From contig NZ_AZUQ01000001.1 of the NCBI RefSeq assembly GCF_000527155.1, positions 1,733,615-1,797,614 on the forward strand: a stretch of DNA of 64,000 nt. Reading direction: 5' to 3'. Both the position numbers and the translations under genes were made by a program. This DNA comes from Haloglycomyces albus DSM 45210. Lineage in GTDB: Bacteria > Actinomycetota > Actinomycetes > Mycobacteriales > Micromonosporaceae. The notes below the pieces were generated by a model, which had not been told where the DNA came from, ran no database searches, and saw only the letters and a list, made by a program, of their open reading frames with translations. Positions 1-64,000 of the stretch are shown here, piece after piece; the stretch's first letter is position 1, and each line of letters opens with the position of its first letter.

Positions 1-77
1 GGTCGGCCGGCCAGTCGGTAGTTTGTGGATATCCCCCGGTCGGTCTTGAGCGCGTCAACCGATCCGTATCGCCTGGT

Positions 78-224
78 TTAGACCGGTGTGGTGTAGGTCC
101 AGGTGTGCTTGGCGGCTTCGATTTGCGCCTCGTCGTTGTGTGTGAAGATCTCGTTGACAGCGACGTCAAACCGAGTGGCACTCGTTGCGGTGCTCTGGAC
201 GGGATGTCCTAACCTGATACTCAT
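78..224 (-). CDS. possible small ORF or gene remnant (48 aa), unassigned
   Basis: A 48-residue frame begins with an ATG that overlaps the Hsp70-like start on the opposite strand (shared CATG at 222-225) and ends at 78-80. A GGGAG lies just upstream of the ATG, and an in-frame stop lies four codons upstream, so it is not the visible tail of a longer gene. The C-terminal half (VNEIFTHNDEAQIEAAKHTW) has natural-looking composition, but I recognise no family. Any promoter would have to lie inside the Hsp70-like gene. It could be a real small protein, a gene remnant or chance; I favour remnant or chance. Confidence 0.2.
   Translation of the reverse strand: MSIRLGHPVQSTATSATRFDVAVNEIFTHNDEAQIEAAKHTWTYTTPV
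209..223 (+). promoter_or_regulatory. candidate leaderless promoter of the Hsp70-like gene
   Basis: A -10-like TAACCT at 210-215 ends seven bases before the ATG at 223, and a TTGCGG at 185-190 lies 19 bases upstream of it. This spacing would start transcription at the start codon. No Shine-Dalgarno sequence is seen before the ATG, which agrees with a leaderless mRNA. Confidence 0.4.
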
Positions 225-2865
225 GTCTCCCGGTTACCTTCTCAGCGTTGATCTCGGTACGTCGCACACCGTTGCCGTTATCCAGTGGCCTGACGGGCGT
301 ACGCGTCCGTTGTTGTTTGACGGCTCGCCCATCATGCCGTCGTCGATCTTTCTCGACCAGGCGGGCACGCTGCATACCGGGCGGGACGCCGAAGCGATGG
401 CGGCGGCCGAGCCGGAACGATACGAACCCAACCCCAAACAACGCATCAACGACGGGTTCATCCTGCTGGCAGAGCGTGATATTTCGGTCGCGCAGGCGTT
501 TGCCGGGATTTTGCGGCGGGTTGCCTCAGCGGCGGTCGAGTCGGTCGGGTCTCTGCCGGCGACGGTGTTGACCTGCCCGGCCGAATGGGGCGAGCGGCGG
601 CGCGCGGTGTTGCAGGACGCGGCCGCGGCGGCGGGGTATCCGCCCGTGCAGATCGTGCCCGAACCGGTCGGGGCGGCCTATTATTACGCCGATCGCCTCG
701 ACCATCCCGTCGAGGCCGGGCAGGCGTTGGCGGTGTTCGACTTCGGCGGCGGCACCCTCGACATCGCCGTGGTCGCCCCCGACGGTACGGGTGGCTTCCG
801 CGTCGTCTCCGAGGGTGGGTTGGCCGATCTCGGTGGCTTGGATGTGGACGCGGCGTTGGTGGAGCATTTGGGGGCCACCGTCGCCGACAGTCACCCCGAG
901 GCGTGGAAGACGCTGCAGCATCCCTCCAGCCCGGTGGAGCTGCGCGACCGGCGGACACTGTGGAAGGACGTGCGAGGCGCCAAGGAGATGCTGTCGCGCT
1001 CCTCGGTAGCACCGATTACCATCCCCGGAGTCGATCAGGCGTTTCATTTGACGCGGGCGGAGTTGGACCAGCTCGCTCGGCCACTCCTGGCACGGGGTGC
1101 GGGTGAGTTGAAGCGGGTATTGACCGCCTCAGGTTACGGTCCTCATCAGATTGCCGGTGTGTTTCTGGTGGGTGGATCATCGCGCCTGCCATTGGTAATA
1201 CAGGTACTACAAGAACAGGTCGCCATCGCGCCCACAGTCCTGGAACAACCGGAATTGCCCGTCTCCGAAGGCGCGATACGAGCCGTCCAGGCCAAGCAGC
1301 GGGTCCAGTCGCCACCGCAGTCCCCACCGGCACCAACACCACAACCACAACCGTCCCCTGGGCAGGGTCCGGCGACGCCGGAGGCGGGCCTGTCGCCGCA
1401 ACAGTCTCTGCCACCCCAAACCCCGCCGCCACCGGCGGGTGATCAGACCTACCCCATCCCCGCGGCTGCGCCGCGTAAGAAGGGCCGTAAGTGGCTGTAC
1501 GCGGCGATCGCGGTCGTCGCCGTCGCCGCCATCGCCACACCCTTGGCGTTTTTCCTACTGCGGGAGCAGTACGTGCAGCGTCCGTTTGTTTCGCTGGAGA
1601 CCGTCGGCGACACCATCGCCTATAAATCCGACGACGTCGATGCCAATGACGTCGATGTGCGTGGCGATACCGCCTACGTGTCGTATGTGGAAGACGAGGG
1701 CGGACCCAACGACCGCGACGTCCTCTATCTACAGGCCATCGACGTGACCACCGGGAAAGTCCTATGGGAAACCGACGATAAAATCAATGCTCGTGATTGG
1801 AACGGAATGTTCACGGGGAACGGGATGGTCGTGACTCGGCATTCCTATTACGAAACGGGCGAGTGCTGTGACACGGTTTATGACTGGCGTTTTGTGGATG
1901 CGTCAAACGGCGAACTGCGCAACACCGTGACGGTTACGCATGAAGCGGGGCGGAGACTCAATGACAATATGATCGCGGCCAAGGAGGACAGGTCCGAGTT
2001 CTCCATGTTCGACGCCTCGGGTGAAGAATTCTATACCTTCGAGGCGGGAGAAGAGGCCGGCAATGTTGAATTTTACCAGCGGTCGTTCGATTGGGATAAG
2101 TACGACGGTCGTAACATCGCGGATCGTACCGATGGACGTTTCTGGTGGTTGACCGGCGGCGACCAGGTTTTCCACCTGTACGACGTCGAAGAGCGCATTA
2201 TAGTCGCCGAACGCGAAATCGGTGGTACCGACGATTCCTATTTGGCGTTTGACGGCAAGGTGTTCGTGGGCTCCAATGACACCGGATACGACCTTCGGAT
2301 CTACAATGCCGACGATCTGTCGTCGGTGAACAGTGCTCGGGTGGATGACGCCGACGTTGAACAGACCGGAATGTCGATTTGCGGGAAGACCCTGGTTTGC
2401 GTCGGAGAAAGCAAGGTCGAGAGCGAGGACCACAAAACCTTCCGAGTTTATGATTTCGAAGAAGAAGAATGGGTGTACGACGGTAACGACGAGTTCGAAT
2501 CTGTCAGCTATGTGCGTGGGATCGGTAATCGCGTAGTGGTCACTTATACGGAAGGTTCGGAGAACGCCCGGACGGCGATACTGGACCCGGAAGAGGACTT
2601 CGCTCAGATCGGGCAGAGCCACGACGGTGCGTTCCGGCCGATCGACAATGCCAGCGCCATGCGGTACCCGACTGGAAGTTCCGACTACCTGTCATCGAAT
2701 ACCGGCCCCGTGATCGGCTTGGGAGTGCAGGACGGCACCCGTGAGGTGATTTCCAATGAGATCGAACCATGGGGGGACTGCGACAATTCGGACGTCAGCC
2801 TGGTGTGTCTGGAAGAAGAGGGAATTCAGGTATACCGATTCCGAGACGGGGACACCCGTTATTAG
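223..2865 (+). CDS. membrane-anchored Hsp70-like ATPase with extracytoplasmic domain
   Basis: The protein has 880 residues from the ATG at 223; an in-frame ATG at 103 would add 40 unconvincing residues. Residues 1 to about 355 form an Hsp70/actin-type nucleotide-binding domain, with VDLGTSHTVAV (phosphate 1), VFDFGGGTLDIAVV (phosphate 2) and GVFLVGGSSRLP (adenosine loop). The Hsp70 substrate-binding domain is missing. A Pro/Gln-rich linker (about 362-405) leads to one transmembrane helix (about 424-446). The remaining 430 residues, very rich in Asp and Glu, look like a beta-propeller (PQQ/YncE-like repeats such as YLQAIDVTTGKVLW). The likely topology is a cytoplasmic ATPase with an outside sensor or adhesion domain. 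The function is unknown. Hsp70 nucleotide-binding domains fused this way occur in actinobacteria, but I do not know a characterised one. Confidence 0.85.
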   Translation: MSPGYLLSVDLGTSHTVAVIQWPDGRTRPLLFDGSPIMPSSIFLDQAGTLHTGRDAEAMAAAEPERYEPNPKQRINDGFILLAERDISVAQAFAGILRRVASAAVESVGSLPATVLTCPAEWGERRRAVLQDAAAAAGYPPVQIVPEPVGAAYYYADRLDHPVEAGQALAVFDFGGGTLDIAVVAPDGTGGFRVVSEGGLADLGGLDVDAALVEHLGATVADSHPEAWKTLQHPSSPVELRDRRTLWKDVRGAKEMLSRSSVAPITIPGVDQAFHLTRAELDQLARPLLARGAGELKRVLTASGYGPHQIAGVFLVGGSSRLPLVIQVLQEQVAIAPTVLEQPELPVSEGAIRAVQAKQRVQSPPQSPPAPTPQPQPSPGQGPATPEAGLSPQQSLPPQTPPPPAGDQTYPIPAAAPRKKGRKWLYAAIAVVAVAAIATPLAFFLLREQYVQRPFVSLETVGDTIAYKSDDVDANDVDVRGDTAYVSYVEDEGGPNDRDVLYLQAIDVTTGKVLWETDDKINARDWNGMFTGNGMVVTRHSYYETGECCDTVYDWRFVDASNGELRNTVTVTHEAGRRLNDNMIAAKEDRSEFSMFDASGEEFYTFEAGEEAGNVEFYQRSFDWDKYDGRNIADRTDGRFWWLTGGDQVFHLYDVEERIIVAEREIGGTDDSYLAFDGKVFVGSNDTGYDLRIYNADDLSSVNSARVDDADVEQTGMSICGKTLVCVGESKVESEDHKTFRVYDFEEEEWVYDGNDEFESVSYVRGIGNRVVVTYTEGSENARTAILDPEEDFAQIGQSHDGAFRPIDNASAMRYPTGSSDYLSSNTGPVIGLGVQDGTREVISNEIEPWGDCDNSDVSLVCLEEEGIQVYRFRDGDTRY

Positions 2866-3047
2866 AGTGACATAGGCGTGAACTGGGAGTACAATGGCAC
2901 CTCGGCTGAAAAACCGGGGCCATCAGGACAAGGTAGCGTGGCCGTGGCCCCGAGACGTGTGTTCATGTCGCGCCCGACACCTCCTACTCAATGACGATGA
3001 TGCGATGAGGCTGTGTCCGGGGTGCGCTCTTATTACCTGGAGGGACA
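2866..3047. other. intergenic region with weak hairpin
   Basis: A GGGGCCA at about 2919 can pair with TGGCCCC at about 2954 across a long loop. There is no U-tract, so it is a doubtful terminator. No gene is seen. Confidence 0.3.
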
Positions 3048-5111
3048 GTGTCCGAGGCAGAGCTGCGCGCTGAAATCGATTTCCACGAACAGGTTCGCGA
3101 GGCCATCGCCTCCATGCGAACCACCACTGCCGACCTACTTGAACAATACGAAGACGAATTCAACGAAGGCAAAGAAAATCGCTTTGACGGCGACAAGGGC
3201 CCCGATAAACACCTGGGCTTCTCCATGGCCCGGCAAAGTACCGAACGTCTCGCGGATCTCGCCGACCGCGACGTAGCCTATTTCTTCGGTCGTCTCTGGT
3301 TCGACGACGGCGAGGACTACCGCCTGGGCCGACGCCACGTGCGCGATCAAGACTCCAATCCGATGGTGCTGGACTGGCGCGCGCCACTGTCGGAACGGTT
3401 CTATCGTGCCTCCGCCCACGACCGGCACGACGTCGCCAAACGGCGACGGTACGGATTCCAAGGCTCGCAGATCACCGGTTTCGAAGACGAAGACCTGACT
3501 CTGGGCGAAGAGACCGGCTCGGACATCCTGCGTGCCGAAATCGAGCGCCCGCGCACCGGTCCGATGCGCGATATCGTCGCCACCATCCAGCCCGAACAGG
3601 ACGAGCTGATCCGTGAGAACGCGAACCTGAACCTGTGCGTCCAAGGTGCCCCCGGGACCGGGAAGACGGCCGTCGGGCTGCACCGTGCCGCGTGGCTGCT
3701 GTACAACCACCCCAAGCAGGTCCGGAAGTCAGGACTACTGGTCATCGGTCCCAACGAGGGTTTTCTGAGCTACATTTCCGCCGTACTGCCGACTTTGGGG
3801 GAGAAGTCGGTACGGCAGATGACGGTCGAGTCGTTGACGACGTCCGGCTATACGATCAGCGGTACGGACACCCCGTCGCAAAAAGCCCTGAAACACGATC
3901 CGCGCTTGGCCGACGTGGCCCGCCGTGCGGTCTGGGCGCACCTGGGTGCGGTAGAGCAATCCCCTTTCGACGCCCAGACGCCTCTTGAGGTGTCGGACAA
4001 CGGTTGGGTGTGGCGGCTCGGCGTCAAGTACCTGGAGAAATCCCTCAACACCGCTCGTGAGGTCACCACGACCTGGTCGGCGGGACGGGAGAATCTCCTC
4101 GATGCGTTGACCTTCGGTCTGCGGCGTCAAGCCGAGATCCGAGCCGGAGTATCGCCCGACGAAAAATGGGTGCGCGCCATGAAACGCAGCGAGCCGGTGC
4201 AAGCGTTCATGGAAGCGGTGTGGCCGCGCCTGAAACCGCGCGAAGTCCTGCGTCGCCTCTATACCGACGCCGACTTCCGCGCTCAGGTGTGCGACGGGAT
4301 TCTGTCCGAGGACGAAACGCGTCTGCTGGCGGTGAAGGGCAAAGCCATGCGACTGTCGGCGGCGGACGCGTTGATCCTCGATGAAATATCGGCCGTGGTG
4401 GAAATCCCCGACCCCTCCGAGACGTTCGCTCATATCGTCATCGACGAGGCTCAGGACCTGTCTCCGATGCAGTGCCGCGCCATCGCACGACGGAGCGGAC
4501 AGGGGTCGATCACCGTCCTCGGCGACCTGGCTCAGGGAACGACGCCGTGGGCGGCGACCAAATGGTCGGATCAAATTCACCACCTGGGTAAACACGAGGC
4601 AACCCACACCGAATTGACCACCGGATACCGTGTGCCCGGCGCGATCATTTCGCTGGCCAACCGGATGTTGCCCGATTTGGCCGTGGACGTGGCACCGGCG
4701 CGGTCGCTGCGCAGCGACGGTTCGGTCGAATTTCTCCCCGTAGACGACGCGACAGCGGGAGTTCGCAAAGCGGTGGACGAAGCGCTGGAGTTGGAAGGGG
4801 CGGTCGGAGTCATCGCGTCCGACCACAGCATCGACCGGCTGCGGCCCGAACTTCCCGAAGACGCCCGAGTCGAACTTGTGCCCGCGTCACTGGCCAAAGG
4901 ACTGGAATACGACCACGTCGTCGTGGTGGAACCAGAGGACATCATCGCCGCCGAGGGCATCACAATGCCGGTGGAAGGCGCGGTCACCACCGTAGCGGCA
5001 ACTGTAGGACTGCGGCACCTGTACGTGGCACTCACCCGCGCCGTCTCGCGACTGACCGTCGTACACTCCGGCGAACTTCCCTCCTATTTGCGGTTATTAC
5101 GCACCATATAG
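3048..5111 (+). CDS. helD: HelD-type UvrD-like ATPase (RNA polymerase recycling factor)
   Basis: The 687-residue protein is a superfamily I helicase-like ATPase. Residues 1-45 look like the N-terminal coiled coil that HelD inserts into RNA polymerase. Walker A is GAPGTGKT at 200-207, Walker B is VIDEAQDLS at about 464-472, motif III is GDLAQGT at about 492, and C-terminal motifs KGLEYDHVVV (about 617) and LYVALTRA (about 658) follow. The domain order matches HelD rather than true UvrD/PcrA, which is encoded separately at 37256. In known cases HelD frees stalled or post-termination RNA polymerase from nucleic acid. The GTG start at 3048 is chosen for the GGAGGGA just upstream. It is transcribed alone and ends at a strong terminator. 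Confidence 0.88.
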   Translation: MSEAELRAEIDFHEQVREAIASMRTTTADLLEQYEDEFNEGKENRFDGDKGPDKHLGFSMARQSTERLADLADRDVAYFFGRLWFDDGEDYRLGRRHVRDQDSNPMVLDWRAPLSERFYRASAHDRHDVAKRRRYGFQGSQITGFEDEDLTLGEETGSDILRAEIERPRTGPMRDIVATIQPEQDELIRENANLNLCVQGAPGTGKTAVGLHRAAWLLYNHPKQVRKSGLLVIGPNEGFLSYISAVLPTLGEKSVRQMTVESLTTSGYTISGTDTPSQKALKHDPRLADVARRAVWAHLGAVEQSPFDAQTPLEVSDNGWVWRLGVKYLEKSLNTAREVTTTWSAGRENLLDALTFGLRRQAEIRAGVSPDEKWVRAMKRSEPVQAFMEAVWPRLKPREVLRRLYTDADFRAQVCDGILSEDETRLLAVKGKAMRLSAADALILDEISAVVEIPDPSETFAHIVIDEAQDLSPMQCRAIARRSGQGSITVLGDLAQGTTPWAATKWSDQIHHLGKHEATHTELTTGYRVPGAIISLANRMLPDLAVDVAPARSLRSDGSVEFLPVDDATAGVRKAVDEALELEGAVGVIASDHSIDRLRPELPEDARVELVPASLAKGLEYDHVVVVEPEDIIAAEGITMPVEGAVTTVAATVGLRHLYVALTRAVSRLTVVHSGELPSYLRLLRTI

Positions 5112-5123
5112 GTATTTTTTTGG

Positions 5124-5156
5124 AAAACAGCGGTACCGCCGGTACCGCTGTTTTTT
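5124..5156 (+). terminator. strong intrinsic terminator after helD
   Basis: A 14-bp perfect stem (5124-5137 with 5141-5154) has a GCC loop and runs into a T-tract at 5151-5156. Confidence 0.93.
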
Positions 5157-5468
5157 AATGTCTCCAGGGGCTAAATCACGCCGCTGTGTCACAGCGGACA
5201 CGAGGAGAAGGAAAACGAGCGGAATCGGGGAGATGTACGTATCACTGCGGAGTATGTCGGGAATCTCAGGAATCCCTGGTAACAGTCGAATAACGATAGG
5301 CACTCGTTTTTACTTCTTTAACACTAATGAACTTGAATCACATTGATCACATAGGCAACATTGCCTTAAGGCACACGAGGCGACACGACCAGACGGTGAC
5401 AAGCTGGAACGTCGAGCCGATTGCGGTTGACGCGCTCGCCTCTCAGCCCAAAACACGGAGGAGAAAAT
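5157..5468 (+). promoter_or_regulatory. leader of the peptide ABC operon with 12-bp palindrome
   Basis: This 312-base stretch has no convincing gene. It holds the perfect palindrome TGCCTTAAGGCA at 5362-5373, about 95 bases before the first binding-protein gene, and AT-rich sequence at 5300-5350 suitable for a promoter. The palindrome is a candidate operator; nothing shows which regulator would bind it. Confidence 0.35.
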
Positions 5469-7226
5469 ATGACGCTTAAGAAGCGAGCAGTCGGTGGTGT
5501 TGCGATCGCAGCCTCCACCGCACTGGTCCTCAGCGCCTGCGGCGGCGGTTCCGACGACGGCGGCCTGCAGGACGCCAATGTCGGCTATGAAGACTGTGAA
5601 GACAATCCCACCACCTGCAACTCCGGTGATGTTGCCGACGGCGGCGAAGTGACCTGGGCCGTCAGCGATGAATGGAGCGGATGGAACTGGACTCGCTCCG
5701 ATGCGAACACCACGTACCTGAGCCAGACCATGCGCCCGATGTTCCCCGACGTCGGTGACTTCAACCCCGCGGCGGAATGGGAGTTCAACGAAGGTTGGTT
5801 TGAAAAGGACCCCGAAGTCATCGAAGAGGACCCGCAGACGGTCGAGTACACCCTGAAGGAAGGGGCCGGCTGGTCGGACGGTACGCCTTTCAGCGTCGAC
5901 GATGCCATTTACAGTTGGTACACCTACTCCGGCAATGAGGAGTTCTGCGACGAGCAGTGCTCGCCCGCCAGCAGCCGTTGGGGGAGCAACGTCGCCGACG
6001 TCGCCGAGGGCGAGAACGACAACTCCATCGTCGTCACCTACAAGGACGGTTACTTGAACCCGGAGTGGTTCACTTCCACTCTTTTCACCCACCCGACTCA
6101 CATCATCGAGGAAAACGGTTTCGAAGACTGGAAGAGCGACCCCTCCGTCATGGGCGAGTCCTCCGTCTGGTTGAACGAGACCGCCCCCACCTGGTCGTCC
6201 GGCCCGTACGTCCCCACTCAGACCGAAATGGGTCAGTTCGTCATCTACGAACCGAACGAGAACTGGATGGGTACCCAGCCGGCGATCGATGAGCTCACCG
6301 TCCAGTCGATGTCCGGTGGCCTGAGCACTATGGTGGACGCACAGCGTAACAACGAGATCGACGGTGGATCACCGGCCGACTTCAACACCGATGAGGTAGC
6401 GAAGCTACGAGAGGCCAACGGGATCAACTGGCGCGTGGGCAAGGGTGGCTCCTGGAGCCACATCGACCTGAACACGCAAAGTGAATTCCTGGGCGACCTC
6501 GAACTGCGTAAGGCCATCTTTACGGCCATCGACGTGGAAGGCATCCTGGAGAAGACCTACAACGACATGGGCGTCGAAAAGCGCGGAAACCACATTTTCG
6601 ACCGCGACAGCAAGTACTACGAGGACTACGTAGGCGACGCCAACCAGGGCTTCGGTGACATCGACGGCGCGATGGAGATTCTGGAGGACGCCGGTTACGT
6701 CGTGGAAGACGATCAGCTGATGACGCCCGACGGGGAAGCGGTCGAACTGGAGATGCGCGCCGGTGCGACCAACACCGTTCGGCAGCAAACCGCCGAGCTG
6801 CTGCTGGAACAGCTGAAGCAGATCGGTGTGAAGCTGAATCTGAACCCGATTCAGGACGGCAAACTCGGTGAGGTTCTCAGCAACGCCGAATACGACATGG
6901 TCATGTACGGCTGGAGCGGTAACCCCGCCTTCACCGTCGCGCCCGGTCAGTACTGGCGCAGCGACTCCGGTTCGAACTGGGGTGGACTAGAGGTCGACGG
7001 TATGGACGAACTGGTTGACAACGTGCGTGGCACGCTCGACATCGATGAGGCCGCCGACTACGCCAACCAGGCCACGGAGCTCGTTGTGGAGAACGCCTAC
7101 GTGCTGCCCTTCAACAGCGACCCCGAGGTCGCCATGGCGTCGGATGACATGATCAACGTGCGTCCTAACGGGAACAGTCAGGTATCGGCTCTTTACAACG
7201 TAGAAGAGTGGGGCCTGGCCTCCTAA
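5469..7226 (+). CDS. peptide-type ABC transporter substrate-binding lipoprotein 1
   Basis: The 585-residue protein is a family 5 (DppA/OppA-like) extracellular solute-binding protein. The start at 5469 follows GGAGGAG; an upstream in-frame ATG at 5421 is unlikely. The lipoprotein signal ends in LVLSAC with the lipidated Cys at residue 24. Family hallmarks include the stretch around TVEYTLKEGAGWSDGTPFSVDDAIYS. The mature protein is unusually acidic and has Cys pairs near the N terminus (YEDCEDNPTTC) that are also present in the second binding protein at 7931. It heads the operon of permeases and ATPases at 9855-13937. The substrate cannot be read from the sequence; peptides are the default for this family. 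Confidence 0.9.
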   Translation: MTLKKRAVGGVAIAASTALVLSACGGGSDDGGLQDANVGYEDCEDNPTTCNSGDVADGGEVTWAVSDEWSGWNWTRSDANTTYLSQTMRPMFPDVGDFNPAAEWEFNEGWFEKDPEVIEEDPQTVEYTLKEGAGWSDGTPFSVDDAIYSWYTYSGNEEFCDEQCSPASSRWGSNVADVAEGENDNSIVVTYKDGYLNPEWFTSTLFTHPTHIIEENGFEDWKSDPSVMGESSVWLNETAPTWSSGPYVPTQTEMGQFVIYEPNENWMGTQPAIDELTVQSMSGGLSTMVDAQRNNEIDGGSPADFNTDEVAKLREANGINWRVGKGGSWSHIDLNTQSEFLGDLELRKAIFTAIDVEGILEKTYNDMGVEKRGNHIFDRDSKYYEDYVGDANQGFGDIDGAMEILEDAGYVVEDDQLMTPDGEAVELEMRAGATNTVRQQTAELLLEQLKQIGVKLNLNPIQDGKLGEVLSNAEYDMVMYGWSGNPAFTVAPGQYWRSDSGSNWGGLEVDGMDELVDNVRGTLDIDEAADYANQATELVVENAYVLPFNSDPEVAMASDDMINVRPNGNSQVSALYNVEEWGLAS

Positions 7227-7930
7227 TGGGCCACGATGGGTCCGGCGGATTGTCGTGAACGGTATCGTGGGTGGCTGCTTCGGAAAGGGAGCCGCCGCCC
7301 ACGGCACCCACGGTCGGGATCGCTCGATACGTGTGGCGCGCCGGCCCGGCGGAAAAGGACTGAGATTCCGAGTGGCGTGGGAAGAATTAACGATTCGTAA
7401 CTTCAAACGCTACTTATTCTTTAATAGAAGTAATACATAAATATGGTTTTCGATTTTCCCGTGGATTGGATGATCACCATCTGTTGGGGACCATAAATCG
7501 GACCCGCCGTCATGGCTAGCTGTTTTGGAGCCTCCGAAAGGGTTTTCTCCCCGAAAACACTCGGTGGGCAACATATCGAATTCGTCGCCGTACGTGCTGG
7601 TAGCGATGCAGATGGAAGCGGCATGCCACGAGGATTACGAAAAGGGCTCGAAATTGTCTCATCTGTTCTCCGCACTCAAGTGGAACTGGTTGAGCGGACT
7701 AGTTTTGCAAGAGTGTTACTGATTGGGCCGCTGGGAAAAAGATCCCAAATAAACGATTTTGTCCAGTAGTTCGATCGGTTACGAAGGAGCCGCCTCGAAA
7801 TGGTAACCCCGCACCGTTGAATTGCGAGCGAATACGCATTGCCGGTCAATGTTGATTCGATCGCGTCGCGGGCGAACCTACCCCGGTTATCACCCATGCC
7901 AGGGGCGGCTCATAGGAACGAAGGAGATGT
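7227..7930. other. 700-base gap between the two binding-protein genes
   Basis: A stem-loop directly follows gene 1: GTGGGTGGCT near 7268 pairs imperfectly with AGCCGCCGCCCAC ending near 7302. It has no U-tract and may stabilise or partly terminate the mRNA. The central part (about 7380-7800) is more AT-rich than its surroundings. It contains short open frames of 65-85 codons with no recognisable family, and I do not call them. The second binding-protein gene probably has its own promoter here. Confidence 0.4.
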
Positions 7931-9658
7931 ATGACCAAAAAGGTGAAGTTGTGGGCTTCCTTGAGTGCCACTGTGGTCGCCTCTGTGCTCCTTGCGAGCT
8001 GCGGCAGTGGCGACGGTGCCGAGGATTCCGGATTCGAAGCCTGTCTGGACCGGCCCACTGAATGTAACTCCGGTGATCGGGCCGACGGTGGAAGTATCGT
8101 CTGGGGCCTGGAAGCCGGCTGGAACGGTTGGCATTCGACCTCCAGCGAATTCAACTCCATTTACACGAACGCGGCCCTGGCGGGAATGACCCCTAAAATC
8201 GGTGAGTTCGATCAGAACGGCGATTGGTACCACAACGACGGCATACTCGATGGCGAACCGTACGAAATCAGTTCCGACCCGCTCACCGTCGGATACCCCT
8301 TGAATCCGGCGGCGAATTGGGGCGACGGGACTTCTATTACGGCCGATGACTTCGTATTCAGTTGGTATGCCTATTCGGGCGATGAGGACAAGTGCGGCGG
8401 TTGTTCCCCTACCCGGCGGTGGGGCGCCAATGTCGCCGACGTCAAGGCAGACGGCGATAACGTCGTCGTCACGTATAAGAAGGACTACTACAGTGCGGAG
8501 TGGAAGTACGAGGAAGCGGTATTGACCCTTCCCGCACACCGGGCTCCTGAGGATTGGAAGTCCAACCCTGAAGCACTGGGGAATTTCATCGACGACTTCG
8601 CGACCGAGCGTCCCGACTGGTCGGCCGGTCCCTACCGAATCAAGGACGGGGAACTGGGTGAATGGGTGACGTATGAACCGAACCCGGACTGGCCGGGATC
8701 GGTGAAACCCACCTTGGACGAGATCGAAATGCGTGTCTTCGAATCCCCTTCCGACATCGTTGCCGCGCTTGGCGAAGGTGAGATCGACGGTGCCGCTCCC
8801 TCACAGGTGACCTCGGACGATCTCGCTGCCCTGCACGGTAAGGAAGGCATCGACTACGATGTCGCTCCCGGCTCCAGCTGGGAACTCGTCTCGTTCAACA
8901 TGGAGCACGATCTTCTGGAAGACGATGCCCTTCGTAAGGCGATTTTCTACGCGCTGGACACCAACATGATCGTGGATCGGACGGCGGGAACCGTGCTCCC
9001 GGGCGCGGTGGCCAAGGGCAACCATATTTTCCGCAACGACAGCGACTTCTTCGTCGACCACGTATTGGCTTCCGGCCAAGGCAGCGGCGACGTGGAACGG
9101 GCCACCCAGGAGCTGGAGGCCTCCGGATACTACTGGGAGGACAGTGCGCTCTACACCCCGGACGGGAAAGCGGTGGAGCTGTCCTTCAGTTACAACGTAG
9201 GAAACGATGTTCGAGCCGATATCGCGGAATTGGTACAAGAGTTGCTATCGGATATTGGAATCGACATCACAATTGACGCTTACACCGAATCGATCGGTGA
9301 GAAATTGTCGAGTGGTGATTATGAGATAGTGAACCACGGTTGGTCCAGTAGTGCGACTTTCGTGCAATCCGCCGGTGATTACTGGTATTCGGATTCGGCC
9401 CTGAACTTTGGGCATTTGGAGTCGGACGAAATTGATGCCGTCATCGATGAGATCAGGCAGACCGAGGATCTCGACAAGGCGGCGGAACTATCGAACGAAG
9501 CGGTGGAACTGGCCACGGACGAGGCCTATGTACTGCCGATCTTCGACGCCCCGGACGCCATTATGGTGAACGAGGATTTGGTGAACGTTCGCGACAATTG
9601 GGCCTCCAGTTTGCGGGCGCTTTACAACATGGCCGAATGGGGAATCTCCGATGAGTGA
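7931..9658 (+). CDS. peptide-type ABC transporter substrate-binding lipoprotein 2
   Basis: The 575-residue lipoprotein is a paralogue of the one at 5469. The signal peptide ends in VLLASC with the lipidated Cys at residue 24. The ATG at 7931 follows AGGAGAT. It shares with its neighbour the early CLDRPTEC/CNSGD block, a VFSWYAYSGDEDKC-type segment and the ending ALYNMAEWGISDE (LYNVEEWGLAS in copy 1). This points to local gene duplication followed by divergence. Both probably feed the single permease set downstream, perhaps with different specificity. Confidence 0.9.
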   Translation: MTKKVKLWASLSATVVASVLLASCGSGDGAEDSGFEACLDRPTECNSGDRADGGSIVWGLEAGWNGWHSTSSEFNSIYTNAALAGMTPKIGEFDQNGDWYHNDGILDGEPYEISSDPLTVGYPLNPAANWGDGTSITADDFVFSWYAYSGDEDKCGGCSPTRRWGANVADVKADGDNVVVTYKKDYYSAEWKYEEAVLTLPAHRAPEDWKSNPEALGNFIDDFATERPDWSAGPYRIKDGELGEWVTYEPNPDWPGSVKPTLDEIEMRVFESPSDIVAALGEGEIDGAAPSQVTSDDLAALHGKEGIDYDVAPGSSWELVSFNMEHDLLEDDALRKAIFYALDTNMIVDRTAGTVLPGAVAKGNHIFRNDSDFFVDHVLASGQGSGDVERATQELEASGYYWEDSALYTPDGKAVELSFSYNVGNDVRADIAELVQELLSDIGIDITIDAYTESIGEKLSSGDYEIVNHGWSSSATFVQSAGDYWYSDSALNFGHLESDEIDAVIDEIRQTEDLDKAAELSNEAVELATDEAYVLPIFDAPDAIMVNEDLVNVRDNWASSLRALYNMAEWGISDE

Positions 9659-9854
9659 GAAATTCCTCTATAGAGGCTGACGTGAAAAGAGCGGCTGTGG
9701 GAGCAGTGACAACATTGGTTGACGAAACAAACAATAATCAATTGCACCGCTTCGACAGTCGCTCAACCTGTAAGTAAGTGGATTGTGGTGGGGATACCGT
9801 ACCGTAACCCACTTATTTGCCCGGTTTAATGCAGTTCGTAGTGATCGAGGGACT
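9659..9854. other. intergenic stretch with inverted repeat
   Basis: TAAGTGG at about 9776 and CCACTTA at about 9810 form an inverted repeat between binding protein 2 and the first permease. It could be an mRNA processing or attenuation hairpin. No U-tract follows. Confidence 0.3.
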
Positions 9855-10880
9855 ATGTTTACCTACATTATTCGACGCGTTTTGATGATGATTCCTGTTC
9901 TCATCGGCGCGACGATTCTGGCCTTTCTCCTGGTGGAAGCTTCGGGCGACCCGATCCAGGAACAGGTCACCGCTTTGGAGATGTCAACGGGAGAACCCGT
10001 GCCGGAATCCACCGTCCAGGCGATGGAGGAACGAATCTACGCCGACCGTTCCGCGCCGGAACGGTACTGGCTGTGGCTGACCGGCATCGGCGATACCAAA
10101 GGCGACATCGGCATTCTGCAAGGCGAGTGGGGACCCTCGGTCGAGGGAACGGCGACGGATGTCGGTGACGATCTCACCTCCAAGTTCTGGACGACCTTCC
10201 GCCTGGTCACCATCGCCACCGTCGCTTCTGTGGGACTGGCGATTCTGACGGGCGTGGTCAGCGCCGTCCGGCAGTACAACTGGGTGGATTATCTACTCAC
10301 CTTCGTCGGTTTCCTGGCTCTGGCATTGCCGACCTTCTGGTTCGGTGCCCTGGTCAAGGAAGCCGGTATTCAAGCCAACCAGGCGATGGGTAAGGACTAC
10401 TTCAAAACGTACGGCGACTCCACGACCGGCTTTACCGGCAGCGGATGGGCCACCGTCGTGGACGCCTTGCCCTATCTGATTCTGCCGACGTTGGTGCTGA
10501 TGTTGACCGGTTACGCGTCGATGGGGCGTTACCAGCGTGCGGCGATGCTGGAGGTATTGAACTCCGACTACGTGCGCCTGGCCAAGGCCAAGGGAGTCCG
10601 CTCGCGCACGGTCATGCGTCGCCACGCACTTCGGACCGCCTTGATTCCGGTGGCGACGTTCGCGCCCCTGGGGATCGCTACGGCCATGGGCGGTTCGCTG
10701 ATCATGGAGAAGGTTTTCGGTTGGCAGGGGCTCGGTGCCTATGCCTTCGATGCGATCAAGAGCTACGACATTTTCGCCATCATGGGCTATCTCCTGCTTT
10801 CGGGTGTACTCGTCATGGCCGGAATTTTGGTCTCCGACCTTCTGTACGGGGTCTTGGACCCGAGGATTCGTTATGAATAA
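9855..10880 (+). CDS. peptide ABC transporter permease (DppB-like)
   Basis: The 341-residue inner-membrane permease starts at 9855 (MFTYIIRRVLMMIPVLIGA, the typical DppB/OppB beginning); the upstream frame to 9783 lacks family character. It has a first helix, a large extracytoplasmic loop and five further helices. The EAA coupling loop is seen in YVRLAKAKGVRSRTVMRRHA. It pairs with the second permease at 10929 to form the channel. Confidence 0.92.
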   Translation: MFTYIIRRVLMMIPVLIGATILAFLLVEASGDPIQEQVTALEMSTGEPVPESTVQAMEERIYADRSAPERYWLWLTGIGDTKGDIGILQGEWGPSVEGTATDVGDDLTSKFWTTFRLVTIATVASVGLAILTGVVSAVRQYNWVDYLLTFVGFLALALPTFWFGALVKEAGIQANQAMGKDYFKTYGDSTTGFTGSGWATVVDALPYLILPTLVLMLTGYASMGRYQRAAMLEVLNSDYVRLAKAKGVRSRTVMRRHALRTALIPVATFAPLGIATAMGGSLIMEKVFGWQGLGAYAFDAIKSYDIFAIMGYLLLSGVLVMAGILVSDLLYGVLDPRIRYE

Positions 10881-10928
10881 GCAGTTCGGCCCGGGTTGGT
10901 TGACCGAAGTCAAAGGAGAGTAGCGAGA

Positions 10929-11837
10929 ATGTCATCACTGACAACCATTAATGAATCCGAAGCGATCACGACCAAAGAGCGCAGCCAATTGCAGATGGTC
11001 ATTAAACGCTTCTTCCGCCATAAGTTGGCGGTGGGAAGTTTGATCGTCTTTGTGCTGATCTGTGCCTATGCCTTCATAGGGCCGTTGATCTGGCAGTACG
11101 ATCACCGTCCGAATCTGGGGGTGGAGTCGCGCTTGGCGCCGTCTCCGGAGCATCCCTTCGGTACCGATAAGACCGGTAAGGACATGTTCGGGGCCGTGAT
11201 GAAGGCTACTCAGATTTCCCTGTTCATCTCGTTCGTGGCCGCGGTAGGCACCTCGATTCTCGGTGGTCTGGTCGGAGCGGTCGCCGGTTACTTCCGCGGG
11301 CGGGTCGACGCGATTTTGATGCGGTTCGTCGACATGCTCTTTGTGATCCCGTTCATCATCATCGTCGGTGCCGTCGCCGGGAGCGTTCGTGGTGGTGCCA
11401 GTTGGTGGGTCATGGCTACCATCATCACACTCTTCGGGTGGTTGGGAACGGCGCGTGCAGTGCGTGCCGAAGTGCTCTCTCTGCGTGAAAAAGAGTTCAT
11501 TGAAGCAGCTAAGGCCGTGGGTGCCTCCGACTGGAAGATCATCATTCGTCACCTCGTCCCGAACGCGATGAGTATCATTCTGGTCTCGGCTACGTTGCAA
11601 ATTGCCTTCGCTATTCTCGCTGAGTCTTCTTTGTCGTACCTTGGACTTGGTGTTCAACCCCCTGACACCTCCCTGGGTCTTTTGATTGACCAGGCAGGGG
11701 GGACCGCATTTGGAAGTGAGGCATACTTGTTTTATATACCGGGTGCCTTCATCATCCTGATTGCGTTGACCATTAACTTCATTGGGGATGGACTTCGCGA
11801 CGCGATGGACCCCCGGCAAACGATGGTGAGGCGATAA
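10929..11837 (+). CDS. peptide ABC transporter permease (DppC-like)
   Basis: The 302-residue permease starts at the ATG at 10929, preceded by AAAGGAGAG. It carries the N-terminal OppC-type region (FFRHKLAVGSLIVFV), a binding-protein-dependent transport domain and the EAA loop EFIEAAKAVGASDWKIIIRH. It ends four bases before the first ATPase gene, so the two are probably translationally coupled. Confidence 0.93.
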   Translation: MSSLTTINESEAITTKERSQLQMVIKRFFRHKLAVGSLIVFVLICAYAFIGPLIWQYDHRPNLGVESRLAPSPEHPFGTDKTGKDMFGAVMKATQISLFISFVAAVGTSILGGLVGAVAGYFRGRVDAILMRFVDMLFVIPFIIIVGAVAGSVRGGASWWVMATIITLFGWLGTARAVRAEVLSLREKEFIEAAKAVGASDWKIIIRHLVPNAMSIILVSATLQIAFAILAESSLSYLGLGVQPPDTSLGLLIDQAGGTAFGSEAYLFYIPGAFIILIALTINFIGDGLRDAMDPRQTMVRR

Positions 11838-11841
11838 AGCT

Positions 11842-12897
11842 ATGGCAGAAACGAAACAAACCGGAGAAAAAGGGGAGTTGATCCTGGAAGTCGAGGATCT
11901 CCAGGTCTCCTTTCCCTCTGACGAGGGCGAGGTCAACGCGGTTCGTGGGGTGTCCTACGAGCTACGGCGTGGTCAGGCGCTCGGGATCGTGGGTGAGTCC
12001 GGTTCCGGTAAATCCGTTTCCTCTATGGCCATTATGGGGCTGTTGCCGAAAACGGCGAAAATCGAAGGCTCAGCCAAGCTCATGGGCCAAGAGCTCCTAG
12101 GGCTAAACGACAAAGAGATCTCGAAGGTACGTGGAAAATCGATCTCCATGATCTTCCAGGATCCGCTGACCTCGCTTAATCCGGTCTACACGATCGGGTT
12201 CCAGCTGATTGAAGCGATCCGGGTCCACTACCCTGAGAAGTCCAAGAAAGAAGCACGTGAACAGTCCGTTCACCTGCTAGACGTGGTGGGTATCCCCAAC
12301 CCTGACCAGAGGGTCGATGCCTATCCACACGAGTTGTCCGGTGGTATGCGGCAGCGTGTGGTGATCGCCATCGCCATGGCGAACAATCCGGACGTGATCA
12401 TTGCCGACGAGCCCACGACGGCCCTGGACGTGACCGTGCAGGCACAGGTGATGGAAGCGCTGGAAAGGGCGCGTGACGAAGTCAACGCCGCTCTGGTGCT
12501 CATTACCCACGACCTGGGAGTCATTGCCGGGCACACCGACGACGTACTGGTGATGTACGCCGGACGTCCGGTCGAAAAAGGCACGGTCGACCAGATCTTC
12601 TACGAGCCGCGTATGCCCTATACCCTCGGCTTGATCGGGTCGATGCCGCGCATGGACCGGAGCCGTGAGACGCGCCTTACTCCAGTTCGCGGAACACCGC
12701 CTTCCATGGTGTCGCTTCCAGAGGGATGTCCCTTCAGGCCGCGTTGTCCAATGGCCAAGGATGCGTGTCGGGAAAGTGAACCCGATCTGCTCCAGATCGA
12801 TGGCCCGGAGCACGTAGCGGCCTGCCATTTCTCCAGCGAACTCATTGGAAAGAAACCAGCGGACGTTTTTGCCCCTGTCAATAAGGAGAAAGAGTAA
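11842..12897 (+). CDS. peptide ABC transporter ATPase (DppD-like)
   Basis: The 351-residue ATPase has Walker A GESGSGKS, signature LSGGMRQR and Walker B VIIADEPTTALD. Its C-terminal oligopeptide-transporter extension includes GCPFRPRCPMAKDAC. It forms a heterodimer with the next gene; the stop overlaps that gene's ATG (TAATG at 12895-12899). Confidence 0.95.
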   Translation: MAETKQTGEKGELILEVEDLQVSFPSDEGEVNAVRGVSYELRRGQALGIVGESGSGKSVSSMAIMGLLPKTAKIEGSAKLMGQELLGLNDKEISKVRGKSISMIFQDPLTSLNPVYTIGFQLIEAIRVHYPEKSKKEAREQSVHLLDVVGIPNPDQRVDAYPHELSGGMRQRVVIAIAMANNPDVIIADEPTTALDVTVQAQVMEALERARDEVNAALVLITHDLGVIAGHTDDVLVMYAGRPVEKGTVDQIFYEPRMPYTLGLIGSMPRMDRSRETRLTPVRGTPPSMVSLPEGCPFRPRCPMAKDACRESEPDLLQIDGPEHVAACHFSSELIGKKPADVFAPVNKEKE

Positions 12898-13937
12898 TGA
12901 GCGCCGTCGATGCCGCGAAGACCGACACCGAACCGGTCATCGCAGGAAACAACCTGGTCAAGCACTTTCCCGTGCGCTCCAAAGGACTGATTCGTCGTAG
13001 GATTGGCGATGTACACGCGGTGTGCGGCGTCAACCTCGAGGTATCCGAAAACGAGACTTTGGCCTTGGTGGGCGAATCCGGTTGCGGAAAGTCCACCACC
13101 GCCCGATTGATGATGAACCTCATCGAGCCCACCTCCGGTGAGGTCATGTACGGCGGTCAGGATCTGACGAAGCTGTCGCGCCGTCAGATGCGCCCCAAGC
13201 GCCGTGACATCCAGCTGGTGTTCCAAGATCCCATGGCCTCGCTCGATCCGCGTATGACCGTGTTCGAGATCATCGCCGAACCGTTGCGGGTGCACGGTTT
13301 GTTCGGCAACAACGGCCGTAAACGGGTCAACGACCTGATTCAGACCGTGGGGCTCAACCCGGAACACCGCAACCGTTACCCGCACGAGTTCTCCGGGGGA
13401 CAGCGGCAGCGTATCGGCATCGCCCGTGCTCTGGCGCTGGAGCCGAAGGTCCTCATGCTGGACGAACCGGTATCGGCGCTGGACGTGTCGATTCAGGCCG
13501 GCGTCATCAACCTGCTGGAGGACCTGCAGGCGGAACTCGGTCTGTCCTACCTGTTCGTTTCTCACGACCTCTCGGTGGTGCGTCATATCGCCAATAAGGT
13601 GGCCGTGATGTACTTGGGTCGCATTATCGAGCAGGGTACGACCGACGATCTGTTCGCCGGTCCGGCCCACCCGTACACTCAGGCGCTGATGTCGGCGATC
13701 CCGCTTCCGGATCCGCGTAAGGAGCGGGAGCGTGAGCGTATTCTGCTGCAGGGTGACGTTCCGAGTCCGTCGAACCCGCCCTCGGGTTGCCGCTTCCGGA
13801 CTCGTTGCCCCTTGTTCAAGACGCTGACGTCCGATGAGCAGAAGCTGTGTATCGACGAAGTTCCGCAGTTGCATCGCGATCACGAGGGGCTGACCGAGGC
13901 CGCTTGTCATTACGCGAAGCCGAAGAGTCTGGTTTAG
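12897..13937 (+). CDS. peptide ABC transporter ATPase (DppF-like)
   Basis: The 346-residue ATPase has Walker A GESGCGKS, signature FSGGQRQR and Walker B VLMLDEPVSALD. The C-terminal CRFRTRCPLF element is typical of the OppF/DppF group. It is the last gene of the importer operon. The long opposite-strand frame here is a shadow. Confidence 0.95.
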   Translation: MSAVDAAKTDTEPVIAGNNLVKHFPVRSKGLIRRRIGDVHAVCGVNLEVSENETLALVGESGCGKSTTARLMMNLIEPTSGEVMYGGQDLTKLSRRQMRPKRRDIQLVFQDPMASLDPRMTVFEIIAEPLRVHGLFGNNGRKRVNDLIQTVGLNPEHRNRYPHEFSGGQRQRIGIARALALEPKVLMLDEPVSALDVSIQAGVINLLEDLQAELGLSYLFVSHDLSVVRHIANKVAVMYLGRIIEQGTTDDLFAGPAHPYTQALMSAIPLPDPRKERERERILLQGDVPSPSNPPSGCRFRTRCPLFKTLTSDEQKLCIDEVPQLHRDHEGLTEAACHYAKPKSLV

Positions 13938-13960
13938 AGACTCGGATACGTTCGCGATCG

Positions 13961-14005
13961 AAAACGTGTGGCCACTTTCTATTTGGAGTGCGCCACACGT
14001 TTTTT
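13961..14005 (+). terminator. terminator of the peptide ABC operon
   Basis: AAAACGTGTGGC (13961-13972) pairs perfectly with GCCACACGTTTT (13992-14003), and the T-run extends to 14005. The A/T-flanked stem could work in both directions. Confidence 0.93.
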
Positions 14006-14068
14006 GTTAGTATGGGGCCGATGCGGTGATGAACCACCCCGAACCTAAGAGAAGTCTAACGCCGTTTC

Positions 14069-14126
14069 GTGATGTCACATGTGCATCACATTGACACTAT
14101 ATGGTGGGCATCGGCTAGGCTAGAAT
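14069..14126 (+). promoter_or_regulatory. promoter with CRP-like palindrome before the BI-1 gene
   Basis: A near-perfect palindrome covers 14069-14089: GTGATG, one base, CACATGTG, CATCAC. It directly abuts a TTGACA -35 box at 14091-14096, with a TAGGCT/TAGAAT -10 region at 14116-14126. The GTGAT/ATCAC arms recall CRP-family half-sites, though the spacing is wider than the standard six bases. A Crp homologue is encoded at 50890-51567. Confidence 0.5.
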
Positions 14127-14162
14127 CATGTCCCGACGGTCTAGTGGAGGGCCAATAACATA

Positions 14163-15014
14163 ATGGAAAGTAGAAACAGTTCGCTTAAGTCGATGTTGCG
14201 GAGTTCGAGCCGGGAAGGCTCGATGGGCGCGGCATACGGCGATTACAACAACATGACCCAAGCGCCGCAGGCGCAGGGGACGATGACGTACGACGACGTC
14301 ATCTCACGTACCGCCATGCTGATCGGGGCTACTTTCGTCGGTGCGCTCGTGACCTGGATTCTGGCTCGTGGAGCCATGGAACAGCAGGTCATGTTCGACG
14401 GAAGCACCGAAATGGCGATCGTGGACTCCTCGCGATTCGGCCTGGCCATGGGGCTGGGTACGATCGGTATGCTCATCGGTCTCGGTGTCATGCTGTTCTC
14501 CATCTTCAAGCCGGTCATGAACCCCGTGGTGGCCTTTATTTACGCCGGTGGGCAAGGTCTTCTGCTCGGTGGTTTCAGTGCGATCATGGAGGCGCAGTTC
14601 CCCGGGGTCGTCGTTAACGCGCTGGTCGGAACGATCATCGTGTTCGGTGGAATGCTGGGGCTGTTCAAGTTCGGCTACATCCGTAACTCGCCCATGTTCA
14701 CCAAGATCATGGTCGGAGCCGGTTTCGGTATCTTCGGCCTGATGATGGTGAACATCGTGTCGGGCCTACTGGGCTTCGACCTGGGCCTGTTCGCCAACGA
14801 CGGCAACGCCAACGCTCTGCAGTGGATCATCGCCATCGGTCTGGTCGTCTGGGCGGCCTTCTCGTTCGTGCTCGACTTCGACATGATCCAGGAAGGCGTC
14901 AACGGCGGTGCGCCCAAGAAGTTCGCTTGGGCCGGTGCCTTCGGTCTGACCGCCGGTCTGATCTTCCTGTACTGGAGCATGCTGCGTCTGGCCTCGTACT
15001 TCATGGGCGAGTAG
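14163..15014 (+). CDS. Bax inhibitor-1/YccA family membrane protein
   Basis: The 283-residue protein has a hydrophilic N-terminal segment of about 55 residues. About seven hydrophobic helices follow, including VVAFIYAGGQGLLLGGFSA and the terminal FGLTAGLIFLYWSMLRLASY. The arrangement and the LDFDMIQEGVNGGAPKKFAW stretch match the actinobacterial Bax-inhibitor-1-like (YccA) group. Relatives are pH-sensitive calcium leak channels or protease modulators; the role here is unknown. It is a single gene with its own promoter and terminator. Confidence 0.88.
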   Translation: MESRNSSLKSMLRSSSREGSMGAAYGDYNNMTQAPQAQGTMTYDDVISRTAMLIGATFVGALVTWILARGAMEQQVMFDGSTEMAIVDSSRFGLAMGLGTIGMLIGLGVMLFSIFKPVMNPVVAFIYAGGQGLLLGGFSAIMEAQFPGVVVNALVGTIIVFGGMLGLFKFGYIRNSPMFTKIMVGAGFGIFGLMMVNIVSGLLGFDLGLFANDGNANALQWIIAIGLVVWAAFSFVLDFDMIQEGVNGGAPKKFAWAGAFGLTAGLIFLYWSMLRLASYFMGE

Positions 15015-15063
15015 CAGGCTGCGGCGAACGGGGCACGATGTCCGCCCCTTAATGTGACCATGA

Positions 15064-15100
15064 CGGGTCCGGGAGAATGCGATTCCCCGGGCCCGTTTTT
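15064..15100 (+). terminator. terminator after the BI-1 gene
   Basis: A 10-bp stem with one G-U pair joins 15064-15073 to 15086-15095, followed by TTTTT at 15096-15100. Confidence 0.9.
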
Positions 15101-15120
15101 CGGTGAGTGGAAGGTGATCG

Positions 15121-15456
15121 GTGGAAATGACGGAATCGCGGGCGAAGTTGGACGAGACGCTGCGGTCGTTGGAACGCGTCGTCAATGGAACGCGCGCCTG
15201 GCAGGCGGGGCGCTGGAACGCCGCGGGCGGAGTGAAGACGACCGCGATGTGGGACTTCAACACCTATCTCGTCGCCGTGGCGGCGCGGGTGGAGAAGCGT
15301 GGTCCGGAACCGATTCCCGACCTCGGCGCGGCACATCTGCCCATGCAGTTGTCGGTGTTCCTGCGAGACGTGATGGACGTGGCCGATCGTCTCAGTGACG
15401 CCGACGTCGACGAATTGGCGACGCGCACCGCTCAACTACGTGAGATCCTGTTCTAA
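15121..15456 (+). CDS. conserved-looking small protein of unknown function (111 aa)
   Basis: The protein starts at GTG 15121, six bases after AAGG; ATG 15127 is an alternative. It is soluble and mainly helical, with a conserved-looking centre (WDFNTYLVAVAARVEKRG) and an acidic C-terminal helix. I see no signal peptide, membrane segment or catalytic motif. It converges on the AlkB gene with 34 bases between. I do not recognise the family. Confidence 0.7.
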   Translation: MEMTESRAKLDETLRSLERVVNGTRAWQAGRWNAAGGVKTTAMWDFNTYLVAVAARVEKRGPEPIPDLGAAHLPMQLSVFLRDVMDVADRLSDADVDELATRTAQLREILF

Positions 15457-15490
15457 GCTCCACAGGCGCCGTGGCGGTTCTCGTCGGTGT

Positions 15491-16144
15491 CTAGCCGAAC
15501 CCACTGACGCGTAGGGTGATGTTGACGCGCCCTGGGAGATCCAGTCCGCTCGGAGCGGTACCGGGCTTGACTTTGGGGACTCCGTGATAGGCCAGTCGCG
15601 CCGGTCCACCGAAGACGAAGGCGTCGCCGCTGTGCAGTTCCACGTCGGTGTAAGGACGTGTTCGCTTTTCCGTATTTCCGAAGCGGAACGTACACGAATC
15701 TCCCAGGCTGAACGACACGACCGGGGCCAAGGACTTTTCGTCCTGGTCGCGATGCATGCCCATCCTGGCCGTCGAATCGTAAAAATTAATGATGGCGATA
15801 TCGTAGGTCTCCGTAGCCGATCCCGGGCCGTAGGCGGCGTCGACGGTACGACCGGCCAGGTCATTGAGCCAGGCGGGGAAGGGTTTGACGGGAGCGCCGT
15901 CGCCGTCCTCCGCCGTCGTCGCGTATCGGTACGGGTACCAATGCCAACCGAGGCACACCTGCTGAGCCGACATGGTGCCTCCGCCCGGCGTGGAAACCGT
16001 ACGCATCCCCGCAGGTGGACGGGACCATTCCCGACAGGCTTCCAGCAGGTCGCGCTGTTGCCGGAGGTTAAACCAGTCCGGAAGAAAAACGGCTCCGGGA
16101 CTGATGTCAACCGGTTCCGGGCGTGACGGTGAATCCTCCTCCAT
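15491..16144 (-). CDS. alkB: alpha-ketoglutarate-dependent dioxygenase AlkB
   Basis: The protein has 217 residues if it starts at 16144; a frame open to 16234 would add 30 unlikely residues. The iron site is visible: MHRDQDE supplies His and Asp, LAYHGV supplies the distal His. The 2-oxoglutarate-binding Arg lies in RVNITLRVSG. IINFYDSTARMGMHRD is characteristic of AlkB. The family removes alkyl groups from 1-methyladenine and 3-methylcytosine in DNA or RNA. A TACGAT six bases before the ATG suggests a leaderless start. Confidence 0.92.
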   Translation of the reverse strand: MEEDSPSRPEPVDISPGAVFLPDWFNLRQQRDLLEACREWSRPPAGMRTVSTPGGGTMSAQQVCLGWHWYPYRYATTAEDGDGAPVKPFPAWLNDLAGRTVDAAYGPGSATETYDIAIINFYDSTARMGMHRDQDEKSLAPVVSFSLGDSCTFRFGNTEKRTRPYTDVELHSGDAFVFGGPARLAYHGVPKVKPGTAPSGLDLPGRVNITLRVSGFG

Positions 16145-16330
16145 GCTCCGATCGTAGTCGGAGACCAAGACAGGCTGCGTGGTCGGCCGGGAAGCGCCGT
16201 CCGCAGACCGGGAGCCCGCTCCTGTTCCGGGCATGGTCTAAGTAGGGATGGTCTGGATCGGTACGGCGTGTTGCACGGATATCGAAAACCGGCACGGAGG
16301 CGTGAGGACTCTCGAGTAGGCCCGACACGG

Positions 16331-17524
16331 TCACGGTAACGAGGATTCGATGACCAGGTAGCTGTCCGGTTTAGAGATGACTCGACCGGGTGGGAAGGAT
16401 TTTGGATCGGCGGTCTTCGGAAAGACGCTTATCTGCGGATTGTCGTGCTGCCCGAACGCGTCCCATTCGGCGATCAGTCGGTTCAATTCAGACACCAGCC
16501 GTTCTTTCTGCGGACCGAAACCGGCCGCTCCCAATTCAGCACGATGATCGTCGGTCATGCGTAGCACCACGTAGGCGATGGAATCGTTGGTCCACGTGGC
16601 CGCTGATCCTTGGGGAAGCAACCACCCCAACGGCAGGTCCTCGTGCTGTCCCACCAGGACGCCGTACGGATCGAGGTGCCCGGCCATCCAGAGTTCCAGA
16701 TACGGTGAAGCGCCGGCGTCGAATCGCAAGGGGATCGCACTCCAGGCGGTATACGGTTGGCCGGTGAAGAGGTCGGGAAGCCGCTCCAGACCGTCTACGA
16801 CATTGTCCTGTACGTACAGCCGGGTGTTTCCGTTGTGGAGGTCAAGATAACCACGGTCGTCGGCACTCGAACCGCGCATGGACAGGAAACCGCAGATCTC
16901 CATCGAACCGCTGATCAAGTGACCACCGTCCTTGGTGAAGGCAATCGATCGGGTCATGGACGCGAACATCAGCGGTACCACCAAACGACCGCCGTCCCGA
17001 AGCTGATCGAACCAGGCGGTCGGGATGTCGAACGCACCCACGGTCACCACGATGACGTCGTACGGTGCGTGTTCCGTATTGCCGTAGGCCCCGTCGGCCG
17101 CTTCGACGGAGACATTCTGCGCCCCGATGTCACTTAGGATGGCGGCCGCCTGATCGACCAGTTCGGTATCGACGTCGATACTGTGAACGTGGCCCTTGGG
17201 TCCGACCAGGCATCCCATCAAAGCCGCGTTGTATCCGCGCCCCAGACCGATTTCGAGAACGCTGTCACCGGGCCGAACCCCGGCTTGAATCAATTGTTCG
17301 GCGACCATTCGGGGTTGGGACACCGAACTGACAGGACCGTCTTTCGGATCCCATTTCGTAATGAGCGCCTCATTAGCGTAAGCGGTATCGAGGTCGTATT
17401 CGGGAAGAAAAGCATGGCGCGGTACTGTTCGAAACGCCTGCTCCAAACGGCGGTCGGGCAGAACGCCCTGCGCGCGAAGTGTCGCGACCATGCTCGCACG
17501 CGCACTATCGGCCTCAAAAACCAT
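16331..17524 (-). CDS. isoaspartyl O-methyltransferase-like enzyme (FxLD/RiPP tailoring type)
   Basis: The 397-residue protein starts at 17524 behind GGAGGG; the frame to 17620 is non-coding in style. Residues about 1-210 form a PIMT-type SAM methyltransferase. It has the PIMT motif SSVSQPRMVAEQL and motif I VLEIGLGRGYNAAL. The remaining 190 residues are a C-terminal extension ending near FPPGRVISKPDSYLVIE. That build fits the methyltransferases of FxLD-type lanthipeptide and related RiPP systems, which methylate Asp side chains, better than a housekeeping repair enzyme. No precursor peptide, lanthipeptide synthetase or ATP-grasp gene is visible nearby, so a RiPP role is unproven. Confidence 0.75.
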   Translation of the reverse strand: MVFEADSARASMVATLRAQGVLPDRRLEQAFRTVPRHAFLPEYDLDTAYANEALITKWDPKDGPVSSVSQPRMVAEQLIQAGVRPGDSVLEIGLGRGYNAALMGCLVGPKGHVHSIDVDTELVDQAAAILSDIGAQNVSVEAADGAYGNTEHAPYDVIVVTVGAFDIPTAWFDQLRDGGRLVVPLMFASMTRSIAFTKDGGHLISGSMEICGFLSMRGSSADDRGYLDLHNGNTRLYVQDNVVDGLERLPDLFTGQPYTAWSAIPLRFDAGASPYLELWMAGHLDPYGVLVGQHEDLPLGWLLPQGSAATWTNDSIAYVVLRMTDDHRAELGAAGFGPQKERLVSELNRLIAEWDAFGQHDNPQISVFPKTADPKSFPPGRVISKPDSYLVIESSLP

Positions 17525-17646
17525 GACGTCCCTCCTGCACTTTTTCGAGACGGTATGTCGGCCCTTCTCTCGCAGGCGGTGATACGTCCAGTCTAGAACC
17601 GATGTGAGACGTGCGAGCACGGCTCTTTACAGATCCGTTGCCTGTT

Positions 17647-18669
17647 CTAGTCGTCGGACGTGGAAAGGTGCACTTCGAGGATGTAGGCACTTCCGGCATT
17701 CGGAGTATGGACGGAGTCTATTTCTTCTCCGGAATCATCAAAGAAAATAACCGTCTGCCATTCCATACCGCGCGAGACGTACCCGTCGGCGGTCAGCTCG
17801 AAACAGTGTGCTGCTGGAGCCCAGTCATAATCGGTGTTGGCCTCCAGAACGTCAATCTCACCGCTGAATAGATCCACCACGGCGTTTTCGACCGAATCGT
17901 CGGGGGCGATGCACGCACGATCGCCTACAATACCGCGCAATTCGACCTTGTCGGAGTCATTCGGAAGTTCCGGAAGTTTGAGGGTATCGAGAGTCTCGCC
18001 AGTGTCCGGATCGGCAAGCAGCAGGCTTGGTTCGCCGGTAGGCGCTACCCATAGCCCTTGGTCAGTCCAATTCATCGAGCAGTGCGCCGGTAGGTTCTGT
18101 TCCGTCGTTTCTTCTCCCGACATTGAGATAAAGCTGACGGTACCCTCTTCTGCGTCACTGGCAGCGGCAATGCGCGATCCGTCGGGTGACCACACAGGAG
18201 AGCCACAGGTCCGGTCGATGGGGCCTTCCATGACCCTTTGGATTTCCCCGTTCTCCAAGTCAATAACGTAGAGGTCATGACCGAGATCCCCACTGGCAGC
18301 GAAGGCCATGTGGGCAAAGTCGGGTGCGATGGTCATGGACTTGAATTGGATTCCCCTGCTCTCCAGGTCGTCATGGGCTTCGCTAAAGCTGAGAAGGGAG
18401 GTTTCCTCACCGGAATCGAGATCTAGCAGAAGTATTTCAGTGGTTTCTTGTTCGTATTCCACCGCAACATCTTCGGTGGGGAATTGGTCCGCTACCTCTG
18501 CGGACATGCCGGAAAGGCCGGAGGATTCGGATTCCGAGCTCTCGTCGGTGTCGGCATTCTCGGGGTTCGTGTCATCATCTGCTGCCGTGTTATTGCAGGC
18601 AGAAAGTACCATCGCTGTTGCTGCGCCACACGCTAGTGCGGACAGGCGACGGGTGAATTCAGGGTGCAT
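17647..18669 (-). CDS. secreted lipoprotein with TolB/WD40-like propeller
   Basis: The 340-residue protein starts at 18669 behind AGAAGGAGA. The signal ends in AMVLSAC with the lipidated Cys at residue 25, followed by an Asn/Asp/Ser-rich stalk to about residue 55. The rest contains propeller-like repeats: LLDLDSGEETSLLSFSEA, MTIAPDFAHMAFAASG, VWSPDGSRIAAASDAEEG. It lies upstream of, and in the same direction as, the methyltransferase gene (122-base gap), so the two may be co-transcribed. The function is unknown. Confidence 0.82.
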   Translation of the reverse strand: MHPEFTRRLSALACGAATAMVLSACNNTAADDDTNPENADTDESSESESSGLSGMSAEVADQFPTEDVAVEYEQETTEILLLDLDSGEETSLLSFSEAHDDLESRGIQFKSMTIAPDFAHMAFAASGDLGHDLYVIDLENGEIQRVMEGPIDRTCGSPVWSPDGSRIAAASDAEEGTVSFISMSGEETTEQNLPAHCSMNWTDQGLWVAPTGEPSLLLADPDTGETLDTLKLPELPNDSDKVELRGIVGDRACIAPDDSVENAVVDLFSGEIDVLEANTDYDWAPAAHCFELTADGYVSRGMEWQTVIFFDDSGEEIDSVHTPNAGSAYILEVHLSTSDD

Positions 18670-19059
18670 ACCCTTCTCCTTCTGGGGTTTGTTAAATAAA
18701 TGCAATGACTGACACGCCTAATTAACATGTGCGCCTTGGGTTTTAGTCTACATAGTAAAGAACTGAATGTAGTCTATTGATGTCAATGTGTTGTTTAGAT
18801 GCTATATAATCGATATCTTTGCCTGGATTCGATCCACAGCGTCGCGTTATGTTAAAGAGTATCCGCGTGGAAGGATCGTGACATGACGAACCCCTCAAAT
18901 GTCGAATCGAGGAATCGTCCCGAAAACGGCAGTCGGCATCGCTGTGCCACACCCGAGACGCCGGATTCGGGATGTTATGCGTGTGCATGTGCTAACTAAT
19001 GTCACAGGATTCCCCCTCCTATGCTGGGGCGATCCTGTGGCTCCGCTATCGTCGAAGAG
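18670..19059. other. divergent intergenic region, AT-rich
   Basis: The 390 bases separate the lipoprotein gene (minus) from the MFS gene (plus). The part at 18705-18880 is clearly AT-rich. It presumably holds both promoters. I find no small gene or FxLD-type precursor peptide on either strand. Confidence 0.4.
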
Positions 19060-20349
19060 ATGGCTCATGTTGATTCTGTACCCGGTTTGCTGCGGGACAG
19101 AGCCTTCCGCCATTTTATCGCGTCAATCGGGTGTGGGGCCTTCGCGCAGCGCATTATGATGTTCGCCGTGCCAATGATCTCGGTGTACGTGCTTCACTCC
19201 ACCGAACTCCAAATTGGAATCACGACCGCTCTGAACACGCTTGCCGTGCTCCTCTTTGGACTACCCGTTGGAGTGTGGGTCGACCGCCTGTCCCTCAAAC
19301 CGCTCCTCATCGTCACCGGACTGGCTCGCGCGATAGCGATGGCCGCGATTCCCGTCATGTGGCTGACCGGATGGCTGAGTTTCCTCAGCCTCGCCATCGT
19401 CGTATTCCTCGTCGGCACCCTCAATCTCCTCTACGAAACCGCCCGCCACAGCCTGCTACCCGTACTGGTGGGACGCCGCCGACTCGGAGCCGGCAATGCC
19501 ACCGCCGCGGGGGTCCATCAGTCCCTCACCCTCTCCGCCCCCTCCCTCGGAGGCGGGATCGTCGCCGCCATCGGAGCACCGTTCACCTTACTGGTCAGTG
19601 CCGTCGGAAGCGCGGTGTCCAGTCTGTTCCTGACCCGGGTATCCGTCCGACGCGAGACTCACCATCACTCCGACGATCCCCACGCGATCCGGGAAGTCTC
19701 CGAAGGACTCCACTACGTCCGACACCACCGCATACTGCGCCCACTCCTATACAGCGACATGTGGCTCAACCTCTGTGCCGCCATGTACACCGCCGTCCAC
19801 ATCGTCTACATGGCCCGCACCCTGCACGCCTCGCCCACCGTCATCGGCTTCGTCCTCGCCGTCGCCGCCGCCGGAGGCATCACCGGAGCCCTGGTCACCC
19901 GTCACCTCACACGCGCCATCGGTCAGGGCAGGACCCTCGTCGCCAGCCTCGCCCTGCTCGCGCCGTTCATCCTTCTATTGCCGATGATTCACAACGACCG
20001 ACTGGTGTGGACGGTCGGCATCGGAGGAGCGGGAGTCGGATTCTGCACCATCGTCTACAACATCACGCAGATGACCGTGCGCCAAACCCTCACTCCCGAC
20101 TTCATCCTGGGCCGTGTCAACGCCACCTTCCGCGTCGCGACCGCACTGACCGCCTCCACCGGAGCCGTCGTAGGCGGAGCCGTCGCCGCCGAATGGGGTC
20201 AGCGCTCCGCCTTGTGGGCGACCGGACTCCTAGCGCTCGTCGCCTGCCTGCCCGTTGCCAAGTCGGCGATCGTGCGATGCCGCGACTTCAGAGTTTATAC
20301 ACGACTCAGACCTTGGACACCTGCGCGACCAACTCGGCGCGATTATTGA
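19060..20349 (+). CDS. MFS transporter (EntS-like drug/siderophore exporter)
   Basis: The 429-residue protein from ATG 19060 (ATG 19021 is an alternative) has about twelve membrane segments. The loop between helices 2 and 3, GLPVGVWVDRLSLKPLL, is the MFS motif A region. The overall sequence resembles the MFS_3 exporters. Its 3' end overlaps the convergent LuxR-type gene by 44 bases, so the last 14 codons are read on both strands; the C-terminal tail VYTRLRPWTPARPTRRDY may therefore be a recent run-on. Confidence 0.85.
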   Translation: MAHVDSVPGLLRDRAFRHFIASIGCGAFAQRIMMFAVPMISVYVLHSTELQIGITTALNTLAVLLFGLPVGVWVDRLSLKPLLIVTGLARAIAMAAIPVMWLTGWLSFLSLAIVVFLVGTLNLLYETARHSLLPVLVGRRRLGAGNATAAGVHQSLTLSAPSLGGGIVAAIGAPFTLLVSAVGSAVSSLFLTRVSVRRETHHHSDDPHAIREVSEGLHYVRHHRILRPLLYSDMWLNLCAAMYTAVHIVYMARTLHASPTVIGFVLAVAAAGGITGALVTRHLTRAIGQGRTLVASLALLAPFILLLPMIHNDRLVWTVGIGGAGVGFCTIVYNITQMTVRQTLTPDFILGRVNATFRVATALTASTGAVVGGAVAAEWGQRSALWATGLLALVACLPVAKSAIVRCRDFRVYTRLRPWTPARPTRRDY

Positions 20350-22993
20350 CCCCGAAGCGCCGATACAGGCGAGTCAGGCGACCCTCCACGGCTTTGACCG
20401 ACAGGAACAAGGTGGCGGCGATATCGCTATTGGTCAGTCCGGCGGAAACGAGCTCCACAATTCGGCTGTCGGTCGGCCCCAACGAGGCCAACGGAGAGTC
20501 CTCCACGGTCAACGACGTCTGTCCTAGTGCTTGACGGGCGAGTTCACGCCACGGTTCCGCGCCGATGTCGCCGAACAGTTTGGTAGCGCGTTTGAAGTCC
20601 GCCTCAGCCACACTACGACGCCGCAGCCTGTGTGCGATACGGCCCGCGATGAGGTGGGCGCGTCCGACTTCGAGCGGCTCGGCGGAGGCACCGTGTTCCT
20701 TCACGGCGGCGTCGATGAGATCGTAGGCTCCGGCCATGTCACCGGCCGCGCAACGAATGGCCGCCTCGGCACGCGCCAACGGCAGATAGAGGATCTGGCG
20801 TTGATGTTGGTGAACCCTTGCGGTGAGCCGATCCAGATAATCGCGCGCCTGATCTCGCTTGGCACTGTAGGCCAAGGCTTCGACGTAATCGCTGTGCCAC
20901 GGGCAGACCGCCGGGTCACCGTGCCCGCTGAGTTTCTCGGCATCATCCGCGTCGGCGAAATAGCGCAGCGCCTCCGTATGATTTCCCAGAGCGTTCGACG
21001 CCATTCCCGCGATACCGCTGGCCAACTCGAACCATTCACGATCACCGGCCGATTGGCACGATTCAAAAGCCTGCTGCGCGAGACTCAAGGCCGATTCGAA
21101 CGACCCGCCCGCCCATTCGGTCAGAGCTCCCATGACCTCACCGACACTCTGCAGGCCGGTTCCTTCGCTCAGGTCCAGACATTCGCGCCCGGCGGCAAGT
21201 CCGCGTTCGCAGTCGCCGTTGCGGTAATAAATCGTCGCCGACGAAATCAGAATGACCCGAAGCTCCGAGACGCGCCCCAATGCGCGAGCCTCGTTTTCCA
21301 GGGCGGTGATCGTCTCCCACGCCGCCTGTCTGCGGCCCCGAAAGAGGTTGAAGGTACACCACAATTGCCGAGTGTTCGCGGTGCGATCGTCCAACGGCAG
21401 TCCATCGGCCAGCTGCTTTGCCTCGTCCTGTAGCCGAAAGGCCTCATCGGGATCGTTCTCCAGGGTCACACTGGCCATAGCGGTAATGGCACGCAAGCGG
21501 ATGGTGTCATTGCCCAACTGGAGACCGGCGTCGTGAGCGGCTTTGGCATATGCCAGGGACGCGTCCCAATCCCGTTTGTGGTAAGCGATGTCGGCCTGTT
21601 CGAGGGCTACCTCGGCCTCAAGCTCAACATCGCCCTCCGTCGATTCGGCCGCCTGGTTAACATAACCGTGCGCCGTATCGATATTCTGACCGCTCAAGTC
21701 CGCCAACAACAATAGTGCTCGCGTGCGCGGTCGGGCGTCTTCACACCGCGCGACCGCCTCGGCCAGGCCCTGTGCGTACGTGTGATTGCCCGCCTGGTGG
21801 CTGAACCGTGCCGCGGCGAGTGATCGCTCGGCGGCCTTATGCGGGCACGGTGAACGGCGTGCGGCCAATTCCGCCAATTCGGCGGCCGCGGCGGGAGCGC
21901 CCCGATCCGCGGCTTCGTCAGCGGCGTCGACGGCGCGAGCGGAAACGTCCTCGTTTGCCGTCGGACTGGACAGAATCAGGTGCCGGGCGGCGATGACGGG
22001 ATCGTCGACGGCATTGGCCAGCACATGGTGTGCCCGCCGCGCCTGAGAGGACGTCGTGGTGGATTGAATCAACTCCGGCAGAAGGGGATGACGGAAATGA
22101 ATATGTCCGTCGGGGCTGATGCGGATCGTGTCGCTCAGTTCCGCCGGTTCCAAACAGTGCTCGGGAAGAGCGTCGCACTGCTCCAAGAGGTCGAGTGTCG
22201 GGCGAGTCGACAGTGCACTGAGCAGTAGAGCCCATTGGGTCCGGCTCTGATGCGGAGTGATGCGGGCGGCGATGAGTTCGTTCAGACGCCGGGGAAGCGG
22301 CTGTTCGCTGTTGCGACTGAGGAAGTCGGCGCATTCGACGATATGGAGCGGATTTCCGTGTGCCTGGTCTATGATCTGCTGGTGCTGAGCCGGGGTGAGT
22401 TGCGGAGCGGTGCGCTTGACGAGGCAGGAGGCTTCGCGATCGGACAGCGGAGGGATCTCATATTCTGAGAGGTTGGTGGGGTGAATCGGCGTGGTGCGAC
22501 TGTCGTATTCACTGCGCTCGCACACCAGGAAGGTCGCATTGAGTTTATCGATACGGCGCGCTACATAGGACAGAACTTCGGCGCTGGATTCGTCCACCCA
22601 CTGCACGTCGTCGATGATGATCAGAATAGGACGGTCGTTACCGGCCCGGCGCAACAGTTCGGCGGTAGCCATGAGCAGGCCCATGCGATCGGGGTCGTCG
22701 TCGGTGTGCGTGTTGGTGAGCAGGTGATTGAGGATCGTGGCCTGTTGCGGGGGAAGCGTGGGGATGTAAGAAGAGAGTTCGGAGATGAAATCGATGAGGA
22801 TGACGTTGGGGAGGCGCCGTTCCTCGCGTGTGGGACAGGTATGAATCTGGCGTATTTTGTGGTCGGCCAAGGTTGTGCGTACGCGGTCGACGATCGTGGT
22901 CTTGCCGATTCCCGCCGGGCCATGAAGATATATATTAGTCGATTTTATAGCTTGTCGAGCGACGTCTTGAGTGAGCTCTCTTCTGTCACGCAT
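20306..22993 (-). CDS. large ATPase/LuxR-family transcriptional regulator (LAL-type)
   Basis: The 895-residue protein begins with an AAA-type ATPase module. Walker A is GPAGIGKTT at residues 25-33 and Walker B is ILIIIDDVQWVDE near residue 125. A long middle region of TPR-like helices follows. The C terminus is a LuxR helix-turn-helix (LTNSDIAATLFLSVKAVEGR, then YRRFGVNNRAEL). Such regulators need ATP and often activate secondary-metabolite or catabolic genes. Neighbours give no clear target; the protease gene upstream on the same strand and the convergent exporter are candidates. At 44 bases the 3' overlap with the exporter is unusual. Confidence 0.9.
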   Translation of the reverse strand: MRDRRELTQDVARQAIKSTNIYLHGPAGIGKTTIVDRVRTTLADHKIRQIHTCPTREERRLPNVILIDFISELSSYIPTLPPQQATILNHLLTNTHTDDDPDRMGLLMATAELLRRAGNDRPILIIIDDVQWVDESSAEVLSYVARRIDKLNATFLVCERSEYDSRTTPIHPTNLSEYEIPPLSDREASCLVKRTAPQLTPAQHQQIIDQAHGNPLHIVECADFLSRNSEQPLPRRLNELIAARITPHQSRTQWALLLSALSTRPTLDLLEQCDALPEHCLEPAELSDTIRISPDGHIHFRHPLLPELIQSTTTSSQARRAHHVLANAVDDPVIAARHLILSSPTANEDVSARAVDAADEAADRGAPAAAAELAELAARRSPCPHKAAERSLAAARFSHQAGNHTYAQGLAEAVARCEDARPRTRALLLLADLSGQNIDTAHGYVNQAAESTEGDVELEAEVALEQADIAYHKRDWDASLAYAKAAHDAGLQLGNDTIRLRAITAMASVTLENDPDEAFRLQDEAKQLADGLPLDDRTANTRQLWCTFNLFRGRRQAAWETITALENEARALGRVSELRVILISSATIYYRNGDCERGLAAGRECLDLSEGTGLQSVGEVMGALTEWAGGSFESALSLAQQAFESCQSAGDREWFELASGIAGMASNALGNHTEALRYFADADDAEKLSGHGDPAVCPWHSDYVEALAYSAKRDQARDYLDRLTARVHQHQRQILYLPLARAEAAIRCAAGDMAGAYDLIDAAVKEHGASAEPLEVGRAHLIAGRIAHRLRRRSVAEADFKRATKLFGDIGAEPWRELARQALGQTSLTVEDSPLASLGPTDSRIVELVSAGLTNSDIAATLFLSVKAVEGRLTRLYRRFGVNNRAELVAQVSKV

Positions 22994-23110
22994 GACCGAC
23001 CCCCGCTAGTTGGCGTTGTATTCAGGGTATTGAGCGAAGACAACAGAAGTATAACTATTCGATCATAATTGAGTTTCGGGTGCGACGTTTCGGCATCTCA
23101 GAATATGAGA

Positions 23111-23206
23111 AGGGTGGTCGCGGCGCCATGAAAACGCGACCACCCGGGGGAAAGAAGAGGATGAGTAAATGATGTGCGGCCCCAGTCGTCCACGCTAGGG
23201 CCGCAC
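23111..23206 (-). terminator. two tandem hairpins after the protease gene
   Basis: GTGCGGCCC (23174-23182) pairs with GGGCCGCAC (23198-23206). GGGTGGTCGCG (23111-23121) pairs with CGCGACCACCC (23133-23143). On the minus strand both follow the protease stop and are trailed by T-rich but broken tracts. They probably terminate the protease transcript before the LuxR-type gene. Confidence 0.7.
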
Positions 23207-23226
23207 CGCTCTATTGAGCTGTTCCC

Positions 23227-24861
23227 CTAAGGCTGTGTGTAGCCGAAGGAGTAGGAGCCGCTCCCGCTGTAGGAGTAGGCGACCCAACGGTAGTATCCGC
23301 TGCTTCCGTCGTAGCTGACGGTCTCTTGCGAGTCGGCGGAGGTGCTGGAGATGACCGTCTGCCAGGAGCTACCGTTCCACTTCTGCAGGTACAGATCGAA
23401 ATCGGTACCGTCGGCGCCGTCCAGGCAGCCCTCATGGGTGCCGGAGTAGGCGTAGTAGTAGCTGCCGTCGGGGTGCACCGCGGTGTCACCGCTGCCGCTC
23501 AGGGTGCCCTCAGCGGTGGTGGCGTAGTCGGCGCAGTTGCTCGGGTCGGACGGTTCATCCGGGTTGTCGCTGCCGTCGTCACCGTCACCACCGTCGTTAC
23601 CGCCCTCGAGCATGAACTCGGTGTTGGTCATCAGGTTGGGTGAACCGGTACCGACGTCGGTGAGAGTGTCGGCGGTGGCGTTGTCCAGTACGGCGCTGGT
23701 GGCCTGAGCCGGAGTGGCGTTCGGGTTCTCGCCGAGGTAAACGGCGACGACACCCGCCACGTGCGGAGAGGCCATCGAAGTACCGGTCATCGAAGTGACT
23801 TCGGTGTTGCTGTCGTGTGCGGCCGACAGGATGTCGGTTCCGGGACCGAACACGTCGACGCAGGTGCCGTAGTTGCTGGTGCCGTAGCCGGTGTAACGAG
23901 CATCGTTCTGATTGGAATTGGCAACGGTGATGACGTTGTCGAATTTGGCCGGCGTGTAGTTGCAGGCGTCGTCGCCGTCGTTACCGGCGGCGGCCACAAC
24001 GGTGACGCCGTTGGCGACCGCGTTGCTGACGGAGTCCTGGTAGGCCTGGTCTTCTCCTCCGGAGGGGCCACCGAGGCTCATGTTGATGACGGCCGGACGG
24101 TCGCCGTATTCGGTGACCCAGTCGATGGCGGCGATGATGCCGTCGGTCGAGCCGTAACCGTCGCAGCCCAGAACCTGTACACCGACGACGTCGGCGCCCT
24201 TGGCGACACCGTAGTCGCTGCCGACCGAGGTACCGGATACGTGGGTACCGTGGCCGTGGCAGTCGGTGGAGTCGTCTTCATCGGCGAACGACGGGCCCAT
24301 GGAGGCGCGGTTTCCGAACTCGTTGTGGTCCGGGTTGATGCCGGTGTCGAGGACGTAGACGGTGGCACCGCTACCGGCGTTGTCCGGGTAGGAGTAAGCG
24401 TCATCGAGGGGAAGATCGTTCTGGTCCAAACGATCGGTGCCCCAGTTGGGAGGGTTGCTCTGCGTGGTGTCGGTGGATTCCATCTCACGGACGGTGTCCA
24501 CATAGTCGACGTCGGGGTGAGCGGCTACTTCTTCAGCCTGCGATTCGTTCCCGCTGAAGGAGAAACCACGCAGCGAAGAGTGGTACAGGTGGTCGAGGTC
24601 GTCGGCCTTGTCGGCAACGATGCCTTCGGCGAGTTCCGAGAGCTTCTTCTTGCCCTTGGGAGCCTCTTCGTCGAAGACGGCGATGTAGCTGTTGCTGACG
24701 GTGCCGGGGCTGTCGGTGCCCAGGACCTCGACCGCTTCATCCGATGAACCCTGCGCGAAGGCGGTAGAGGTCAGCGGTATGGAAACGGCGCACGCAACGG
24801 TGGTGGCCCCCACCGCGGCGAGTGTCCGCTTCATTCTGCGGCGCGGATTGTATGAACTCAT
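23227..24861 (-). CDS. secreted subtilisin-like serine protease (S8)
   Basis: The 544-residue preproprotein starts at 24861; ATG 24834 is an alternative. A signal peptide ends at about residue 37 (STAFAQ). An I9-type propeptide (about 45-125) precedes the catalytic domain. The triad is Asp172 (VYVLDTGI), His204 (CHGHGTHVSG) and Ser362 (GTSMASPHVAG), with oxyanion Asn294. An Asp/Gly-rich linker (about 420-442) leads to a C-terminal beta domain of about 100 residues rich in Tyr and Ser, like the PPC-type domains of secreted actinobacterial proteases. The enzyme is extracellular and probably nutritional. Confidence 0.93.
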   Translation of the reverse strand: MSSYNPRRRMKRTLAAVGATTVACAVSIPLTSTAFAQGSSDEAVEVLGTDSPGTVSNSYIAVFDEEAPKGKKKLSELAEGIVADKADDLDHLYHSSLRGFSFSGNESQAEEVAAHPDVDYVDTVREMESTDTTQSNPPNWGTDRLDQNDLPLDDAYSYPDNAGSGATVYVLDTGINPDHNEFGNRASMGPSFADEDDSTDCHGHGTHVSGTSVGSDYGVAKGADVVGVQVLGCDGYGSTDGIIAAIDWVTEYGDRPAVINMSLGGPSGGEDQAYQDSVSNAVANGVTVVAAAGNDGDDACNYTPAKFDNVITVANSNQNDARYTGYGTSNYGTCVDVFGPGTDILSAAHDSNTEVTSMTGTSMASPHVAGVVAVYLGENPNATPAQATSAVLDNATADTLTDVGTGSPNLMTNTEFMLEGGNDGGDGDDGSDNPDEPSDPSNCADYATTAEGTLSGSGDTAVHPDGSYYYAYSGTHEGCLDGADGTDFDLYLQKWNGSSWQTVISSTSADSQETVSYDGSSGYYRWVAYSYSGSGSYSFGYTQP

Positions 24862-25551
24862 ATATAAGAAATCCTGTTCATGTGAAGTGCCGTCGGGAGT
24901 ACGTCGGCGGAACTTCTCGAGTCGGTTTTCTGCGAGGAATGCCGGATCTCGCTTCGCATTGGACGGGGTCTCCATCCCGTACGAAACGACGTTTCGGCAT
25001 ACCTTCGTATCGAAGAACATTGCTTCGATTTCCAGTTCCTACGAACGTACGTTTAATACGTGTGTCCACTCAATAGGGAATACCCTTGCATACGAACAGG
25101 TAGATGAATGGTTAACCAAAAGTATGGTTAGTAAAACTTAGAAATGAATATTATTGGAGCACAAGCGGTATAGTTGCTATCAATTGATATTGATAGATGT
25201 AGAGAAATAGCGAAAATTGTTGTCCACAATGAGGGAAACGTGCGCAGCCCGCAACTATTGAATTCGTGGGATCACTCCATTATTCGGTACTGAATCGATC
25301 GATCCCAGAGCGATGAAAACATCTCTAAAATAAATGAGCGTGCATATTTATGCTTAGAGGCTAAAGTAGCAAATCGACTGGTGGCACCGAGACATCTGCG
25401 TGCACCTCATCAACTCAACCACCAAACCATCTGCACCCAAGTACTGGTCAACGGTGAACCCCTAGCACTGAATGTGCAATGTGGCGGTAGAGGTGGCTAT
25501 TTCCCAAAAGAGCTCAACCATCAAGCTATCCCCAGGGGCGAGCCGACTGGC
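24862..25551. other. AT-rich intergenic region upstream of the protease
   Basis: No convincing gene is seen. The stretch 25060-25380 is clearly AT-rich and probably holds the protease promoter. From about 25540 the composition changes to GC-rich at the start of the RNA element. Confidence 0.4.
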
Positions 25552-25725
25552 GAGCCGCCAACAACGCGCGAAGCGCGTGTGTAGCGGCGGTAGAGCTGGA
25601 GGGGAGCTCAGGTTGTTCCAGGTGCTGCAGATGTGCGCGAGGAGGATTCTCGCGACCTTCAGGTCGTGAGAATCCCCCGCAGCGTAAATATGGAGTGCCT
25701 GGGGCAAGCTGAGCGGTCACCTCAC
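25552..25725 (+). ncRNA. candidate structured RNA element, copy A
   Basis: The element can fold into several helices. A hairpin domain is closed by GCCGC 25554-25558 with GCGGC 25584-25588 and has an inner 6-bp stem at 25564-25578. A short hairpin pairs GAGCT 25593-25597 with AGCTC 25605-25609. A 10-bp closing stem joins 25613-25622 to 25698-25707. Inside it TGCG 25634-25637 pairs with CGCA 25678-25681. A 14-bp hairpin joins 25644-25657 to 25662-25675 with a UUCA loop. Positions 25585-25646 match 43859-43798 (minus) at 52 of 62 positions without gaps, and the closing stem shows compensatory changes. The strand is inferred from fold conservation. I recognise no Rfam family; alternatives are a mobile-element end or a guide-type RNA relic. 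Confidence 0.6.
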
Positions 25726-27791
25726 CACCCACTTACTAGGAGTTGGGTGTCTTGCAACGCTTCGACGAGGTTTTGAATTTCCCACCCTAGTACGTTGCGG
25801 CGCCCTGCGCTTGCGGCGGAACCGTTCTGAAGCTTGGTCATGAGGGTTTCGGCTGCGGCTTCCAAGTCGACCGCCGTTCCCGGTGGTGCTTCGCCTCGGG
25901 CGCGTGCCGACAGGCGCATGTAGGTGGTGTCGACGGCGTTCGCGAAGTCGTCTATCTCCGGTATGTCGGTGGTTTCTTTACGCCCGATGTCGGCGTTGAT
26001 GGCGATCAACGCGCGTGCCGCTCGGTTCAGGGCGTCTTCGACACCGGTGACGTCGCTGGATTCCGGGGTGCCGCCGACCGGTTCGGCGGCGGCTTTGTCC
26101 ACGGCGGTGCGTACGGCTTGGCGATTGACGCGGACGTTGTCGATGACCGTCCGCATGAGGTTGGCGTCGTAGTCGACCGGATGCGCCTGGCGGTCCATGA
26201 CGATGCGGGCGTAGTCGCGGTAGGAGTCGATCAGGTCGGCGAGGAGGTCGCCGAGGCGGCGAGTCTGCCAGGTGGGCGTCAAGAGGTACAGCAGCAGTGC
26301 CAGTCCCGCGCCGATCAGGGTCGCCGATACACGTTCGAGGCCGGAGGTGATGACGTCGGTGCCGGCCAGGTCGATTTGGAATACCGTATAGGCGGCTACG
26401 GCGGCGTTCCACAACATGGGGGAGACGGGTCGGGCGAGGTAGGCGACGGTCGCCCAGAGCAGTACCATCCCGAGAATCACCGGGTACAGGTGCGGGATGA
26501 ACAGGGAGATCACACTGGCGAGGAGGACTCCGGCGGCGGTTCCCAACGCACGCACGGTTCCTCGCGTCAAGGTTCCGGCGTAGTCGGCCTGCAGGACGAT
26601 CCACGCGGTCAGGGGAATCCAGTAGCCGTGGGTTCCGGGCCAAAAATACAGGGCGATCAATTGTGCCGAGGCCACCACGATTCCGTGACGCCACGCGTGG
26701 TGCGCGGTGGGGGAGGACAGGCGCAGGTTGGTGCGGAGTCGACCCATTCCTTCGCGCATCTGGCTGCGGGCGTGCCGGACGGTGCCGGTGGAGATGATGT
26801 CGTCGTTACCCGAGATGATCCGTGCGGCGTAGCCGTCGGCGTCGTGCAGAACGCGTAGTAGTCCTCCGATTTCCACCGGGATGGTTCCGGTGGCGGTGGC
26901 TACCGGGTGGCGGCCGAGTTGTTGCAGTAGTTCATCCCAGTTGGGGGAGACGGCTTTGCGGGCGGTAATGGATTCGGCATAGGTGCGCAGGACCTGTGAG
27001 GCGAGCAGTAGGGCGTCGGAGTAGAGATCGGCGGCGTCGGGATCGGTGTTGCTGAGTCGGGATCGAGCCGCTGAGACGCGGTTGATCGCACCGACGATCT
27101 CATAGATCTGGTTGCGCGCGGCGGTGATGGATTCGGGGAGGCGGCGGCGGTGTTCCAGTTGATCGGTTGCCGTCAGGACTTCTTCACGGGTCAATGGGGC
27201 TTCGGGGTTCTCGGCCAGTTCGGCGGCTTCGTCTGCGAGGGCTTTCCATGCTCCCGCCAGGTAGGCGCGGTCGGTGGTCCAGCGTTGGTACGGCGGCATG
27301 AACGTCAGTAGAGCTTGGATTCCGCATCCGCCCGCGACCGCCAGTGCGGCGATGAACGGCGTGGTGTCGGCGGTGATCTGTTCGGAGAGGAAGAAGACGA
27401 TGCCGACGGTGATCGAGGTGGCTCCGATATTGGGGCCGATGGTGCCGACGTAGGTCATGACGACGGCGAATGCCGCCGACGCCAAGAGAAGAGGTAGGGG
27501 ATGGGTGATCGCGCCCAGAACGACCACGACGCTCCCGGCGATCCCGATCAGGAGCGGGGTGGACGCCTGGGAACGAGCGGTCGGGGTGACGAGGCCGACT
27601 CCGCCGAGCCAGGCCCCGATCATCAGAGCGATCGACCAGCTCGGATTTCCCAACGCGGCGGTGATACCCATTGCGACGGCCATGCCGACGGCGCATTTGA
27701 CGGCCAAATAGGGGGTGACTTCATTGGGAGTCCACGATTTGATGTTGTCGCGAATTTGCGCGCCCGACCGTTGAATCCCCGCTTTGACCAC
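25722..27791 (-). CDS. FUSC family integral membrane protein
   Basis: The 689-residue protein has two blocks of membrane helices separated by a soluble helical region. The first block (about 25-165) starts with VKCAVGMAVAMGITAALG and the second (about 370-510) contains YFWPGTHGYWIPLTAWIVLQ, the FUSC hallmark. The soluble C-terminal part has about 180 residues. Relatives are aromatic-acid exporters (AaeB) or proteins of unknown transport role. The RNA element on the opposite strand runs up to its stop codon. Confidence 0.85.
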   Translation of the reverse strand: MVKAGIQRSGAQIRDNIKSWTPNEVTPYLAVKCAVGMAVAMGITAALGNPSWSIALMIGAWLGGVGLVTPTARSQASTPLLIGIAGSVVVVLGAITHPLPLLLASAAFAVVMTYVGTIGPNIGATSITVGIVFFLSEQITADTTPFIAALAVAGGCGIQALLTFMPPYQRWTTDRAYLAGAWKALADEAAELAENPEAPLTREEVLTATDQLEHRRRLPESITAARNQIYEIVGAINRVSAARSRLSNTDPDAADLYSDALLLASQVLRTYAESITARKAVSPNWDELLQQLGRHPVATATGTIPVEIGGLLRVLHDADGYAARIISGNDDIISTGTVRHARSQMREGMGRLRTNLRLSSPTAHHAWRHGIVVASAQLIALYFWPGTHGYWIPLTAWIVLQADYAGTLTRGTVRALGTAAGVLLASVISLFIPHLYPVILGMVLLWATVAYLARPVSPMLWNAAVAAYTVFQIDLAGTDVITSGLERVSATLIGAGLALLLYLLTPTWQTRRLGDLLADLIDSYRDYARIVMDRQAHPVDYDANLMRTVIDNVRVNRQAVRTAVDKAAAEPVGGTPESSDVTGVEDALNRAARALIAINADIGRKETTDIPEIDDFANAVDTTYMRLSARARGEAPPGTAVDLEAAAETLMTKLQNGSAASAGRRNVLGWEIQNLVEALQDTQLLVSGW

Positions 27792-27969
27792 GCTGCCAGT
27801 CTAAAGGAGTATTGAGCGCCGTGCGGTGTCCGGTCGATCCGGCATGGGGTGAGCGGTCGGACCGGCGTAGCCGAAACACGAGTTCGGTGAGTGAGACAAC
27901 AGGTGTCGCGGCTGTGACTCCCGCGCCCTCATCGCTCAAGTGAAGGCGACAACACGTTACGCTGGAAGA

Positions 27970-29514
27970 ATGCAAGATCTGGTACTCGTGGTGGACTTCG
28001 GTGCCCAATACGCGCAGCTCATCGCCCGCAGAGTGCGGGAAACGCAAGTGTATTCCGAGGTAGTGCCCTCAAACATGCCCGTCGCCGAGATGCTCGCGAA
28101 GAAGCCGTCCGCCGTTATCCTGTCGGGTGGCCCGTCGAGCGTGTACGCCGAAGGCGCTCCACAAATCGATGCGGCTCTGTTCGAGGCCGATGTTCCCGTT
28201 TTCGGGATCTGCTACGGGTTCCAGGCTATGACTCAATCCCTGGGTGGCACGGTCACCAAGACCGGTTTGAGCGAGTACGGCGGCACTGAGCTCGACGTCG
28301 ATTCGGATTCCACCTTGTTGACCGGTCTTCCCGAGCGGCAATCGGTATGGATGAGCCACGGCGATTCGGTGACCGAGGCTCCCGACGGTTTCACCGTTAT
28401 CGGCCACACCGAGCGCACTCCGGTGGCCGCCTTTGAGAATCTGGACCGCAAACTCGCGGGCGTGCAGTACCACCCCGAGGTGGCGCACACCCCGCACGGC
28501 CAGGCGGTACTGCGTCATTTCCTACACGACATCGCCGGGATCAAACCCTCGTGGACGTTCGGCAACATCATCGACGAACAGGTCGAACGCATTCGTGCTC
28601 AGGTGGGTGACAAGCGAGTCCTCTGCGCGCTGTCGGGCGGGGTGGACTCCTCGGTCGCCGCCGCACTGGTGCACAAGGCCGTCGGTGATCAATTGACGTG
28701 TGTGTTCGTCGATCACGGTCTCCTGCGTCAGGGAGAGGCCGAACAGGTCGTCAACGACTACGCGCAACTCACCGGAATCGACGTACGCGCCGTCGACGTC
28801 AGTCAGCGTTTCCTCTCCGAACTCAAAGGCGTCACCGACCCTGAGGAGAAACGCAAGATCATTGGGCGGGAGTTCATTCGCACCTTTGAACAGTCCGCGC
28901 GAGACCTGGCGAGTGAAGGGGAATTCCATTACCTCGTACAGGGCACGCTGTATCCCGACGTGGTGGAGTCCGGGGGAGGAACCGGTACGGCCAACATCAA
29001 AAGCCACCACAATGTCGGGGGACTTCCCGAGGATCTTAAATTCGATCTGGTCGAACCGCTGCGGACGCTCTTCAAAGACGAGGTTCGCGCGATCGGACTG
29101 GAACTGGGACTGCCGGAGTCACTGGTGTGGCGCCAGCCGTTCCCCGGCCCCGGCCTGGGAATCCGCATCATCGGGGAAGTGACTCACGATCGACTGGAAA
29201 TGCTGCGGGCCGCCGACGCCATCGCCCGTGCCGAGCTCAAAGCGGCCGGTCTGGAACGGTCGGTCTGGCAGTTCCCCGTCGTTCTCTTGGCCGACGTTCA
29301 CTCGGTCGGAGTGCAAGGTGACGGCCGCACCTACGGCCATCCGGTCGTACTTAGGCCCGTATCCAGTGAAGACGCCATGACCGCCGACTGGTCGCGGCTG
29401 CCGTACGAGCTGCTGTCGAAAATCTCCACTCGGATCACCAATGAGGTGCCCGAGATCAATCGCGTCGTCGTCGACGTGACCTCCAAACCACCGGGAACCA
29501 TCGAATGGGAGTGA
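27970..29514 (+). CDS. guaA: GMP synthase (glutamine-hydrolysing)
   Basis: The 514-residue protein starts at ATG 27970 ([20 protein letters not shown]), preceded by GGAAG. The class I glutamine amidotransferase domain has the nucleophile in [10 protein letters not shown] and His/Glu in QYHPEVAHT. The ATP-pyrophosphatase domain has the P-loop [12 protein letters not shown]. The dimerisation domain includes [13 protein letters not shown], and the protein ends in KPPGTIEWE. It makes GMP from XMP, glutamine and ATP in the cytoplasm. Confidence 0.98.
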
Positions 29515-29649
29515 TCCCTCGTTCACAGCCGCCGACGCCCCGCATCGCCCAGTCGGCGGTTGACGATGGGTCCGGTACCCCACGGACGTGTCACCACCGC
29601 GTTTAAGAGGCGACACTGACAGTTCTCACTCCGACGTAGAGTTGAAGGT

Positions 29650-30582
29650 ATGCAATTCCGGATAGCTGCGTACGGGGAGGTACGCGATCATCGAGGGCGC
29701 CTGTTGCTGACCAGGCGCCGACACGCGAAAGGGAGCCACGGTCCATGGCATCTTCCCGGCGGAATCATCAATCATGGGGAAAGCCCGGCGGAAGCGGCCG
29801 GGCGACTCGTCAGCCACGAGGTAGGAACCGACCTCAACGCGCTGGAGCCAGTCGCGGCCCTGGCGATCGCACGTAACGACGTTCACACCAACGCCGTCGT
29901 CTTTCGCATGGACACTCCGGCGGCGGAACCGCCGTCCCGCCCCGGCACGACTGTGGCATGGGTCGATCCCCAGCAGGCGCTGGCCGAGACGCATTCCCCC
30001 TTCGTATCCGCAGCGCTAGGGGAAACCGATACCCGGCTCGCCGGGCAGATTCACAAATCCGAGGCACAGGAGGTACGACCCACCCCGCCGAGTAAGGCAC
30101 GCAAAGGACGCCGGAAACGCGGGCAGCGGTTCGGTGCCTACGGTGTCGTCAGCGACGCCGACGGACGGATTCTCCTCGCCCAGATTTCCGAGGGATATCC
30201 GGGTGGAGGTACCTGGCACCTGCCTGGAGGCGGAGTCGACTTCGCCGAGGCGCCCGCACAAGCGGTCGTGCGCGAAATATGGGAGGAAACCGGCCAGAAC
30301 GCCCAGGTCGATCGGCTCCTGGGAGTGACTTCGTTCCGCCACCGCCGTGCCATCGGCCCGGAAGGATATCCGCTTGACTGGCACGGAGTACGAGCGATAT
30401 ACGGGGCGTCCGTGTCAGATCCGTCACGTGCCCAGGTGGTCGAGGCCGCCGGAGGCTCGACCTGCCAGAGCCGCTGGTTCCAAGCCGACGAACTCCGGGA
30501 ACTACCGATTTCCCCGGCAGTCGAGGACGCTCTGGGAATACTGGACCACTCCTCACCGCTCAAACAACACCTGACGGCCTGA
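29650..30582 (+). CDS. tandem NUDIX protein, first domain degenerate
   Basis: The 310-residue protein has two NUDIX domains. Domain 1 (about 1-125) has LPGGIINHGESPAEAAGRLVSHEVGTD in place of a proper NUDIX box: the metal-binding REUxEE core reads GRLVSHE, so catalysis is doubtful. A basic linker (KARKGRRKRGQ) joins domain 2 (about 155-300), whose box GGGVDFAEAPAQAVVREIWEETGQ keeps the REUxEE residues. The second domain likely hydrolyses a nucleoside diphosphate derivative; the first may bind substrate or serve structure. Confidence 0.88.
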   Translation: MQFRIAAYGEVRDHRGRLLLTRRRHAKGSHGPWHLPGGIINHGESPAEAAGRLVSHEVGTDLNALEPVAALAIARNDVHTNAVVFRMDTPAAEPPSRPGTTVAWVDPQQALAETHSPFVSAALGETDTRLAGQIHKSEAQEVRPTPPSKARKGRRKRGQRFGAYGVVSDADGRILLAQISEGYPGGGTWHLPGGGVDFAEAPAQAVVREIWEETGQNAQVDRLLGVTSFRHRRAIGPEGYPLDWHGVRAIYGASVSDPSRAQVVEAAGGSTCQSRWFQADELRELPISPAVEDALGILDHSSPLKQHLTA

Positions 30583-30837
30583 CGACCGAACGGTAAAACC
30601 AGGGGCAACGGTCGACTAAAGTCGAGATGTTCTAGAGGTATCGCGGCAATACCGAACAGACCGGTGTTCACGGGGACTTCATCGCCGGCGACGCCTGGCA
30701 AAACAGCCACGACAACAGGCATAACGTCGCTTTCCTGAAGGCCCCGTGCCACGGACGCCTCAATCGTACGGAGGCTCTAAAAGCCTTCTTCACGTATTGG
30801 TATCGTCGTGGAGTTCATAGATCATTAAGGAGGAGCC
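30583..30837. other. intergenic region upstream of pssA
   Basis: No gene is seen in these 255 bases. AAGGAGG at 30827-30833 is the ribosome binding site that fixes the GTG start of the next gene. Confidence 0.5.
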
Positions 30838-31728
30838 GTGCTCCCAAAAGCCCCATGGAGGCGTAATCGTCCGGCTGTCACTCGACGCAACCCCGCGAAA
30901 CCACGTCGGGTACGAACCGTGGCACACCGGATAGCGCATCCCACGGCGAGCCGACGGGTACGCGCAGCTCATCGACCGCCCAGCGATGACTCCATGGCGG
31001 CTCCCGAACCGATCCCCCTGCTCCCCGGCGAACACACTCTGGCGCGGCGCTGTTCGTTCGCGCTCGCCAACTGTTTCACTCTCGCTTCGATCACCCTGGC
31101 CCTTTTCTCCATCGTCCTGGCCACCGACGGGCAACTCACCTACGCCGCGGCGGCACTGGTCGGCTGCGTTCTCGCCGACGGCCTCGACGGTCCGGTCGCA
31201 CGACGTTTCGGAGTGGCCAGTCCCTTCGGCGCACAAATGGACTCTCTGGCCGATATGTGCGCCTTCGGGGTAGCGACGCCCATTCTGTTCTTCTGCTGGA
31301 TGGAGGGAACCTTCCACTCGGTGCTCCTACTGGCCATCAGCGTCTTCTTCGGAGCCTGCGCGGCGATTCGACTGGCCCGCTTCAACGTGTCGCCTAAGGA
31401 CGGTCGGTACTTCTCCGGCGTCCCCACCACACTGGCGGCCGCGGTGGTCACTCTGTCGGCCCTATTGCTCGACGAGCCCATTGGAGTAGTCGGAATACTG
31501 ACCGCCACTTGTGCGATCTTCATGATCTCGCCGTTCCCGTACCCCAAGCTGGGGCAGCTGGCCAAACTGCCGATCTGGCTCTGGGCACTTCCGATCGCCG
31601 GCTTCTGGTTCGACCATGAAATGACGTTTTACACCTTGGTATGGGCTTACCTGGGCGCGGGTCCCATTCTGTGGATCGGACTGCGGCGTGGGAAAGAGTC
31701 CGAGGATCTGTCGGGAAGCCCCGCGTAA
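30838..31728 (+). CDS. pssA: CDP-diacylglycerol-serine O-phosphatidyltransferase
   Basis: The 296-residue protein starts at GTG 30838 behind a perfect AAGGAGG. About 60 basic residues precede a membrane domain. The CDP-alcohol phosphatidyltransferase signature is complete (DGLDGPVARR, then eight residues, G, three, D, three, D within FGAQMDSLAD). The neighbouring decarboxylase, convergent at 31790, supports phosphatidylserine as the product. The pair would make phosphatidylethanolamine. Confidence 0.9.
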   Translation: MLPKAPWRRNRPAVTRRNPAKPRRVRTVAHRIAHPTASRRVRAAHRPPSDDSMAAPEPIPLLPGEHTLARRCSFALANCFTLASITLALFSIVLATDGQLTYAAAALVGCVLADGLDGPVARRFGVASPFGAQMDSLADMCAFGVATPILFFCWMEGTFHSVLLLAISVFFGACAAIRLARFNVSPKDGRYFSGVPTTLAAAVVTLSALLLDEPIGVVGILTATCAIFMISPFPYPKLGQLAKLPIWLWALPIAGFWFDHEMTFYTLVWAYLGAGPILWIGLRRGKESEDLSGSPA

Positions 31729-31789
31729 ATCGACCTCGCGCATGGAAAAAGCCGGGGCCGACCATGCGGCCCCGGCGACGATGCTCCGT

Positions 31790-33013
31790 TTAGCTCCAGC
31801 GGGCCAGTACCGACTCGCCTCCGCGTACGGTGTCGCCCGGCTCGACCAGAGCCTGCGCTTCACCCTGCGGCAGGTAGATATCGGTGCGCGATCCGAAGCG
31901 GATGAGACCGTAGCGTTCACCCTTGGCGACCGTGGCACCGATCTTGGATCGATTGACGATGCGACGCGCGATCATGCCCGTGCGCTGCGCGACCGCCACC
32001 CGTCCGCGTCCGGTGTCGAACACCGTGTAGCAGGCGGCGTTGTGCTCGGACTCAGGCTTCATGGCATTGACGAAGCCGCCCGTCTCGGTGAAGATGTCGA
32101 CCACGTTTCCCGAAACCGGGGCTCGGTTGATGTGTACGTCCAAGATGGAGAGAAAGACGGAGATGCGCAGCCAGTCGCTCCCGGCGTTCCCGGTGGCGGC
32201 GCCGAACCGCTCGTCCACGACCGTCTCGATGGCGGTGACCGTGCCGTCCGAGGCGGCCAGTACCGAATCGGGGTCGGGGTCCATCCCGGCCACGTCGGCG
32301 GCGCGCTCGGGGTCGCGGAAGAACGCGCCCACCGGCAACGACAGGGCCGCCGGGACCATCCAGGCCTTGGACTTCGGGCGAAGGCGTTTGGTGATCAAGG
32401 CCGCGCCCAGGCACAGACCGGCCGCGATGACGCCGTTCGAGTCGACGTGCATGCCCGGTGAGACCGGTACGGACGAGGCCCGCCACGCGGGCGCGATGTC
32501 GTCGGTGTCGTTCTTCGACTGTGCGGAGTCGAACCGCAGCTTGTGGATACGCAGAGGTGGGAAGGAACGGGCGATGAGATCGGACCCGATGCCGTGGTCG
32601 GCCACCAGTTCGGCGATTTCCTCCCGTGCGGGGGCGGTCAATGTGGCGGCGAAGGTGAGAGTTCCGCCGGCTTCGACCTTCTGCTTCAGGGTTTCGATGT
32701 CGTTGATGAACTCTTCGGCTTCAACGGTGACGGGGGTGGCGAGCATGATGTGGTCGACCGCGGCGGCTTCCTGAACGTCAGCGAGGACGTCGACGTTTCC
32801 GGAGGTCCAGGAGCCTTCCTCGTCGAGGCCGCGACGGACTTCGTCCACCGCGTCGGTGACGACGGTCAGTTTGTCGTCGGGCATGAGGCTCTCGAGGGCC
32901 GACTTGAGGACATTGTCGTTCCACGCGGCACCGATGACCAATCCGGTCTTGGGGCCGCGTCGGCGATTGAATTCGTCTGTGATTCCGCGAGCGGCGGCTG
33001 TGGAGATAGGCAT
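31790..33013 (-). CDS. psd: phosphatidylserine decarboxylase with N-terminal extension
   Basis: The 407-residue protein is a fusion. Residues about 190-407 form a phosphatidylserine decarboxylase of the short type. It includes GAFFRDPER, DVHINRAPVSG and the self-cleavage site RFGSRTDIYLP, whose Ser becomes the pyruvoyl group. Residues 1 to about 185 resemble a degenerate Rossmann/methyltransferase-like fold (GLVIGAAWNDNVLKSALE) with no intact SAM motif. The ATG at 33013 is chosen because a TATAGT -10 box (33021-33026) lies seven bases upstream, fitting a leaderless mRNA. A frame to 33064 is open. Confidence 0.88.
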   Translation of the reverse strand: MPISTAAARGITDEFNRRRGPKTGLVIGAAWNDNVLKSALESLMPDDKLTVVTDAVDEVRRGLDEEGSWTSGNVDVLADVQEAAAVDHIMLATPVTVEAEEFINDIETLKQKVEAGGTLTFAATLTAPAREEIAELVADHGIGSDLIARSFPPLRIHKLRFDSAQSKNDTDDIAPAWRASSVPVSPGMHVDSNGVIAAGLCLGAALITKRLRPKSKAWMVPAALSLPVGAFFRDPERAADVAGMDPDPDSVLAASDGTVTAIETVVDERFGAATGNAGSDWLRISVFLSILDVHINRAPVSGNVVDIFTETGGFVNAMKPESEHNAACYTVFDTGRGRVAVAQRTGMIARRIVNRSKIGATVAKGERYGLIRFGSRTDIYLPQGEAQALVEPGDTVRGGESVLARWS

Positions 33014-33261
33014 AGCACTGACTATAAAGGCTAAGCGCAAGGGAACGTAAACCGACAAGCGCACAGTGGCGGGGACCGAGAAAAAGAACCGCCCGGGCCT
33101 ACGCCGAACCGACCGATCAGCGGAGCGGTTCCGGCTCGGGAGACCGCCTGATCGGCGTCATACTTTTGGTCAATACCGATAATCGTTCGTACGAGAAGCC
33201 GTCTCAGCGCCGCAGAGCCGTCGTTGACCAGGATGTAACGGTTTTGCGATAGGAGGCCGAG
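33014..33261. other. divergent promoter region between psd and adhesin 1
   Basis: The psd -10 box is at 33021-33026. GAACCG near 33104 can pair with CGGTTC near 33126. AGGAGG at about 33250 is the ribosome binding site of the adhesin gene. No gene is seen. Confidence 0.4.
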
Positions 33262-34416
33262 ATGCGAAAGTCACAGACGGTGAATCCCTGGTTCAAGGGA
33301 ACGGGCGCGTTGATTCTGGCAGGTGGAATCGCCGCCTTGGCCGTGAGTCCGGTTCACGCCGAGGAAGAGGAAACGCCGCTTATCACCGGTGATGTTGAGA
33401 CGACGGAAGGCCTCACACTTCTGGAGTCCACTGACGACGGTTCGGGAGACCTCATGGAGATCGAGGCCGACATCATTTCCCTCACCCCCCACGACGGCGA
33501 TGGAGAGGCACTCCTGACCTACTGCATCGACTTGGAGACCGACCTGATCACCGACCACCCGTACGCCGAGGGTGAGTGGACGGAGTCAAATGTTCCCAAC
33601 CTCGAGTCCGTGCGGTGGGTTCTGTCGAATTCCTACCCGAACGTATCGGCTGACGCGCTACTGAGCGCGTCCGACTTCGACGGAGATCTAGACGCCGGCG
33701 CGGGTGTGGGTGCCGAAGTGGTCGCGTATGTGGCGACCCAGGCCGCCGTGTGGCATTACACGGACGGCTTCACTTTGAACTCCGGCGACGCCACCGTGGA
33801 AGTGGACGGTGTGGCCGACGAGGCCATCGAAGCCGTCTACGACTACCTGGTGGACAACACCGGTACGCTGCCGAACCCGGACGAGTACAACATTGAGATA
33901 GGAAATCTGGACACGGCCACGTACGACGGTGAGAAATTCGGTCCGTACATTATGCAGTCCAATGTGGGCCAGGTGGAGCTCGCCGCCGAGGGCGGTTCGT
34001 TGGTGGACGAAGACGGTGAGGCGGTGGACGTTCTCGCCGGCGGCGAGGAGTTCTACATCAGCTTGGAACGGGCGTCGAACACGATCACCATCGACGGAGT
34101 CGCGTCCTACGATCTTCCGCTTGGGCGGGTATTTCTGGCCACGACGCCGGAAGCGGTCGCGAGTGACTTCTCCCAGGCGTCGGACAAGGAAGCGTCTCAG
34201 AAACTGATCCTCGCTCAGCCGCGCGAGTCCGAACTGCCGGCAAACTGGGCCTTTGAACTGGAAGTGCCGCGCACCGATGGGGTTCCGGAGTCCGAGACTC
34301 TCCCGGTGACCGGTAACGCCTTTATTTACGCGGGAGGATTGGCCGCCGTGCTGGTCGCCGCCGGAACGGTGGCCTTGCTGGTAACAACCCGGCGGCGTAC
34401 CACCACATCTGTCTAA
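33262..34416 (+). CDS. LPXTG-anchored thioester-domain surface protein 1
   Basis: The 384-residue protein has a signal peptide (about 1-33, ending PVHA). A TQXA/thioester domain follows: Cys88 in LLTYCIDLE and Gln160 in ATQAAVWHYTDGF are the expected partners of an internal thioester. The sorting signal is LPVTG at 347-351, a hydrophobic helix and a RRRTTTSV tail. Known relatives bind host or surface molecules covalently; in an environmental actinobacterium the target is unknown. The protein is very acidic. No sortase gene lies in this window. Confidence 0.88.
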   Translation: MRKSQTVNPWFKGTGALILAGGIAALAVSPVHAEEEETPLITGDVETTEGLTLLESTDDGSGDLMEIEADIISLTPHDGDGEALLTYCIDLETDLITDHPYAEGEWTESNVPNLESVRWVLSNSYPNVSADALLSASDFDGDLDAGAGVGAEVVAYVATQAAVWHYTDGFTLNSGDATVEVDGVADEAIEAVYDYLVDNTGTLPNPDEYNIEIGNLDTATYDGEKFGPYIMQSNVGQVELAAEGGSLVDEDGEAVDVLAGGEEFYISLERASNTITIDGVASYDLPLGRVFLATTPEAVASDFSQASDKEASQKLILAQPRESELPANWAFELEVPRTDGVPESETLPVTGNAFIYAGGLAAVLVAAGTVALLVTTRRRTTTSV

Positions 34417-34445
34417 AGTAGATATTCGTCACTCCTGTTCATGTC

Positions 34446-34488
34446 GGCGAGGGAGCGATCGTCATCGATCGACTTCCTCGCCGTTTTT
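34446..34488 (+). terminator. terminator after adhesin 1
   Basis: GGCGAGG (34446-34452) pairs with CCTCGCC (34476-34482), enclosing an inner CGATCG/CGATCG pair. TTTTT follows at 34484-34488. Confidence 0.85.
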
Positions 34489-34555
34489 CGTGTCATGACC
34501 CCGATAACGGGATGTGGAGGTGAACGTCGTCGCGAATCGTGTCCGCAAAGTCCTT

Positions 34556-34589
34556 GCCTCGTACTCGGGGTACCCCACCCGAGCGAGGC
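34556..34589 (+). promoter_or_regulatory. strong hairpin in the leader of adhesin 2
   Basis: GCCTCG 34556-34561 and CTCGGG 34564-34569, separated by a TA bulge, pair with CCCGAG 34578-34583 and CGAGGC 34584-34589. There is no T-run after it. It lies about 125 bases before the start codon and could be an operator, an mRNA-stabilising stem or part of a regulatory leader. Confidence 0.5.
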
Positions 34590-34712
34590 GTGACGCCATT
34601 GGATATGAATAATGGACATGACCGCAACCGAGAATCGCTCACGAGCGTGTTTGTGGTTGAAGACAAATCTCTAATCCTCCCGATCTCAATTAAATTAAGG
34701 GGCGTCAAAGGG

Positions 34713-35804
34713 ATGTTCAAACGTTCACTCAAAGCCGGTGCGGCGGCAGGAGCCGGTCTCCTGGTGGCCATCGGATCGGCAAACGCCGTACAGGCGCAAG
34801 ACGATGGCAATGAACCGGTTCGCGGTGGGATCGACACCGCTGAAGGATTGTCGCTGAAAGGCAACCAGGGCGGCAATATTCAAGCCAGCCTCATTTCCGT
34901 TGAACTGGATGGGCAGAGCCTGCTCTCGTACTGCATCCAGATTGAAAACCCCCTCCAGGAAGACAAGATCCACGAGGAAACGGCCTGGGATGAACTGGGC
35001 GAAGAAGTAGAGAACCTCGAGGAAGTGCTCGCGGTACTCAACGAGGGCTTCGGTTCCAACGACGCCGACACGGTGTTCGAAAAGGCCGGTGTCGAGGGCG
35101 ACTGGGACGCGGCACTGAGCGATCAGATCGCTTACGCCGGTACTCAGAGCGCCATCTGGTCGCTGACCGACGGCTGGGAGCTGGGCGACGACGCCACCGG
35201 CAGCCCGGAGGACGTCGACGCCGCTGTGACGGCCGTACAGGACTATCTGCTGGACAGTGACCTGGACCCGGTTCCCGAGCCGATCGACGAGCCGACCTTC
35301 GAAGTCACCGGTGACGATGCCGAGTACGACGACGGCGTTGCCGGCCCCTTCCAGGCCAGCACCAACATTGGCCCGCTCACCTTCGAGAGCCCGGAAGGCA
35401 CCACCGTTGTAGACGCCGACGGCAACGAGTTGACCGAGCTGAACGACGGTGACACCTTCTACGCCGAACTCAGCGAGGATGCCGACGAGTTCGCGCTCAA
35501 CATCACCAGCTACACCAACTACTTCGCCGTGGGACGCACCTTCGAAGCCACTCCCGACGAGGTCAGCACCAAGTCCGACGTGCTCAAGGCTCAGCGCATC
35601 ATCCTCGCCGAGCAGGGTTCCCAGCAGATCGAGGGCGAAGTAACCCTGTCGATCGAAGTTCCCAAGCAGCCGAAGCTGCCCGAAACCGGTACCACCTACG
35701 TGATGTTCGCCGGAATCGGTGCGGCTCTGCTCGCCGCCGGTGCCGTCGCGCTCGTCCTCATGCGCCGTAAGCGCACTGCCGGAGACTGGGGGAGCCCCGC
35801 ATAA
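34713..35804 (+). CDS. LPXTG-anchored thioester-domain surface protein 2
   Basis: The 363-residue protein starts at ATG 34713 behind AAGGGG; the longer frame to 34539 is untranslated leader. A signal peptide ends near residue 29 (AVQAQ). The thioester pair is Cys74 in LLSYCIQIE and Gln145 in GTQSAIWSLTDGW. The sorting signal is LPETG at 322-326, a hydrophobic helix and MRRKRTAGDWGSPA. It is a diverged tandem paralogue of the gene at 33262 with its own leader, so the two can be expressed separately. Confidence 0.88.
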   Translation: MFKRSLKAGAAAGAGLLVAIGSANAVQAQDDGNEPVRGGIDTAEGLSLKGNQGGNIQASLISVELDGQSLLSYCIQIENPLQEDKIHEETAWDELGEEVENLEEVLAVLNEGFGSNDADTVFEKAGVEGDWDAALSDQIAYAGTQSAIWSLTDGWELGDDATGSPEDVDAAVTAVQDYLLDSDLDPVPEPIDEPTFEVTGDDAEYDDGVAGPFQASTNIGPLTFESPEGTTVVDADGNELTELNDGDTFYAELSEDADEFALNITSYTNYFAVGRTFEATPDEVSTKSDVLKAQRIILAEQGSQQIEGEVTLSIEVPKQPKLPETGTTYVMFAGIGAALLAAGAVALVLMRRKRTAGDWGSPA

Positions 35805-35899
35805 AGTGCTCCGCAGGTTGCGACGACGGTCGGCCTACGAACCGCTGAGTACGGATATGTGATGCATCGCATGTGTCATTCAGTGGGATATGTCGTGAG

Positions 35900-35923
35900 G
35901 GGGACTGGCTAGGGCCGGTCCCC
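35900..35923 (+). terminator. hairpin after adhesin 2 / before the attenuator promoter
   Basis: GGGGACTGGC (35900-35909) pairs with GCCGGTCCCC (35914-35923) with one G-U pair. It lacks a T-run and overlaps the -35 region of the next promoter, so it may instead or also be an operator. Confidence 0.55.
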
Positions 35924-35928
35924 TGTGG

Positions 35929-35941
35929 CATACTTTGAGTC
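35929..35941 (+). promoter_or_regulatory. leaderless promoter of the aromatic leader peptide
   Basis: CATACT at 35929-35934 ends seven bases before the leader-peptide ATG at 35942, so transcription would begin at or next to the A of the ATG. No ribosome binding site is present. Confidence 0.55.
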
Positions 35942-36010
35942 ATGAACAGCAACGCGCGATTTTACTTTTACTATGGCCCGGTCCGTCCGAGCTATAGGTT
36001 GTCGCGCTAG
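35942..36010 (+). CDS. Phe/Tyr-rich leader peptide (22 aa) of a transcription attenuator
   Basis: The reading frame encodes MNSNARFYFYYGPVRPSY-RLSR, with five aromatic codons in a row (TTT TAC TTT TAC TAT at 35960-35974) and a further Tyr. It ends 13 bases before a terminator, and the next gene is chorismate mutase. This is the classical layout of translation-coupled attenuation: scarce Phe-tRNA or Tyr-tRNA stalls the ribosome and alters folding of the leader. Low charging of these tRNAs would raise expression of the gene that commits chorismate to Phe and Tyr. Confidence 0.88.
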   Translation: MNSNARFYFYYGPVRPSYRLSR

Positions 36011-36023
36011 CTAATGACCTACA

Positions 36024-36053
36024 GCCCCGGGCGGGATGCCCGGGGCATTTTTT
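36024..36053 (+). terminator. attenuator terminator before chorismate mutase
   Basis: A perfect 9-bp GC stem (36024-36032 with 36038-36046) has loop GGGAT and a T-tract to 36053. Its 5' arm CCGGGC can alternatively pair with GCCCGG at 35976-35981 just after the aromatic codons, and TAGGT near 35994 can pair with ACCTA near 36018. Rival folds needed for attenuation therefore exist. Confidence 0.88.
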
Positions 36054-36119
36054 GTGTCTCAGGGAACCGGTCGGTGCTGGATTTCTACCTAGATCCGTAC
36101 TATCGAAGGGATAGCCCTC

Positions 36120-36410
36120 ATGACCAGTGAATCCACTGAATCAGCAGTGTCAACCTCCACCGTCAACGCGGACGACGATCTGGACACCTTGCGAGATCGA
36201 ATCGACGTTCTTGATTCCGAAATAATCCGACTCTGGAAAGAGCGTGCGGGCGTTTCACAAAAAATCGGCCAAATCCGCATGGCCTCGGGCGGTACTCGCC
36301 TGGTATTGGACCGCGAACGGGCGATTCTAGACAAGTTCTCCACGGCATTGGGCCAGGACGGTACCGAAATCGCCATGCTCATTCTGCGAGCCGGCCGAGG
36401 GCCACTGTAA
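36120..36410 (+). CDS. chorismate mutase (AroQ class)
   Basis: The 96-residue protein has the AroQ helical fold. The first helix contains LRDRIDVLDSEIIRLWKERAGVSQKIGQIR, with the active-site Arg and Lys of the family. The second part carries R-RAILDKF. It converts chorismate to prephenate in Phe/Tyr synthesis. It is a free-standing enzyme of actinobacterial type, and the first 20 residues are Ser/Thr-rich. Expression is governed by the attenuator at 35942-36053. Confidence 0.92.
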   Translation: MTSESTESAVSTSTVNADDDLDTLRDRIDVLDSEIIRLWKERAGVSQKIGQIRMASGGTRLVLDRERAILDKFSTALGQDGTEIAMLILRAGRGPL

Positions 36411-36436
36411 TCGACCTTTGATCGCCGTTTTCCGTC

Positions 36437-36466
36437 AGGGCCGCTACCGACCGGTGGCGGCCCTTT
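36437..36466 (+). terminator. terminator after chorismate mutase
   Basis: AGGGCCGC (36437-36444) pairs with GCGGCCCT (36457-36464), with an inner ACCG/CGGT pair, followed by a short T-run. Confidence 0.8.
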
Positions 36467-36508
36467 CCGCGTCTGAGACGGCTATGGCATCGGTGTTTTC
36501 GAACAGGG

Positions 36509-36555
36509 TTGACATTCCTGCGTTTCATGTGTCAAGATTTTCTTACATAGGTAAG
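36509..36555 (+). promoter_or_regulatory. promoter and operator of the ArsR-type gene
   Basis: TTGACA at 36509-36514 and CAAGAT at 36533-36538 are 18 bases apart. The inverted repeat CTTAC-ATAG-GTAAG at 36542-36555 covers the expected start point, the usual place for an autorepressing ArsR-family operator. Confidence 0.6.
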
Positions 36556-36566
36556 GAAAGTGTTTT

Positions 36567-36890
36567 ATGGAGATGAAGGATTTGACGGGTGATGATCTCC
36601 TAGTTGTCTGCGCGGCGCTGGGGAATCCACATCGCCTCCGGATCATGGCCGCGCTGGAAAAGGGCCGTCAGTACGTCAGCCTGTTGGCGCGGGAACTGGA
36701 AATCAGCCGTCCTCTGTTGCATATGCACCTCCAGAAACTGGAAGCGGCCGGCCTGGTACGGGGCGAGCTGGAGCTGTCGGAGGAAGGGAAGGCGGTCAAG
36801 TACTTCGAACCGACCGATTTCCAGCTCAAGCTCACCCCGAAAACCATCGGGGACGCCGTGTCGACCCTGCGGCGCGCCTCGGAATCATAG
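36567..36890 (+). CDS. ArsR-family winged-helix regulator
   Basis: The 107-residue protein has the ArsR fold: ALGNPHRLRIMAALEKG, then the recognition helix region LARELEISRPLLHMHLQKLEAAGLV. No metal-binding Cys cluster is visible, so the signal is probably not a soft metal. ATG 36573 is an alternative start. It is followed after 34 bases by a small membrane protein gene, its likely partner in one operon. Confidence 0.88.
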   Translation: MEMKDLTGDDLLVVCAALGNPHRLRIMAALEKGRQYVSLLARELEISRPLLHMHLQKLEAAGLVRGELELSEEGKAVKYFEPTDFQLKLTPKTIGDAVSTLRRASES

Positions 36891-36924
36891 TCGCACCCAC
36901 TTTGAAAACAGGAAGGAAAACACC

Positions 36925-37167
36925 ATGTCAGTTGAAAACGCGGGAATGCTCTTTGTCTTCGGCATTCTGTTTCTCATAGCGCTCATCACCGTCGTGTCGA
37001 TCATCTGGGGAACCAAGGTGGCGCGCGCCAAAGCGGTCGCCGCACGCGAGGAGCGCTACCGTGAACTGGCTCAGAAAGTGTCGGACGACACCGCTGAGGT
37101 CAAGGCGTCGCTGGTGGAGATGAAGGCTCGCGTGGCGGCGATCGAGAAGATGCTTAAGGAGGTCTAA
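36925..37167 (+). CDS. small single-pass membrane protein (80 aa)
   Basis: The protein starts at ATG 36925 behind AGGAAGG. An N-terminal helix (MLFVFGILFLIALITVVSII) is followed by a charged, coiled-coil-like tail of about 45 residues. It sits directly behind the ArsR gene. Similar pairs of a PadR/ArsR-like repressor and a small membrane protein are common in actinobacteria, but I cannot name a function. Confidence 0.85.
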   Translation: MSVENAGMLFVFGILFLIALITVVSIIWGTKVARAKAVAAREERYRELAQKVSDDTAEVKASLVEMKARVAAIEKMLKEV

Positions 37168-37240
37168 GCGGTCGTCAACCGTGCCGACGGGAGCTCGACG
37201 GCGGTTCGGGGTGGCGGAGAGAATGCGTCGGTCGTCGAGG

Positions 37241-37255
37241 CATAATGGAACACCT
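37241..37255 (+). promoter_or_regulatory. leaderless promoter of pcrA
   Basis: CATAAT at 37241-37246 ends nine bases before the ATG at 37256, and no ribosome binding site is present. This pattern matches leaderless actinobacterial mRNAs. Confidence 0.5.
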
Positions 37256-39466
37256 ATGGCTACTGCGCTTCTCGAAGGACTCAATGAACCGCAACGCGAG
37301 GCGGTCGAACACACCGGCGGACCACTTCTCATTGTGGCGGGAGCCGGCTCGGGTAAAACCCGAGTCCTGACGCACCGGATCGCCCACTTGATCGGGGAGC
37401 GCGGGGCACATCCGGGTGAAATTCTCGCCATCACCTTCACCAACAAGGCCGCCGGGGAGATGCGCGAACGACTCGACGAGTTGGTCGGTCCGCAGGCGCG
37501 CGGCATCTGGGCGCTGACATTCCACTCCGCCTGCCTGCGGATTCTACGTCGGGAAGCGGCCCGATTGGATTTGAAGAGCAGCTTCAGCATCTATGACGCC
37601 GACGATGCCCGGCGCCTGCTGGGACATATCGTCAAAGAACTGCACTTGGATTCGAAAAAGCACTCCCCACGCTGGCTGGCCTCTGAGATTTCGAAGTTGA
37701 AAAACGAGCTGATCAGCCCCGATCAGGCCGGTGCCGACGCCGACGACGCCCGCAGTCGACTCATCGCCGACATCTATCGCGAGTACAATCACCGCTTGCG
37801 TCTGGCCGATGCGGTCGACTTCGACGACATCATCGGGCTCACCGTCGACCTGTTCCGAACCTTCCCCGCAGTGGCGGAGACTTGGAGGCGTCGGTTCCGC
37901 CATGTACTGGTCGACGAATATCAGGACACCAACCACGCGCAATACGTCTTCCTGCGGGAACTGGTGGGGACGGGCGACGGCGCCTCCGAACTGTCCGTTG
38001 TCGGGGACGCCGACCAGTCCATTTACGCTTTTCGCGGGGCCACGATTCGCAATATTCTGGAATTCGAACGTGACTACCCCGATGCCCGCACCGTTCTGCT
38101 GGAACAGAACTATCGATCCACTCAGACGATTCTGGACGCTGCCAACAGCGTCATCCGTAAGAACACCCAGCGGGGACCGGAGAAGAAGCTGTGGTCGTCG
38201 CAGGGCGGCGGTGCCACGATCGTCGGCTACAACGCCGAATCCGAGTCCGCCGAAGCGACGTGGGTGGCCAATCGTATCGACGACTTGATAGACGACGGTG
38301 CGGCCGGATTTTCGGATATGGCCGTCTTCTACCGCACCAACGCACAGTCCCGTGCCTTCGAGGAGATCTTCATCCGACGCGGTATTCCGTACAAGGTCGT
38401 CGGCGGGGTGCGGTTTTACGAGCGTAAGGAAATCCGGGACCTGCTGGCCTATCTGAAACTCGTGGTCAACCCCGACGACACGGTATCGGCCCAGCGCATC
38501 ATCAACGTACCCAAACGCGGGTTGGGAGATAAGGCCGTGGGGGCGGTCTCGGCGTGGGCGGCCAGTAGGGACATATCCTTTCCCGCCGCCGCTGCGGAGG
38601 CCGACGACATCCCGCAGCTGTCCCCTCGCGCCCGTACGGCGGTCAAGCGGTTCACCGAGATCATGGCCAACGCGCGCCGATTGTCCTATACGGCCGGGCC
38701 GGACGAGGTCGTGGAGCAGCTCCTCTCCGACACCGGGTACCTGGAGGACCTTTCGGCGTCTCGCGATCCACGGGACGAGTCACGGGTGGACAATATTCAG
38801 GAGCTGATTTCGGTGGCGCACGAGTTCACCGCCGAATCCGCCGTCGACGACGATGAACCCGAGGCGACCGACACGGCGTCGTTCTTGGAACACATCGCCC
38901 TTGTGGCCGACAGCGACGCGATCCCCGACGACGAGGGGCAAGTGACGCTCATGACCTTGCACACCGCCAAGGGGCTCGAATACGACACCGTCTTTCTCAC
39001 CGGGATGGACGACGGAATGTTTCCGCACGAACGATCCATGTCGAAGCCCGACGACTTGGAAGAGGAACGTCGACTGGCCTACGTCGGCCTGACCCGAGCC
39101 CGCCGGCGCCTTTTCCTCACCCGCGCCACGTCCCGGAGCGTATTCGGAACTCCGCAGTTCTTCCCGGCCAGCCGATTCCTCGGGGAAATCCCCGGGGAGC
39201 TGCTCGAATGGAACGACTCCACACCACCGGCGGCCCCACGCAAACTGGGGAAGACGCCGTCCTTCGGCCAACCGATCGCGGTGAAGGAGGCCGCCGACGT
39301 CCCGGTGCTGACGGTCGGCGATCAGGTCGAACACGCCAAATGGGGAACCGGCAAGGTGGTGGAGACGAAAGGGTCGGGGCCACGGGCCCAAGCGCGCATC
39401 GATTTCGGGAGCGGCGAGCCCAAGTGGGTGATTCTGCGGCTCGCGCCCCTGACGAAGGTCGAATGA
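37256..39466 (+). CDS. pcrA: ATP-dependent DNA helicase UvrD/PcrA
   Basis: The 736-residue superfamily I helicase starts MATALLEGLNEPQREAVEH. It shows Walker A GAGSGKTR, motif Ia TFTNKAAGEMRER, motif II VDEYQDTN, motif III GDADQSIYAFRGA, motif IV QNYRST, motif V TLHTAKGLEYDTVFL and motif VI YVGLTRARR. The C-terminal Tudor-like domain (VGDQVEHAKWGTGKVVE) that contacts RNA polymerase is present. It unwinds DNA in nucleotide-excision and transcription-coupled repair. Confidence 0.96.
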   Translation: MATALLEGLNEPQREAVEHTGGPLLIVAGAGSGKTRVLTHRIAHLIGERGAHPGEILAITFTNKAAGEMRERLDELVGPQARGIWALTFHSACLRILRREAARLDLKSSFSIYDADDARRLLGHIVKELHLDSKKHSPRWLASEISKLKNELISPDQAGADADDARSRLIADIYREYNHRLRLADAVDFDDIIGLTVDLFRTFPAVAETWRRRFRHVLVDEYQDTNHAQYVFLRELVGTGDGASELSVVGDADQSIYAFRGATIRNILEFERDYPDARTVLLEQNYRSTQTILDAANSVIRKNTQRGPEKKLWSSQGGGATIVGYNAESESAEATWVANRIDDLIDDGAAGFSDMAVFYRTNAQSRAFEEIFIRRGIPYKVVGGVRFYERKEIRDLLAYLKLVVNPDDTVSAQRIINVPKRGLGDKAVGAVSAWAASRDISFPAAAAEADDIPQLSPRARTAVKRFTEIMANARRLSYTAGPDEVVEQLLSDTGYLEDLSASRDPRDESRVDNIQELISVAHEFTAESAVDDDEPEATDTASFLEHIALVADSDAIPDDEGQVTLMTLHTAKGLEYDTVFLTGMDDGMFPHERSMSKPDDLEEERRLAYVGLTRARRRLFLTRATSRSVFGTPQFFPASRFLGEIPGELLEWNDSTPPAAPRKLGKTPSFGQPIAVKEAADVPVLTVGDQVEHAKWGTGKVVETKGSGPRAQARIDFGSGEPKWVILRLAPLTKVE

Positions 39467-39535
39467 GCCGCCGGGCCGTGTGAGCGGCCCACAATGATGC
39501 GTCGGTGAGGCGAGTTTCCTCCTCACCGACGGGAA

Positions 39536-40513
39536 CTACCGCAAGCTGAGCCCTTTTTCCTGCAGGAAACTGAGCGGCTCCACCGGTGTGCCGTTGTCGT
39601 GCACCTCGAGGTGCAAGTGCGACCCCAGCGAGAATCCCGTGTTTCCGGCCTTGGAAATCTGATCTCCGGCCTCCACCCATTGGCCCGGTTCGACCAGCAG
39701 CTCGGAATTATGAGCGTAGTAGGTCTGTACGCCGTCACCGTGATCGAGTATCACGAGACGACCGAATCCGCCCTCCCAGCCGGCGGTGACCACTTCACCC
39801 GGATAAACGGCGTATATGGGATCGCCCGTCGCGGCCGAAAAGTCCACCCCGTTGTGGCTGGAACCCCAGCGGGGGCCGTATTGCGAGGTGATCATGATGT
39901 CCTTCAACGGTTCGACCCACCTCCGTTCCGGCGACTGAACCGTTACCTCCGAATGGGGAATGTTGCGGCGTTCCACCTCGCGCGATTCGCTCGCCTCGTC
40001 CGCGCCGTCCGTCGAGCCGTTCTCGACATTGCCCGTGCCGGAATGAGCACCGTTGACGGCCGTATTGTGCTGTGGAACTCTGGCGTTGGACGCGATGTCG
40101 GCTATCGCTTCGTTCGCGGTGGAGTCGGGAGTGTTGTCCGGCAGGGTGGCCGCTGACGACAGTGCCACGGTTGATGCGCCCACCACGGCGGCGCCGAGAA
40201 CGGCGGCATAGCGCTTCTGGGTGCCTTCCAGGAAGGGCGCGATCTCGGCGGTCCATTTGGCCCGGTGTCGTCCCCGTAGTCGGTGTGGACGGGCCGCATG
40301 GCGTCGAATGGGACGGTCGTCCACGTTGGAGTGGTCGCCGTCCGACGTCGGGTTTTTCAATCCAATGCTGGACAAAATACCTCCAAAGACGTTGGGACGC
40401 CTCGCCGATTCGGACCTGCGAGGGTCGTCTTTCGTACGCGCCTGAAATGGGAAGGGAGGCGTGGACGTATCCTCACCTCCGTCGTGGTGAAGAGCCGAGC
40501 CTCGATCTTCCAT
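39536..40513 (-). CDS. M23 family metallopeptidase (cell-wall endopeptidase)
   Basis: The protein has 325 residues from ATG 40513; the frame is open to 40591 but that part is unconvincing. A basic cytoplasmic segment (HRLRGRHRAKW) precedes one hydrophobic helix (YAAVLGAAVVGASTVALSSA). A low-complexity linker leads to the C-terminal M23 domain with zinc ligands in SSHNGVDFS (H, D) and SHLHLEVHD (HxH). It is probably membrane-anchored and cuts peptidoglycan cross-links. It converges on pcrA. Confidence 0.88.
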   Translation of the reverse strand: MEDRGSALHHDGGEDTSTPPFPFQARTKDDPRRSESARRPNVFGGILSSIGLKNPTSDGDHSNVDDRPIRRHAARPHRLRGRHRAKWTAEIAPFLEGTQKRYAAVLGAAVVGASTVALSSAATLPDNTPDSTANEAIADIASNARVPQHNTAVNGAHSGTGNVENGSTDGADEASESREVERRNIPHSEVTVQSPERRWVEPLKDIMITSQYGPRWGSSHNGVDFSAATGDPIYAVYPGEVVTAGWEGGFGRLVILDHGDGVQTYYAHNSELLVEPGQWVEAGDQISKAGNTGFSLGSHLHLEVHDNGTPVEPLSFLQEKGLSLR

Positions 40514-40867
40514 CGATGTCCGTACCGGCGCACTGTGCCGGTCGGTCAGGCGGTCCGGTGGCTGTGGCCACAGGACAGGCAGACGCCTCATCCTATGAGG
40601 CGGTGCGGCGCTTTAGCGTCATTTGTGAACGATCGGCGTGTCGGCGGCGGTGTAGTCCGTGGTCGAAGCCGGTGCTTGACCTGCGGCGGTCGGGCTCCAC
40701 ATACAGCAAGCTCGATTCGTATGCCACACTGAGAACGCCATGTCCAACGAGTGACCGTCGAACGTGCCCGATGTTCGCCGGTCGGACCGATTCAGACGGT
40801 GAAAAGACTATGGTTGTCGGATAATGTCCGCAATCGTTGACAATATGTCGGATAGAGAACAGTTGTT
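40514..40867. other. divergent region between the M23 and GGDEF-EAL genes
   Basis: GCCTCAT 40585-40591 and ATGAGGC 40595-40601 form a spaced palindrome, a possible operator for the M23 gene. I looked for a ydaO-type (c-di-AMP) riboswitch, which often precedes wall-hydrolase genes in actinobacteria, and did not see its conserved core. Confidence 0.4.
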
Positions 40868-43390
40868 ATGCAAGCGACCGCCCATAGACCGTTCAAGCGT
40901 CCCCATCTAGGGTCGCGGAAGATGCAGATCCTGCAGTCGTGGCTGTTGATTCTCGTCTACTACGCCGTGGCCGGTTTCGCCCTCGCGCACTTCTGGACAA
41001 CCGAGTCACTCATGCCCGTGGAGCCGTTGGCGTTCCTGGCTTTGTTCCTGGTTACCCAGAACCTCAAGATCCAACTGCAACTGCGTTTCCAGAGCCTGTC
41101 GTTCACCTTCTCCGACATCGCGTTGGTTCTGGCGCTCTTCTATCTGCCCTTGTTCTGGGTGCTGGCGGTGAAACTGCTCGCCGTCGTTATATGGCAAGGG
41201 TCCCGGCTTCTGCGGCATGAGGTGCCCGTCTTCAAACCGGCGGTCAACCTGGCGGCCAGCAGCGTCGGTACGAGCGCCGGCTGCGTCACCGTCGCTCTCC
41301 TTGGGCTGGGCGGCGCCGACGAGCCGCGTACCTGGCTGGTCTTGGTGACCGCCGTCGTCATCGCCACCGTCTGCACCTGGATTCCGTTCGTCACCATCAT
41401 CCCGATCGCACAAGGGTGGGCACTGACCAAACCCGTGGTGGGGCGGCTGCCGGTCGGCATACTGGTCAGCCTGATCGGTGGTTCGGTGGGCATCATCTGT
41501 CTGGCGCTCATCGACACCAACGTCTGGGCGATCGTCCCGATCGCATTGGTGGCGGGAATCTTCATCCTTCTGGCGCGTAACTACGCCCGAATCCGCAAGG
41601 CCCGAGCGGTCCTGGACGACCTCAATTCCTTCACCCAGGTGGCTTCGGGAGCGGTCCGCTCCAATCGGCTTCTCGACGCCGTCCTGCACAAGCTGCGTGA
41701 AATCATGCAGAGCGAGTACGCCGTGCTCTGGATACCACGCGAAGGTCGTTATCCGCAGGTGCGTCTCGTGTCCTCCGCCGACGGAGTGGCTTTGTCCGAC
41801 ACCGACCCGATCCACCCGGAGCTGGAAGAGCGGGTCGTGCGGCAGGATCAGGCCATGGACGTGGGTGCGTACGCGGGCACCTTCGAAGAACGGCTCTGGC
41901 TGCGCGAATCGGGTCTTGACGGAGCCATCATCGTGCCGCTCCGCTCCGGACCGGAAACCTACGGCTGTCTGGCGGTGGCCAACAAGATCGGCGGGGAGCT
42001 CGCCCGGTTCAACTCCGACGACCGTCAGCTTATGGAAACCATTGCCGCCCACGTATCCGTGGCGGTGGACAATTCGCGCCTGATCGACCAACTCACCTAC
42101 GACGCCTACCACGACCCTCTTACCGGGCTGCCCAATCGACGACGGACGACCGATGCGGTCGCGGAGGCCATAGCGATCAACGTGGCCGACGACGTGGCCG
42201 CGGTGATGCTGTTCGACGTCGACAACATGCACGAAGTCAACGATGCCCTCGGCCATGAGGCGGGTGACCGTCTGCTCAACGAATTCGCCGAACGGCTGCG
42301 TCAGAAAGCGCCGCAGAGCGCGTTCATCGGACGAGTGGACTCCGACGAGTTCATCGTGCAGCTACGCGTCCCCACCACACGGCAGGCGGGCGAACTGGCA
42401 CAGGAACTGCACGATCAGGTCGCCGAGGAGCCGTTCAACCACCACGGCGTTCTCATTGACATCTCCGCCGCCGTCGGGGTCGTCACCCACCCCGATTTTG
42501 CCTCCACCGCCGAGGAAATGCTGCAACGGGCCAATACGGCCGTGCGCCAGGCGAAGGAAAACGGAAACCACGTCACCGTCTATCACACCGGGCTGGAATC
42601 CCAGTCCCTACGACGGGTCGGCTTGGCCGCCGACCTGCGCCGCGCGCTCGACGCGGAGGCCCTGGAAGTCTATTACCAACCCAAGATCGATCTGCGCACC
42701 GGAGAGGTGGAGGGAGCCGAAGCGCTGCTGCGCTGGTCGCACTCCACCTACGGTTTCATCTCTCCTGAAGAGTTCATCTCGATCGCCGCCCAGACCGGTC
42801 AACTCGGTCGCCTCACCGAATGGGTCCTCCGGCAATCGATGCGACAGGCCGCCGAATGGAGCGACGAAAACGGTCCATTGCCCATGGCGGTCAATCTTTC
42901 CCCTCGAACCCTGGCCGACCTGAACTTCCCCGACCGTGTCGGAAACGTGCTCAATGAATTCGGAATCTCCACCGACCGCCTCATCTTCGAAATCACCGAA
43001 GACGACATGGTCGCCGACGGACCCCGTCTCACTCCGGTCCTGCAACGACTCCACGAAGCGGGAGTGCAGTTGGCCGTGGACGACTTCGGTACCGGTTATT
43101 CCTCCCTCAGCTACCTACGACGCCTACCGGTCAGTGAGATCAAGATCGACCTCCGTTTCGTACAGGGGATGAACACCGACCCCGACGATCGAGCGATCGT
43201 CAAAGCCATCATCGACCTGGCCGAACACTTCGACATGCGCGTCGTCGCGGAGGGAGTGGAAACCGCCGAGGTCATGGACGAACTGCGGCAGCTCGGGTGC
43301 GACTCCGGACAGGGATACTACTTCACCCGGCCGCTGCCCGCCCAACGTTTCGAGACGTGGCTCGACAGCCATCGAAACTCCGGTCGCTAG
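40868..43390 (+). CDS. membrane GGDEF-EAL protein with GAF domain
   Basis: The 840-residue protein has an N-terminal membrane region of about eight helices (residues about 20-235). A GAF-like sensor follows (about 255-410), then GGDEF (about 415-575) and EAL (about 590-835) domains. The GGDEF signature reads RVDSDEF, so diguanylate cyclase activity is doubtful. The EAL domain keeps EALLRW, the DDFGTGYSSLSYL loop, KIDLRFV and VAEGVET, so it probably degrades cyclic di-GMP. The degenerate GGDEF may bind GTP and control the EAL domain. Confidence 0.92.
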   Translation: MQATAHRPFKRPHLGSRKMQILQSWLLILVYYAVAGFALAHFWTTESLMPVEPLAFLALFLVTQNLKIQLQLRFQSLSFTFSDIALVLALFYLPLFWVLAVKLLAVVIWQGSRLLRHEVPVFKPAVNLAASSVGTSAGCVTVALLGLGGADEPRTWLVLVTAVVIATVCTWIPFVTIIPIAQGWALTKPVVGRLPVGILVSLIGGSVGIICLALIDTNVWAIVPIALVAGIFILLARNYARIRKARAVLDDLNSFTQVASGAVRSNRLLDAVLHKLREIMQSEYAVLWIPREGRYPQVRLVSSADGVALSDTDPIHPELEERVVRQDQAMDVGAYAGTFEERLWLRESGLDGAIIVPLRSGPETYGCLAVANKIGGELARFNSDDRQLMETIAAHVSVAVDNSRLIDQLTYDAYHDPLTGLPNRRRTTDAVAEAIAINVADDVAAVMLFDVDNMHEVNDALGHEAGDRLLNEFAERLRQKAPQSAFIGRVDSDEFIVQLRVPTTRQAGELAQELHDQVAEEPFNHHGVLIDISAAVGVVTHPDFASTAEEMLQRANTAVRQAKENGNHVTVYHTGLESQSLRRVGLAADLRRALDAEALEVYYQPKIDLRTGEVEGAEALLRWSHSTYGFISPEEFISIAAQTGQLGRLTEWVLRQSMRQAAEWSDENGPLPMAVNLSPRTLADLNFPDRVGNVLNEFGISTDRLIFEITEDDMVADGPRLTPVLQRLHEAGVQLAVDDFGTGYSSLSYLRRLPVSEIKIDLRFVQGMNTDPDDRAIVKAIIDLAEHFDMRVVAEGVETAEVMDELRQLGCDSGQGYYFTRPLPAQRFETWLDSHRNSGR

Positions 43391-43497
43391 GCAGTATCCA
43401 ACCGGAATGCGTTGTGGGTCATAATGGAGACCCCAGAAGCAAACGCCCATAAGGATCGTGTAATCTTAATGAGGTCGCGGCGCACAGCGCAGCACAG

Positions 43498-43570
43498 GCC
43501 CCAATAGCTCAGTCGGTAGAGCGTCTCCATGGTAAGGAGAAGGTCAACGGTTCGATTCCGTTTTGGGGCT
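43498..43570 (+). tRNA. tRNA-Thr (GGT)
   Basis: A full cloverleaf is seen: acceptor GCCCCAA/TTGGGGC, D-stem GCTC/GAGC, anticodon stem TCTCC/GGAGA with loop ATGGTAA (anticodon GGT), T-arm AACGG-TTCGATT-CCGTT. CCA is not encoded. A TAATCT -10 box lies about 40 bases upstream. Confidence 0.97.
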
Positions 43571-43636
43571 CGATGGCATCGCTCACAAGCTGGTCAGCTC
43601 ACGGGGCGGTGCATTTTATTGCCTAGCATGGCATTT

Positions 43637-43708
43637 GGCGGTGTAGCTCAGTGGTAGAGCGTACGACTCATAATCGTTGTGTCGCCGGTTCGATCCCGGC
43701 CACCGCTA
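43637..43708 (+). tRNA. tRNA-Met (CAT), elongator type
   Basis: Acceptor GGCGGTG pairs with CACCGCT (G-U at the first pair). The D-stem is GCTC/GAGC, the anticodon loop CTCATAA (anticodon CAT), and the T-arm GCCGG-TTCGATC-CCGGC. The outermost anticodon-stem pair is T-T. It lacks initiator features. CCA is not encoded. Confidence 0.94.
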
Positions 43709-43719
43709 CTTTTGATTGG

Positions 43720-43882
43720 TGGGTGACCGTTCCTCCTGTTTCAGGCACGTCATCTTCACGTTGCGGGGGCCTCTTACGGCCGAAAGGCCGCAGCGAGTCC
43801 TCCTCACGCAAATCTGAAGCACCTGAAACAGCCTGAACTTCTTTCCAGCTCTATCGCCGCGTCGCACGAGAGCGCTCGCGGC
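43720..43882 (-). ncRNA. candidate structured RNA element, copy B
   Basis: This is the second copy of the element at 25552-25725, on the minus strand and starting 12-27 bases from the 3' end of tRNA-Met. The closing stem joins 43822-43831 to 43736-43745 (CTGTTTCAGG with CCTGAAACAG). Copy A has TTGTTCCAGG with CCTGGGGCAA; two positions change on both sides at once and two change between G-U and A-U. The short hairpin (43847-43851 with 43835-43839) keeps pairing through a C-to-T change that gives a G-U pair. The inner GC hairpin and the TTGCG/CGCAA pair are kept with other bases. An open reading frame runs through it, but the fold explains conservation beyond the stop present in copy A. Confidence 0.6.
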
Positions 43883-43961
43883 TCGTTCTTCGCGAACCCG
43901 ACGGTGCACGTCATTCGAAGATCTTGTTTGGTAGCGCCGTACGTCGGTACCGGCGTGTTGC

Positions 43962-44726
43962 TCAGGTGAGAGCGAGACCTCCGTCGACAGTGAGGACCTG
44001 GCCGGTGATCCAGGTGTGGGAAGGGCTGGCCAATTGCGCAATCCAGTTAGCGATTTCGTCGGGTTCGCCACGTCGGCGTAGCGGAATGCGAGCAGCTTCG
44101 TCTTGTTTGACAGCCTCGACATCGGCGTCGGAGAGTCCTGCGGCGGTAAGCGCCTCGCTCTCGGTTGGCCCGGGGGCGACGGCGTTGACACGAACGCCGT
44201 CGGGGGCGAGTTCAAGTGCCCAGCTGCGTGTGAGCTGTTCAAGCGCCGCTTTGGAAGCGGCATAGTGGGCAGCGTGAGGCAGTGGCCTGTGGCCGAAAGT
44301 GCTGGAGATATTGACGATCGCCCCACCATTGCGGCGCAAGTGTGGCACGGAGGCGTGAGCCAGGAGACTCGGCGCGGTGATGTTGAGCGCGAAGAGTTCG
44401 TCGATCCCCGTTGCGGTGGTCTGGTCCAATGGCATCATGCGGGTAGCTCCGGCGTTATTGACCAGGATGTCGACCTTGCCCCACCGGTCGACGGCTGTAT
44501 CGATGACCAGTTGCGACGCTTCGGGTTCGCGGAGGTCGGCGGCGTAGGTGCTAATGGTGGGGTGGCCGGTGGTGGTTTCATCGAGGGCGTGCTGACGTCT
44601 GCCCACGCCGAGCACTTGAGCCCCGGCCTGGGCGAACACACGGGCGGTGGATCGGCCGATACCTGAACCGGCACCGGTAACGACGACTACCTTGCCGGTG
44701 AATTCCTGATGTGGTCGAGTGTTCAA
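43962..44726 (-). CDS. SDR-family oxidoreductase
   Basis: The 254-residue protein is a classical short-chain dehydrogenase. It has the cofactor motif VTGAGSGIGRS, NNAG (ILVNNAGATR), Ser in IVNISSTFGHR, YAASK as catalytic Tyr/Lys, and GGLAL near the end. GRRQ after the second strand suggests NADP(H) preference. It is divergent from an ArsR-type regulator with 55 bases between, so the regulator probably controls it. The substrate is unknown. Confidence 0.9.
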   Translation of the reverse strand: MNTRPHQEFTGKVVVVTGAGSGIGRSTARVFAQAGAQVLGVGRRQHALDETTTGHPTISTYAADLREPEASQLVIDTAVDRWGKVDILVNNAGATRMMPLDQTTATGIDELFALNITAPSLLAHASVPHLRRNGGAIVNISSTFGHRPLPHAAHYAASKAALEQLTRSWALELAPDGVRVNAVAPGPTESEALTAAGLSDADVEAVKQDEAARIPLRRRGEPDEIANWIAQLASPSHTWITGQVLTVDGGLALT

Positions 44727-44781
44727 CGACGACTCCTTTGTTCGATGTTCGTGAAATATAGAACTAAGGTATCATGGGGTC
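44727..44781. promoter_or_regulatory. divergent operator/promoter region of SDR and ArsR genes
   Basis: The 55-base AT-richer gap contains TATAGA and related -10-like sequences around 44757 and must hold both promoters. No clean palindrome stands out. Confidence 0.4.
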
Positions 44782-45147
44782 ATGAAATTGGTGCGGCACC
44801 CTAAACCGGAGGAGATGGTCCTCGTCGATGTGCTCAGAGCGCTGAGTGACCCTATTCGTATCGGGCTTGTGCGAGTCCTCGCTGATGGTTGTGAACGTGG
44901 CTGGGCCGAGCTTCAAGCGCCGGTGTCCAAGTCAACGTTGAGCTATCATTTGACGACGCTGAGGGATGCGGGTATCACCCGGACTCGCCAGGAAGGCACG
45001 CGTTGTTTTGTCGAACTTCGTCGTGATGATCTTGACAGTCGGTTTCCGGGACTCCTGGATGCGGTTCTAGGGGCGGTCGACAGTGGCGAAGTTGGCGTCC
45101 ATGTGGGGTTGCGAAGCGACGTGGATTCTGGGAGCGATCGTTCGTAA
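44782..45147 (+). CDS. ArsR-family HTH regulator
   Basis: The 121-residue protein has LRALSDPIRIGLVRVLADG and a recognition region KSTLSYHLTTLRDAGITR typical of ArsR/HTH_5 regulators. A wing (RQEGTRCFVELRRDDLD) follows. There is no Cys metal site. It is divergently placed from the SDR gene and is probably its repressor. Confidence 0.88.
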   Translation: MKLVRHPKPEEMVLVDVLRALSDPIRIGLVRVLADGCERGWAELQAPVSKSTLSYHLTTLRDAGITRTRQEGTRCFVELRRDDLDSRFPGLLDAVLGAVDSGEVGVHVGLRSDVDSGSDRS

Positions 45148-45629
45148 TTGCGGTACCGGCTGTCGACGACCATCGCTACGGCTTTCCTAGAGAAGGGTTT
45201 TTCGGCGGCCAGACGCGCTCTTGAGGCTGTAGCGCGGTATGTGGTGGCGCGTCCGAGCCGCCCGAGGCACATTTGCACATCGAGACTGCGACGGCGTTTG
45301 AGCCGGTGAAGCCGCGATTTTTCGGTGGTGTTGCGCACTACAGCCGCTCCCCCTCGGTGCGATGAGGGGATGAGAGGTATTATCGTAGGGCTACGGAGCA
45401 ACCATCGTTGGGTTGCCGGGAGAATCCGGCCATCGCCACGAAGTCACGGCGGTTTCGGCGTGAAACTGATCATCGTGAATATGAGCTGTCGATTCGCGGT
45501 GATAATCTTGAGTGGTTGCTTTCGCGACTGAGTGGTGATTCCGATGCTGAATACGGTTTCCGATGATCACCACTTTTTGTTTTGTCCACACGACTGTAAA
45601 ACAGTCCCTGAACGAGGAAGGCACTCATC
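45148..45629. other. gap between the ArsR gene and rpmG
   Basis: The first 250 bases hold a minus-strand frame with a basic stretch (KSRLHRLKRRRSLDVQMCLG) that could be a decayed gene; I cannot assign it. No intact gene is seen. The rpmG leader begins near 45530. Confidence 0.35.
45532..45578 (+). terminator. hairpin with T-tract in the rpmG leader
   Basis: GTGGTGAT (45532-45539) pairs perfectly with ATCACCAC (45566-45573) and is followed by TTTTTG. No complete gene precedes it closely, so it may end the ArsR transcript or act as an attenuator in the rpmG leader, whose start codon is 57 bases on. Confidence 0.6.
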
Positions 45630-45797
45630 GTGGCTAAGGCTACCGACGTCCGTCCTAAAATCACCATGGCCTGCGTGGAGTGCAAGGACCGCAACTACAT
45701 CACCAAGAAGAACCGTCGCAACACGCCTGACCGTCTTCAGCTGAAGAAGTTCTGCCCGCGTTGCCGCACTCACCAGCCGCACCGCGAGACCCGCTAG
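45630..45797 (+). CDS. rpmG: 50S ribosomal protein L33 (zinc-binding form)
   Basis: The 55-residue protein starts at GTG 45630 behind GAGGAAGG ([20 protein letters not shown]). It keeps both Cys pairs, CVEC and CPRC, and so is the zinc-binding (C+) form. It is followed by two MaoC-type genes, the standard actinobacterial order. Confidence 0.97.
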
Positions 45798-45818
45798 TTA
45801 CGGTTTCTTCCACCTCCA

Positions 45819-46211
45819 ATGCTTAATACTTCTTATGTGGGGCAATCCCTGCCGAAAACCGATTCGGTGGAGATTGCCCCAGAATCCGTTGCGGCCTTTG
45901 CCTCTGCCCTGGGGCTTGAAGATACTCGCACCGTTCCGCCCACCTTTCTCATATCCCTGACCCTTCCCGCCTCCGATCGGCTGATCGAGGACCCGGACTT
46001 TGGCCTGGATTTCAGCAAGGTTCTGCACCGCGAACAGCAATTCGACTACTACCGGCAGCCCCGGGTGGGTGACGTGGTGAATTGCACCGTCACCGTTGAA
46101 TCGATCAAAGAGGTGGCTGGAAACGAACTGTTGACCCTTTCGACCTTGGTGGAGACGGCCGATGAGCCGATCGCCAAGGTCACGACCGTTCTGTTTGTGG
46201 CAGGGGAGTAG
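45819..46211 (+). CDS. MaoC-type dehydratase, HadA-like subunit
   Basis: The 130-residue protein is an N-terminal hot-dog dehydratase domain (FAS1-like type: HREQQFDYYRQPRVGDVVNC). It lacks the full catalytic motif and normally pairs with the adjacent MaoC protein. In mycobacteria the HadAB pair dehydrates 3-hydroxyacyl-ACP; the same step in fatty-acid elongation is likely here. It begins 21 bases after rpmG. Confidence 0.88.
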   Translation: MLNTSYVGQSLPKTDSVEIAPESVAAFASALGLEDTRTVPPTFLISLTLPASDRLIEDPDFGLDFSKVLHREQQFDYYRQPRVGDVVNCTVTVESIKEVAGNELLTLSTLVETADEPIAKVTTVLFVAGE

Positions 46212-46215
46212 CGAT

Positions 46216-46638
46216 ATGGGGCGTTTCGACGATTTTGACAAAGGCCAACCGGTGGTTGATCGCCGGTTCACCATTTCGCGCGCCGATCTGCGCGCCTACG
46301 CCGAGGCCTCCGGCGATCACAACCCGATTCACTTGGATGAACAGGCCGCTCGCGATGCGGGTCTGCCGGACGTGATCACTCACGGGATGTACACCTTGGG
46401 CCTTGCGGCCCGAGCGATCAGTGAATGGCTGGACGACGCCGGGCTGACCGCCGATGTGTCGCGGCTGTCCGGTCGTTTTGCCCGCCCCGTGGTGGTGTCG
46501 GCCGACGACGGCGGAGCCATCGATGTGGAGGCCAAAGTGCGCCGAGTCGACGATGACGAGCTCGAGCTGGCCGTCACCGTGTCCAGCGAAGGAAACCGCG
46601 TACTGGCTCCCGCCCGTATTACCTGCCGGGCGGCATAA
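46216..46638 (+). CDS. MaoC-type dehydratase, HadB-like catalytic subunit
   Basis: The 140-residue hot-dog protein carries the hydratase-2 motif YAEASGDHNPIHLDEQAARD followed by GLPDVITHGMYTLG, with the catalytic Asp and His. The start at 46216 lies four bases after the previous gene's stop, so the two are coupled. It forms the working heterodimer with the 45819 product. Confidence 0.92.
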   Translation: MGRFDDFDKGQPVVDRRFTISRADLRAYAEASGDHNPIHLDEQAARDAGLPDVITHGMYTLGLAARAISEWLDDAGLTADVSRLSGRFARPVVVSADDGGAIDVEAKVRRVDDDELELAVTVSSEGNRVLAPARITCRAA

Positions 46639-46654
46639 GCGGTGAAACCGTAGT

Positions 46655-46686
46655 GTGAGGGCCCGCCGACATCGGCGGGCCCTCAC
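46655..46686. terminator. bidirectional terminator between convergent genes
   Basis: GTGAGGGCCCGCCGA (46655-46669) is the exact reverse complement of 46672-46686. It sits midway between the convergent MaoC and dehydrogenase genes. There is little T-tract, but the stem is very strong. Confidence 0.75.
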
Positions 46687-46705
46687 GCGTGTTCAGACGA
46701 CGCGG

Positions 46706-47557
46706 TTATTTGTCGTAGTTGAAGAAACCTTGGCCGCTCTTGCGTCCGATGTCGCCGGAAGCCAGCAGACGACGCATGAGAGCCGGAGGATGGAACTGTG
46801 CCTCCGGGGTGTCGTCGTGAATGTTCTCGGTGGCGTGCGTCAGCACGTCGATACCGGTGAGATCGGCCGTCGCCAGTGGCCCCATGGGGTGGCCGAAACC
46901 TAGCTGACAAGCCGTGTCGACGTCCTCGGCGGAGATGACTCCGTCCTCGACGAGCCGGATGGCCTCGTTGACCAGAGCGCAGATCAAACGCGTGGTGGCG
47001 AACCCGGCGATGTCGCGATTGACGACGATGCAGGTCTTGCCGATCTTCTCGGCGAAGGCCCGGGCACGATCGAGGGCTTCGTCGCTGGTCTTGTATCCGC
47101 GTACCAGCTCGCACAGCTTCATCATCGGTACCGGGGAGAAGAAGTGCGTCCCCACGACGCGCTCGGGGTGCGAGGCGGTGGCGGCGATTTCGGTGATCGG
47201 AATGGCGGACGTGTTCGTCGCCAGCAGGGTGTCCTTACCGACGATCTCCGAGAGTCGGGCGAAGAGGTCCTGTTTTATCTCGAGACGCTCGAAGACGGCT
47301 TCCACCACGATGTCGGCGTCAGCGGCCGCGTTCAGATCATCGCTGGTGGCGATGCGTGACTGGGCGGCAGCGGCGTCGTCGGCGCTGATTTTGTCCTTGG
47401 CTACGAATCGTTGCAGAGAGGATTCAATGGATTCGGTGGCCCGCTTGAGCGCGGCGGGGTCCTTGTCGACGAGGGTTACCTCGTCACCGGCAACAGCGGT
47501 CACCTGTGCGATACCCGAACCCATGAGACCCGAGCCGATTATTGTCACTTTTCCCAT
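46706..47557 (-). CDS. 3-hydroxybutyryl-CoA dehydrogenase
   Basis: The 283-residue protein has the NAD motif IIGSGLMGSGIAQV, the acidic residue in VTLVDKD, and LATNTSAIPITEIA. The signature HFFSPVPMMKLCELV has the catalytic His, and the C-terminal helical domain includes GFGHPMGPLATADLTGID. The length and sequence fit the FadB2/PaaH group, which oxidises (S)-3-hydroxyacyl-CoA with NAD. Its place in beta-oxidation or polyhydroxybutyrate turnover cannot be read from neighbours. Confidence 0.94.
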   Translation of the reverse strand: MGKVTIIGSGLMGSGIAQVTAVAGDEVTLVDKDPAALKRATESIESSLQRFVAKDKISADDAAAAQSRIATSDDLNAAADADIVVEAVFERLEIKQDLFARLSEIVGKDTLLATNTSAIPITEIAATASHPERVVGTHFFSPVPMMKLCELVRGYKTSDEALDRARAFAEKIGKTCIVVNRDIAGFATTRLICALVNEAIRLVEDGVISAEDVDTACQLGFGHPMGPLATADLTGIDVLTHATENIHDDTPEAQFHPPALMRRLLASGDIGRKSGQGFFNYDK

Positions 47558-47658
47558 AACATGAGACTAACGGAGGTTTCATTCGTCGCGGCACCGGGGA
47601 CTCCTTTCCGGTGCGTATGCCCGTGGCCGCAGTACGCCGACGGGCGAAGCGTTTCCTC

Positions 47659-47670
47659 TAGACTGTGGGC
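47659..47670 (+). promoter_or_regulatory. leaderless promoter of the adenosyltransferase gene
   Basis: TAGACT at 47659-47664 ends six bases before the ATG at 47671, and no ribosome binding site is seen. Confidence 0.45.
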
Positions 47671-48264
47671 ATGTCAGTTCATCTCACCAAGATCTACACC
47701 AAGACCGGCGACAAGGGCACCACCGCGCTGTCCGATTTTTCTCGCGTGGCGAAGACCTCGCCGCGCATCACCGCCTATGCGGACGTCGATGAGACCAATG
47801 CCGCGATCGGAGTCGCCCTGGCGCTGGGCGGCGCCGACATCGAGCCGTTCCAGGCGGTTCTGACGGAAGTGCAGAACGACCTCTTCGACGTCGGTGCCGA
47901 CCTGTCCACCCCGCTGAGTGAGAACCCCAAGTACCCGCCGCTGCGCATCGACGACGGTTATGTGGAGCGCCTGGAGACGGCGATCGACGAATGGAACGAA
48001 AAACTCGAACCGTTGCGGTCGTTCATTCTGCGCGGAGGAAACCCCGCAGCCGCCCTACTGCACCAGGCCTGCACGATTTCACGGCGGGCGGAACGCTCCA
48101 TCTGGGCTCTACTGGAGGTGGAAGAGGAGACCACGCACGGACTTCCGGCGCAGTACCTCAACCGGCTTTCCGATCTACTGTTCGTCTTGGCGCGCTGTGC
48201 CAACGGTGGTAACGACGTCCTGTGGCGTCCCGGTGAGTCCGGGTCGAGCTCCACGGACGACTAG
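47671..48264 (+). CDS. cob(I)yrinic acid a,c-diamide adenosyltransferase (PduO type)
   Basis: The 197-residue protein has the PduO signature: TKIYTKTGDKGTTALSDF at the start (ATP site) and FILRGGNPAAALLHQACTISRRAER near the middle. The closing segment is YLNRLSDLLFVLARCANGGND. It transfers the adenosyl group of ATP to cobalt to make coenzyme B12. It stands alone, implying corrinoid salvage or a B12-dependent enzyme elsewhere. Confidence 0.95.
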   Translation: MSVHLTKIYTKTGDKGTTALSDFSRVAKTSPRITAYADVDETNAAIGVALALGGADIEPFQAVLTEVQNDLFDVGADLSTPLSENPKYPPLRIDDGYVERLETAIDEWNEKLEPLRSFILRGGNPAAALLHQACTISRRAERSIWALLEVEEETTHGLPAQYLNRLSDLLFVLARCANGGNDVLWRPGESGSSSTDD

Positions 48265-48290
48265 AACCCTGCGGAAGACACACCGCCGCG

Positions 48291-49205
48291 TCACGCCGTG
48301 CTGGTAAGACGGAATTCAGTGGGGCGTACGTGGTGGGTGTTTTTAAAGGCGTTGCTGAAGCCGTACGTGTTGGCGTAGCCGACCGTTCTGGCGATCGCGG
48401 CGATGCTCAGATCGCTTTCGGCCAGCAGCTCCTGAGCCCTGTGCATGCGTAGGCGGGTGAGGTAGCGCAGGGGAGGCTCGTCCATGACCTCCCGGAAACG
48501 TTCGGCGAAGGCCGCGCGGGAGACGCGACAGTGGCGCGCCAAGCTCTCCACCGTCCAACGATGGCCCACGTCGTCGTGTATGACCTCCAAGGCGGGGCCG
48601 ACGATGTCGTCGGACATGCCGCGATACCAACGGGGTGCTTGGTCGCCTTGGCGGCTGAACCATTCCTGGAGCGAACACACCAGCCCCCAATCGAGAAAGC
48701 GGTCCACCATCGCCTGCGTCCCCGCTTGTTTCGAAGCCGCCTTGTCGGCGACGTAGTTCATGACCGGAAGCGCCTCCTCGCATTCGAGGTAGGTCGTCAC
48801 CGTCGGCAAAGCCTGCAACAGCGGCTCGTGGCGTCGACTGAGAGCCTGATACGAACCGGCGACGAGCACGGCGCTGTTCGGGTTTTCGGCGATGAATTCA
48901 TCGGTGTCTTCACGACTGTCGTTCCAGGAAGAGTGGGAATCGCAATGGTACGGGTAGCCGAATGAATCTTCGGCATCGGCGACGCGTACTGCCTCGACAC
49001 CGTTCACCAGGGCGGTATGGTGCTCCTGAACCTCTGTAGAAGACCCGTCCGGCAGTTTTAGCACGGCCCTTCCGCGCAGGATTGTAATCATGCGAAGGGA
49101 CGCCGAATTGTTCAGGTCGACCACCCAGGGCGGCTGAAGGGATGCGCGACAGACCATGGCGCCGTCGGATCGGATTCCGCGTAGAAAATCACTCAAAGGG
49201 TCCAT
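48291..49205 (-). CDS. AraC-family transcriptional regulator (cupin type)
   Basis: The 304-residue protein starts at 49205 (MDPLSDFLRGIRSDGAM). The N-terminal cupin_6 sensor domain includes DLNNSASLRMITILRGRA. The C-terminal AraC domain has WTVESLARHCRVSRAAFAERF and SIAAIARTVGYANTYGFSNAFKN. The open frame continues to 50204 but that part is a shadow. It is divergent from a flavoprotein reductase gene, its likely target. Confidence 0.92.
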   Translation of the reverse strand: MDPLSDFLRGIRSDGAMVCRASLQPPWVVDLNNSASLRMITILRGRAVLKLPDGSSTEVQEHHTALVNGVEAVRVADAEDSFGYPYHCDSHSSWNDSREDTDEFIAENPNSAVLVAGSYQALSRRHEPLLQALPTVTTYLECEEALPVMNYVADKAASKQAGTQAMVDRFLDWGLVCSLQEWFSRQGDQAPRWYRGMSDDIVGPALEVIHDDVGHRWTVESLARHCRVSRAAFAERFREVMDEPPLRYLTRLRMHRAQELLAESDLSIAAIARTVGYANTYGFSNAFKNTHHVRPTEFRLTSTA

Positions 49206-49310
49206 GACCAAACCATAGACGATCGAATATCGGAACCCGATGGTGAAGCATCGACGGTCCGCCGGATTCGGCGTGTACTTGACCCGTACACGTTGAACAA
49301 AGGAGACCAT
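49206..49310. promoter_or_regulatory. divergent promoter region of AraC regulator and reductase
   Basis: The 105-base gap contains AAAGGAG at 49299-49305 for the reductase. GTGTACTTGACCCGTACAC at about 49273-49291 is an imperfect inverted repeat (GTGTAC/GTACAC) and a candidate operator. Confidence 0.45.
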
Positions 49311-49925
49311 ATGAGCCACAAAGGAAACGCCCTCGTCGTCCACCCCCATCACCGCGATGATTCGTTCACCGCCACCCTTGCCCGTCTCGCCGAAAAGAAC
49401 CTCATCGAAGCGGGGTGGAGCGTCGACTACCTCGATCTCGCCGCCGAAGGTTTTGACCCGAACATGAACCTGGCCGACCAGCCGGACTGGTTCGACCGGG
49501 ACAAGGAGTACTCGCCCGAAGCCACCGCTCACATGGATCGTCTGTTGGCCGCGGATCTGGTCGTCATCGCCTTCCCGGTCTACTGGTTCAGCTTTCCCGC
49601 CCTCCTCAAAGGGTGGATCGACCGTGTCTGGAACTACGGCTTCGCCTATGGACGCAGCCGGCCACGACTGGCGGATACGCGCGCGCTGTTCATCGCCACG
49701 GCCGGAGCCACCGCCGATGAAGAAGGCACCGACGAGATATTGCTGCCCAGTCTCAACGCACAGGTCTATGGAACCGGGCACGTATGCGGCCTCAAAGAGA
49801 CTCGGCTGCACCTCGTGTTCAATGCCGAGGGCGAAGGCGTCGACGATCGCGACGCTCACTATGCGGAGCTTCAAGCGCAGGTGGAGAAACAGGTGAGTGA
49901 ACTCGCCGCGGCGGGCGAACGCTAA
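49311..49925 (+). CDS. flavodoxin-fold NAD(P)H oxidoreductase (quinone reductase-like)
   Basis: The 204-residue protein has the flavodoxin_2 fold. NALVVHPHHRDDSFT forms the phosphate loop region, LVVIAFPVYWFSFPALLKGWIDRVW is the family hallmark, and FIATAGATADE lines the flavin. It is probably an FMN- or FAD-dependent quinone or electrophile reductase induced by the AraC neighbour. Its last four bases overlap the convergent DUF2550 gene. Confidence 0.9.
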   Translation: MSHKGNALVVHPHHRDDSFTATLARLAEKNLIEAGWSVDYLDLAAEGFDPNMNLADQPDWFDRDKEYSPEATAHMDRLLAADLVVIAFPVYWFSFPALLKGWIDRVWNYGFAYGRSRPRLADTRALFIATAGATADEEGTDEILLPSLNAQVYGTGHVCGLKETRLHLVFNAEGEGVDDRDAHYAELQAQVEKQVSELAAAGER

Positions 49926-50356
49926 AGAGAAGAGGCCGCACCCGGAGGTGCGGCCTCTGACCAAGAAGAAAAACCCGTCAACGCGGAGGGCGACATGGCA
50001 AGCTCCAGAACGCCCTGCGACGAGTCGCAAACCAGAATTTTGATCCCGGCGGGAAACATGAGCTCCTCGCCGTCCACCGGTCCGCGTCGATCGGTAATGA
50101 CCAGATCGCCCTGGTACAGAGTGAGCCGTGGTTTCCAGGACAAAGAGAACATTCGGTACCAATGGAGGGCGGAACCCTCGTATACGGCGTAACCGGGCGC
50201 CCAACCGCGTCCCGGAGTCTTAAATCGCAGATGAGCGGCCATCGGCATGGATGCCACCCGGCGAGTCAGTACTCTCCGGCGCAAATAGGTGAGCGCGAGG
50301 CACACTGCTAGCCCTACGACGATGGCGAGGAGGGCCAATAGCAGTGCGATCCACAT
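49922..50356 (-). CDS. DUF2550 membrane protein
   Basis: The 144-residue protein has one N-terminal helix (MWIALLLALLAIVVGLAVCL), a basic stretch and a cytoplasmic beta-rich domain (GSALHWYRMFSLSWKPRLTL). DUF2550 genes regularly follow atpC in actinobacteria, and here too only two bases separate them. The function is unknown. Confidence 0.9.
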   Translation of the reverse strand: MWIALLLALLAIVVGLAVCLALTYLRRRVLTRRVASMPMAAHLRFKTPGRGWAPGYAVYEGSALHWYRMFSLSWKPRLTLYQGDLVITDRRGPVDGEELMFPAGIKILVCDSSQGVLELAMSPSALTGFSSWSEAAPPGAASSL

Positions 50357-50358
50357 CG

Positions 50359-50646
50359 TTACGCAGTCGCCGCCTCTACTTGACGGGCCGATTCGGCGAG
50401 AACGGTGACCCCGTCGGCGGTGATGGAAATGAATCCGCCGGTAACCTCGAAGTCGAGGCGCTCGCCTTCGGTGGTGTACAGGTGAACGTTGCTGTCCACG
50501 GCCACTTCGCCGAGCATGGGGATGTGGCCCGGGTAAACACCCAGTTCACCTTCGGTGGTGCGGGCGTAGACCGAGGAGGCCTCACCTTCCCAAATCTGGG
50601 CTTCCACCGCTACCAGCTTCACAGTCAGGGGAGAATGAGTAGCCAC
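50359..50646 (-). CDS. atpC: F1 ATP synthase epsilon subunit, short form, detached from its operon
   Basis: The 95-residue protein starts at GTG 50646 behind AAGGAG. The beta-sandwich is complete: LTVKLVAVEAQIWEGEAS, then GELGVYPGHIPMLGEV and FEVTGGFISITADGVTVLAE. It stops right after the sandwich, so the two C-terminal helices that inhibit the enzyme in many bacteria are missing. Upstream on this strand there is no atpD but a crp gene, so atpC and DUF2550 form their own transcription unit. This split is odd. Confidence 0.93.
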   Translation of the reverse strand: MATHSPLTVKLVAVEAQIWEGEASSVYARTTEGELGVYPGHIPMLGEVAVDSNVHLYTTEGERLDFEVTGGFISITADGVTVLAESARQVEAATA

Positions 50647-50806
50647 GGCTCTCCTTAAAGTCTTTTGAGAACGAGTTAAAGAAAAGTCTAGCTCAATTGT
50701 CCAAGTAACGTACAACACGCCACGCTGTCGCGGTATGAGCCGCGAACGGTGGCGGTGTTCCCGATCGAGCGGACCCTGACGGCCGGACTCGACCGAAAAG
50801 AGGGCC

Positions 50807-50836
50807 GCCCACGAGCTCGGTGTGAGCTACGTGGGC
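50807..50836. repeat. strong hairpin between atpC and crp
   Basis: GCCCACG-AGCTC (50807-50818) pairs with GAGCT and CGTGGGC (50824-50836), with one bulged A. Near the crp stop, CCGAAC/GTTCGG forms another stem (about 50868-50885). Both lack T-tracts but probably end the crp transcript. Confidence 0.55.
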
Positions 50837-50889
50837 GAACTCTGTATTCGTTCTCTCTCCGGCCCCGACCGAACGTGGTCGTTCGGCCC

Positions 50890-51567
50890 TTAAACGCGGG
50901 CCCGGCGAGCCAAACGCTCGGGGTCCATGATGATGACGCTCTTTCCGTCCAGACGCAGCCATCCACGACCCGCGAAGTCGGCGAGCGCTTTGTTCACCGT
51001 TTCGCGGGAGGCCCCGACGAGCTGAGCCAGTTCTTCCTGGGTCAGGTCGTGCGTGACGCGCAGGACGCCACCGTCACGGGTGCCGAAGCGGCTGGCCATG
51101 TGCAGCAGGGCCTTGGCGACACGCCCGGGTACGTCGGTGAAGATCAGGTCGGCCATCGAGTCGTTGGTGCGGCGCAGGCGACGTGCGATGACGCGCAGCA
51201 GCTGCTCGGCGATCTCGGGACGGTTGGTCAACCAAGGACGTAGCGCGGTCTTGGACAGGCGAGCCAGGCGCGTGTCGGTGAGCGCGGTTGCCGTGGCGGT
51301 CCGTGGACCCGGGTCGAATAGGGCCAATTCACCGACCATGTCACTGGGGCCCATAACCGCGATGAGGTTTTGGCGCCCGTCAGTGGAGCGACGACCGAGT
51401 TTCACCTTGCCGGACATTACGATGTACAGGCTGTCCCCGGGCTCGTTTTCGGTGAAGACGGTCTGGCCCTTGTTGACGTCGATGTACTCCATCTCTTTGA
51501 TGAGTGATTCGACTGCTTCGGGGTCGACGCCCTTGAAAAGGGCGGCCCTGGCCAATACATCTTCCAT
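50890..51567 (-). CDS. crp: Crp/Fnr family global regulator
   Basis: The 225-residue protein has a cyclic-nucleotide-binding domain. The phosphate cassette region reads [24 protein letters not shown]-terminal HTH has [24 protein letters not shown]. It is close in build to the Crp/GlxR regulators of mycobacteria and corynebacteria. Its location near nth, the NUDIX gene and marP matches that of the mycobacterial crp gene. Confidence 0.93.
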
Positions 51568-52224
51568 GTCCTTCTCGCACCTTTCTAGTGAGCACTCTGG
51601 TGAGCACTATTCATGCTGTATCTCTGAGTCTATGTCCGCGATCATGTCAAGAAAAGCAAAATGTTCCTTTTTATGACCGCACCCCCGTCATGACATCCAC
51701 GTTCCCACGACTTCCCTGGTCAATCAGTGAACCTAAAGGCGCTTTAAAGAGTCACTTACGTAATCCACGGGAGTTCGACGTTCACGTGCTCTCGCTCCAG
51801 TGGCGTTTGTGTGGACCCGTTTTCGTGGGCCTCTGCGTATTCACTTTTCATCGGAGGTATAAAAACGACATTTAGGCTTAAACATCATTTTTTATCCACG
51901 CACTAATGTATTAGTACTTTACCGGATGAATTAAGAGGTGTGGTAACGCCCTCGTTGAGACTCCCTAGACGACCGGCCTCAAAAACCTCACAAAATGAGG
52001 ACCCAGACGGCGTGCGAGCAGGAAGTCGCCAATGTCAATTCAGTGTGACGTTCTATAGCGTACTGCTAATTGTGACCGCTGCCCACACATGTGAGGACTG
52101 ACTCAGTGCTCGTGCGTGCGTCTTGGTATCGGCGCGTAATCTGAATAACATTCTCCTTATCTTATTCACAAGATCACTCGTCCGTGCCGAGCCCCTGGGC
52201 ACGGCCTCACGATTCCGCCGCGGG
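51568..52224. other. long AT-rich intergenic region upstream of crp
   Basis: The direct repeat GTGAGCACT occurs at 51588-51596 and 51600-51608, in the crp promoter region. CCTCA/TGAGG forms a small hairpin near 51990. CCGTGCC 52182-52188 and GGCACGG 52198-52204 form a stem after the marP stop. The stretch 51640-52100 is clearly AT-richer than the genes, and no open frame there looks real. A small RNA cannot be excluded. Confidence 0.4.
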
Positions 52225-53421
52225 CTAGGTGCACGCCCCCGTTCCCACTTCCGCGTTGGAGGACAGTCCGGCCTCCAACGCCGACTGTGCCTCGTTCATG
52301 GTCAAGGCGTAACCCGTCTCGGGGTCGTCAAGCGCGGCCGCGAAAATGACGCCGATAATGTACCCGTCCGTGGTAAGAAGTGGACCGCCGGAATTGCCGC
52401 TGATGATTTGAGCGCGCAATTGATACACCTCACGTGTCGTCGAGCCGTTTTCATATATGTTCGGGCCCGTCACCATGCGCGAATCGCGGATTCGAGCCGC
52501 GGTCGGAGTGTAATCACCACCGCCCGGATAACCCAACACAATGGAGTCCTCCCCGTCGGGAGCCGGTTGGTCCGCCAAAGGCAGGGCGGGGGCCTCCAGC
52601 CCCGGCACGTGGAGGATCGCCAGGTCGGCGTCGGAGTCGAACACCGTCACCCGCGCGTCGTACCTCGCGCCGTTCGACTCCACTTGGACGGAGTCGGTTC
52701 CCGCCACCACATGTGCATTGGTGACGACACGGTCGTCGGCGTAGACGAACGACGAGCCTTCGATCTGGCGACTGCACCGCGACGCCGAACCGTGTACCTT
52801 CAGCACCGAGGCCTCGGCGTCGCGAACCAACGGAGACGCCGCCAGCTCGGGGTCGGGAGGCGGCACGTCCGGAGCGTCGGTAGGACGTAGACCGCCGAAT
52901 ACATCCGGAATTTCGGACGTGTTGAGCTCGTCGCGCATCGACTCGTAGACGCCTTGGACGGGCGAGGGCATGTGGTCGTCGATGGTGCGAACCAATTCGG
53001 AATGCCGCACGGCACTGGCGACCTCGGGGATCGACGACATGGCCAGGGGAGCGGCGATGAGCCACGTGGCCAGGAAAACCGCGCTCAACGAAACGATCGG
53101 TCCACCGATATGGTCGAGCTTACGGAGTTTCTCCCATCGCAGGTGACGCCGCAGCTTATGGCCGAGGAAGGTGCAGACGGCCTGGCAGATCAGGGCGGTG
53201 GCGAAAATGACAATCAGAGCGGCGAGCAGCTTTGTGGAAGGATCGTGGTAATACCCGGCGATCCAGGGGACCAGCTGAACCCCCAAAACGGCCCCACCGA
53301 GAAAGCCGACGAAGGTGGCCGCCGAGATGATGAATCCCTGCCGGTAACCGTGGCCCGCAAAGAGCAGGGCAAGTACCACGATGACAATATCAATGACCAG
53401 TCCACCGGTCTCACCTGGCAT
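52225..53421 (-). CDS. marP: MarP-type membrane serine protease
   Basis: The 398-residue protein has four N-terminal helices of the colicin V production (CvpA) type, then a linker and a periplasmic trypsin-like domain from about residue 200. The triad is His in VVTNAHVVAG, Asp in DSDADLAILHV and Ser in ISGNSGGPLLT. Two Cys (SASRCSRQ and the C-terminal GACT) may form the disulfide known from MarP. In mycobacteria MarP is needed for acid resistance. It is the last gene of the nth operon, 16 bases after the NUDIX gene. Confidence 0.93.
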   Translation of the reverse strand: MPGETGGLVIDIVIVVLALLFAGHGYRQGFIISAATFVGFLGGAVLGVQLVPWIAGYYHDPSTKLLAALIVIFATALICQAVCTFLGHKLRRHLRWEKLRKLDHIGGPIVSLSAVFLATWLIAAPLAMSSIPEVASAVRHSELVRTIDDHMPSPVQGVYESMRDELNTSEIPDVFGGLRPTDAPDVPPPDPELAASPLVRDAEASVLKVHGSASRCSRQIEGSSFVYADDRVVTNAHVVAGTDSVQVESNGARYDARVTVFDSDADLAILHVPGLEAPALPLADQPAPDGEDSIVLGYPGGGDYTPTAARIRDSRMVTGPNIYENGSTTREVYQLRAQIISGNSGGPLLTTDGYIIGVIFAAALDDPETGYALTMNEAQSALEAGLSSNAEVGTGACT

Positions 53422-53437
53422 TACTCAACTCCCTACC

Positions 53438-54106
53438 TTATGAGCGCCGCTGCCACACCCTGCGTTGCTGTTCCAGGGAGAAAAACCGATCCGGGTCCCA
53501 ATCGCGCTCCATGCCCATGTCGGAAATCAGCCACGAGAGAACTCCACCGGTGAACCCCCAGATCAACGGCACTCCGTCAACGTGAAAGCCTGGCCCGGTT
53601 CTTCCACTGGGATATGTGACGGTACCACGGTTTTCGGGGTGAGCCAGAGTCCGCAAGGAAACGCTGTGCACCGCCGCAACCTCGTTGACGTCAACCGGCT
53701 GAACCGGATGCGGCTCGCTCCATCGCGCCAGCACACAGGTGACGAGATAACTCGACACCGGTATCCACAACGGAGGCAGCTCCACCCCGATCTCGACACC
53801 GGCGGGTTTGACGCCCAGCTCCTCCTCGGCCTCACGGAGCGCCGCGTCCGTCGCGTCCGCATCGCACTCCTCAAGAGCGCCCCCGGGAAAGGACATCTGC
53901 CCGGGATGGTGCCGCAGATGGTGCGCGCGCTCCTGGAGCACTATCTCCGGTCCTTCGTCACCATCGGCGAGCAGCACCAAAACCGCCGCGGAGCGAGCCC
54001 CCGACGCCCGCTGTGCGGTCGGCAGAGACGACAGGGAACCCGACCGACCGGACTCGTCGTCCACCGCACGTAGAAGATCGAACCACCATTCGGGAGCATC
54101 GCTCAT
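53438..54106 (-). CDS. NUDIX hydrolase, CoA pyrophosphatase-like
   Basis: The 222-residue protein has HHPGQMSFPGGALEECDADA followed by LREAEEELGV. This is the combination of NUDIX box and upstream motif seen in coenzyme A diphosphatases. WGFTGGVLSWL near the end is also typical. It overlaps the TlpA-like gene by four bases (ATGA), so the operon is translationally coupled. Confidence 0.92.
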   Translation of the reverse strand: MSDAPEWWFDLLRAVDDESGRSGSLSSLPTAQRASGARSAAVLVLLADGDEGPEIVLQERAHHLRHHPGQMSFPGGALEECDADATDAALREAEEELGVKPAGVEIGVELPPLWIPVSSYLVTCVLARWSEPHPVQPVDVNEVAAVHSVSLRTLAHPENRGTVTYPSGRTGPGFHVDGVPLIWGFTGGVLSWLISDMGMERDWDPDRFFSLEQQRRVWQRRS

Positions 54107-54699
54107 ACACTCAACTCCAGACCGAAGGCATCGTTGGACCGCTCCACCAACGTCTCGTAATCCACCCCCGCCTCGGTGACGACCTCGGCGATAGACCCGT
54201 CGGGACGTACCAGAACGAGAGCCGGCAGGGCCGGAACCGAAAAGTCCCGACGCAAAGCCTCCTCCGGATCGAAAACACTCGGGAACGTCACCTCGAAGTC
54301 CTCCGCGAACCAGCGAGCGCGATCACGAGTATCACCCGTGTTCACCCCGACCACATCCACCTGATCGGAATGGCTCTGAAAGAAACGCTCCAACTCCGGC
54401 ATTTCCTCCCGGCACGGACCGCACCAACTCGCCCACAGCGACAACACCAGCGGTTGATCCGTCGGTCCGACGGTGAAAGGCTCGTCGGTCCCCAAACACG
54501 TCAAGTCGTGATCGCCGACCTCGGCGATGTCCACCTCGGCCTCATAGTCACCACACGGCACCTCCCACGCCGGAGCGGCGTCGCTCTCCTCGAGTGGAGA
54601 CGACGACGATTGCGACGGGGACGTACAGGCCGACAGCGCCGTCACCGCCGCCAACACCACACCCCACGTCAAACGTGACCGTTTCCCCGCGATCCTCAT
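54103..54699 (-). CDS. TlpA-like thioredoxin-fold lipoprotein
   Basis: The 198-residue protein starts at 54699, overlapping the nth stop by four bases (ATGA). A lipoprotein signal ends in TALSAC. The thioredoxin domain carries the active site [16 protein letters not shown] and a cis-Pro region [11 protein letters not shown] second Cys pair near the N terminus (VPCGDY, DLTCLG) is also seen. It probably reduces or isomerises disulfides outside the membrane. Confidence 0.93.
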
Positions 54700-55460
54700 G
54701 CGCCGCCCTCCGCTGAGACGCCGGCCAGATCGAGCAACTCCACCCGACGATCCCCCTTCACCAGGGGTGCCGCCTCGGCCGGATCGGTGGGGCCGTCTCC
54801 GAACGAGGGACAGTAACGCGCCAGGGTACAGGCCCCGCACGCGGGTTTACGCGCCTGGCATACGCGCCTGCCGTGGAAGATGATCCGGTGACTGAACATG
54901 GTCCACTCCGATTCGTCCAGCAGCTCGCGCAGGTCGAACTCCACCTTCACCGCGTCCGAGTTCTCGGTCAAACCCAGTCGGCGGGTAATCCGCAGCATAT
55001 GCGTATCGACGGTGATTCCCGGAAGACCGAAGGCATTGCCCCGAATGACGTTCGCGGTCTTACGGCCGATACCCGGCAGCGCGGTCAACGCCTTGAGATC
55101 CGACGGAAGCTCCCCGTCGTACTTCTCCACCAGAGCCCGGCACATCCCGATGATCGACTTCGTCTTATTGCGGTAAAAACCCGTCGGACGGATCAGCTTC
55201 TCGACCTCCTCCGGATCGGCGGCGGCGTAGTCCTCCGCCGAACGGTAGCGGGCGAACAGGTCCGGGGTCGTCTTATTGACACGCACGTCCGTGCACTGAG
55301 CCGACAGGATCGTGGCGATCGCCAGTTCCAGGGGGTTCGAGTAATCCAACTCGCAATGGGCGTCCGGATGCGCCTCGGCCAGCAGTTTATCGACGGTGCG
55401 CGCCCGGCGTTTTCTCGCCAGGTCGGTTTCGGTTCCATTCTTGGCAGCAGCAGCGGTCAC
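54696..55460 (-). CDS. nth: endonuclease III
   Basis: The 254-residue protein has the helix-hairpin-helix [17 protein letters not shown] with catalytic Lys and TVDTHMLRI with catalytic Asp. The iron-sulfur motif is complete (C-x6-C-x2-C-x5-C in [17 protein letters not shown]). It is a DNA glycosylase/lyase for oxidised pyrimidines. It heads the nth-tlpA-NUDIX-marP operon. Confidence 0.97.
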
Positions 55461-55519
55461 AGAGCCAGTTTACGCGAAGCACACGACCTTGATAAGGCCG
55501 TGATAACCACTTCATACGC

Positions 55520-56617
55520 CTACGATCCCGCGCCCGACACGGCCCTACGCCTGGGACGCAAGCACACCGCCGTGACGACCAAAAACCCGACGGCCAGCCC
55601 CGAAGCGAGCAATTCCACCATCCCCATCCGCCGAGCCGACGAGGACACGCCCCCGGGGCCGAACGCCGCCGTGTCGGACTCCAGGGCCGCCGGAATGTCC
55701 AGCATCCCCGACCCCAGGTCGGCGGGCCCACCGGTCGCGCTCGCCAGCAACATATGACGTAGTTCGGCGACCCCCGCCTGCGGATGGGCCTCCCGTAGCA
55801 AGGCCGCCGCTCCCGACACGAGGGCGGTGGAAAACGACGTTCCCGTCGCTCGCCGGTATCCGCCGTCGGGAGCCGGAACCCGTAGTTTCGCCGACGGTGC
55901 GGCCAAATCCGCGGCTTCGCCGGTGACGGCGGTGGGCCAGCGCTCGCCGTCGGGGCCTACACCGGTAACGGCCACGGTCAGCGGGTCGCGGCCCGGGTAC
56001 CAGATTTCGGAGTCTCCGCTGCCGTCGGAGTTTCCGGTGCAGGCAATGACCAGGACGCCGTGGTTGTCGGCGTATTCGAGCGCTTCGGCGAGAGCGTAGG
56101 TGGAGCGACTGCCTCCCAGGGACAGGTTGATGATGTCGGCGTCGTTCTGTACGGCCCATTCGATGGCGGTGGCGACCGTGGTGGCGTCGTGGTATTTGTT
56201 CTCATCGTCAAGCACTCGCACCGGTAGAACGGTGGCGTCGGGGGCCACGCCGGGGGTGGGGGAGTCCCGTTGGGCGGCGATGAGTCCGGCGATCGCCGTT
56301 CCGTGGCCGACCGGGTCGTGGTGTCCGAGGCGCTGCGCGGGTCGATGTTGTGAGTCCGAAGCGGGTACGTATGAGAGGCCGTCTGTGACGTTCGGAGCCA
56401 AGGCGGGGTGCGTGGCGTCGACGCCGGAATCGATGACCGCCACCGTCACGTCGTCACCGGTCGCGTGTTCCCAGGCGGTTTCGGTTCCGATGCGGTCGTG
56501 GTGCCACGATTGCAAGCCGTTCGAGTGAGCCGCGCTCGGAGCCAGGACCACGAGGTACATCGATGCTACGATGAGGCAAAGGACCGCCGACCACAATGAC
56601 GACGACGTCGTCGCCAT
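55520..56617 (-). CDS. mycosin-like S8 protease with C-terminal anchor
   Basis: The protein has 365 residues from ATG 56617; the frame is open to 56773 and starts near 56719 are possible. A signal peptide ends around residue 31 (SAAHS). The triad is Asp63 (VIDSGVD), His105 (GHGTAIAG) and Ser261 (GTSFSTA), with Asn196. A transmembrane helix (about 331-353) and a basic tail (RPRRR) end it. This is the layout of mycosins (MycP), the proteases of type VII (ESX) secretion. No EccB, EccC, EccD or EsxA/B genes lie in view. Confidence 0.87.
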   Translation of the reverse strand: MATTSSSLWSAVLCLIVASMYLVVLAPSAAHSNGLQSWHHDRIGTETAWEHATGDDVTVAVIDSGVDATHPALAPNVTDGLSYVPASDSQHRPAQRLGHHDPVGHGTAIAGLIAAQRDSPTPGVAPDATVLPVRVLDDENKYHDATTVATAIEWAVQNDADIINLSLGGSRSTYALAEALEYADNHGVLVIACTGNSDGSGDSEIWYPGRDPLTVAVTGVGPDGERWPTAVTGEAADLAAPSAKLRVPAPDGGYRRATGTSFSTALVSGAAALLREAHPQAGVAELRHMLLASATGGPADLGSGMLDIPAALESDTAAFGPGGVSSSARRMGMVELLASGLAVGFLVVTAVCLRPRRRAVSGAGS

Positions 56618-57076
56618 GGCCCCACCGTGGTGCGGTCGTCGACGTCGGGTGCGTGAGGGCCGCGTTCCAGCGAGGCCGTACACCAACCGACGCAGCATTA
56701 CCTGCAGTGTCCGCATCATCCACATAATGTAGGGATGGTGGCACGAAATGTGCCGCAACGGCGGTAATGACACGAATTCGGTTTACGGTTTTGTGACACT
56801 CCCCCGCCCGAGGTAATACGTGCAAGGGTGTCACGCTAACGTGACCGAAGCACGCGATAAAATGAAGTCCCCTCGACAACCTGGCCTATTCGGAGACCGA
56901 TTCACATGATCCAGAGATAAGAGTGCAGAGTGACTTAGTACGCCTACACCGCTGCGCACCATCTGGTGGATCCCGAGATGAACGGACTTCACGGTAGGAA
57001 CGACAGCCATAAAGATGCGGTGTGTACGGCTCCAGTTCTTTAGGACCGCGAAAGGGAAGGAATAAGCGGGACACCA
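56618..57076. promoter_or_regulatory. divergent region with nested palindromes
   Basis: GTGACAC at 56793-56799 and GTGTCAC at 56828-56834 are inverted copies. The second overlaps the palindrome GTCACG-CTAA-CGTGAC at 56830-56845. These look like paired operator sites between the mycosin gene and the SseB-like gene. No small gene is called. Confidence 0.45.
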
Positions 57077-58750
57077 ATGTGGGAACCTAGCAATGAAATC
57101 GAACACCGACTGCGGGAAGCGTTGAGAGCAGAGGACCAGGAAGGCTACTTTTCCATTCTCTCTCAAATCGAACTGCTTCTCCCGGTATCCCAAGACGACC
57201 CCTCCGGCGTCAACGCTTCCTGGGCCACCTGGACAAGCGATGATCGCACGCATGTTCTCGCATTCACTTCCGAGACGGCCATGAACGCCTGCCTGTCAGG
57301 AGGTGCGGGGCCCGCCAAACCGCACCGCTTGCCCGCTTTGGCGGCGGCGTGGCCCAATGAGCAGTGGTGGTTGGCGGTCAACCCCGGACTTCCCATCGAA
57401 GGCTACCTTCCGGCCTGGTTCGTTTCCGAACTCTCGTCCAGTTCACCGCCTCCTCAACCGGCTCCGGGGCCGCCGGCTCAGCAGCCCAACCCCGGCTTCG
57501 GCGGTTCGGGTATCGCCTCCGACGCGTTCGGCAATCGCTCGGGGCCGCCACCCGCCGACGACCGCCTCATGATGCCGCCCGCGCCGCATTCACCGGATCT
57601 TCCCCCCACTGCGGTCAGCCCCAGTGACCAACAACGACCTCCGGCACCTCCACCCGAGGGCGGGCTGCCGCGACGCCAACCCGCCACGGAGATGGATCCC
57701 ACCAACCTGCCCGGGCCTCCGCCGAATCAGGCTCCGGCTCCATCGCCCGCACCGGCGGCCACGCCGGCCGCTCCCGGCGGTAATGCCGATCAGCTCAGCG
57801 AACTGACCGGCGCGGCGGCCGAAGAGGCGCTTACCTCCGCTGCGACCAGTGGGGACACCTCGGCGTTTCTCATGGCCCTCATGCGGACGACCGTGCTGCT
57901 TCCCGTACCGGACACCGAAGTGGCGGCCATGCGCGTGGGCGATCCCAACTTCCGGTGGGACTCCGACATCGTCGACGGCATTCACGGCATCACGGTCTTC
58001 ACCACCAAGGAACGACTGATCGAGCGCATGGGAGAGCGGCCGTACGTGACGGTGCCTTTCGGTTGGCTCGCCCAGCACTGGCCGGGGCATCAGTACGCCC
58101 TGTACGTCAATCCGGGAACCACCGCCGGGGCCAATATGCCCGGCGCGGAAATCGGCTCGCTCATCAAATGGGCCAAAGCAAAAGACCTCCTGGAGTTCTC
58201 CAACCGTCTGGAACGCTCCCACTCGGAGGCCGCCGCCGCGCAACGGCAACGGGAACAGCAGAAACGCCAACCTCGTTCCTGGGTGAAACTTCTACCGCAC
58301 CATCAGGTTCCGTACTATCTGGAACGCGGTTACGACCGCGTGGCCGGACACATCACCTTGGCCGAAGACGTCGCCGGATACACCTCACCGGCCGGGCTGT
58401 ACTCGGGACTGCAGTTGGACTACAACACCAACTCCGATTTCCACCCCAGTGACAACGAAGCGCACGTCATTCGGTGGGTCGGCTATCGGACGGCGCTGTA
58501 CAGTCCGAGCCACGAGAAGGCGAACGGAATTCGGGTGTATTCGGTCCATTCCATTCACCTGCCGCACGGGGCGACCATGTTGCGCCTGAACTCCACGGGC
58601 GAGGCCACCGAGGTCGCCACGTTCGACGCCGACCGGCGTGCGTGGATTCCGGTGGGGCCGTCCGGACCGGCGGCTCTGGAATCCGCCCCCGCTTCGGGCG
58701 CGGGCCACACACTCGACCAGCGTCAGGCACAACAGTGGGGAGGAGTCTAA
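57077..58750 (+). CDS. double SseB-domain protein
   Basis: The 557-residue protein contains two SseB-like N domains, about residues 5-120 and 240-370. The repeat is visible as LLPVSQDD with WWLAVNPGLPIEGYLPAWF and LLPVPDTE with YALYVNPGTTAGANMPGAE. A Pro-rich linker of about 110 residues joins them. The C-terminal 170 residues include VPYYLERGYDRVAGHITLAEDV. SseB domains occur near type VII secretion genes in actinobacteria, where the role is unclear. The mycosin gene next door supports that link. Confidence 0.82.
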   Translation: MWEPSNEIEHRLREALRAEDQEGYFSILSQIELLLPVSQDDPSGVNASWATWTSDDRTHVLAFTSETAMNACLSGGAGPAKPHRLPALAAAWPNEQWWLAVNPGLPIEGYLPAWFVSELSSSSPPPQPAPGPPAQQPNPGFGGSGIASDAFGNRSGPPPADDRLMMPPAPHSPDLPPTAVSPSDQQRPPAPPPEGGLPRRQPATEMDPTNLPGPPPNQAPAPSPAPAATPAAPGGNADQLSELTGAAAEEALTSAATSGDTSAFLMALMRTTVLLPVPDTEVAAMRVGDPNFRWDSDIVDGIHGITVFTTKERLIERMGERPYVTVPFGWLAQHWPGHQYALYVNPGTTAGANMPGAEIGSLIKWAKAKDLLEFSNRLERSHSEAAAAQRQREQQKRQPRSWVKLLPHHQVPYYLERGYDRVAGHITLAEDVAGYTSPAGLYSGLQLDYNTNSDFHPSDNEAHVIRWVGYRTALYSPSHEKANGIRVYSVHSIHLPHGATMLRLNSTGEATEVATFDADRRAWIPVGPSGPAALESAPASGAGHTLDQRQAQQWGGV

Positions 58751-58752
58751 CG

Positions 58753-59115
58753 ATGCGGGACGGATACATCGCACGGTGGAAAGGCGTCGAGTACGACTCC
58801 AGTCCAGACGGCATGCACGTTCGCCTCTATTCGCCGACCCCGGGCGAAGGCTTTGTACAGATCGAAGAAAACCGCTACCGCCGCGGCCTTCCGCTGGAGG
58901 AGCTGGACGATTTCTTCTACGTCCGCACCACCGCGCGGTGGCGTGGGGAGTCGTTCTACGTACTCGGGGAAAACGGTAACTGGATGCGGTTGGAATACAC
59001 CGGAAACGATCCGAACGCCGTCGGCATCCTCGGCCTGGAGACCTATGACGTGGGCGTTTACCAGGTATGGGCCCCACGAGAGGAAATCACCGACATCGCG
59101 GAGGAATACATCTAG
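58753..59115 (+). CDS. small acidic protein of unknown function (120 aa)
   Basis: The protein starts two bases after the SseB-like gene ends, so the two are co-translated. It is rich in Trp, Tyr and Glu and looks all-beta (ARWKGVEYDSSPDGMHVRLY, WRGESFYVLGENGNWMRLEY). It has no signal peptide or membrane segment. I do not recognise the family; it is probably a partner of the SseB-like protein. Confidence 0.85.
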   Translation: MRDGYIARWKGVEYDSSPDGMHVRLYSPTPGEGFVQIEENRYRRGLPLEELDDFFYVRTTARWRGESFYVLGENGNWMRLEYTGNDPNAVGILGLETYDVGVYQVWAPREEITDIAEEYI

Positions 59116-59135
59116 CTCGGCGACTCACATCGTAG

Positions 59136-59167
59136 GGAGCGGGAAGAGGTCTTCCCGCTCCATTTTT
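59136..59167 (+). terminator. terminator after the SseB-like operon
   Basis: GGAGCGGGAAGA (59136-59147) pairs with TCTTCCCGCTCC (59150-59161), followed by TTTTT at 59163-59167. Confidence 0.93.
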
Positions 59168-59297
59168 ATGCCATAAAACGGGAATTTATGCACGTGAACG
59201 GTCCCGTCGCGAAAATAGCAGGGGGGTGTTAACACATCAATTTCGAGACGTAGTAGTCTAGAATCAATCCAACTAGCCGACCGGTAAGTTCACTGAC

Positions 59298-60947
59298 ATG
59301 AGTTCACAGATTTTTGACCTGGCCGACCGATACATCGGCGAACTGCTCACTCGCAGCCCCATGATGTCCGCACAGCTGGGCATCGACTGCGACCGCGACG
59401 TCGAAGACCTCGGTCCCGAGAGCAAACGCGAGAAGGCCGACCTCGATCGCCGTTCCCTCGCCGAGCTCAACGAACTAACCGCACACAGTGCCGCGGACGA
59501 ACGCGCTCGCGTACATATGCGTGAGCGTCTGGAAGCGCAGATCGCCGCCTTCGATTCGGGAGAGTGGATGCGTGACCTACGGGCACCGTTCGGAACCATG
59601 CTCATGATCGTCGGACACTTCGACGCGCTGCCGAAAGAGACCGCCGACGACTGGAAGCGGATCATCCGGCGCGCCAACGGAGTGAACGAAACTCTACGAA
59701 CCTACCGCGACACCTTGAACGTAGGGTTGGCGGAGAATCGACCGGCCTCGCGTCGCCAGGCCCTCGAAATGGCCGAACAGGCACGCAACTACGTGGCCGG
59801 ACGGACCTTCGACAAACACCTGGACGCCTACGGCGACGGAGACCTCCGCGAGGAACTGACCCAGGCGTTCGACGCCGTATACCGCGCGTTCGAGGACTTC
59901 AGCACCTACCTGGAGAAGGAATACGCCCCCGGTGCCCTAGACGCCGACGGGGTGGGAATCGAGCGCTACCAGGTCGCCGCACGCCTCATGACCGGATCCG
60001 ACCTCGACCTGCGCGAGGCCTACGACTGGGGCTGGGAAGAACTCCACCGCATCGAAGCCGAAATGGAGGCCGAAGCCGAACGGATCCTCCCGGGAGCAGG
60101 GCTCGACGAGGTTATCGATCACCTGTACCGCACCGAAGTCGTCGAAGGCCTGGACGCGTATCGCGCCTGGCTCGAAGAGACGCACGAGCGGGCCTTCGAA
60201 AAGCTCGACGGGGTTCACTTCGACATCGACCCCCGGCTGCGCGAACTCGACATTGAAATCCAAACGGACTCCAGCTCCGGAGCGGCCTCCTACAGCCGAC
60301 CGAGCGAAGACCTGAAACGTCCGGGCAAGACCAACTGGCCGGTTCACCGACGGGACGTGTTCCCCGTCTGGGACGAACTGACCACCGTCTTCCACGAAGG
60401 CGTACCCGGACACCACCTGCAGATCGGACAGCTGCGCGTGGTGGGAGACAGCATCTCGCGATTCTCCAAAACCAATATGCCCAGCGCCTACACCGAAGGC
60501 TGGGCCCTGTACGCCGAGCGTCTATGCGATGAGCTGGGCTGGTTCGAAACGCCCGCCACGCGACTGGGCATGTTGACCGGATCGGCGACCCGCGCGGCCC
60601 GAGTGGTCATCGACATCGGCCTGCACTGCGGCTTCGAGATCCCCGGTGCCGAAGCCGAGCGACACGGTGCGGAGTGGAACTTCGACGTGGCGCTGGACTT
60701 CCTGATCAACCGCGGCCGCATCGCACCCGATCGCGCTCGCCCCGAGATCGTGCGCTACGCCGGATGGCCGGGCCAGGCGATCACCTACAAACTGGGGGAG
60801 CGAGCCTGGTTGGCCGCCCGTGACGAAGCGAAACGCCTTCAGGGCGAGAACTTCGACCTCAAGGCCTGGCATACCAAGGCCCTCAACGCCGGTCCCGTGG
60901 GACTGGACAACCTGACCGCCGTCCTAGCGGACGTGACAAACGAATGA
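59298..60947 (+). CDS. DUF885 family metallopeptidase-like protein
   Basis: The 549-residue protein matches DUF885. Near residue 375 it has VFHEGVPGHHLQIGQ and further on SAYTEGWALYAERL. These motifs supply a zinc-site-like His-Glu...His-His and a downstream Glu. The family is thought to act as cytoplasmic or lipid-anchored peptidases. No signal peptide is seen here. It is transcribed alone and closed by two hairpins. Confidence 0.9.
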   Translation: MSSQIFDLADRYIGELLTRSPMMSAQLGIDCDRDVEDLGPESKREKADLDRRSLAELNELTAHSAADERARVHMRERLEAQIAAFDSGEWMRDLRAPFGTMLMIVGHFDALPKETADDWKRIIRRANGVNETLRTYRDTLNVGLAENRPASRRQALEMAEQARNYVAGRTFDKHLDAYGDGDLREELTQAFDAVYRAFEDFSTYLEKEYAPGALDADGVGIERYQVAARLMTGSDLDLREAYDWGWEELHRIEAEMEAEAERILPGAGLDEVIDHLYRTEVVEGLDAYRAWLEETHERAFEKLDGVHFDIDPRLRELDIEIQTDSSSGAASYSRPSEDLKRPGKTNWPVHRRDVFPVWDELTTVFHEGVPGHHLQIGQLRVVGDSISRFSKTNMPSAYTEGWALYAERLCDELGWFETPATRLGMLTGSATRAARVVIDIGLHCGFEIPGAEAERHGAEWNFDVALDFLINRGRIAPDRARPEIVRYAGWPGQAITYKLGERAWLAARDEAKRLQGENFDLKAWHTKALNAGPVGLDNLTAVLADVTNE

Positions 60948-60968
60948 AGACCTTATTCTCTAGGGGGA

Positions 60969-61040
60969 ACTGCCTGGGTATCTGGGATTCCCAGGCAGTA
61001 GAAAGGCGCCGACTTCTGGTCCTTTGGTCGGCGCCTTTCA
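60969..61040 (+). terminator. two tandem hairpins after the DUF885 gene
   Basis: ACTGCCTGGG (60969-60978) pairs with CCCAGGCAGT (60990-60999). AAAGGCGCCGAC (61002-61013) pairs with GTCGGCGCCTTT (61027-61038). The second, with its short T-run, is the better terminator and may also serve the convergent CHAD gene. Confidence 0.85.
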
Positions 61041-61063
61041 TTATGTCCAAAACAGCGAAGAAT

Positions 61064-61927
61064 CTAACTCCATGATGAAATAAGTTCGTTGACCGTTATC
61101 TGAATATCGTCGCCGACCCGATGCAGATCCTGCTTCTCCAGCTCGGCCAAGGAAGCAGTGAGCTCATCGGCCCGAGCCTTACCCGGCAACCGCAGCAGCC
61201 AGGTGCGGGCCACATTGATCTGGCGGTAGTCGTTGAGATCGTCATGGAGCCGTCCAGCGGAATGCGCGATATCGGCCACCGCCGTACCCAGCACGTCCTG
61301 CGCCGCCTCGGCAAGGAACCGAGTCTCCCGGGCCGATTGACGAGTCAATTCCCGAGCGGCGTTGATATCGGCCGCATGGGACATCTTGGCGTACGTGTCC
61401 AGCAGATGAGTGCGCGAACGACTGATGATGTCCATCAGGCTACTGGCGGGGCGCTCGCCGTCGGGAGTCAGTTCCGGATGGTCGGAAAACATGCGTACCC
61501 GTGCCAACAGGGCCGCGACCCAGGTTTGCTCACATATCCGTTCGATGTCGTGGTAGGAATCGCGGCGTTCTTCCAGCAAGGTGGAATACCAGCTGGGATA
61601 GTGGTCCGAGTCGACCGACAGCTGCTCGAACCGATGAGCGAAATGCTCGGCCAGCGTCTCCAGCTCCTGTGTTCGCTTCATCGTATTAAGAAGCTGCTCC
61701 AGCTGCGGACCCGCCAAGGGGACGGTGACGAAAAGATGCCGGTAACCACGGATGGCGGTGCGCACTCGATAGATGTTGGCGCGCGTGTCGGCGGCCGAAT
61801 GCGGCTGTGCTCGGAGAGTGTCGGCCAAGGCGGTGTTCAAGCCGTCTATGTGATCACCGATGTAGTCGGCGATGACCAGACCCGCCGGCGTGACGGTGGG
61901 AGTTTTGAGCGTGGCGGTAGCAGACAT
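61064..61927 (-). CDS. CHAD-domain protein
   Basis: The 287-residue all-helical protein carries a CHAD domain. Conserved basic residues fall in VRTAIRGYRHLF, and the helix pattern continues to the C-terminal ELEKQDLHRVGDDI. CHAD domains bind inorganic polyphosphate. No CYTH (triphosphatase) domain is fused or adjacent, so this is a stand-alone polyphosphate-binding protein by inference. Confidence 0.88.
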   Translation of the reverse strand: MSATATLKTPTVTPAGLVIADYIGDHIDGLNTALADTLRAQPHSAADTRANIYRVRTAIRGYRHLFVTVPLAGPQLEQLLNTMKRTQELETLAEHFAHRFEQLSVDSDHYPSWYSTLLEERRDSYHDIERICEQTWVAALLARVRMFSDHPELTPDGERPASSLMDIISRSRTHLLDTYAKMSHAADINAARELTRQSARETRFLAEAAQDVLGTAVADIAHSAGRLHDDLNDYRQINVARTWLLRLPGKARADELTASLAELEKQDLHRVGDDIQITVNELISSWS

Positions 61928-62049
61928 GGCGGTTCCTCATTCAGTGGTTCTACTGCTGATCTTAAGGCACAAACGGGCCTTATGGTGCGGCTTCGGTGGT
62001 ACCGGGTTCGCTGTGCGGTGGCAATACGCGATCGTGGTCGCGGGCCGTT

Positions 62050-62904
62050 TTACGGCAGGGCCCGCGAAATGGCCTCGCGCAACGACAGGCTCGGACGATG
62101 GATCAGGTCGGTCAAATCGCTGGAGACGGAATCCAGATCTCCACGTGCGATACCGGCGTCGCGGTCGGATTTCATGGACGCTACTTCCAACGACAGGCCC
62201 TGGTCCTGCAAGGCATCGGTGAGGGCCTCCGGATCGAGTTGTTCGAAGTTGACCGTCGTTCCGGACAGGCGCGTCAGCATTTCGGCGAATTCTTGATAAG
62301 TGAAGGGTTCGTCGCCGGCAAGCTCGAAGGTCCGATCGATCCCGTGATCTTCGGTGAGAAGAACCGCCGCCGCCTCGGCGATATCGTTGCGGGAGGCCGC
62401 CGCGATGCGCCCCTTGCCCGCCGCGCCCAGCATGGTGCCGGTCTTGAGGTAGTGCGGAATATAGTGCGTGTAATTCTCCAAATACCAGGTATGGCGCAGG
62501 AAGAGGTGGGGGATGCGGTTTTCCTTGATCAGCTGTTCGGTACCGACGTGCTCGGTGGCCAGCGCCATCATATTCGTATCGGCGTTGAGGATCGACAGGT
62601 ACAGCAGGAGACCGACACCCTCGTATTTGGCCGCTTCGACGACGTGTTCGGCCTCTATCAGGCGTTTGCCGATGTCGGGGGCGGGGACGAAGAGCAGTTT
62701 CTCCACGCCTTTGATCGCGGCGTGAACGGTGGCCGCCTCGTTGTAGTCGACGCGACGAGTGGCGACGCCCTTGTCCGCGACGGCGGATTCGGAGTCGGGA
62801 TCTTGCACCAGGGCGATGATGCGTTCGGCTGGAACCCCGCGTTCCAGTAGGTTGTCTATGGTCAACGACCCGATAGGACTGCTGGTCACCGTTACACCGA
62901 TCAT
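62050..62904 (-). CDS. NmrA-like NAD(P)-binding oxidoreductase
   Basis: The 284-residue protein resembles the quinone oxidoreductase 2 (YtfG/QorB) and NmrA group: RIIALVQDPDSESAVADKGV, LFLRHTWYLENY, FELAGDEPFTYQEFAEML. The N-terminal nucleotide loop is odd: MIGVTVTSSPIGSLTIDNL lacks the usual Gly-rich TGATGxxG pattern. Cofactor binding may be weakened, and a sensor role like NmrA is possible. Confidence 0.8.
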   Translation of the reverse strand: MIGVTVTSSPIGSLTIDNLLERGVPAERIIALVQDPDSESAVADKGVATRRVDYNEAATVHAAIKGVEKLLFVPAPDIGKRLIEAEHVVEAAKYEGVGLLLYLSILNADTNMMALATEHVGTEQLIKENRIPHLFLRHTWYLENYTHYIPHYLKTGTMLGAAGKGRIAAASRNDIAEAAAVLLTEDHGIDRTFELAGDEPFTYQEFAEMLTRLSGTTVNFEQLDPEALTDALQDQGLSLEVASMKSDRDAGIARGDLDSVSSDLTDLIHRPSLSLREAISRALP

Positions 62905-63032
62905 GACGACCCCTCTCAGAATGAAGCATGGTTACGGTCACGATCAAATCACAATCGGTCGCCGCTGTTGGCCTAAAAGTCGACTTCGGTCGGCATATGC
63001 GGCCGTATCGTCCATTTCGTCGACTATGAAAA

Positions 63033-63066
63033 ACAGGGTTGTGCCCCCGATGGAACACAACCCTGT
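63033..63066 (-). terminator. terminator after rdgB
   Basis: ACAGGGTTGTG (63033-63043) pairs perfectly with CACAACCCTGT (63056-63066). On the minus strand a T-run (63028-63032) follows, and A-runs on the other side suggest it can work both ways. Confidence 0.9.
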
Positions 63067-63087
63067 AATGAAAAATATTCTCAGTGT

Positions 63088-63687
63088 TTATCGCGCCAAC
63101 GCCTGCGCCAAGGCGACGAATGCCTTACCTCTATGGGAGATACGGTTTTTCTCCTCCGAGGAGAGCTCGGCGCTGGTGACGTTCTCCGACGCTTCGTCGG
63201 GGTAGAACAGCGGATCGTAGCCGAAGCCGTTCGTTCCCTTCGCCGCTCGGCCCAGGCGTCCGGTCATCTCTCCGAAGAAGACCTCTTCGCCCCCGTCGGG
63301 TCGGACCAAAGCGGCGGCGCATACGAATCGGGCACCGCGATGCTCGTCGGGAATATCCGACATCTGATCCAGAAGGAGCCGGTTGTTCGCTTCATCGTCT
63401 TTCTGGGAACCCGCCCAGCGGGCCGACAGCACACCCGGCATCCCGTTCAAGGCGTCGACCGCCAGTCCGGAATCGTCCGCCACGGTCACCAAACCCGAAT
63501 GCCGGGCTCCGTCGCGGGCTTTCAACAGTGCGTTTCCCGAGAAGGTCAATTCGGTCTCGGCCGTTTCGGGAAACGACTCCACGTCGTTCAGCCCGACCAA
63601 TTCGACCTGAGCGGCTTCGGCCGACAGGATGTCGCGCAGTTCGGCGAGTTTCCCCACATTACGCGTGGCAAGAAGGATTTTCACCAC
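63088..63687 (-). CDS. rdgB: XTP/dITP pyrophosphatase (RdgB/HAM1)
   Basis: The 199-residue protein starts at GTG 63687 (a second GTG follows) behind AAGGAA. It has LLATRNVGKLAEL, TVADDSGLAVDALNG, VLSARWAG and GTNGFGYDPLFYPDE, the complete HAM1 set. It removes inosine and xanthosine triphosphates from the nucleotide pool. It lies 17 bases after rph in the usual rph-rdgB operon. Confidence 0.97.
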   Translation of the reverse strand: MVKILLATRNVGKLAELRDILSAEAAQVELVGLNDVESFPETAETELTFSGNALLKARDGARHSGLVTVADDSGLAVDALNGMPGVLSARWAGSQKDDEANNRLLLDQMSDIPDEHRGARFVCAAALVRPDGGEEVFFGEMTGRLGRAAKGTNGFGYDPLFYPDEASENVTSAELSSEEKNRISHRGKAFVALAQALAR

Positions 63688-63704
63688 AGATTCCTTTTCG
63701 ATCC

Positions 63705-64000
63705 TTAGGAGAGAAGCGTGCGGGCCTGCTGCGAGGCCAGTTCCTTACAGCCCTTTTCCGCCAGGTCAAGAAGCTCGTTCAGCTGGGCCCGGGTATAGGT
63801 GGCGTCCTCACCGGTGCCCTGAACTTCGACGAACTCGCCCTGACCGGTGAGGACGACGTTCATGTCGACCTCGGCCTTGACGTCCTCCGCGTACGGCAGG
63901 TCCAGCAGGGCCTTGCCGTCCACGATCCCGACGCTGATGGCCGACACCGAATCGCGCAGAACCTTCTCGGGCTTACGGGCCAGTTTCTGGTCCTTCAGCC
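63705..64000 (-). CDS. rph: ribonuclease PH, C-terminal part (runs off the window)
   Basis: The visible 98 residues cover the C-terminal region of RNase [61 protein letters not shown]. The 5' part lies beyond 64000. The enzyme trims tRNA 3' ends by phosphorolysis. Confidence 0.95.

Follow-up and report, generated by a model that had tools for sequence, protein, structure and literature searches.

The question raised by this locus is what kind of element keeps an elaborate fold while its sequence changes. In the initial annotation of the window (the whole 64,000-bp stretch analysed, contig 1733615-1797614 of the 3.54-Mb single-contig genome of Haloglycomyces albus DSM 45210), a structured element was described in two copies, herein copy A and copy B, with compensatory base changes. 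Re-alignment reproduced both the coordinates and the match, 25585-25646 of copy A being identical at 52 of 62 positions to the reverse complement of 43798-43859 of copy B. The proposed base pairs were all confirmed as well: the closing stem of copy A, TTGTTCCAGG (25613-25622) with CCTGGGGCAA (25698-25707), is paired at 10 of 10 positions, and that of copy B, CTGTTTCAGG/CCTGAAACAG, differs from it by two double changes and two G-T/A-T switches. Both copies fold better on the strand picked in that annotation than on the opposite strand, and on the picked strand the fold stability against dinucleotide shuffles gave z values of -8.9 for copy A and -5.3 for copy B. The features of the two copies, with the evidence for each, are listed below.

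25456..25485, + strand: H1 (S type), older and more decayed, of the next unit leftwards from copy A (sequence)
25486..25549, + strand: decayed array unit ("arm") immediately left of copy A (nhmmer, 42 bits at -97..-35 from HP; BLAST match at contig 1759087-1759134)
25554..25588, + strand: H1 of copy A, a short hairpin with stem GCCGC/GCGGC and inner stem ACGCGC/GCGCGT (sequence)
25589..25721, + strand: HP module of copy A (folds, about 55 genome homologues, pair counts), made up of the GGTAG junction, the mini-hairpin GAGCT/AGCTC, arms at about 25606-25657 and about 25662-25716, the loop 25658-25661 and the right edge GCGGTCACC
25722..25724, - strand: stop codon (TGA) of the FUSC-family gene 25722-27791, adjoining copy A at its right edge (ORF list, gene call, Pfam FUSC_2 E 5.6e-18)
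43637..43709, + strand: tRNA-Met, its 3' end toward the right edge of copy B, about 12 bp away (ARAGORN, Rfam RF00005)
43722..43856, - strand: HP module of copy B, with the junction variant GATAG (match to covariance model R1 at contig 1777336-1777474, 136 bits)
43856..43884, - strand: H1 of copy B, GCCGC/GCGGC (sequence); a single element with no adjoining array unit detected

Copy A has lost one base relative to its own class, which makes the tip more regular. At positions 1-50 of the window lies what is probably the decayed left end of another array, the HP of which is located just outside the window (contig 1733350-1733489).

The element proved to be far more abundant than the two copies first described. 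A BLAST search with copy A yielded about 43 loci in this genome at 71-100% identity, and the covariance model R1, built from 28 sequences, detected about 55 hairpin loci on both strands. When the search with R1 was extended to other actinobacteria, as the initial annotation had proposed, no copy was detected in 24 relatives or, under stricter filters, in 200 genomes of the family; the closest GuaA to that of this genome, among the genomes scanned, was from Glycomyces salinus (82%). Plasmids, phages and viral contigs gave no match to the repeat. The comparison with Rfam, likewise proposed and including the HEARO/omega-RNA and retron models, gave no relevant match to the repeat at gathering or permissive thresholds (E up to 10) and none above the gathering threshold, the matches being two tRNAs, chance-level matches, and a SAM riboswitch in a flanking locus only. 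This riboswitch (RF00162, 75 bits; L184:3942-4058, - strand) lies near one class III copy. Literature searches found no description of the repeat family. Whole-genome statements herein rest on genome searches, the directly read sequence consisting of stretches around the copies, about 8% of the genome. By automatic sorting, which is doubtful for two weak loci, the HP sequences fell into three classes, I (about 31-33 copies), II (9) and III plus other (at least 12), with copy B standing alone. In one locus (L024, contig 1097971-1098031) a complete class I element is directly followed, on its right, by the right-hand half of a class II hairpin, representing a nested or replaced copy. We consider it probable that the locus belongs to a lineage-specific repeat family of the BOX/BIME/REP kind, non-autonomous and non-coding, whose members, about 55 in number, are modular, palindromic and interspersed.

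The basic element, about 170-180 bp in length, is composed from left to right of H1, the GGTAG junction, HP and the end GCGGTCACC(CACCAACCAA), HP being an imperfect hairpin of about 130 nt. The H1 stem covaries over 55 copies (GCCGC/GCGGC, GCTTC/GAAGC, GCAAC/GTTGC, GTCGC/GCGAC). Pairing is retained in 98.6% of cells over the 45 consensus pairs, 25 of which show double changes, and none of the shuffled or slid registers came near the observed pairing; these pair counts are not independent events, since the structure was derived from the same sequences and the copies are related. In a strand-symmetric test (folding without G-U), we counted 263 G-T against 50 A-C mismatch cells, with the excess of G-T in 53 of the 55 copies, which share ancestry and thus do not represent 55 independent observations. 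On average the + strand folds about 17 kcal/mol more stably than the other, and only copies 3212239 (L186) and 3407962 (L032) depart from this. In 53 of 55 copies the wobble pairs are confined to a single strand; one strand by itself, as RNA or as single-stranded DNA, has therefore mattered, and on this point the initial annotation is borne out.

Its reading of the base changes as selection on structure holds in part. A strand-specific fold has indeed been kept, but some of the double changes can be put down to template switching. The two exceptional copies, 3212239 and 3407962, carry an inverted tip together with the most nearly perfect arms, and inversion of the spacer with homogenisation of the arms has been described as a mark of template switching (PMC8604942), a process by which compensatory changes can also arise in RNA stems (PMC8794818). 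These two copies are candidate replication template-switch events, and part of the covariation bears the same signature. This is a caution for the identification of structure by covariation, as not only selection but also template switching may underlie the compensatory changes seen here.

The copy number, the near-identity of distant copies and the lineage restriction, all in the one genome of the genus, suggest that the repeats have been mobile. The related proposal of a non-autonomous single-stranded DNA transposon of the GTAG-REP/RAYT (Y1 HUH) type agrees with the strand-specific imperfect hairpin, with the presence of GTAG at the HP junction in 46 of 55 copies and with the report that GTAG REP termini are a source of stop codons for neighbouring ORFs (PMC3733652). 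This proposal is nevertheless unlikely: no Y1 transposase (Y1_Tnp, PF01797) was found in the genome by a search in which the control genomes were positive, GTAG is missing in 9 copies, and HP at about 130 nt is far above the 20-40 bp of REPs. A transposon using single-stranded DNA of the lagging strand might show a replication-strand bias, but the bias observed was not significant (33 of 55, p 0.18, with the origin assumed at coordinate 0).

Other candidates for a putative mobiliser were searched for in the same genome. No reverse transcriptase was found, and neither was any autonomous element or parent IS sharing the repeat ends. Seven tyrosine recombinases were matched, and the two of them that were scanned both fell far below the cut-off for integron integrases. 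A target-site duplication was not recognised, with no excess of k-mer sharing among nine elements with little or no array, for which the left boundary is uncertain. Five genes of the TnpB family (PF07282) are present, at contig 1508173, 3052863 and 3168531 (L200-L202), 225373 (L203) and 883866, whereas a Y1 TnpA is absent from the genome. Three of them are 94-96% identical over about 1.35 kb but not outside it, and therefore look like compact TnpB-only elements; the four loci that were compared with the repeat have no sequence in common with it. A link of the TnpB or tyrosine recombinase loci to the arrays was rejected, as none was found, and a 16-17-bp match near one recombinase (L194) lies within a coding gene and was taken as chance. 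Copies 1944406 (L031) and 1098038 (L024) share a 554-bp left flank at 83% identity, while their HP classes and right flanks differ. This flank was considered as an autonomous element and discarded, as no convincing protein domain was found in it, the best match, to DDE_Tnp_1, being below cut-off, and the stretches read around the repeat copies contained no third copy.

With the single-strand preference established, a functional structured RNA transcribed from the + strand, either trans-acting or antisense to the abutting gene, has to be weighed. The strong covariation, the conserved tandem U-G/G-U pairs (GTGC...GTGC) and the restriction of wobble pairs to one strand, which in most copies is antisense to the abutting gene, all point in this direction. 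Such an RNA family is distinctly unlikely, however, in view of about 55 dispersed and lineage-restricted copies, many of them near-identical and set in mosaic flanks, and of the 16 of 54 copies that face a gene start; in addition, no promoter-like site above chance was detected near copy A, and template switching accounts for some of the double changes. The suggestion of a trans-acting RNA or a new small-RNA class is thus not supported.

The position of the repeats relative to genes was analysed with a simple codon-usage gene caller. The element edges lie between genes, and in 29 of 55 copies, including copy A, the right edge falls within -12..+7 bp of the stop of the facing gene, whereas random intergenic insertion would be expected to place 1.9 copies there (P about 1e-27, the gene map of the window serving as the background). 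As many as 12 of the 29 abutting genes stop at a TGA inside the element's own GGTCACC (GGTGACC on the strand of the gene). Right edges were also found just upstream of a ribosome-binding site, and in the 16 copies facing a gene start some lie about 30-40 bp upstream of it; none of the left edges is as close to a gene as the right edges. The statement that no adjacent gene explains the element is therefore incorrect, as copy A runs up to the TGA of the FUSC-family gene and copy B ends at a distance of about 12 bp from the 3' end of tRNA-Met. The FUSC orthologue of Glycomyces salinus ends ...ADWHRR, three residues past the ...SGW of the window gene, and no such hairpin is present downstream of it.

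This location at stop codons or a tRNA 3' end would fit hairpins that serve the abutting gene as a transcription terminator or mRNA 3' stabiliser, with position and pairing both selected for that role, and effects of BOX and REP repeats on co-transcribed genes have been reported or proposed (PMC3049150, PMC3733652). Such a role is quite improbable, since, of the two strands, the one read together with the abutting gene folds less well, on average by about 17 kcal/mol, and carries A-C mismatches in the places of the G-T pairs of the other, and no T-run terminator was found near copy A. As the favoured strand is antisense to most of the abutting genes, the fold is not kept for the mRNA of those genes; any host function would be conjectural.

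Most copies form the right end of an array of about 95-105-bp units, each consisting of H1 and an "arm" (GGTAGAGCTG...AACT) in the same orientation as HP. An array contains from 0 to about 5 units and HP is always terminal; 11 copies, including copy B, have no detectable unit beside H1. The mean unit score drops with distance from HP, from 39.6 to 28.3, 18.9, 9.1 and 4.1 bits per 100 bp (n = 44, 28, 9, 2 and 1, respectively). The unit types are few and recurrent, with particular arm types recurring ahead of particular H1 types, and adjacent units are mostly of unlike types, which argues against local tandem duplication. HPs as much as 99.3% identical adjoin different H1 and arm types, and for HP pairs of at least 93% identity the mean flank identity drops from 64% beside HP to about 48%, the background level, within 200 bp. 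The finding of near-identical HPs beside different H1s and arms indicates that HP has been exchanged or inserted separately from the left-hand sequence, and the modules thus appear to move or be converted independently of each other. Right of copy 1488193 (L025), the right end AGAGCGGTCACCCACCCACCAA is present in several tandem repeats, followed by a CCAA run.

The decay polarity, the diversity of units within arrays, the terminal HP and the common junction sequence together raise the idea that the arrays grow in a polarised manner through site-specific recombination at GGTAGAGCTG beside HP, a topology like that of integrons or CRISPR, with non-coding modules. This is hardly probable, given that no integron integrase rose above the cut-off among the two recombinases scanned and that the recurrent unit types are unlike spacers; moreover, gene conversion outward from HP would yield a similar gradient, and the gradient can be fitted alike by such conversion or by sequential addition beside HP. 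A bolder version, a new polarised DNA array with non-coding modules joined serially in one orientation at the GGTAG junction beside the terminal strand-specific hairpin, by an enzyme unrelated to integron integrases, RAYTs and Cas1, so that the arrays would be age-ordered insertion records, is very improbable. A relic of a retron or of HEARO/omega-RNA, which resemble the repeat as single-strand structured elements with a long hairpin, is not supported, as there is no reverse transcriptase in the genome, no relevant Rfam match, and nothing in common with the four TnpB loci compared.

Under the preferred reading of an interspersed repeat family, the element would spread and be renewed as DNA, one strand folding into a hairpin that is recognised or copied. 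The copying agent could be an enzyme in trans, so far elusive or lost, or else ectopic recombination between copies, joining at the GGTAG junction beside HP. Complementarity of the arms would be upheld in part by selection, acting on the strand that tolerates wobble, and in part by template switching in replication. Within the mosaic array the better-preserved units adjoin HP, and the older ones are found farther to the left. A sizeable repeat family, confined to its lineage as far as searched, is hereby added to an actinobacterial group. Its arrays are layered by age, with the freshest units on one side, its edges time and again provide or touch a stop codon, and its strand-specific hairpin has no evident mobiliser.

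Among known systems, the family resembles MITEs in being short, non-coding, multi-copy and strongly base-paired, but would differ from them in that no terminal inverted repeats besides the hairpin and no target-site duplication were recognised, among elements with an uncertain left boundary, and no parent IS with the same ends was found. With REP/BIME and GTAG REP sequences it shares extragenic palindromes, strand-polar imperfect hairpins and stop-codon-supplying termini (PMC3733652, PMC2817692), with GTAG at the module start in 46 of 55 copies, but its HP is about 130 nt and not 20-40, its units stand in one orientation and do not alternate, and no RAYT is encoded in the genome; membership in the GTAG-REP/RAYT group was accordingly rejected on palindrome length and Y1 transposase, just as that among retrons was on reverse transcriptase and Rfam and that among omega-RNAs on the TnpB link. 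BOX of Streptococcus pneumoniae has the organisation boxA-(boxB)n-boxC (PMC3049150). By build, and not by sequence comparison, the present family is like BOX in being composite, modular, structured and dispersed, with a variable number of internal units and no transposase of its own (PMC3049150), and many dispersed intergenic copies, distinct modules in variable number and a stable secondary structure, as in BOX and BIME, were all observed. It departs from BOX in the single long terminal hairpin, the one-sided decay of units, the right edge set tightly on stop codons and the actinobacterial host. The nearest in kind are BOX and BIME/REP, which are modular, structured, intergenic and without an enzyme of their own, and what is unusual against all of these is the combination of a long strand-polar terminal hairpin with one-sided decay and one-sided abutment.
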